A stretch of DNA of 23,641 nt, taken from the IMG/VR virus record IMGVR_UViG_3300028025_003577, positions 1 through 23,641 of that record, one strand, 5' to 3'. Shown in pieces: positions 1-23,641 of the stretch (position 1 is the stretch's first letter; each line of letters opens with the position of its first letter). The notes beneath the pieces are model-generated. The model ran no database searches. It was given only the letters and a program-made list of their open reading frames with translations, and was not told the origin of the DNA. This DNA is from a virus. The translations under genes and the position numbers were made by a program.

Positions 1-418
1 TGGCTCATCAAATACTGGGATAGGATATAGGGCTTTATATAACAACACCGTATCAAACAACACCGCAGTAGGTTATGAAGCGGCTTTTAATAATACAAGT
101 GGGGCAAATAATGTTTCTTTTGGTAATGCTTCTTTATATTCAAATACAACAGGTTCAGCAAATATTGCAATAGGAGTAGCTGCTTTAAGTAGTAATACGA
201 CAGGTGGTTCAAATTCAGTTTTAGGAACAAATGCTCAAAGCGGTAATTATGATGCTTCTGTTATTTTAGGTAGAGATGCAACTGCAACGGCTTCTAATCA
301 ATTTGTTGCAGGTTCAGCAGCTTATCCAGCAGGTGCAGTAGCAACTGAAGTAAACGCTTCAAGTAAAGTTTGGAATGTAATAATTAACGGAGTAGCACAA
401 AAAATATTATTAGCATAA
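1..418 (+). CDS. Fibre-like repeat protein, C-terminal part (5' end outside window)
   Basis: The frame is open from base 2 to the TAA at 416-418, giving the last 138 residues. The visible part is a string of short glycine/asparagine/threonine-rich repeats (GIGYRAL..NT, AVGYEAAFNNT, SFGNASLYSNT, AIGVAALSSNT), the pattern of YadA-head-like left-handed beta-roll repeats in trimeric adhesins and many phage fibre proteins. The last 50 residues lose the repeat and may form a trimer cap. It shares a TAATG overlap with the next gene. Because terL is at the far end of the window and the head-tail connector genes follow directly, this gene probably sits between capsid and connector genes, so it could be a head fibre or decoration protein rather than a tail fibre. 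The fibre-like fold is fairly secure; the location on the virion is inference. Confidence 0.7.
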   Translation, partial: GSSNTGIGYRALYNNTVSNNTAVGYEAAFNNTSGANNVSFGNASLYSNTTGSANIAIGVAALSSNTTGGSNSVLGTNAQSGNYDASVILGRDATATASNQFVAGSAAYPAGAVATEVNASSKVWNVIINGVAQKILLA

Positions 419-624
419 TGGAAATAGAAATAACAACCGAACAAATCGCTAAAAACTATGCTGCGGCATTAGATAGCGTAAACCTTATCAAAGAGTTAAG
501 AGCAAAAGAAACTTTAACTGAAGATGAAGAAAAAACAATCCAAAGGAATGTAGAACATTTAGAAATTATGTTAGCTAAAGACTATTGGACAACTGAAGAT
601 TTAACACCTTTTGAAATAAAGTAA
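418..624 (+). CDS. Small hypothetical phage protein downstream of fibre gene
   Basis: A 68-residue acidic, helix-rich protein with no Cys and no membrane segment. Its start overlaps the stop of the fibre gene (TAATG at 416-420) and its own stop overlaps the next start (TAATG at 622-626), so it is translated as part of a coupled cluster. The opening (TTEQIAKNY..ALDSVNLI) resembles small proteins often found right after repeat-rich fibre genes in aquatic phages. That resemblance is from memory, and a function such as fibre chaperone is only a guess. No motif points to an enzyme. Confidence 0.75.
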   Translation: MEIEITTEQIAKNYAAALDSVNLIKELRAKETLTEDEEKTIQRNVEHLEIMLAKDYWTTEDLTPFEIK

Positions 625-776
625 TGGACAACAAAACATCAAAACAAATCATTAAAGAAGCGTTAAATATTGCAATCTCAAAAGGTTGCTTTGGGTTAAT
701 CGAAGTATCAAATATTGTGAAAGCTATTGAGTTTATCGAAAGCCAACCTGATATTGAATTTGGAGAAATCGAATAA
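624..776 (+). CDS. Small hypothetical protein, 50 aa (paralogue of next gene)
   Basis: ATG at 624 overlaps the previous stop in a TAATG junction; the frame stays open for 50 codons to TAA at 774-776. The core (ALNIAISKGCFGLIEVSNIVKAIEFI) lines up with the next gene's core: both have A-x-x-KG-x-F/G-L followed by an amphipathic helix ending in A-x-x-x-(I/L). The pair looks like an old tandem duplication. No known domain is recognised. Coding status rests on the tight coupling, the overlap and the paralogy. Confidence 0.6.
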   Translation: MDNKTSKQIIKEALNIAISKGCFGLIEVSNIVKAIEFIESQPDIEFGEIE

Positions 777-792
777 ATAACTAACTTTGAAT

Positions 793-954
793 ATGAACAA
801 CGAAACAATATACGGCATATTAGGACAAGGTCTTGATTTAGCCACACAAAAAGGAGTATTTAATTTAAGTGATGCAAAATTAGTAGCTGATGCTTTATTA
901 GAGCTTAAAAAAGTTTTAGACATTCAAGAACCTATAAAAGAAGATGATAAATAG
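793..954 (+). CDS. Small hypothetical protein, 53 aa
   Basis: ATG at 793 after an A/T-rich leader; 53 codons to TAG at 952-954. The middle (LDLATQKGVFNLSDAKLVADALLEL) is a compact helical unit similar in length and pattern to the protein encoded at 624-776. The last 11 bases overlap the start of the head-tail connector gene, so it probably belongs to the same transcript. Function unknown; a small virion accessory or assembly factor is possible from its place, not from its sequence. Confidence 0.6.
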   Translation: MNNETIYGILGQGLDLATQKGVFNLSDAKLVADALLELKKVLDIQEPIKEDDK

Positions 955-1483
955 TGAATTCCAGTGCGAGATTTTAACCGATTTAACAACCGAGCCAGTT
1001 ACTTTACAAGAGGCTAAAGACTATATGCGTATTTCTTCGGATTCGGAGAACGACTTAATAGAAGAACTAATTACTTCAGCAAGGGAGCGAATAGAGAAGT
1101 TTACAGGACTATCTTTAGGGGAAAAAACTCTTAGAGCTTATTGGTTTTACTTTCACATTCCACAGGAGATTCCTTATGGTCCAATTACCTTAATTGACTC
1201 GGTTGTAAATGATGAAGATGTGGCGGTGGAATATACTGCTCGTGGATTGCAATATAAAGTCCTTGAGGCTTATTCTACTGTTGGTTTGACAATAGAGTAC
1301 GAAGCAGGGTTTGCAGTCGCTCCTAAAGGCTTAAAATTAGCCATATTAAAACAAGTTTCAACTGACTACGAGAATAGGGAAAATTATTATGTTTCAAGTA
1401 ATTCTAATCAGCCTTATGAATTAAGTTCTGATGCTAGAAGACAGGCTCAACCTTATTGTCGTAACACTATATTTGGAATCTAA
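944..1483 (+). CDS. Head-tail connector protein (gp6-like)
   Basis: A 179-residue protein beginning with the typical gp6/YqbG-like opening, TEPVTLQEAKDYMRI, followed by a helical stretch (DLIEELITSARERIEKFTG) and a C-terminal half ending in a helix (LKLAILKQVSTDYENREN). In siphophages with HK97-type heads this family forms the first ring under the portal. The position supports it: next come head-closure, gp10-like and terminator genes in the usual order. The start overlaps the preceding small gene by 11 bases; the stop forms a TAATG junction at 1481-1485. Family call from recognisable N-terminal pattern plus gene order. Confidence 0.85.
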   Translation: MINSEFQCEILTDLTTEPVTLQEAKDYMRISSDSENDLIEELITSARERIEKFTGLSLGEKTLRAYWFYFHIPQEIPYGPITLIDSVVNDEDVAVEYTARGLQYKVLEAYSTVGLTIEYEAGFAVAPKGLKLAILKQVSTDYENRENYYVSSNSNQPYELSSDARRQAQPYCRNTIFGI

Positions 1484-1884
1484 TGAAGGCAGGTAATTTA
1501 AGAGATCAAATCGCAATACAGACTTTACAAACTGGCTCGGATGGTACAGGTGGTTACTTTGGTACATTTGTTGACCAAAAGGTAGTTTGGGCAAAGATTA
1601 GAGCGAAACAGGGCTTTAGAAATCTTGAAGATGGTAAAATATCTTTAGATAATGTTTACGAGTTTACTATTCGTTACGACGATTATCCTAATTTATCTCA
1701 AATCAATAAGATTGTCTATAATGGCGGAGAGTATATTATAAAGGCTTTTCAAAATGTTGACGAAAGAAGAAAAGAAATAGTTATAATGACTACTTTGGGA
1801 AGATTGATTGATCCTACTATATTCTTGATTACCGAGTTTTACGAGTTTTTAATGACTGAAGATAACAAATTTATTGTTGTATAA
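1483..1884 (+). CDS. Head-tail adaptor / head closure protein (Phage_H_T_join type)
   Basis: 133 residues. The pattern is that of SPP1 gp16-like head-closure proteins: short N-terminal GNLRDQIAIQ, then a loop and DQKVVWAKIRAKQG, then a beta-rich core (YEFTIRYDD...INKIVYNGGEYIIKAFQNVDERRKEIVIMTT). The I-x-Y-x-G-x-x-Y-x-I and ...E..I.....T features are the family's hallmark beta-barrel strands. It would seal the connector after packaging. Coupled by TAATG to both neighbours (1481-1485, 1882-1886). The roughly 25 residues after the barrel (LIDPTIFLITEFYEFL...) are less typical and may be a lineage-specific tail. Confidence 0.85.
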   Translation: MKAGNLRDQIAIQTLQTGSDGTGGYFGTFVDQKVVWAKIRAKQGFRNLEDGKISLDNVYEFTIRYDDYPNLSQINKIVYNGGEYIIKAFQNVDERRKEIVIMTTLGRLIDPTIFLITEFYEFLMTEDNKFIVV

Positions 1885-2303
1885 TGGCTATAATTAAAGG
1901 TGTTAAAGTAGTAATTTCAAAGTTAAATAATATTTCAAAGCAAGCAGAATTACAAGTTAAATCTTCTATTCAGCGAAATACTGATCAGATATTTGCAGAG
2001 GCTTTACAAAATGTAGCTATTCAAGATAATCACTTAAGAAGTTCTGGTAAAACAAATACTCAAAATCCTTTAGTAGGTACTGTTAGTTTTGGTGGTCCTG
2101 GAGCGCCTTATGCGCCTTATGTAGAATTTGGTACAGGTATTTATGTAGAAGTTCCAGCAGGATATGAGAAGTTTGCTATGCAGTATTATGTGAATGGGAA
2201 AGGTAGAATGAAAGCACAACCTTATTTAATCCCTGCGTTTATTAAATATAGGAAAATATTTTTACAGGATATGAGAAAAATTCGTAAGAATATTACTAAA
2301 TAA
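1884..2303 (+). CDS. HK97 gp10-like neck / tail completion protein
   Basis: 139 residues, basic. The key signature is GGPGAPYAPYVEFGTG (about residues 69-84), the A-x-Y-A-x-x-x-E-F-G-T hallmark of the HK97 gp10-like family, followed by KGRMKAQPYLIPAF, which fits the conserved C-terminal A-x-P-F/Y-L.PA. These proteins sit at the head-tail joint and complete the neck. The gene order (connector, closure, gp10-like, terminator) is the standard siphophage one. Start by TAATG overlap at 1882-1886. Confidence 0.9.
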   Translation: MAIIKGVKVVISKLNNISKQAELQVKSSIQRNTDQIFAEALQNVAIQDNHLRSSGKTNTQNPLVGTVSFGGPGAPYAPYVEFGTGIYVEVPAGYEKFAMQYYVNGKGRMKAQPYLIPAFIKYRKIFLQDMRKIRKNITK

Positions 2304-2318
2304 TCGTAAATTTGTGGA

Positions 2319-2765
2319 ATGAAAGATGTCGGAGAACTAATTAGGAGGAAACTTTACGAAAGACTAAGCGGTGCAATCGTTATAGACTTACAAGAAGTAC
2401 CTGTTTTTGATTCGGCAAGTGTTTTAGCAGCAGCGACTGAACCATATATTTTGCTTTCTACTTTTGTTTCTACGGAAATATTAGAGGGTAGTAAACAATC
2501 TTATGGTCAAGAAGTTAGCGTTTTAATTGAAATAGGAACAAGGTTTGATAACTCTTTTGGTGGTAAATTACTATCAGACAGAATATCAAACGAAGTAATT
2601 GAGTTGGTTAGAACAAGGCAGGATGGTTATTTAGATTTATTACCTGATTGGTATGTAATCAGAACACTAATGGAAAGCACAAATACAATAGAACAACTGA
2701 TAGATACAGGAGTTTTAGTGAGAAGATTAATAAGATTTACTTTTAAAATACAACAAGGAATATGA
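2319..2765 (+). CDS. Tail terminator / tail completion protein (gp17-like)
   Basis: 148 residues with an N-terminal helix (DVGELIRRKLYERLSG), a middle YILLSTFVSTEI and QEVSVLIEIGTRF strand pair, a helix with LLSDRISNEVIELV, and a C-terminal strand RRLIRFTFKIQQ. This is the layout of tail terminator proteins of the gp17/DUF3168 kind, which cap the tail tube and join it to the neck. Length and position (just before the tail-tube genes) agree. Identity at sequence level is weak in this family, so the call rests partly on gene order. The stop overlaps the next ATG by 4 bases (2762-2765). Confidence 0.7.
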   Translation: MKDVGELIRRKLYERLSGAIVIDLQEVPVFDSASVLAAATEPYILLSTFVSTEILEGSKQSYGQEVSVLIEIGTRFDNSFGGKLLSDRISNEVIELVRTRQDGYLDLLPDWYVIRTLMESTNTIEQLIDTGVLVRRLIRFTFKIQQGI

Positions 2766-3166
2766 GTGTACTAAACGGATCAGATATATTACTTTATGAT
2801 GCAGATACGGATTTTCCGTTAATGTGCCAAAGAAGTGTTACAGTAACTATGAATGATAGTATGATTGATGCTACTTGTAAACAAGATAATGGTTTTTCTG
2901 TATCTTTACCAGGATTAAGGGATTTTGCTTTTACAACAGATGCTTTAGTAAATTGGGATGAAGGTGTTTCAGATATAGGAATTACTACTTTATATGCGTC
3001 TTATGATGCAAGAAGTCCTATTAATATAGCAATAGCAAATCCAGTAATACCTGCGGGTTATTATATTGGCTTAGCTTATGTTGAAAGTATAGAAATTAAT
3101 GCTCCGATGGAAGATGTCGTTTCTTATACGGTATCATTCACAGGAACATTTGAAATAACAGATTAA
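2762..3166 (+). CDS. Major tail tube protein, copy 1 (TP901-1-like)
   Basis: 134 residues, beta-rich and Cys-poor. Features of TP901-1-like tail tube proteins are visible: start with a short strand (GSDILLYD), SVTVTMNDSMIDATCKQDNGFSV, the conserved PGLRDF turn, and a closing MEDVVSYTVSFTGTFEI strand pair. It overlaps the terminator gene by 4 bases. The next gene is a clear paralogue with the same landmarks (PGLRD, APMEDV versus GPMEDV, TGT), so the phage carries two tail-tube-type proteins in tandem. Which one builds the tube, or whether both mix, cannot be told from the sequence. Confidence 0.85.
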   Translation: MSVLNGSDILLYDADTDFPLMCQRSVTVTMNDSMIDATCKQDNGFSVSLPGLRDFAFTTDALVNWDEGVSDIGITTLYASYDARSPINIAIANPVIPAGYYIGLAYVESIEINAPMEDVVSYTVSFTGTFEITD

Positions 3167-3189
3167 TTAACAATTAAAAAAATAATAAT

Positions 3190-3591
3190 ATGGCAATTTA
3201 CAACGGAACGGCTCAATTACTAAAATTAGGTACTGCGGGTTCAGAAGAAACATTAATTCAATTAACAAACTGTACTATGTCTGTAAATGCAGACCTATTT
3301 GAAACTACTTCAAAAGAAAGTGGTGGATGGAAATCAGTTATGCCTGGTTTAAGAGATGTTTCTTATTCAGGAGAAGGTCTTGCAGATTTTGCTGCGGGTG
3401 CTAACTATACTTTAACTGAGATTTTTGCAGCTTACAACAATAGAACTTTACTTTCTGTTAAATTCACAAACGGTACAAATACATTTTCACAAAGTGGTTA
3501 TATTGCTTCTTTTGAAGTATCTGGTCCGATGGAAGATGTTGCTACTTATACAATCGAAGTAACAGGAACAGGTGTATTAACCTTAGTATAA
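3190..3591 (+). CDS. Major tail tube protein, copy 2 (TP901-1-like paralogue)
   Basis: 133 residues. It shares the landmarks of the preceding gene at nearly equal spacing: NxTMSVNADLFETTSKESGGW, PGLRDVSYSG, FAAYNNRT, and GPMEDVATYTIEVTGTGVL at the C-terminus. Unlike the tightly overlapped upstream genes it has its own A-rich leader (3167-3189, with AATAATAAT just before ATG), which is common for highly expressed structural genes in Bacteroidota phages. That hints that this copy may be the more abundant tube protein. This is inference from the leader, not from protein motifs. Confidence 0.85.
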   Translation: MAIYNGTAQLLKLGTAGSEETLIQLTNCTMSVNADLFETTSKESGGWKSVMPGLRDVSYSGEGLADFAAGANYTLTEIFAAYNNRTLLSVKFTNGTNTFSQSGYIASFEVSGPMEDVATYTIEVTGTGVLTLV

Positions 3592-3609
3592 TAAAAACAA
3601 AACCCAATT

Positions 3610-4002
3610 ATGACCGGAATATTAGAAATTACTCTCAACGGAGAAGTGAAGCAATTGAAATTTGGTAATTATTCATTAGAAAAATATACTCAAATTACAG
3701 GAGCAGATATTGGTAGTATCAAAGAAATCGGAGAAGATTATACTCAACTAGATATGGTTGTAGATATAATTTTCTGCGGTTTAGTTGGTTCTTACAGGAG
3801 CAATAAAAAAGTAGTAGACTTTACAATTGATGATGTTCAAATATGGGTTGATAATATCACTTATGTTGACCAGTTAAATGTGATTAAAGAGTTTATGGCT
3901 TGTGTTGTTGTAATTACTCAACAAATGGTTGATGCTATGAAATCGATGAGTGGGGATGGTTCTAATGGAGAAAAAAAAAACTTACTTGGGACGGCATATT
4001 AG
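3610..4002 (+). CDS. Tail assembly chaperone, G-type (short form)
   Basis: 130 residues ending at TAG 4000-4002. It lies between the tail-tube and tape-measure genes, the fixed place of tail assembly chaperones. The body is a small mainly helical protein (FGNYSLEKYTQITG, IFCGLVGSY, VQIWVDNITYVDQLNVIKEFM). Near the 3' end the sequence runs GAA AAA AAA AAC, which contains the classic -1 slippery heptamer A AAA AAC at 3975-3981. Shifting there gives a 227-residue fusion with the ORF ending at 4292, exactly like lambda gpG/gpGT. The short form uses the last 6 codons after the slip site (LLGTAY). Confidence 0.85.
   Translation: MTGILEITLNGEVKQLKFGNYSLEKYTQITGADIGSIKEIGEDYTQLDMVVDIIFCGLVGSYRSNKKVVDFTIDDVQIWVDNITYVDQLNVIKEFMACVVVITQQMVDAMKSMSGDGSNGEKKNLLGTAY
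3975..3981 (+). promoter_or_regulatory. -1 programmed ribosomal frameshift site (A AAA AAC)
   Basis: In the frame of the upstream gene the codons are GAA AAA AAA AAC, so bases 3975-3981 read A AAA AAC, a canonical X XXY YYZ heptamer. A -1 slip leads into CTT ACT TGG GAC..., open without a stop to 4292. It lies within a run of ten A (3971-3980), so transcription slippage could add to the effect. A small hairpin (ATAAC-GCG-GTTAT, 4003-4015) lies about 21 bases downstream, further than usual for a stimulator. Confidence 0.85.
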
Positions 4003-4292
4003 ATAACGCGGTTATAAATTTAGGTTTAAAACCAAGTGAATTTTGGGATATGACTTTTATAGATTATATCAGATATGTTATTCATATTTCTATTAAAGAA
4101 GCCAACGAGTGGGATAGGACTAGAACTTTAATGAGTTATATTCTAAACACACAAGTAGAAAAGAAAAACCAAAAGAAACCAAAAGAAATTATTCCATTAT
4201 GGACTGATAAGTATATGGTTCTTCAAAAGAAACCAGTAAAACTACCAACTAAAGAAGAAAAGGAAGAAATACTTAAAAAGATAGGTAAATAA
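3981..4292 (+). CDS. Tail assembly chaperone, T-type domain made by -1 frameshift
   Basis: This frame is open from before the slip site and is read after a -1 shift at 3975-3981: CTT at 3981 continues as LTWDGILDNAVINLGLKPSEFWDMTFIDYI. The peptide LGLKPSEFWDMT...I is typical of the T part of tail chaperones, where the conserved stretch lies upstream of the only internal ATG (4050). A separate gene from 4050 (80 aa) would lose that conserved segment, so the fusion reading is preferred. The C-terminal half is strongly basic with KKNQKKPKEI and ends by TAATG with the tape measure gene. The T domain in lambda recruits tail-tube subunits onto the tape measure; that role is assumed here. Confidence 0.82.
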   Translation, partial: LTWDGILDNAVINLGLKPSEFWDMTFIDYIRYVIHISIKEANEWDRTRTLMSYILNTQVEKKNQKKPKEIIPLWTDKYMVLQKKPVKLPTKEEKEEILKKIGK

Positions 4293-6463
4293 TGGCAAAT
4301 GAAGAAATAGTAGTTCAGTTAAGAGCAGAAATTGGTGATTTAAAATCTAAATTAACCGAAGCTCAAAACACTATAAATAGTTTTGGTAAAAAAAGTGCTG
4401 AATCATTAAAAGCCCCTATTAATCCGATGAATCAGCTTGGGGGTTCTATTAAGAATCTTATAGCGGGTTATATTGGTCTTCAAGCAGCAGTTGGGTTAGT
4501 TAATAGATCCTTTCAGGAATCTTTAAAATTAGATGCTACTTCTAACGCATTAAAAACAGTTTTCAAATCAAGTCTTATAGCAGAATCACAAATGGGAAGG
4601 TTAGCAGATATGGCTAATACTTTGGGATTGGATTTTGTTACTTTAGCAGATTCATATAAATATTTTGCAGGTGCTGCAATTACTTCAGGTGCTTCTTTAG
4701 AACAAACAAATCAAATATTTGATTCAGTCGCTAGGGCTTCAGCAGTTTTAAGATTATCAGCAGATGACACACAAGGTGCTTTAAGAGCATTAGGTCAAAT
4801 GATGTCAAAAGGTACTGTAAACGCGGAAGAGTTAAAAGGTCAATTAGGCGATAGATTACCAGGTGCTTTAGCTATTATGGCTTTAGCAACAGGAAACACT
4901 ACTGCAAAATTGATGAAGTTGATGGAAACAGGTCAGTTAATGGCTGCTGATGTTTTACCTAAGTTTGCTACTCAATTAGATAAAAGTATTGGTGGTGATG
5001 CAGCAAATGGTATTGATAGCACAACTGCTAGTTTAAATAGATTAAAAAATGCTTTTACAGAATCGATGAGTGGGGGTGCAGCTAATTCTTTATTTAATAT
5101 ATTATTAAAATTTGGTACTTTAAATATTGAAGCATTTGATCAAGCTAAAGAAAATGTAAAAAGGTTATATTCAGAAATTAATGGTGATGGCTTGTATAAA
5201 GCACAAAAAGCATTTAAAGATTTATCTGATGATGTTGTTGAAATGTTTAACAAAAAAAATATTCAAGGATTAGCTGACTTTGCAAAAGACCAAAAAGATT
5301 TAGCAGCAGTTATGAAAGTTGGTAGTGAAGAATGGAGAGTAAGAAATAAATTAATGCTATTAGCGGCTGAATATGTTAAATTATTAAGAAGAAAACCTTT
5401 AACCCCTGTTGTTGTTCCTGATGATTTAGATACTATTGGTGGGTTAACTAAAAAAATAAAAGAATTAACCGTAGAAAGAGATAAATTAAAAGGTCAACCT
5501 TTAGTTCAAAAACAATCATATATTGATGAACTTACTAAAAAACTTGAACTATTAAAATTAACTGCTAAAGGCATTACAGATGGTGATATAGGAGTTATTG
5601 AGTTTGAAATTAAAATAAAACAAGAATCTTTAAAAAGTTTAATACCTAATTCAGCAGAATTTAAAAAAGTAACAAAAGAAATTCAAAACCTTCAAGATGT
5701 TTTAAATGGAATTGATCCATCTTCTATGGACGGGTTAGATTTAGCAATACAAAGAGTTAATGAACAATTAAATAGTTTAAGTAAAGATAGTCCTAATATT
5801 AAAGGATTAACAACACTATTACAATATTTAACAGAATCTAAAAATAGTTTAGGTAAGACACTTGCTCCTCCTCCAGTAGGTTTATATAATACACTTACAC
5901 AAGAATTAACTGATTTAGAAGAGGCTCAACAAAAAGCAACAAATGCTGAACAATACAAAGCATTAGGAGTTCAAATAGATCTTGTTAAGCTAAAATTAGA
6001 AGATTTAACGGCTACTACTTTAACAAGCGCACAAGTGTTTACTGCTGCTTGGCAACAAACATTTAGTTCATTTGTACAAGGTGTTCAATATGCTTTTGAG
6101 AATGCTTTATTTACTGGTAAAAACTTTTCTGCTAACTTTGCTGAAATGTTTAATCAAATGATAAGAGCGTTAATGGCTAAGATTGCTGCTGCTATTGTTG
6201 TTGCAGTTGTCTTATTTGCTTTATTATCTGCTATTGGATTTGCTTCAGGTAAATCTTTTGCCGATATTGCTAAAGTGTTTGGAATGAAAGGAGTTAATAA
6301 CTTTGGAACTTTAGTTGGTGCTACGCTTGGAATTAATAATTCAGGAAGAGTCGCTATGCCTTCAAATTCAACAGGGCAAGGTGGATATCAAATTGATATT
6401 ATGGGAGATAAGATGAGATTATTATTAGATAATACTGCAATTAAAAATTCGAGGGTGATATAA
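4292..6463 (+). CDS. Tail tape measure protein
   Basis: 723 residues. The N-terminal 40 residues are coiled-coil (LRAEIGDLKSKLTEAQNTINSF). Residues about 75-235 match the tape-measure N-terminal domain: MGRLADMANTLGLD, SYKYFAGAAITSGAS, FDSVARASAVLRLSADDTQGALRALGQMMSKG, and EELKGQLGDRLPGAL. A long helical middle (about 260-570) follows, with KKIKELTVERDKLKG and TKKLELLKL heptads. A hydrophobic segment at about 630-652 (AKIAAAIVVAVVLFALLSAIGF) is the usual membrane-type stretch. At about 0.15 nm per residue, a rule for helical tape measures, the tail would be roughly 100 nm. Coupled at both ends by TAATG. Confidence 0.93.
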   Translation: MANEEIVVQLRAEIGDLKSKLTEAQNTINSFGKKSAESLKAPINPMNQLGGSIKNLIAGYIGLQAAVGLVNRSFQESLKLDATSNALKTVFKSSLIAESQMGRLADMANTLGLDFVTLADSYKYFAGAAITSGASLEQTNQIFDSVARASAVLRLSADDTQGALRALGQMMSKGTVNAEELKGQLGDRLPGALAIMALATGNTTAKLMKLMETGQLMAADVLPKFATQLDKSIGGDAANGIDSTTASLNRLKNAFTESMSGGAANSLFNILLKFGTLNIEAFDQAKENVKRLYSEINGDGLYKAQKAFKDLSDDVVEMFNKKNIQGLADFAKDQKDLAAVMKVGSEEWRVRNKLMLLAAEYVKLLRRKPLTPVVVPDDLDTIGGLTKKIKELTVERDKLKGQPLVQKQSYIDELTKKLELLKLTAKGITDGDIGVIEFEIKIKQESLKSLIPNSAEFKKVTKEIQNLQDVLNGIDPSSMDGLDLAIQRVNEQLNSLSKDSPNIKGLTTLLQYLTESKNSLGKTLAPPPVGLYNTLTQELTDLEEAQQKATNAEQYKALGVQIDLVKLKLEDLTATTLTSAQVFTAAWQQTFSSFVQGVQYAFENALFTGKNFSANFAEMFNQMIRALMAKIAAAIVVAVVLFALLSAIGFASGKSFADIAKVFGMKGVNNFGTLVGATLGINNSGRVAMPSNSTGQGGYQIDIMGDKMRLLLDNTAIKNSRVI

Positions 6464-8997
6464 TGTTTTATAATCATATTTATAATTTACAATTTAAAGG
6501 TAATGACCAAGTAGGTACTGCTTATTTCTATAAAGTAAAATTTGAGAAAAGAGAAGCTACTGTTAGAACTCCTGATGTAATAGATTTAATTCCGGCACAG
6601 AATGAACCTTTTGTTTTAAATTATAAAGCTACTGAAGATAATATATTTTCTCCTATTCGCGCTTCTTTTGCGGATATAAAATGTTTTATCCCTGCTAATT
6701 CTTTAGTACAACCTTCTGATTTCTTTTTTGATACTGATGAATATACTTGGAGAGTTACTCTTTATGAAAATAATGGTACAACTGATTCTATAAAGTGGAG
6801 AGGATTTCTTTTGCCTGATGTTATACAATATGAATGGCAAGAACAATATTACCTTCAATTAACTGCAAGTGATAATTTAGCCACTTTAAAAGATATTAAA
6901 TATTCAAGAGAAGATTACTACGCTTTATACGAAGACACTTCTGTTTATAATGGTATTTCGGTAAAAGATTTTATTTGCAGATTATTAAAAAAGACTGGAA
7001 GTGATTTAAATGTTGCAATATTTTCTCAACTTAAAATAGGGGAAACTCTTTATAATGTAGCAAATTTAAAACTTTCTGATTATTCAGGAATGGATTGGAA
7101 GTCATTTACTCCAAAAGATTGCTATTTCCTTATAACTAATTTAATGCGTTCTTTAGGATGTGTTTTATATCAATCAAATTCAAATGCTACTTGGTATGTA
7201 ATATCTATTGGTGATGTTGCAGTAAATGATTTAGTTACTGACGGAGGATTTAGTATAGCTGGTGCTTTACCTCCACTATATGAATATTGGTCAACAGTTG
7301 GTGATGTAGTTAATTCTCCAACAGGAGGTTTAAATGGAAGTCAGTGTCCTAAAATATTTGGAGATAACGCTTCTTATGTTAGTCAAGATTTAGCTTTTCA
7401 AATTGCTGAATATACTATTTCTTTTTGGGCAAAGAATTTTGATTCTGGTAGTTCTCCAAAAGCAGTTGTAAGAATTGAAATAGATGGTGTTGAAGAATTT
7501 AGTCAAGGTACTACTGATGATTGGGTTTATTATGAATTTTCTTATACTGCAAGTGCAGGTACATTTAGTATTAATTTCTTCAATAATAATGATGATTCAA
7601 CAGGTTATCTTTTAATTGATAATATATCAGTTAGTCAAAAGTTTCAAAATGGTTTAAAGTATGATATTGATGGGACTTACTTAAGTGTTTTTACTTTTAA
7701 TTTCTATTCTTCTATTGGTAATTCTGGAAATGTTATTTGGTCGGATGTTAATCAATTAGTTTCATTAAATAAAAGATTAACTGGTGTTCAATATGTTTAT
7801 CCAAATTTTGAAAGAAATTTAGTTGATAATTTTGGGTTTTATAAAGATTATGCAACTACTACACAAATTCCAACAGATTGGCAAGAAGAAGGTATATTTG
7901 GATTTTTTCAAAAATATGATGCTGAAAATACTCCATTTGACGCTAAGACATTAAATGTATTTGAAAAACAAGCTAATTCAGGACCATTAGATCTAAATAA
8001 TTATCTATACACAAATATGTTGTTGACTAATTTTGCAACAGATTTACCTCCTAGATTAGCTATTAAAGTAGAGTGCGCACTAAAATTTACTCCTGATCAT
8101 AATGATAACGATTATATAAATATTGCATTTGTTAAATCTTCAGCCGGAACTCCTGGATCGGCAGGAGGAACAAGATATTTAAATTACACAGGTGATTGGG
8201 TACAATATTCTGCAAGTTCATATTTTGATAAAAATACAAGAATACCAATTTTATTATCAGAAAAAGATAATTGGATAAATTTTAAATGTTTAAGTAAAAC
8301 TGATTCTATTTTTAATTTTGGTACTTTAATTATAAGACCTCAAGTAAATAATAATTTTGAAAATACATTTGTAGAATTTGATAACTTTAAAGTAAGTATT
8401 ATACCGCAAGGATGGGAAAATGTTATTGCTAATATGTATGTTAGTACAAATCTTCCAAATACACAAATAAGTACAAATCTTTTTTCAAATATTTATAGAT
8501 TAGAAAATTTACAATATCAAGGAGGAAGAATTGGTAGTTATCAATCACAAATTATTGAAGATTTTATTGGATTTGTGGGTGAAGCGGGGACAATTATAAC
8601 TTCTGATAGATGGTTAAGAATTTGGGAAGTTTATAATCCTGAAATTTCTGAAAAAAGAGGAAGAAGTTTAAATAATTGTACAACAAGTTCAATTTTATCT
8701 TTTTATCAATCTACCTGGCAAAAATTTACAGGTAATGTTTACGGTAAAAATATATCTTTTGGGCAAGTCTTTAATATAGCTTTAGCACAAGGTTTACACT
8801 TTATGCACGAGGCATCTTTTGATTATGTATCAAACAAAACAAATATCACTACACATCAAAGCCAAACTGATAAATTAGAAACAGGTTTCCGGTCTTGGGC
8901 TACAAATGTTAACGATATGGCAGCAGGTCAAGGACAACCAGGAAGCACTACTTCTAAAATACAAGATGTTGAAAGTTTAATTACACCTGGAGAATAA
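6463..8997 (+). CDS. Large tail-tip / receptor-binding protein with two jelly-roll modules
   Basis: 844 residues directly after the tape measure gene, so it most likely forms the tail tip. The N-terminal ~250 residues (YNHIYNLQFKGND, TYFYKVKFEKREA, RGFLLPDVIQYEW..YYLQLTASDNLATLKDI) look like the hub-type protein found in many Bacteroidota phages after the tape measure. Residues about 255-390 have the CBM-like frame: DGGFS at the start, YTISFWAKNF, WVYYEFSYTASAGTFSINFF and LLIDNISVS at the end. A second, longer module from about 449 to 645 starts NLVDNFGFY, has LPPRLAIKVECALKF and ends VEFDNFKVSI. These suggest glycan binding. The last ~190 residues are not recognised. The stop overlaps the next start (TAATG at 8995-8999). 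Confidence 0.8.
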   Translation: MFYNHIYNLQFKGNDQVGTAYFYKVKFEKREATVRTPDVIDLIPAQNEPFVLNYKATEDNIFSPIRASFADIKCFIPANSLVQPSDFFFDTDEYTWRVTLYENNGTTDSIKWRGFLLPDVIQYEWQEQYYLQLTASDNLATLKDIKYSREDYYALYEDTSVYNGISVKDFICRLLKKTGSDLNVAIFSQLKIGETLYNVANLKLSDYSGMDWKSFTPKDCYFLITNLMRSLGCVLYQSNSNATWYVISIGDVAVNDLVTDGGFSIAGALPPLYEYWSTVGDVVNSPTGGLNGSQCPKIFGDNASYVSQDLAFQIAEYTISFWAKNFDSGSSPKAVVRIEIDGVEEFSQGTTDDWVYYEFSYTASAGTFSINFFNNNDDSTGYLLIDNISVSQKFQNGLKYDIDGTYLSVFTFNFYSSIGNSGNVIWSDVNQLVSLNKRLTGVQYVYPNFERNLVDNFGFYKDYATTTQIPTDWQEEGIFGFFQKYDAENTPFDAKTLNVFEKQANSGPLDLNNYLYTNMLLTNFATDLPPRLAIKVECALKFTPDHNDNDYINIAFVKSSAGTPGSAGGTRYLNYTGDWVQYSASSYFDKNTRIPILLSEKDNWINFKCLSKTDSIFNFGTLIIRPQVNNNFENTFVEFDNFKVSIIPQGWENVIANMYVSTNLPNTQISTNLFSNIYRLENLQYQGGRIGSYQSQIIEDFIGFVGEAGTIITSDRWLRIWEVYNPEISEKRGRSLNNCTTSSILSFYQSTWQKFTGNVYGKNISFGQVFNIALAQGLHFMHEASFDYVSNKTNITTHQSQTDKLETGFRSWATNVNDMAAGQGQPGSTTSKIQDVESLITPGE

Positions 8998-9266
8998 TGA
9001 ATGAGTTAAAAGAAATAAACGACCAGCTTAAAAGTTTGTCTATAAATGTAGAAATGATTAGCCAAGCCATTACAGGCTCAAAGCTAAATAGAAACGGCAT
9101 CCTTCAAAGATTAGAATTAATCGAAGAAACTTTAGAAGATACTGAAAAAAGTGTGCAAGAAGTAAGGGATTATAATACTGGGATAAATTGGGCAGTAAGA
9201 ATTGGTGCTTTTATATTAACGATAACAGGTATAACTTTTATTAAAGACTACTTATGGCACAAATAA
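8997..9266 (+). CDS. Coiled-coil protein with C-terminal membrane anchor (lysis-associated candidate)
   Basis: 89 residues. Residues 1-60 are an acidic amphipathic helix (INDQLKSLSINVEMI, LQRLELIEETLEDTEKSVQEV). They are followed by one hydrophobic segment, about 67-83 (NWAVRIGAFILTITGITFI), and a short KDYLWHK end. That shape, a cytosolic or periplasmic coiled coil with one C-terminal TM, matches XhlA-type hemolysin/holin partners. It overlaps the lysozyme gene by 13 bases. It is either part of the holin system or a tail-associated membrane protein; lysis is favoured by its neighbours (lysozyme and a two-TM protein). Confidence 0.7.
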   Translation: MNELKEINDQLKSLSINVEMISQAITGSKLNRNGILQRLELIEETLEDTEKSVQEVRDYNTGINWAVRIGAFILTITGITFIKDYLWHK

Positions 9267-9706
9267 GCGAAGATGGTTTAAAACTATTAGTTGAGTTTGA
9301 AGGCTTAAAATTAGAAAGTTACCAGTGTAGTGCTGCGGTTTGGACAATTGGAATCGGTTCGACTAAATACGATAATGGTCAGCCTGTAAAGAAAGGCGAT
9401 AAAATAACCGAAGAGGAGGCTTATAAGCTATTCCTTGATACTTCTGATACTTACACTGCTTGTATTAAGAGATATGTTATTAGACCGCTTAAACAGAATG
9501 AATTTGATGCTTTATTTTGCTTATGTTATAATATTGGTTGCGGAGCGTTTGCAAAGTCATCTTTGGTTAAGTTTATTAATGGTGGTCAAACGATTGAGAA
9601 GATTAAGGTTGGCTTTATGATGTGGATTAAAGTAGGTGGTGTAGTTAGTAAAGGATTAATGAGAAGAAGATTAAGGGAGTTCAACTTGTATGCGAAAATT
9701 AAATAA
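9254..9706 (+). CDS. GH24 endolysin (phage lysozyme)
   Basis: 150 residues. The T4/P22-type lysozyme core is obvious: LLVEFEGLKLESYQCSAAVWTIGIGST. The catalytic pattern E-x8-(D/C)-x5-T is satisfied by E16, C25 and T31, with Cys in the place of the T4 Asp, an accepted variant in GH24. Further motifs: ITEEEAYKLFL, KQNEFDALFCLCYNIGCGAF (the usual N/Q-x-x-F-D-A-L-x-x-x-x-x-N-I-G), and GLMRRRLREFNLY (the G-L-x-x-R-R-x-x-E-x-x-L-Y end). It cleaves the glycan strands of peptidoglycan. There is no signal peptide or SAR segment, so it needs a holin to reach the wall. It overlaps both neighbours. Confidence 0.95.
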   Translation: MAQISEDGLKLLVEFEGLKLESYQCSAAVWTIGIGSTKYDNGQPVKKGDKITEEEAYKLFLDTSDTYTACIKRYVIRPLKQNEFDALFCLCYNIGCGAFAKSSLVKFINGGQTIEKIKVGFMMWIKVGGVVSKGLMRRRLREFNLYAKIK

Positions 9707-9881
9707 TACACTTTCTACTGTATTTGGAGCGATTGTAGCTATTGCGAATGCTTGGATTACTATTGACTGGGATAATTTTATATGGTCTTTAAATACTTGT
9801 ATTAAGCTATTCCTTTCGGCTTTAATTGCTTTGGGTGGTTATATGACAACAATAAATCGTAAGCCTTTGAATAAGAGATAA
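9690..9881 (+). CDS. Small two-TM protein, holin candidate
   Basis: 63 residues with two hydrophobic stretches, about 9-25 (STVFGAIVAIANAWITI) and 38-54 (IKLFLSALIALGGYMTT), separated by a short polar hinge, and a basic end (NRKPLNKR). The size, two TMs and charged C-terminus are the normal shape of a class II holin. The start codon overlaps the end of the endolysin gene by 17 bases, and holin/endolysin pairs are often adjacent. The sequence itself has no family signature I can name; the call is from shape and context. Confidence 0.65.
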   Translation: MRKLNNTLSTVFGAIVAIANAWITIDWDNFIWSLNTCIKLFLSALIALGGYMTTINRKPLNKR

Positions 9882-9910
9882 ATAATAACTACATTCGAGA
9901 AAAAAACTTT

Positions 9911-10756
9911 ATGCACAGACCAAGACTATCAGAAACTGAATTTAACCAATATCAGTTAAAGAAACTTACCGACAAAAAAACTTACAAACTATTTGTATTT
10001 TCTGATCCGCACGGTTGGCTTGCAGACCTTAAATGTTTAAGGGTAATCAACAACATTCTACAACACAATAAATTTGATGAAGTCTGTATCAACGGAGATA
10101 TAGTAGATTTGCCTTTTGTTTCTAAACATACGAATAAACTTTTTATGGATGGTATCTTAAAAGGATATAATGAAGTAGAGGAGTTTAGATACACCGAAGA
10201 ACAGATTCTAAAGCCTTTAAGACTTTCAACGGATGCAAAGATTACTATAAGAACTGGCAATCACGATGAGCGAGTTACAAAGCCTTTTTTATTATCCAAA
10301 GGACAATTAGCAAGATTAGCTATTCTTTATAAACATTTTGAATCAACGAAGTTTGAAGAGATGTTACACTTGGCTGAGAACGATATGGTTTATGACCCTA
10401 CGGATGTCTTTAATTACTTTGATATTTTTGATATTACTCACGGATTATCTTTAACAAAAAACGCAAGTGAGAAGAATATAATTGAGTATTGGGGTTCGGG
10501 TTGCACAGGACACTCACACAGGCTTGGAATGCGATACATTCGTAATAGGCATAATATTAATGCTTGGTTTGAGGTTGGATGCACCAGGCTTATGGAAGCA
10601 GTAGAATATCTACCAACAGGCAAGATAGCTGATTGGTGTCAAGGCTTTTTAGAGGTTACTTTTAAGATTGATGGCGACAAGGTTTTATTCTTTGCACAAC
10701 CACACGCTATTATTGATTATAAATGTGTTTATAACGGTGTTTTATATGGAGAATAA
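9911..10756 (+). CDS. Calcineurin-like metallophosphoesterase
   Basis: 281 residues with all five metallophosphoesterase motifs: D32-x-H34 (SDPHG), G62-D-x-x-D66 (NGDIVD), G116-N-H-D/E (TGNHDE, N117 and H118), H177-G178 (THGLS), and G200-H-S-H203 (TGHSHR). The DxH, GDxxD, GNHD and GHxH residues coordinate two metal ions. Substrates in this superfamily range from DNA ends to nucleotides and phosphoproteins; none is suggested here. It lies between lysis-type genes and small ORFs, with an AT-rich leader before ATG and an 11-base overlap with the next gene. A nuclease role in host DNA breakdown or a nucleotide phosphatase role are both open. Confidence 0.92.
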   Translation: MHRPRLSETEFNQYQLKKLTDKKTYKLFVFSDPHGWLADLKCLRVINNILQHNKFDEVCINGDIVDLPFVSKHTNKLFMDGILKGYNEVEEFRYTEEQILKPLRLSTDAKITIRTGNHDERVTKPFLLSKGQLARLAILYKHFESTKFEEMLHLAENDMVYDPTDVFNYFDIFDITHGLSLTKNASEKNIIEYWGSGCTGHSHRLGMRYIRNRHNINAWFEVGCTRLMEAVEYLPTGKIADWCQGFLEVTFKIDGDKVLFFAQPHAIIDYKCVYNGVLYGE

Positions 10757-10961
10757 AGAAGAGGAAATATTTGATGTAACTGATGGCGAGATTTTAGAGG
10801 AACTTAAATTCTTTGTTTATTTTCTTTTTGAATTAGAGGAAAAAAGTTTACTTTTATTCCCAAGTTACAAAACCTTAACACAAGCAAGGTTAATTAAAAT
10901 GATTGAAACACGATTAGACTTTTTAGATTATGATGAAGACAAAGAGGGAGATGTTAGTTGA
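10746..10961 (+). CDS. Small acidic hypothetical protein
   Basis: 71 residues from the ATG at 10746; a longer version starting at 10668 would sit inside the phosphoesterase gene and is unlikely. The 11-base overlap with that gene argues for coupled translation. Composition is acidic at both ends (MENKEEEIFDVTDGE, DYDEDKEGDV) with a helical middle (LEELKFFVYFLFELEEKSLLLF, ARLIKMIETRLDFLDY). No motif is recognised. Confidence 0.65.
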   Translation: MENKEEEIFDVTDGEILEELKFFVYFLFELEEKSLLLFPSYKTLTQARLIKMIETRLDFLDYDEDKEGDVS

Positions 10962-11073
10962 GAAATTAAAAGAATTATACAACCAAATTGAAATAGTACG
11001 AAGAGAATTAATAACCGAAACAAATAAAGAAAAACTAAAAGAGAAACAAAATGAAAACTATCGAAGAAATTAA
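10951..11073 (+). CDS. Tiny coiled-coil ORF, 40 aa
   Basis: ATG at 10951, preceded by AGAGGGAG (purine-rich), overlaps the preceding gene by 11 bases and runs 40 codons to TAA at 11071-11073, overlapping the next gene (ATG 11051) by 23 bases. It encodes a strongly charged helix (LVEKLKELYNQIEIVRRELITE, KEKLKEKQNENYRRN). Without it there would be a roughly 90-base gap in an otherwise tightly packed cluster. Short length makes this tentative. Confidence 0.4.
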   Translation: MLVEKLKELYNQIEIVRRELITETNKEKLKEKQNENYRRN

Positions 11074-11380
11074 CCATTTAGAGAATTGCGAATGCTCGGA
11101 GATTTGCACTAATTGCAGCGTTAAATATCAATTTAAACCTATCGAATTAACAGGGAGTAAAATAGCTGATATAGTTACAAAGCCTAAATACTACAAAGTA
11201 GAGATTAAAGGAGTGCCGGTGGATGTGATTGATATTGCAAATGCTTACAATTTATCATTTATGAAAGGTAATGCTATTAAGTATATTTTAAGAGCAGGTA
11301 AGAAGGATTTATTAGTCCAGGACTTAAAGAAAGCTATTGAGTGTTTAAATAGAGAGATTGAGTATGAAGGCGGTAAGTAG
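11051..11380 (+). CDS. DUF3310 family phage protein
   Basis: 109 residues. The C-terminal 70 residues match DUF3310: VTKPKYYKVE, PVDVIDIANAYNLSFMKGNAIKYILRAGKKD, and DLKKAIECLNREIEYE. This module is common in phages and prophages, sometimes described as nucleotide-kinase-like, but its biochemical role is not established. The N-terminus carries a cysteine cluster (CECSEICTNC) that could bind zinc and is not part of the usual domain. ATG at 11051 follows an A-rich stretch (AAAGAGAAACAAA). Confidence 0.82.
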   Translation: MKTIEEINHLENCECSEICTNCSVKYQFKPIELTGSKIADIVTKPKYYKVEIKGVPVDVIDIANAYNLSFMKGNAIKYILRAGKKDLLVQDLKKAIECLNREIEYEGGK

Positions 11381-11436
11381 GAATATTACTTTATTTTGGT
11401 TAAATTTGCGAAAGGAACTTAATGTTAGTTTAAATT

Positions 11437-11643
11437 ATGGCAAAGAAATCAAAAGAAATAAAAGAAGACTTAAATATAGAAGTTACAACCGAAATAGAGC
11501 AGGTAAACCCTTTGACTATTTCCGAGTGCTGCAAGACTGAATACATATCTTCGGGAACCAAAGTCTATTGTTCAAAGTGCAAGGCTGATTGCCGTTTAGA
11601 AAGACAAAAGAAACTAATTAAGTTATGGTCGCCAAAAAAATAA
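11437..11643 (+). CDS. Small zinc-ribbon protein
   Basis: 68 residues with a charged N-terminus and a compact cysteine core: SECCKTEYISSG then VYCSKCKADC, i.e. CC-x(12)-C-x2-C-x3-C, the layout of a small zinc ribbon. No other domain is present. It overlaps the next gene (ATG 11625) by 19 bases. Zinc ribbons of this size in phages are usually nucleic-acid or protein-binding adaptors; the partner is unknown. The upstream 56 bases hold no gene. Confidence 0.7.
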   Translation: MAKKSKEIKEDLNIEVTTEIEQVNPLTISECCKTEYISSGTKVYCSKCKADCRLERQKKLIKLWSPKK

Positions 11644-12059
11644 TACTTGGATTGGTAGTAATTTTACTACTATCTTCTTGTAAGTCTAAAAAGTTGGTAG
11701 AAACTACAAAAGTGGATTCGGTTATAACTACGGTTCAAAAAGTAGAATTAGCTACCGATTCAAGTGATATTGAAACTACCGAAGAAATAGCTTATGTTTT
11801 TGATACATTAGTAAACCATCAGGTTACTCCATTAGAAGCTATTAGAGGCGATTACAAGTACAAACTAAAGGCAATCCATATAAAGAGGCACATCAAAGAA
11901 AGGAAGCGCTTACAGAGCCTTAAAATCGATAAGAAAGAAAACAAGGCTATTAAGGTCCAAAAGGTTTCTACTATTGAAGAGAAGCCAAAAAATAACACTA
12001 CTTTATTCTTAATATTGGGTATTGCTATCGCAGTTTACCTAATCCTAAAAAAACTTTAA
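11625..12059 (+). CDS. Lipoprotein with C-terminal TM, u-spanin candidate
   Basis: 144 residues. The N-terminus is a lipoprotein signal: KK, then ILGLVVILLLSSC with the lipobox L-S-S-C and Cys19 as the lipidated residue. The C-terminus is a clear membrane segment, about 125-142 (TTLFLILGIAIAVYLIL), ending KKL. In between is a charged periplasmic linker rich in Lys/Glu. An outer-membrane lipid anchor plus an inner-membrane TM in one chain is the defining architecture of unimolecular spanins (T1 gp11 type), which fuse inner and outer membranes in the last step of lysis of Gram-negative hosts. The nearby endolysin fits. Alternative: an Rz1-like or unrelated envelope protein. Confidence 0.72.
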   Translation: MVAKKIILGLVVILLLSSCKSKKLVETTKVDSVITTVQKVELATDSSDIETTEEIAYVFDTLVNHQVTPLEAIRGDYKYKLKAIHIKRHIKERKRLQSLKIDKKENKAIKVQKVSTIEEKPKNNTTLFLILGIAIAVYLILKKL

Positions 12060-12091
12060 AAATAATTTCTTTGATTATCAGTTAGTTACAA

Positions 12092-12123
12092 TTTGCAAAT
12101 GCACTTTAGTAAAATAATATTTG
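12092..12123 (+). promoter_or_regulatory. Candidate Bacteroidota promoter for the early block
   Basis: TTTG at 12092-12095, 19 bases, then TA-AATA-like TAATATTTG (12115-12123), one base off the -7 consensus TAnnTTTG. The spacing and both elements fit the Bacteroidota consensus. The gene-free leader 12124-12168 precedes a run of recombination and replication genes, so this probably starts the early operon. No terminator hairpin was seen between 12060 and 12091. Confidence 0.55.
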
Positions 12124-12168
12124 TAGATATAATTTTAATTAAGACATTTGTGAACCAAACAATAAGAA

Positions 12169-12354
12169 ATGATTTACAACAAACAACAAGCAGCAGAGAT
12201 CAAGGCTTTAGAAGTCGGGGATACTCTAAATGTAGATGAGCGAGAAGGCAATCGAATCCGAGCCTTACTGGCATACTACAAAAAATTCAACGGCAAGGTT
12301 TATTCTTGCAAAGGTAAAATCGAAAACTCTTTAACAATCACCAGAACAAAATGA
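12169..12354 (+). CDS. Small hypothetical protein, first gene of early block
   Basis: 61 residues, basic, helix-rich at the start (NKQQAAEIKALEVGDTL), then EREGNRIRALLAYYKKFNGKVYSCKGKIENSLTITRTK, which reads like a small nucleic-acid-binding module with a helix (EGNRIRALLAYYKK) and a beta hairpin. It is the first gene behind the promoter candidate at 12092-12123 and overlaps the next gene by 4 bases (ATGA). Short proteins at this place are often early regulators; that is inference. Confidence 0.65.
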   Translation: MIYNKQQAAEIKALEVGDTLNVDEREGNRIRALLAYYKKFNGKVYSCKGKIENSLTITRTK

Positions 12355-12707
12355 AAAAAATCCCAAACCCAATCATCAGCGAAATCGAAGTAGTTCAAGG
12401 CGACAATTTTGAAAGCTATTATGTTGAGTACACCAACAAATTTATTATCTATTACCACAACTTTGAGTTCTTAGAATTAAGAGCCTGGATTATTGACAAC
12501 TACGATACTTCAAGAGGTCAAGTAAAAATTGAGTTAGAACCTACAAGTATTGAAACGGCAGAAAATCCGATTTACTTTACACAAGAAATTGACGAGTTTA
12601 TTAGAGAAAACTACGAAGAAATCATCTTAGAGATGCTTACTCAACCAACTTTAACTTCTCAATCTTATTTAGGTACTGCACTTTATAACATTTGTCGCCC
12701 AAGATAA
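12351..12707 (+). CDS. Hypothetical early protein
   Basis: 118 residues, acidic, with aromatic-rich beta-like segments (NFESYYVEYTNKFIIYYHNFEFLELRAW) and helical C-terminal part (EIDEFIRENYEEIILEMLTQPT). No motif or TM segment recognised. Joined by ATGA overlap to the gene before and by TAATG (12705-12709) to the gene after, so it is part of the early operon. Confidence 0.65.
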   Translation: MKKIPNPIISEIEVVQGDNFESYYVEYTNKFIIYYHNFEFLELRAWIIDNYDTSRGQVKIELEPTSIETAENPIYFTQEIDEFIRENYEEIILEMLTQPTLTSQSYLGTALYNICRPR

Positions 12708-12943
12708 TGAGCATAATCACAGTACACAAATTTATTAATAATCCGCCGAAGGAAAGTAAGTTGGATAAGTTAATCAGACTTTACAAGCAAACCTTAGCAG
12801 ATGGTAATTATTGCAAATCAGTTCAAGCTATGTACCTTATCAATCGCTTTAAAGAGGCTGAAATACAAAGAGTTACAAACGAATATGAACACCATATTGC
12901 TAAGCAAATAATTAAAAATAATTATCTTAATTTAATCAAATAA
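12707..12943 (+). CDS. Hypothetical early protein, basic and helical
   Basis: 78 residues from the ATG at 12707 (TAATG junction); a TTG-start version from 12692 is not needed. The protein is a run of helices with basic ends (ESKLDKLIRLYKQTLADG, CKSVQAMYLINRFKEAEIQRVTNEYEHHIAKQIIK). No named domain. It precedes the ERF gene with a 29-base AT-rich gap. Confidence 0.65.
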   Translation: MSIITVHKFINNPPKESKLDKLIRLYKQTLADGNYCKSVQAMYLINRFKEAEIQRVTNEYEHHIAKQIIKNNYLNLIK

Positions 12944-12972
12944 TTGTATCTTTAAAAACCAAAACCAAGATT

Positions 12973-13533
12973 ATGTCATTATTAAATATTCAATCAGAAT
13001 TAAAAGCACCTAAGAATCAGTATAATTCTTTTGGTAAATACAAGTATCGTTCTACGGAAGATATTTTAGAAGCCTTAAAGCCTTTATTGTTAAAATACGA
13101 ATGTGTTATGACAATATCGGATAAAATCGAAGAGAAAGCAGGAATAATCTTTTGCGAAACTTATATTCAATTTTTTGATAAAGATGGTAAAGAGTTTAAT
13201 AGTTGCGCTTCTGCGGGTATTGATCCCAACAGAAAAGGTATGGATATTGCACAGAGTTTTGGTGCGAGTTCCAGTTATGCTCGGAAATATGCTCTTAATG
13301 GTTTATTCCTTATTGATGATACCAAAGATGCTGATGCAACGAATATGCACGATGCAGTCAAAATGGTAGAAGAAAAACTTAAGCCAATCTTAAAAGTAGG
13401 TACTGAATTGTTTGATAAATGCAGAGCAGGTTTCTTAAAGGATGCAAATAATTTAACCTATATCCAAGAAACATACACAATGGATGCAGAGACCTTAAGA
13501 TTACTAACTGTTAAGCCTAACGAAATACTTTAA
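12973..13533 (+). CDS. ERF-family single-strand annealing protein
   Basis: 186 residues. The ERF core is clear: N-terminal NSFGKYKYRSTEDILEALKPLLLKYECVMTISD, then IFCETYIQFFDKDGKEF, and the signature DIAQSFGASSSYARKYALNGLFLIDDTKDADA, matching G-S/A-x-x-S-Y-A-R-x-Y-A-L-x-x-L-F/L-x-I-x-D-D. ERF proteins anneal complementary single strands in phage homologous recombination, often with an SSB and an exonuclease. An SSB-like gene follows two genes later. C-terminal 60 residues are less conserved, as usual. The gene starts after a 29-base AT-rich gap. Confidence 0.9.
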   Translation: MSLLNIQSELKAPKNQYNSFGKYKYRSTEDILEALKPLLLKYECVMTISDKIEEKAGIIFCETYIQFFDKDGKEFNSCASAGIDPNRKGMDIAQSFGASSSYARKYALNGLFLIDDTKDADATNMHDAVKMVEEKLKPILKVGTELFDKCRAGFLKDANNLTYIQETYTMDAETLRLLTVKPNEIL

Positions 13534-13542
13534 AGCATTTAT

Positions 13543-14025
13543 ATGATAAATAACAATGCGATTAATGACCTTGAGAAGGCACAAATCATAGACTTTGAAA
13601 ACATTAGTAAATCTTCAATATCTCATGCAGTAGAATTAATATCTATTCCAATTATCGAAGGAGAAATATTAGCAAGTAAAAAAATAGTTCAATTTATTGC
13701 ATTAAAAGATTTATTAGAAGATGTAATTACAAAAATAAGACCTTCTGCAATGGAAGAACTTAAGCTATCTAAAGGAGAAGGAATTAATATCTTTGGTGCT
13801 AAGGTAGAACCAGCTACTACAAGTAAATATGATTTTACCGCTTGTGATGACTTTGAATGGAATAAGTTAAATGCTGAATTAGCTGATATTAAAGCTAAAA
13901 TGAAAGAAAGAGAATCTTTTTTAAAAGCTATCAAATCAGCAGTATACTTGCCAGAAACTGGAGAAGTAGTCAATCCTCCAATAGTTTTAAGGACCGAAAC
14001 AATTAAAGTAACAATTCAAAAATAA
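13543..14025 (+). CDS. Hypothetical recombination-associated protein
   Basis: 160 residues between the ERF gene and the SSB-like gene, with gaps of only 9 and 18 bases. A helical first half (KIVQFIALKDLLEDVITKIRPSAMEELKL), then KGEGINIFGAKVEPATTSKYDFTACDDFEWNKLNAELADIKAKMKERESFLKAI, a coiled segment, and a short C-terminal beta tail. The pattern E-x-A-T-T-x-x-Y-D-F-x-A-C-x-D...W...L is reminiscent of small phage proteins found near annealing proteins, but I do not recognise a named family. A recombination mediator or nuclease accessory role is inferred from position only. Confidence 0.7.
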   Translation: MINNNAINDLEKAQIIDFENISKSSISHAVELISIPIIEGEILASKKIVQFIALKDLLEDVITKIRPSAMEELKLSKGEGINIFGAKVEPATTSKYDFTACDDFEWNKLNAELADIKAKMKERESFLKAIKSAVYLPETGEVVNPPIVLRTETIKVTIQK

Positions 14026-14043
14026 CCCTTTAAAAAAAATAAA

Positions 14044-14367
14044 ATGGAAGTACAAGGCACAATTTATGCAATCGGACCAATTCAAGAAATTACCGATAAA
14101 TTTAAGAAACAAGAAGTAATATTAGAGACTTTAAATGGCGATTACACGCAACACATTAAAGTTCAGTTTACACAAAAAAGGATAGATCTATTACAAGCAT
14201 TTGCACCAGGTAGCGAAGTTGTATGTCAAATTAACCTTACTGGTAAACTTTACAAAAACAAAGAAGGTAAAGAAGATTGCTTTACAAGTGTAGACTGCTG
14301 GAAGATTAATAATGTAGGTACAGAAGTAATTACAATTGCCACAGAAGAAGACAGTTTACCGTTTTAA
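14044..14367 (+). CDS. DUF3127 single-stranded DNA-binding protein
   Basis: 107 residues. The opening EVQGTIYAIGPIQEITDKFKKQEVILET is the DUF3127 signature, followed by QHIKVQFTQKRIDLLQAFAPGSEVVCQINLTGKLY and FTSVDCWKINN, an OB-fold layout. The C-terminus, EEDSLPF, is the acidic tip with Pro-Phe found in bacterial SSBs, which recruits partner proteins. In Bacteroidota phages DUF3127 proteins act in place of a standard SSB; placement right after ERF supports this. It is preceded by an A-rich leader. Confidence 0.88.
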   Translation: MEVQGTIYAIGPIQEITDKFKKQEVILETLNGDYTQHIKVQFTQKRIDLLQAFAPGSEVVCQINLTGKLYKNKEGKEDCFTSVDCWKINNVGTEVITIATEEDSLPF

Positions 14368-14376
14368 TTAATAATA

Positions 14377-14500
14377 TTGGTGCTGCTGCAAGCGTTCTTT
14401 TTGCGCCAAAGATAAGAGGTGTCCTGCGAAAAAATTTTGGGGAAAGTTTAACAATTTAACAGGGTAGCACCCAAGTGCTAACGAGCAGCGTTAGTATTTT
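14377..14500 (+). promoter_or_regulatory. Structured intergenic region with alternative hairpins
   Basis: The 147-base gap 14368-14514 holds several hairpins. Stem A: TTGGTGC (14377-14383) with GCGCCAA (14403-14409), one U-G pair, 19-base loop. Stem B: TAGCAC-CCAA-GTGCTA (14465-14480). Stem C: TGCTAACG (14476-14483), loop AGCAG, CGTTAGTA (14489-14496), followed by TTTT. B and C share bases 14476-14480, so they exclude each other; C plus TTTT looks like a weak terminator. The AGCAGC at 14484-14489 is complementary to GCTGCT at 14382-14387. It lies just upstream of a double-HTH gene, so a leader or attenuator is plausible. Confidence 0.5.
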
Positions 14501-14514
14501 AAAAAACATAAAAG

Positions 14515-14805
14515 ATGGATTATTTAGAAGATTACACAACAAACAACATAACAATACAGGACCTAAGCAAGAAATATAATATATCCGAAAGGCATATAAG
14601 AAAGACTTTCAAGTTAAGAGGTGTAAAAACCAGACACGATCATAAAAAGAAGTCAACTATTACTGCTGACAAAGTATTTGATTTGTTTTTAGCTGATTAT
14701 TTAGGTAATGGTTTAAGTATGCAGCACTACGCTGATAAGTACGGAGTAAGCAAATTTGCTTTATCAAAAAGATTAGAAAAATATTTTAGATATAGAAGAT
14801 TATAG
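14515..14805 (+). CDS. Double helix-turn-helix DNA-binding protein
   Basis: 96 residues with two HTH units in series. Unit one, about residues 10-38: ITIQDLSKKYNISERHIRKTFKLRGVKTR. Unit two, about 62-92: GLSMQHYADKYGVSKFALSKRLEKYFRYRR. Both read S/D-x-(A/L)-x-K-Y-(N/G)-(I/V)-S-x-x-x-(I/L)-x-K-x, typical for homeodomain-like/resolvase-type HTHs. Basic linker KTRHDHKKKS between them. It is flanked on both sides by structured non-coding DNA, and sits between the SSB and replication genes, so it may be a regulator or replication-initiation factor. No catalytic residues are present. Confidence 0.75.
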   Translation: MDYLEDYTTNNITIQDLSKKYNISERHIRKTFKLRGVKTRHDHKKKSTITADKVFDLFLADYLGNGLSMQHYADKYGVSKFALSKRLEKYFRYRRL

Positions 14806-14814
14806 TTATATTTG
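14784..14814 (+). promoter_or_regulatory. Candidate promoter before the three-hairpin RNA
   Basis: TATATTTG at 14807-14814 is a full match to the Bacteroidota -7 element TAnnTTTG. The upstream element is only approximate (TTTTAG at 14784-14789, about 18 bases upstream). A transcript from here would start near 14820, exactly at the first arm of the hairpin element 14819-14922. The site overlaps the stop codon of the HTH gene. Confidence 0.45.
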
Positions 14815-14818
14815 CTTA

Positions 14819-14922
14819 TAATTTCATTTGAAGTCGAGATCAGATGAAATTAAAAATAAGGTTAAACTCACTACTAACCTTGAATCCTGCCAAATCTCGA
14901 CCTGGTGGGATTCTTTTTTTTT
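14819..14922 (+). ncRNA. Three-hairpin structured RNA with complementary loops
   Basis: Three perfect stems follow each other. Hairpin 1: TAATTTCAT (14819-14827) with ATGAAATTA (14844-14852), 16-base loop. Hairpin 2: AAGGTTA (14858-14864) with TAACCTT (14875-14881), 10-base loop. Hairpin 3: GAATCCTGCC (14882-14891) with GGTGGGATTC (14904-14913), 10 pairs including two G-U, 12-base loop, then nine T. Loop 1 contains GTCGAGAT (14833-14840) and loop 3 contains ATCTCGAC (14894-14901), which are exact reverse complements, so the loops can kiss. It is preceded by TATATTTG and followed after 4 bases by the ATG of the DUF4373 gene. Either a free RNA of about 104 nt or an attenuator leader. Not matched to a known class by me. 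Confidence 0.62.
14882..14922 (+). terminator. Intrinsic terminator-like hairpin 3 with T9 tract
   Basis: Stem GAATCCTGCC/GGTGGGATTC (10 pairs, two of them G-U) followed by nine T (14914-14922). It is the same core (CCTGCC ... GGTGGG) as the terminator at 22178-22208. It lies 4 bases before the ATG at 14927, so it could cut off the RNA above or control entry into the replication genes. Confidence 0.65.
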
Positions 14923-14926
14923 AAAT

Positions 14927-15571
14927 ATGAATACATTTTATTTTTCACACGATTACACCGCAAGAAGTGATTCTAAAATTAAAGAATTACTTTATCAGCA
15001 CGGTATTACCGGTTATGGAATTTACTGGTGCTTAATTGAAGATCTTTACTTGAATGCAAACGCATTACCATTTGAATGCGGGCGTATAGCACACGAACTG
15101 CGAACGGATAAAAGTGTAGTTGAAAGTATTATAAAAGACTTTGATTTATTTGAAATTAAGGATGGTTTTTTTAGCAGTCAATCAGTACAAAAAAGGTTAG
15201 ATAAGAGAAATGATAAATCCGAAAAAGCCTCTTTAAACGCTTCTAAGAGGTGGAAAAATGCAAACGCATTACCGAATGAATGCGACCGCAATGCTTTAAA
15301 GGAAAGTAAAGTAAAAGAAAGTAAAGTAAATATAAAGACAGAAGAGTTTATAATTCCTTTAATTGAAGAAGTTGAAAATTACTTTTTTGAGAATGGTTAC
15401 CGAAAAGATGTAGCTAAGAAAGCCTGGAACTATTACAATAATCTTAATTGGAAAAATAGCAAAGGTAAAAAGGTAGTTAATTGGAAAAACACAGTTATGA
15501 ACAATTGGTTCACAGAAGAAAATAAAATTAAAACAGTAGTCAATCATCTTTACTCACCAGTCGTAAACTAA
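14927..15571 (+). CDS. DUF4373 (Lin1244/Lin1753-like) replication protein
   Basis: 214 residues from the ATG at 14927; the frame extends upstream to a TTG at 14828, but that stretch is the structured RNA and the family starts with the FYFSHDYTAR motif, which this ATG gives. Motifs: FYFSHDYTARSDSKIKELLYQHGITGYGIYWCLIEDLYLN, RIAHELRTD, VESIIKDFDLFEI, FSSQSVQKRLDKR, then SEKASLNASKRW, a variable linker with repeated KESKVKESKV, and a C-terminal DnaD-like part (NYFFENGYRKDVAKKAWNYYNNLNWKNSKGK). These proteins act before the replicative helicase, probably as initiator or loader. The stop overlaps the helicase ATG (TAATG). Two DNA repeats inside the gene are described separately. Confidence 0.85.
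   Translation: MNTFYFSHDYTARSDSKIKELLYQHGITGYGIYWCLIEDLYLNANALPFECGRIAHELRTDKSVVESIIKDFDLFEIKDGFFSSQSVQKRLDKRNDKSEKASLNASKRWKNANALPNECDRNALKESKVKESKVNIKTEEFIIPLIEEVENYFFENGYRKDVAKKAWNYYNNLNWKNSKGKKVVNWKNTVMNNWFTEENKIKTVVNHLYSPVVN
15053..15284 (+). repeat. Two 28-bp direct repeats inside the DUF4373 gene
   Basis: AATGCAAACGCATTACC occurs at 15053-15069 and 15257-15273, each followed after 4 bases by GAATGCG (15074-15080 and 15278-15284). The units are 204 bp apart. Each contains an inverted repeat AATGC-AAAC-GCATT. They encode NANALPxECxR twice in the same frame. Such iteron-like repeats inside an initiator gene recall the lambda ori within O. An alternative is simple protein-level duplication. 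Confidence 0.6.
15302..15330 (+). repeat. Short tandem repeat GAAAGTAAAGTAAA (x2)
   Basis: GAAAGTAAAGTAAA at 15302-15315 and 15317-15330, a 15-bp period. It encodes KESKVKESKV, a low-complexity linker commonly seen in this protein family, so the repeat may come from the protein linker rather than from a DNA function. Confidence 0.7.
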
Positions 15572-16518
15572 TGGAATTTATTAAAAACTATTCGGATGTT
15601 TCAGATGAAATAAACGATTTATTTGAAAAAGGTTATGCAAGTGGCGAGAAAGTAGGATTCTCACAAATGGATCAACTAATATCCTTTAAAAAAGGTGCAA
15701 CTTCTTATATCTACGGAACTCCTGCAAGTGGAAAGTCAGAATTTTGGTGGGAATGTCTTATCAACCTATCAAAAAAGAAAAAGTGGAAGCATTTAATCTT
15801 CTCACCGGAAACAGGAACACCTGCTGAAATATTTGCAGAGATTATTCATAAGTGGTCCGGTAAGCCTTTTCACGATTTAGACGGTAATAAACTTTCAAGA
15901 TTAACCCAAAGTGAAATGTTTAGAATTGGTCAAGAAGTTAGCCAATACTTTTACATAATGGATACAGGAGTAAAAGATATTACTTTAGATGACTTTCACC
16001 AAGCAGTTGAGAAATACGGAGTTAAGTTTGACACAATTACTACTGATCCATTTAATGAGGTCAAGCACGAGTTACAAGGCGAATCTATCAATCTTTATAT
16101 GGCAAGAGTTTTAGGGAAGATTAGGATGTACGCAAGAGAGCATAACTATCACCATACGATTATTATGCACGCTGCAAGAGAAGCAGGAGTTAAAAAAGAA
16201 GTAGACGGTATATCTTTTTATCCCCCTACTGATCCAAGATATATTGATAATGGCGAAACTTCCTTTAGAAAAGGCGAACAAATGATTTGTGTTTGGAGAT
16301 ACCCTAAAGGCTTAAAAGACGAATTTGGAACACCTTATCAAATAAATCAGGTTAAAATTATAGTCCAAAAAAGTAAACCTAAAGGAATAGGTGCTTGTGG
16401 AGAGTTTGATTTATTCTTTGATACTTGGCGAAACTGCTACTACGAAGAAATTAACGGAACTAAAAGTTATGCTGGAAATTATGTTACATTTGAACAACCA
16501 AAAATATTACCTTTTTAA
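15571..16518 (+). CDS. DnaB/RecA-fold replicative helicase-like ATPase
   Basis: 315 residues. Walker A at 49-56 (GTPASGKS), acidic E80 region (FSPETGTPAEIFAEI, the E after strand 2 is the usual catalytic Glu of SF4), Walker B-like strand about 153-160 (FDTITTDPFNE, with D159), and HAARE at 200-204 as the sensor His. Between them lies a stretch with KLSRLTQSEM. The C-terminus (QVKIIVQKSKPKGIG) fits the SF4 strand that ends in an R/K finger. No primase or DnaB N-terminal domain is present, so it is a short helicase acting with the DUF4373 protein just upstream. Coupled by TAATG at 15569-15573. Confidence 0.82.
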   Translation: MEFIKNYSDVSDEINDLFEKGYASGEKVGFSQMDQLISFKKGATSYIYGTPASGKSEFWWECLINLSKKKKWKHLIFSPETGTPAEIFAEIIHKWSGKPFHDLDGNKLSRLTQSEMFRIGQEVSQYFYIMDTGVKDITLDDFHQAVEKYGVKFDTITTDPFNEVKHELQGESINLYMARVLGKIRMYAREHNYHHTIIMHAAREAGVKKEVDGISFYPPTDPRYIDNGETSFRKGEQMICVWRYPKGLKDEFGTPYQINQVKIIVQKSKPKGIGACGEFDLFFDTWRNCYYEEINGTKSYAGNYVTFEQPKILPF

Positions 16519-16520
16519 TT

Positions 16521-16712
16521 ATGACCCTACAAGAATTTGCTAAACATTCAGAAGCCAGGCTTTTTAGTTTAGAATTATTTGAACAATTACCAATCCATAA
16601 GTTAAGTTCGCAGTATTATGTGGATGCTTTAAGAGAGATTATTAATCTAATTAACCCAGTGCAAGACAAGAAATTTATTTTAAGTGATGAGAAAGTTACA
16701 CGAGTTAAGTGA
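16521..16712 (+). CDS. Small hypothetical protein after helicase
   Basis: 63 residues, two bases after the helicase stop. Helical throughout (TLQEFAKHSEARLFSLELFEQLP, YYVDALREIINLIN). The stop lies 26 bases inside the next gene, so translation of the two is probably linked. No motif recognised. Confidence 0.6.
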   Translation: MTLQEFAKHSEARLFSLELFEQLPIHKLSSQYYVDALREIINLINPVQDKKFILSDEKVTRVK

Positions 16713-17043
16713 GCCATTAAAAGCTATTTTAGAAGACGAATTAGAAAAAAGGATTCCAAAGACTGATTTTAGACAAGCTACTTTGTTTAGGATAGCAGAT
16801 TTACTCCTAGTGATGCAAATAAAGCTATTAGAGGCAAACAAAACTAAAATTGATAGTAAGACCTACCAAGATAATTTGAATGCTTTAGAAACGCTTAATT
16901 TAGCTTTTGTGATGATGACTGATTTACAAGGAGAAAATTCTTTATTACGAAGTGAATTATTAACTTTGAGGCACGAAGCTGAAATAATTATAGCAGAGTT
17001 AAGTGAAAGAGTTAAAACACTTGAAATGATAGATGACTTGTAA
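16687..17043 (+). CDS. Coiled-coil hypothetical protein
   Basis: 118 residues from ATG 16687 (a GTG two codons earlier, at 16684, gives one extra residue). Mostly helix: LSEPLKAILEDELEKRI, IADLLLVMQIKLLEANKTK, and a C-terminal coiled coil (LLRSELLTLRHEAEIIIAELSERVKTLEMI). No catalytic motif. It closes the helicase cluster, after which a 181-base gene-free gap begins. Confidence 0.65.
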   Translation: MRKLHELSEPLKAILEDELEKRIPKTDFRQATLFRIADLLLVMQIKLLEANKTKIDSKTYQDNLNALETLNLAFVMMTDLQGENSLLRSELLTLRHEAEIIIAELSERVKTLEMIDDL

Positions 17044-17101
17044 AAGATGTATAGGTGCAATCAATAAGATTTAACACCTACAATATTTACAAGGCGTGTA
17101 A

Positions 17102-17131
17102 TGTCCTGTTTTTTAACGAATTAACTGGACA
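17102..17131. promoter_or_regulatory. Inverted repeat TGTCC...GGACA, operator or hairpin candidate
   Basis: TGTCCTGTT (17102-17110) and AACTGGACA (17123-17131) are an inverted repeat with one T-T mismatch, with TTTTAACGAATT between. The rest of the gap 17044-17224 is A/T-rich with no ORF. The TGTCCT half-site is also the repeated unit at 20313-20369, so both may bind the same protein. Confidence 0.45.
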
Positions 17132-17224
17132 AAGTGAATGAAACTTTACTAAAAAGTTATGCAAACATTTAACAAGCACCAAAAAAATATTTAACAAATT
17201 ATAAACTTTTAAACAACAAACAAA

Positions 17225-17605
17225 ATGGAAAAAGAATTTATGCCATACCAAGAAGCATTAGCTTTAAAAGAATTAGGATTTGATGAACCTTGTTTTGGTA
17301 GATATTGTATTGTTACCGAATGGGAAGAGCCAACTGGTGAAATACTAATACAAATGTTTGATTCTAATTTATTAGAAAAGAATCTTATTAAAGCCCCAAT
17401 TTACCAACAAGTATTTAGATGGTTTAGAGAAGAATATAGATTAACAGGATTAATTGAAGTTGGTACTCAAGAGTTTTCTTATCTAATTATTAATGATAAA
17501 TGGAATAGACTATGCGGAACTGAACCTTTAAAATTTAATGGTACTTATAAAGAAGCAGAGCTTGAGTGTATTAAAAAACTGATTGAGATTGTAAAACTTA
17601 AATAA
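17225..17605 (+). CDS. Hypothetical phage protein (FRWFREEY motif)
   Basis: 126 residues starting MEKEFMPYQEALALKELGFDEPCFGRY, with KAPIYQQVFRWFREEYRLTGLIEVGTQEFSYLIINDKW and EAELECIKKLIEIVK. This KAP.YQQ.FRWFRE.Y pattern recurs in hypothetical proteins of Flavobacterium and Bacteroidota phages. No function is known to me. The leader AACAACAAACAAA just before ATG is the same as for two following genes. Confidence 0.75.
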   Translation: MEKEFMPYQEALALKELGFDEPCFGRYCIVTEWEEPTGEILIQMFDSNLLEKNLIKAPIYQQVFRWFREEYRLTGLIEVGTQEFSYLIINDKWNRLCGTEPLKFNGTYKEAELECIKKLIEIVKLK

Positions 17606-17613
17606 CAAACAAA

Positions 17614-17994
17614 ATGGAAAAACAAACGGCAGTAAAGGAATTAATAGAGAAATTGAAAGAAGCAATAACTTTCGGTGAAAGGTATAATGTAGGAAACGAT
17701 AATGAATTAGCAGTATTAGTAAGGGTAAAAAAACTACAAGAAGCTATCGAAGCACTTGAAAAGCAAAGCGAATGGATAAGCGTGGAGGATAGGTTGCCTG
17801 AAAAAGAGCAAGGACAAAAATCGGTTTATGTATGGTGTAATGTTTATTGTCCTAATATTGGTGTAATTGCAAGACCTTATAATACATATCACGAATCTTG
17901 GGATGATGAAGATATGGATGACCATTTTTCAGAGCCAAGAGGCGGTAAAGTTACCCATTGGATGCCATTACCTAACAAACCGATAGTGAAATGA
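17614..17994 (+). CDS. DUF551-containing protein
   Basis: 126 residues. N-terminal helix (TAVKELIEKLKEAI and VKKLQEAIEALEKQ), then the DUF551 signature: SEWISVEDRLPEKEQG, VYVW, and GGKVTHWMPLPNKP. DUF551 is a short module in many phages with no known role. The last bases overlap an ORF starting at 17991, but a later ATG (18027) is preferred for the next gene. Leader TAACAAACAAA before ATG. Confidence 0.85.
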   Translation: MEKQTAVKELIEKLKEAITFGERYNVGNDNELAVLVRVKKLQEAIEALEKQSEWISVEDRLPEKEQGQKSVYVWCNVYCPNIGVIARPYNTYHESWDDEDMDDHFSEPRGGKVTHWMPLPNKPIVK

Positions 17995-18026
17995 AAGAAA
18001 TAGAAAACACCTTAAACAACAAACAA

Positions 18027-18164
18027 ATGAAAAAAGTATCAGTAAATGGTAAAATAGGATTCACAACATCCGTAATACCACACAGAAGTGGTAAATATCC
18101 AATATGGTTTGAAAAGTCAGACGGGGTAGTATTTGTGCATAGCAATAAAGTTAAATTCTTATAA
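18027..18164 (+). CDS. Small hypothetical protein, 45 aa
   Basis: The frame opens at an ATG at 17991 (57 aa) that overlaps the previous stop, but the ATG at 18027 is preferred because it follows AACAACAAACAA, the leader seen before the neighbouring genes. The 45-residue product (KKVSVNGKIGFTTSVIPHRSG, IWFEKSDGVVFVHSNKVKFL) looks like a small beta barrel, SH3-like. Function unknown. Confidence 0.55.
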   Translation: MKKVSVNGKIGFTTSVIPHRSGKYPIWFEKSDGVVFVHSNKVKFL

Positions 18165-18173
18165 GTGGACAAA

Positions 18174-18386
18174 ATGGAAAAGCAAACAGTAGTAGAGCAA
18201 TTTGCAATAGCACTTTATGAAAAAGGATTGTTAAAGGGTAATGGTGATGACATACAAGAATTGCTTGAACAATTTAAAGAAATAGAGAAGCAGAAAATCA
18301 TCTACACCTATAATCAATCGTGGCATTTTAGAGATAAGCCATACGAAACAGCAGAAAAATACTACAACGAAACATTTGGAAAATAA
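18174..18386 (+). CDS. Small hypothetical protein, YYNETF family
   Basis: 70 residues from ATG 18174; a GTG three codons upstream is possible. Sequence EKQTVVEQFAIALYEKGLL, LLEQFKEIEKQKIIYTYNQS, and the end AEKYYNETFGK match a recurrent short phage family with AKEMEK and EQYYNETF near the end. Its start (MEKQTVVEQ) is like the DUF551 gene's start (MEKQTAVKE), suggesting copied 5' ends. No function is known. Confidence 0.7.
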   Translation: MEKQTVVEQFAIALYEKGLLKGNGDDIQELLEQFKEIEKQKIIYTYNQSWHFRDKPYETAEKYYNETFGK

Positions 18387-18411
18387 TTTCCAATTTTAGC
18401 GTTATGGTGGA

Positions 18412-18466
18412 AAAAATAGGCGCAGAGCAAGAAAAATAGGCGCAATGATGGAAAATAATAACTTTG
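18412..18466 (+). promoter_or_regulatory. Direct repeats upstream of a TAACTTTG element
   Basis: AAAAATAGGCGCA occurs at 18412-18424 and 18432-18444 (period 20 bp). TAACTTTG at 18459-18466 matches the -7 consensus TAnnTTTG. No TTTG lies about 20 bases upstream, and the second repeat occupies that place, as expected for an activator-dependent or repressed promoter. The rest of 18387-18560 has a short hairpin (TCCCA-AAA-TGGGA) and no gene. Confidence 0.45.
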
Positions 18467-18560
18467 TGGCTCAAAAGTGAGATGTATTGATACGCATTTA
18501 TACGAATAATGAGCTTTAAAAATCCCAAAATGGGAACTTTTGTAACTTTAATGACAACTT

Positions 18561-18923
18561 ATGAGTTTAATCTTTATAATATTAGCAGCTTTTTGTAACT
18601 CGGTAATGGATGTTCTATCTACCAGGTATTATGTTTCTATATTTGGAAACCTAAAAAATAGACAATTTTGGGATTGGAATATGTCTTGGAGAAACAAATG
18701 GCAGTGGGGCGAGAAAGAAAATGGCGAAAAGTTTTTTTTATCTTCAACTATACTTTCGTTCTTAACGGATGGGTGGCATTTATTTAAGGCTTTTATGCTT
18801 TTGTTTATGTCTTTAGCAATAGTTACTTATAAGCCTATCTTTGGTTATTTTGATATTATCTTATTCTCAATGACTTGGGGAATAGTATTTGAGGTTTGTT
18901 ACACTAAAATTCTTTTAAAATAA
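18561..18923 (+). CDS. Integral membrane protein, hypothetical
   Basis: 120 residues. Hydrophobic segments at about 1-16 (SLIFIILAAFCNSVMD), 75-92 (LFKAFMLLFMSLAIVTY) and 97-117 (YFDIILFSMTWGIVFEVCYT), with a Trp-rich polar loop between the first and second (FWDWNMSWRNKWQWGEKENGEKFFLSS). The topology is likely three TM segments. Similar small membrane proteins with the WDWNMSWRNKW loop occur in Bacteroidota phages and hosts. A host-envelope or superinfection-exclusion role is only a possibility. Confidence 0.75.
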   Translation: MSLIFIILAAFCNSVMDVLSTRYYVSIFGNLKNRQFWDWNMSWRNKWQWGEKENGEKFFLSSTILSFLTDGWHLFKAFMLLFMSLAIVTYKPIFGYFDIILFSMTWGIVFEVCYTKILLK

Positions 18924-18926
18924 AAT

Positions 18927-19017
18927 AGTGAGGTGGCGAAATGGTAAACGCAAGGTACTTCAAACGGGAAGTGTACATACCCTACCTAAAATACAGGTTC
19001 AAATCCTGTCCTCACTA
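18927..19017 (+). tRNA. tRNA-like gene with enlarged anticodon arm
   Basis: Acceptor stem AGTGAGG (18927-18933) pairs perfectly with CCTCACT (19010-19016), discriminator A. D-arm GCG-AAATGGTAAA-CGC (18936-18951). T-arm ACAGG-TTCAAAT-CCTGT (18993-19009) is perfect. The middle is abnormal: AGGTA (18953-18957) pairs with TACCT (18983-18987), but the loop between has 25 bases instead of 7. Removing 18 bases would leave a normal arm with CTTCAAA and a UCA anticodon. The Leu-type D-arm alternatively suggests a class II tRNA, but no good 17-nt anticodon arm is found. No CCA is encoded. Identity is unsure; it may be a decayed tRNA or tRNA mimic. Confidence 0.7.
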
Positions 19018-19031
19018 CAAAAAATAAACTT

Positions 19032-19412
19032 ATGAGTACAACAATCTTAAAGAAGAAAGCAGATGCGATATTCTCTACTTATATTCGGTTAAAGTATGCA
19101 GATGAGAATTTAGATGTCCAGTGCTTTACTTGTGATAAAGTTTTACCATACAAGAAAATACAGAACGGTCATTTCTATTCAAGAGGTATTTTAAGCCTAA
19201 GATACGACGAACAAAATTGCCGTCCCCAGTGCTACGGATGTAATATAGCCAAAAAAGGTAATTATATTGAATACTATAAAAGACTGGAAAAAGAAATAGG
19301 CAAGGGTGGTATGGATTTCCTTGAACACAAAAGGCATCAAACAAAAAAGATGGGCAAATTAGATTATCAAGAACTAATTGACTTTTATACACAAAAAATA
19401 GCTGATTTATGA
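19032..19412 (+). CDS. ninG: NinG/Rap-like HNH recombination endonuclease
   Basis: 126 residues with a zinc/HNH core: C31-x2-C34 (CFTC), NGHFYSRG with H47, LRYDEQNCRPQC with C63, C67 and C70 (CYGCN), then KKGNYIEYYKRLEKEIG. This order (C-x2-C...GH...R-x-x-x-x-N-C-x-x-Q-C-x-x-C-N...G-N-x-x-x-Y) is that of lambda NinG/Rap, a structure-specific nuclease that helps resolve recombination junctions. It is placed in the same phage as an ERF protein and a PD-(D/E)XK-type nuclease. The gene is 4 bases overlapped with the next. Confidence 0.85.
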   Translation: MSTTILKKKADAIFSTYIRLKYADENLDVQCFTCDKVLPYKKIQNGHFYSRGILSLRYDEQNCRPQCYGCNIAKKGNYIEYYKRLEKEIGKGGMDFLEHKRHQTKKMGKLDYQELIDFYTQKIADL

Positions 19413-19783
19413 ATGAATCAGAACTATTTAAATTCCTAAAAGACAAATATATTCCGGATCTTAAAGGCGGAGATGAATATTCAAGTTTTGACTGCTACTC
19501 TAAGAAGTATAAGATGTTTATTGAATTAAAATGCCGAGAAGTACACTACGATACTTTAATGATTGAGAAGTATAAGTATGATCGGTTAGTAGATTTAAGT
19601 TTGGGGTATGGTTACTCTCCTTATTACATAAATTCTACTCCTAAAGGGGTATATTCCTTTAAATTAGCCTTAAATCCGGAGTGGATATGGAAATTACTCC
19701 CAAAAACAACACAATTTGCAGAAAATCACGAAATACTAAAACAAGTAGGATATTTAGACCTAAAAGACGCTAAACAATTATGA
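19409..19783 (+). CDS. PD-(D/E)XK-type nuclease candidate
   Basis: 124 residues. Motif: SSFDCYSKKYKMFIELKCREVHY, with D28 and E39-x-K41, giving D-x10-E-x-K, the metal-binding core of the PD-(D/E)XK fold, followed by DTLMIEKYKYDRLVDL. It lacks extra domains. A short nuclease at this place could act as a Holliday junction resolvase or DNA end trimming enzyme. Overlaps NinG by 4 bases (ATGA) and the next ORF by 4 bases. The fold is inferred from this motif only. Confidence 0.65.
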   Translation: MNESELFKFLKDKYIPDLKGGDEYSSFDCYSKKYKMFIELKCREVHYDTLMIEKYKYDRLVDLSLGYGYSPYYINSTPKGVYSFKLALNPEWIWKLLPKTTQFAENHEILKQVGYLDLKDAKQL

Positions 19784-20166
19784 TAGACAAAATCAAAGCT
19801 GAAATCATCAAAGCAAATAAGACAACCAATATTGAGGACCTAATCAACTCAAATCTAAGGTTAGCCGGATACTTATTTCTTTTAAACGAATTAGAAACGG
19901 AAATTCACAAAGGATATATTGAAGCCTACAACACCAGGAAAATAGTTGAGGCAAGATTATATCTTGAGGGAGAAGGCACACAGGGTAATAGAGAGAAGCA
20001 AAGTATAGTAGATGGCGAAGAGTACCGAGAAGTAGAGGGATCGTTTGAAATTAAGTTAGCAGAAATTAAAAATATAAGATTTTCAACAAATTCTTTTATT
20101 GATGTCTTAACACAAAAAATAAATTATTTGCGAAAAGAATATGAACTGTCTAAAAAGTTTGTTTAA
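19780..20166 (+). CDS. Hypothetical coiled-coil protein
   Basis: 128 residues, helical, with charged stretches (DKIKAEIIKANKTTNIEDLINSN, LNELETEIHKGYIEAYNTRKIVEARLYLEGEG) and a C-terminal helix (FIDVLTQKINYLRKEYELSKKFV). No catalytic motif. It is the last gene of the 17225-20166 run, before the repeat block at 20167. The shape is that of a small phage-encoded adaptor or nuclease partner, which is only a guess. Confidence 0.65.
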   Translation: MIDKIKAEIIKANKTTNIEDLINSNLRLAGYLFLLNELETEIHKGYIEAYNTRKIVEARLYLEGEGTQGNREKQSIVDGEEYREVEGSFEIKLAEIKNIRFSTNSFIDVLTQKINYLRKEYELSKKFV

Positions 20167-20294
20167 TTTTTTTTGAACTCGATAATTTTTTGAACTCGAC
20201 AACTTTTTTTGAACTCGATAGGTTTTTGAGGACTAGCTAGCTTTTTGAGGACTAGGTAACTTTTGGGACTGGCTAGGTTTTGAGACTGGCTAAG
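20167..20294. repeat. Tandem array of about seven 17-19 bp units
   Basis: Seven units in direct order with the frame TTTTT-GA-(A/GG)-ACT-xG-xTA: 20167-20185, 20186-20203, 20204-20222 (all with TTTTTTGAACTCGA), 20223-20241, 20242-20260 (TTTTTGAGGACTAG), 20261-20277 and 20278-20294 (TTTTG(A/G)GACTGGCTA). The units drift from left to right. This is an iteron-like array or an operator array. There is no ORF. Confidence 0.8.
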
Positions 20295-20312
20295 GTATAG
20301 CAAATCTGTTAG

Positions 20313-20369
20313 TGTCCTAAATTTAGTACACTGTCCTAAAAAAAGGGCACTGTCCTAAAAATAGGGCAT
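20313..20369. repeat. Three 19-bp imperfect palindromes (TGTCCTA...)
   Basis: TGTCCTAAATTTAGTACAC (20313-20331), TGTCCTAAAAAAAGGGCAC (20332-20350) and TGTCCTAAAAATAGGGCAT (20351-20369) follow each other without a gap. Each is nearly a palindrome (TGTCCTA vs TAGTACA or AGGGCA, one mismatch). They look like protein-binding sites. A TGTCC/GGACA inverted repeat is also present at 17102-17131. Confidence 0.75.
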
Positions 20370-20453
20370 AAAATAGCCATAAGGAAAAAATGCCTTTTTT
20401 GGTCCTGTCAGAAAATTGAATCTTTTTTTTATTGCATAATTTTACTATTTAAT

Positions 20454-20522
20454 TTTGCCGGCAAAGGTATATTTAAATAATTCATATATCCTAATATAAT
20501 TTTAATTAAAAATAATTTACCT
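20454..20522. other. 12-bp palindrome and very AT-rich stretch (origin candidate)
   Basis: TTTGCCGGCAAA (20454-20465) is a perfect palindrome. Just after it, 20467-20517 is almost only A and T (TATATTTAAATAATTC, AATATAATTTTAATT), a likely DNA-unwinding stretch. Together with the two repeat arrays to the left this resembles a replication origin. Confidence 0.5.
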
Positions 20523-20547
20523 GATTTTCAAGCAGTTACAAAATAGT

Positions 20548-20582
20548 TTATCTTTTTATTTGTATTATCTTAATTAAGTTTG
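20548..20582 (+). promoter_or_regulatory. Candidate promoter for the 20623-22159 operon
   Basis: TAAGTTTG at 20575-20582 is a full match to TAnnTTTG. TTTA at 20548-20551 is one base off the upstream TTTG, 23 bases before. The first gene begins at 20623, which leaves a short leader. Confidence 0.5.
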
Positions 20583-20622
20583 TACAATTGCAGTGTCGAA
20601 ACAAACCAACGACGCTAAAAAT

Positions 20623-20769
20623 ATGAACAGATTAAAAACTACACCAGTAAACCAGTACAAAGGGCTTTCAGAAGCTGAGATAAATGACGCGCTTTATAGC
20701 TTCGCGGCTTATATCGTTTTAATGATTGTTATGGTCCTTAGTTTAGGCTTTATAGCATTAATCAATTAA
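20623..20769 (+). CDS. Small single-TM protein, 48 aa
   Basis: ATG at 20623 follows an A-rich leader (GACGCTAAAAAT) and gives 48 codons to TAA at 20767-20769. The N-terminal half is polar (RLKTTPVNQYKGLSEAEINDALY), the C-terminal half is a membrane helix (AAYIVLMIVMVLSLGFIALI). It is the first gene behind the TAAGTTTG element. Function unknown; small TM proteins of this size can be inhibitors, holin partners or exclusion factors. Confidence 0.6.
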   Translation: MNRLKTTPVNQYKGLSEAEINDALYSFAAYIVLMIVMVLSLGFIALIN

Positions 20770-20805
20770 TTAACCAAACCAAAAAACCACTAAAAAACTA
20801 AAAAA

Positions 20806-21564
20806 ATGGAAAATTTCTTAAACTTCTTAAATTCGATTAATTTTAATTACAAAAAACCAGAAACTTTATTCGGCGTGCAAAATAGCAAAACTATTAAAGG
20901 CGAAAAAAAAGGATACAAAACGTTTATTATTTATATGTCACCAGAGAAACAAAACAGCCTAGGAAAAAACCTTTGTAGTAAAGCAAGCGAAGGCTGCAAA
21001 AAGTCTTGTTTATTTACTGCGGGCCGTGGATCATTTCCTAATGTAAAATTAAGCCGGATCAATAAGACAGAATACTTCTTAAAAGATCGCGAAGGCTTTA
21101 TGCAACAAGCGGCAAAAGAAATAAAAAAAGCAGTTAAAAAACACGGTGCGGAAAATATCGCTATTAGATTGAATGGGACTACAGATATACCCTTCGAAAA
21201 TATACCTTTCTTATTTGAGGGCGAAGTCTACTCTAATATTATGGAAATTTTTCCGACTGTTCAGTTTTATGACTATACAAAAGTATTTAACAGGTTTTTA
21301 AAGAAATTGCCTGCAAATTACGATCTTACTTTTTCGAGGTCAGAAGATCCTATCAATCAAAAGGAAGCGGAAGCCTTGCTAATATTAGGTAATAATGTAG
21401 CTGCGGTATTTAAAAATGAATTACCCGCGTTTTATGGTGGCTATCAAATTATTGACGGTGACGAAACCGACTTAACTTTCTTGCATCCTAAGGGCGTAAT
21501 TTTAGGCCTTAAAGCAAAAGGTAAGGCAAAAAAAGATACTACAGGCTTCGTAATTAATAACTAA
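20806..21564 (+). CDS. GP88-like phage protein with cysteine motif
   Basis: 252 residues. The cysteine motif C57-x6-C64-x3-C68 in NLCSKASEGCKKSCLFTAGRG is the hallmark of the GP88 family first seen in mycobacteriophages and cyanophages. The frame KNLCPxAxxGCxxxCLxxxG is typical. Further conserved-looking stretches: IAIRLNGTTDIPFE, FYDYTKVFNR, and YDLTFSRSEDP. GP88 proteins have no settled function; the three cysteines suggest a metal or Fe-S site. It is the main gene of this operon, followed by three tiny ORFs. Leader of A/C repeats (ACTAAAAAACTAAAAAA). Confidence 0.75.
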   Translation: MENFLNFLNSINFNYKKPETLFGVQNSKTIKGEKKGYKTFIIYMSPEKQNSLGKNLCSKASEGCKKSCLFTAGRGSFPNVKLSRINKTEYFLKDREGFMQQAAKEIKKAVKKHGAENIAIRLNGTTDIPFENIPFLFEGEVYSNIMEIFPTVQFYDYTKVFNRFLKKLPANYDLTFSRSEDPINQKEAEALLILGNNVAAVFKNELPAFYGGYQIIDGDETDLTFLHPKGVILGLKAKGKAKKDTTGFVINN

Positions 21565-21567
21565 GAT

Positions 21568-21753
21568 ATGAAAACATACTATATTAACTTTCAAGGGCGC
21601 AAAAAAACGTCAACAGGTAGATACCAGAATATACAAAAGGCGATCGCGGCGGAAAACTTAGAACAGGCAAAAGAAAAAATAAAAATCAATTATACTATAG
21701 AGGTAATCAATAGCACTATAGAATTAGAAAACTTTATATTAGCAACCATATGA
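21568..21753 (+). CDS. Small hypothetical protein, 61 aa
   Basis: 61 residues starting 3 bases after the GP88-like stop. Beta-strand opening (TYYINFQGRKKTSTGRYQ) then a helix (NIQKAIAAENLEQAKEKIKI) and a strand (YTIEVIN). The layout resembles small sequence-associated phage proteins that carry a YYINF/TIEV pair. The stop (TGA) overlaps the next start as ATGA (21750-21753). Function unknown. Confidence 0.65.
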   Translation: MKTYYINFQGRKKTSTGRYQNIQKAIAAENLEQAKEKIKINYTIEVINSTIELENFILATI

Positions 21754-21983
21754 AAACAATACTACAAAGGATATCGGCGCGCACAGGTTGTATGCCGATA
21801 GCAATTGAAAGATATATCTACTATACAGGTATAAAGCCTAAAAAGCTACTCGATCAATTAGAGGCGGCGGATATGCCGGAAATATTCGAATTTATAGAAC
21901 AGGTGATAATATACCAACCAACCGAAAACAAATTTAAAAACATAAACAAAGATATAAACAGATGGAAACAGCAATATTTATAG
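21750..21983 (+). CDS. Small hypothetical protein, 77 aa
   Basis: 77 residues, ATGA-coupled to the gene before. N-terminal helix with RISARTGCMPIAIERYIYYTGIKPKKLLDQLEAADMPEIFEFIEQVI; this reads as a helix bundle with a basic tail (KFKNINKDINRWKQQYL). The 22-base overlap with the next gene suggests coupled translation. No family is recognised. Confidence 0.6.
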   Translation: MKTILQRISARTGCMPIAIERYIYYTGIKPKKLLDQLEAADMPEIFEFIEQVIIYQPTENKFKNINKDINRWKQQYL

Positions 21984-22159
21984 ACGCAAAAAAAGTACAG
22001 GAGGCAATTAACTTAATACAGTTAAAACACGATCTATACGAGGAATACTTAAAAAATAGTATAGAGGATGATCAAAGCCTATTTGAAGTATGCAAGCATA
22101 AAGGATCTATTAGAGGGCTGCATCAAGCGCTAGTTATATTAAATAATGTATTAAGATAG
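21962..22159 (+). CDS. Small hypothetical protein, 65 aa
   Basis: 65 residues, helical (AKKVQEAINLIQLKHDLYEEYLKN, DQSLFEVCKHKGSIRGLHQALVILNNVL). The stop at 22157-22159 is followed by a T-rich run and the terminator at 22178, so this is the last gene of the operon. No family recognised. Confidence 0.6.
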   Translation: METAIFIDAKKVQEAINLIQLKHDLYEEYLKNSIEDDQSLFEVCKHKGSIRGLHQALVILNNVLR

Positions 22160-22177
22160 TTTTTTTTTAGTGGTTTG

Positions 22178-22208
22178 AAACCCTGCCTTAATTGGTGGGG
22201 TTTTTTTT
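22178..22208 (+). terminator. Intrinsic terminator after the 20623-22159 operon
   Basis: AAACCCTGCC (22178-22187), loop TTAATT, GGTGGGGTTT (22194-22203), 10 pairs with two G-U, then T to 22208. The core CCTGCC/GGTGGG is the same as in hairpin 3 at 14882-14913. Confidence 0.8.
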
Positions 22209-22221
22209 GTGCTTTTTTTTC

Positions 22222-22229
22222 TACCTTTG
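22222..22229 (+). promoter_or_regulatory. Candidate -7 element for the terminase genes
   Basis: TACCTTTG is a full match to TAnnTTTG, 15 bases before the terS start codon. The upstream TTTG at 22206-22209 is only 12 bases away, so the upstream element is not convincing. The location, right after a terminator and before terS, makes a promoter likely. Confidence 0.45.
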
Positions 22230-22244
22230 TATAAATTTAATGTT

Positions 22245-22670
22245 ATGAAATACACTGAGGAAACTATCAAACCTATATTTGAAGCTATTTTAGAGGGCGT
22301 GCGCAAAGGTGACGCGGTCCGCAAAGTGTTAACGCTTCCGGATATGCCGAGCACTAAGACTTTCTATAAGTGGCTTGAAAACGAAGACAGAGGAAAACAG
22401 TACGCCCGTGCGTGCGAATACAGGGCGGATGCTATCTTTGAGGAAATTTTAAATATTTGTGACGATAAGACAGAAGACTACATAAGTACGAAGTCCGGCG
22501 CTGTAGGTAATAACGCCGCAGTGCAAAGGGCGCGTTTACAAGTTGACACCAGAAAGTGGATCGTATCTAAATTAAACCCAAAAAAATACAGCGATAAGAT
22601 ACAAAACGAGGTATCCGGAGATATGGCGATAAATTGGATCGAAACTAAGACGAATGATATTAACAAATAA
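22245..22670 (+). CDS. terS: Terminase small subunit
   Basis: 141 residues from ATG 22245; an upstream TTG at 22209 would start inside the T-tract of the terminator. The N-terminal part has an HTH-like segment (ILEGVRKGDAVRKVLTLPDMPSTKTFYKWLENEDRGKQYARACEYRADAIFEEI). The C-terminal motif QRARLQVDTRKWIVSKLNPKKYSDK is the signature of the small-subunit family. It binds the packaging site and starts packaging. It overlaps terL by 17 bases. The base composition is richer in GC than the structural genes. Confidence 0.88.
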   Translation: MKYTEETIKPIFEAILEGVRKGDAVRKVLTLPDMPSTKTFYKWLENEDRGKQYARACEYRADAIFEEILNICDDKTEDYISTKSGAVGNNAAVQRARLQVDTRKWIVSKLNPKKYSDKIQNEVSGDMAINWIETKTNDINK

Positions 22671-23641
22671 ACAAACACAAGCGCTTAACTATTTAGAGGA
22701 CCAAACGACAAACGAAATAATTTTTGGTGGGGGTGCCGGTGGTGGTAAGTCCGCGTTGGGGGTATATTGGATCATAAAGAATTGCCTACGATATAAAGGC
22801 AGCCGGTGGCTAATTGGCAGGGCAGTATTAAAAACTTTAAAGGATACGACCTTAAATAGTTTCTACGATATTTGTAAGTTACAAGGGCTAAGATCCGGAA
22901 CACATTACAAATACAACGCGCAAAGTAATATTATAACCTTTTCAAACGGATCGGCAATATATTTAAAGGATCTATTTTTATACCCGTCTGATCCGAACTT
23001 CGACGAATTAGGATCGTTGGAAATTACCGGCGCTTTTATTGACGAGTGCAACCAGATAACAGAAAAGGCTTTTAATATTGTCAAGTCAAGGATTAGGTAT
23101 AAACTTAATGATTTTGATATAATACCTAAGATATTAGGAACTTGTAACCCTTCAAAGGGGTTTGTCTATAATAACTTTTACAAGCCGTCTAAGGAAGGGA
23201 AACTAGCTAATAACAAGGCATTTATTCAAGCCTTAGCTACTGATAATAGCAATATATCTTCACACTATATTGAGTCATTAAAAACACTGGACAATTTTAG
23301 TAAAGAAAGGTTACTTTATGGGAATTGGGAATATGACGATAGCAAGAACAATTTAATAAACTACGATAAGATAGTAGAAATATTTGTTAATGAATTGCCG
23401 GAGGGTAAACAATACATAAGCGCGGATATAGCAAGATATGGCAAAGATAAAACAATTGTAATGTTATGGTCCGGTCTGACAGTTACTGAGATCCATAAGC
23501 TAAGCAAGAAATCAACCACAGAAGTTGCGGACTTTATAAAGTCTTTAGCTGCAGCAAAAGGAATACATCACAATAATATTATAATCGATGAGGATGGGAT
23601 CGGCGGAGGCACGGTCGACCAGATACGAGGTTGCCGCGGAT
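22654..23641 (+). CDS. terL: Terminase large subunit, 5' part (3' end outside window)
   Basis: 329 residues are visible before the window ends; the frame is still open. Walker A is FGGGAGGGKS (G25-S33), Walker B is AFIDEC with D130-E131, coupling motif GTCNPS at 162-167. The nuclease part begins with ISADIARYGKDKT (D258) and IIIDEDGIGGG (D312/D314), the RNase H-like acidic cluster that cuts concatemers. The ATG at 22654 overlaps terS. The downstream part (rest of nuclease domain, portal, capsid) is outside the window. The ATPase plus nuclease layout is typical of siphophage terminases. Confidence 0.93.
   Translation, partial: MILTNKQTQALNYLEDQTTNEIIFGGGAGGGKSALGVYWIIKNCLRYKGSRWLIGRAVLKTLKDTTLNSFYDICKLQGLRSGTHYKYNAQSNIITFSNGSAIYLKDLFLYPSDPNFDELGSLEITGAFIDECNQITEKAFNIVKSRIRYKLNDFDIIPKILGTCNPSKGFVYNNFYKPSKEGKLANNKAFIQALATDNSNISSHYIESLKTLDNFSKERLLYGNWEYDDSKNNLINYDKIVEIFVNELPEGKQYISADIARYGKDKTIVMLWSGLTVTEIHKLSKKSTTEVADFIKSLAAAKGIHHNNIIIDEDGIGGGTVDQIRGCRG

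Follow-up and report, generated by a model that had tools for sequence, protein, structure and literature searches.

Does the short stretch of DNA in front of the replication operon of an IMG/VR virus encode an RNA and, if so, what would such an RNA do? The window, by which we mean the whole 23,641-nucleotide stretch that was analysed, is a 23.6-kb IMG/VR virus contig in which a module of three hairpins lies between a gene for a 96-aa helix-turn-helix (HTH) protein and the replication operon. A sequence-only reading had proposed that this module is either a discrete phage RNA or an attenuator governed by pairing between its first and third loops. Here we report that these loops are ever matched among relatives while their letters change, which suggests an RNA switch controlling viral replication; the matching may tell the RNA of one virus from that of another.

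Results

All features of the locus lie on the plus strand. The HTH gene (14515–14805), an open reading frame with weak HTH matches, ends with a stop codon adjoining the promoter, whose -7 element TATATTTG (14807–14814) fits the Bacteroidota consensus TAnnTTTG. In the minimum free energy (MFE) fold, hairpin H1 (14819–14852, 13 bp) stands near the predicted 5' end of the RNA and carries loop 1, GTCGAGAT (14833–14840); it is followed by H2 (14858–14881, 7 bp) with a 10-nt loop, AACTCACTAC, and by H3 (14882–14913, 11 bp), the terminator stem, whose loop 3, ATCTCGAC (14894–14901), is complementary to loop 1. A T9 tract (14914–14922) forms the U-tract of the intrinsic terminator, and the ATG at 14927, 4 nt past it, opens gene 1 of the replication operon (14927–15571), a Lin1244/Lin1753-type replication initiator (Pfam PF14297, E 3.7e-11; PHROG 2562, replication initiation protein). 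Gene 2 (15571–16518) encodes a DnaB-like helicase (weak match to Pfam DnaB_C; PHROG 239 and 19), and genes for an Erf annealase and a single-strand-binding protein lie upstream. The sequence-only reading had placed the promoter-like element, both loops, the T9 tract and the ATG correctly, and its three stems of 9, 7 and 10 pairs are indeed present, slightly longer in the MFE fold (13, 7 and 11). Further along the window, a conserved stretch at 17032–17110, also found in L003, L016, L056, L074, L080, L081 and L214, reads as a short CxxC peptide that ends at AUUUAA and is open further in the -1 frame; it represents a small protein with a frameshift or else a hairpin.

The window RNA folds at -32.2 kcal/mol (z = -6.1; all 200 dinucleotide shuffles gave higher values), and the 8-mer ATCTCGAC occurs at two places in the whole window, one per strand, which are the two loops (expected 0.14). 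Across the 59 complete loci described below, the MFE was in every case lower on the sense strand (mean -29.2 vs -23.8), and G-U pairs are present in H1 and H3. Both observations favour the RNA strand as the one that folds. When the 4227 families of Rfam 15 were searched, only a tRNA elsewhere in the window passed its gathering cut-off; the best weak scores at the RNA site were 22.7 bits (cut-off 60) and 11.8 bits (cut-off 100), in line with the earlier failure to assign the module to a known class. A 91-nt tRNA is called by Rfam at 18927–19017 (58 bits), where ARAGORN gives no tRNA.

To define the distribution of the module, first relatives were recruited via the H1 sequence and the replication protein. 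Exact-pattern scans with all loops left free then found the promoter-H1-H2-H3(terminator) module of about 105 nt in 72 IMG/VR contigs, and no types beyond this set; the complete loci number 59, a 60th being truncated. Most of these RNAs belong to class A and the remainder to class B, that of the window. The stem sequences differ between the classes, but the stems themselves are kept and loops 1 and 3 are still complementary. Indeed, the two loops match at 8/8 positions in 51 of the 59 loci and at 7/8 in the other eight. A pattern scan of genome contigs returned 99 matches, none with paired loops in the module architecture, and two genome searches (R1, 299 Flavobacterium and 395 Bacteroidia genomes; R2, 399 Flavobacterium genomes) gave chance terminators only. 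Distant relatives of the replication gene (L027-L033, L035, L037-L039) are without the RNA.

The loop pair changes in concert. In 28 aligned class A RNAs, four of the eight pairs of the kissing helix carry double changes and none a single-sided change, with 99.5% of cells paired; the covariation score of the whole structure was 0.200 against 0.088 for shuffled alignments (0/500 shuffles as high), and sliding the loop partners abolished the signal. When 47 distinct RNAs of both classes were combined, loop positions 2, 3, 5, 6 and 8 co-varied (5/8). H1 has three pairs with compensatory double changes among relatives, and H3 shows compensatory as well as G-U/G-C changes. The cells in these counts are sequences rather than evolutionary events, but the loop type still requires 12 changes on the RNA-body tree, which is poorly resolved. 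Some 15 natural types of kissing-loop pair were found, with cognate pairs at -8.0 to -12.7 kcal/mol and most non-cognate pairs weaker. One locus, L067, has loop 1 GUUGUGAG and loop 3 CUCACUAC with a single mismatch, one loop altered and the other unaltered; it is apparently an intermediate between two loop types. Chance had been judged an unlikely origin from the window alone, and it is excluded because compensatory change has kept both the stems and the pairing of the loops in homologues.

BLASTN searches of phages with the window RNA or with a class A RNA as query gave no homologue, and cultured phages were therefore reached by a covariance model. Over a 3.5-kb region of phage morran9-1, the class A model gave a hit of 32.8 bits (E 4e-6). 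The site has the same promoter, a terminator hairpin and an H1 whose loop is of similar make-up (in most cases AA plus 8 nt), and its loop 1 GUGAGAAG is exactly complementary to loop 3 CUUCUCAC. Starting from the morran9-1 RNA, BLASTN matched many cultured Flavobacterium phages, and RNA-bearing members belong to Muminvirus, Lillamyvirus, Ficleduovirus and Elemovirus. Other loop pairs among them are GUGAGACG/CGUCUCAC in filifjonk and the lillamy-like group, GUGGAACG/CGUUCCAC in mumin and snusmum, GUAGAGAG/CUCUCUAC in the F. columnare phages, UGAGAGC/GCUCUCA and GUGAGAUG/CAUCUCAC in elemoA variants, and GUGGAGG/CCUCCAC in elemoE/F. Five well-aligned cultured RNAs show double changes at five of eight kissing pairs and six of ten H3 pairs (covariation 0.539 vs 0.270), so that covariation of the loop pair is seen in both sets of phages and the stems are not lost in relatives. 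The cultured and IMG/VR sets share promoter, H1, terminator and matched loops, with sequences that are mostly different, and a model built from the cultured RNAs recovers the positions of the window RNA and of class A RNAs, weakly. The case for common descent of the two sets is made by architecture, position and weak model scores. The cultured RNAs lack H2, which is therefore an optional part. The terminator of the F. columnare phages is interrupted (CUUAACUUUUU), and some cultured phages have a wider gap between U-tract and ATG. Hypothetical proteins that public records place over the RNA in L235 (1011–1154, morran9-1 gp042), L244 (1170–1265) and L249 (1444–1563) are probably spurious.

The position of the module ties it to the operon. 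In all 59 complete loci exactly one TAnnTTTG lies before or within the RNA and none from there to the ATG, and the same element precedes the RNA in cultured phages. Barring an unrecognised promoter, the replication mRNA would therefore have to read through H3. First genes fall into five kinds, namely four types of replication initiator or helicase loader and an unrelated 166-aa ORF, yet the ATG stands 4–9 nt past a U7-9 tract. The 166-aa ORF (MKFLEKDLEDY...), which lies between the RNA and the replication gene in L050, L051, L078, L080 and L225, had no match in Pfam or PHROG; its ATG keeps the same distance from the U-tract as those of other first genes. On the upstream side, other HTH variants or a ParB-like gene take the place of the HTH gene in relatives with this kind of RNA. 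A ParB-like gene precedes class B RNAs in L089, L088, L090 and L229, which have the same upstream gene, and promoter and RNA thus form a cassette independent of the upstream neighbour.

Loop types are exchanged between close relatives. Where both flanks of two loci are at least 90% identical, the loop type nevertheless differs in 46 of 71 pairs; L214 and L056, for example, are about 100% identical upstream, 85% in the RNA and mostly 97–100% downstream. On the tree of the upstream gene the loop type is random (37 changes vs 36.9 with shuffled labels), whereas on the poorly resolved RNA-body tree it is clustered (12 vs 40), which indicates that the RNA is swapped as a cassette. Among cultured phages, elemoA_7-9A and elemoA_2-5C, with the same listed host, are near-identical just upstream and downstream of the RNA, yet their RNAs are 68–83% identical with a new loop pair. 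About 200 nt ahead of the swapped RNA this pair has a second divergent stretch, a tRNA region; between the elemoA phages L249 and L250 such a stretch (about 1200–1360), just upstream of the RNA, holds a tRNA-Met in one phage and a tRNA-Ala in the other. We also considered loops matched to the host and rejected this idea, since LMO9 is the listed host of phages with three different loop types; the loops are thus not simple matches to a host RNA. At the level of sequence, the structure of the RNA, its conservation, its position before the replication operon and its exchange as a cassette are established. The loops behave like interchangeable specificity tags on a swapped cassette, but cassette exchange by itself does not prove selection for specificity.

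Large H2 loops, where present, resemble loop 3 of another class. The window H2 loop holds CTCACTAC (14867–14874), the loop-3 sequence of another loop class; within the window its partner GTAGTGAG lies on the minus strand only, so that no partner of the H2 loop was found there. In shuffle tests, which were post hoc and cover few cases, window H2 AACUCACUAC fits GUAGUGAG (p 0.003), the mimic in L002-L005 is AACUUACUAC (p 0.017), and H2 AUCUCAAC of L008, L014 and L043 fits GUUGAGAG (p 0.015–0.026). Every mimic is directed at loop 1 of other classes, the first loop to emerge during transcription.

Discussion

Several known systems bear a partial likeness to this RNA. The CI RNA of satellite phage P4 pairs with segments of the same transcript and prematurely ends transcription of the replication operon (PMC4825925), and c4 RNA underlies heteroimmunity between P1 and P7 (PMC12197685). 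Like P4 CI, and c4/IsrK/SeqA, the Flavobacterium RNA would be a small RNA from a replication-operon leader with complementary segments on one transcript, here loops 1 and 3. However, CI is a product of processing that, in a lysogen, pairs with seqA and seqC, whereas the partners here are hairpin loops of one short RNA that carries its terminator, and the phages appear to be lytic; the Rfam models of P4 CI, c4 and IsrK did not match the RNA at gathering or at E<=5. In pT181 attenuators kissing hairpins govern a terminator and set specificity, and changes in them yield orthogonal pairs (PMC4878617, PMC3753616). Both systems have a rep-gene leader with an intrinsic terminator (H3 with U7-9 in our 59 loci), but pT181 uses a separate antisense RNA from the opposite strand, whereas a single sense RNA carries both loops here. 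We rejected a pT181-like antisense RNA because no conserved minus-strand TAnnTTTG lies near the RNA (15 of 59 loci, mostly at one site inside a single rep-gene type). In ColE1, kissing loops of RNA I and RNA II control replication with incompatibility specificity (PMC9458437); there an antisense pair acts on a primer, unlike a sense leader before a protein initiator. None of P4 CI, pT181 and c4 shares the anatomy of the RNA. We regard P4 CI RNA, the nearest in function, and pT181 attenuation as partial analogues; the RNA belongs to neither group. Large structured RNAs with loop-loop contacts between copies include phi29 pRNA, which comes from a phage, GOLLD and ROOL. The likeness would lie in these contacts, which covary in GOLLD and ROOL (PMC12286853); size, fold and genomic context are unlike those of the Flavobacterium RNA.

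We hold with moderate confidence that the module is a phage-specific structured RNA of about 105 nt, acting as leader and attenuator of the replication operon and as a terminated small RNA, with self-recognition between its loops. Of the earlier choice between a discrete RNA and a loop-loop attenuator, the data support the persistent stems, the conserved promoter and terminator and the covarying loop pair; we infer from these features that the RNA is transcribed, ends at H3, permits expression by read-through and is affected by loop pairing, possibly in trans. Transcription would start at the promoter and mostly end at H3, with initiator and helicase made from read-through only. Loop 1 would emerge first, and its pairing with loop 3 would compete with or reshape H3 and so set termination. 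The terminated RNA would build up with template number, and its loop 3 could occupy loop 1 on newly made transcripts of like type. The outcome would be type-specific feedback on the replication genes, and co-infecting phages that share the loop type might be excluded. Computed folds contain no mutually exclusive antiterminator stem, and the route from loop pairing to a change in H3 is thus conjecture.

A bolder form, which we offer only tentatively, is that terminated leader RNA finds loop 1 on nascent leaders of its own type and shuts the replication operon, that loops diversify and cassettes swap as an escape from such exclusion, and that H2 mimics counter competitors. Prophage immunity was dropped as the main idea: 16 contigs examined carry no integrase, and Mumin-type phages are lytic and without lysogeny genes (PMC7077304), so that any exclusion would act in lytic infection.

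Sequence covariation cannot separate pairing in cis from pairing in trans. Two further readings are each improbable in our judgement. One is a stand-alone small RNA that multimerises, loop 1 to loop 3 between molecules, into dimers or rings like those of phi29 pRNA or the GOLLD/ROOL cages, the operon being merely the place where it is encoded. Intermolecular contact would give loop covariation too, as with the covarying kissing loops of GOLLD and ROOL that turned out intermolecular (PMC12286853), and promoter and terminator delimit a discrete RNA. Pairing in cis is moreover sterically strained: by rough geometry a stacked H1-kiss-H3 spans 90 A against a linker reach of 60–96 A, so cis kissing is feasible but may need up to 4 H1 bp melted, and pairing could be mainly intermolecular. 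However, an ATG 4–9 nt past the terminator before five kinds of first gene ties the RNA to downstream expression, pRNA, GOLLD and ROOL are all much larger and more complex, and self-assembly does not require swapped cassettes with many loop types. The other, to which we give the same low weight, is a constitutive cis element, in which kissing stabilises the leader or terminator and fixes the level of read-through with no action in trans. All structural and positional results are compatible with it, but it leaves the many loop-pair types without a reason and explains neither cassette exchange between near-identical phages nor H2 loops that copy loop 3 of another class. Least plausible by far is a role at a replication origin, as an RNA-based origin or primer or as inverted repeats in the DNA: the initiator and helicase genes adjoin and mycobacteriophages have RNA-based origins (PMC7157519), yet an initiator protein is encoded by these phages, the terminator, the G-U pairs and the better pairing of the sense strand point to RNA, and DNA repeats about 53 bp apart, the spacing of the loop pair, would not need the stems.

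To conclude, we present a previously unnamed RNA family at the replication operons of cultured and uncultured Flavobacterium phages, although an earlier description may exist outside the open-licence literature that was searched. As hosts and phages are in culture, the RNA is directly testable. If the loops act in trans, lytic phages would own an RNA identity system comparable to plasmid incompatibility, with a specificity code that could be read from sequence.
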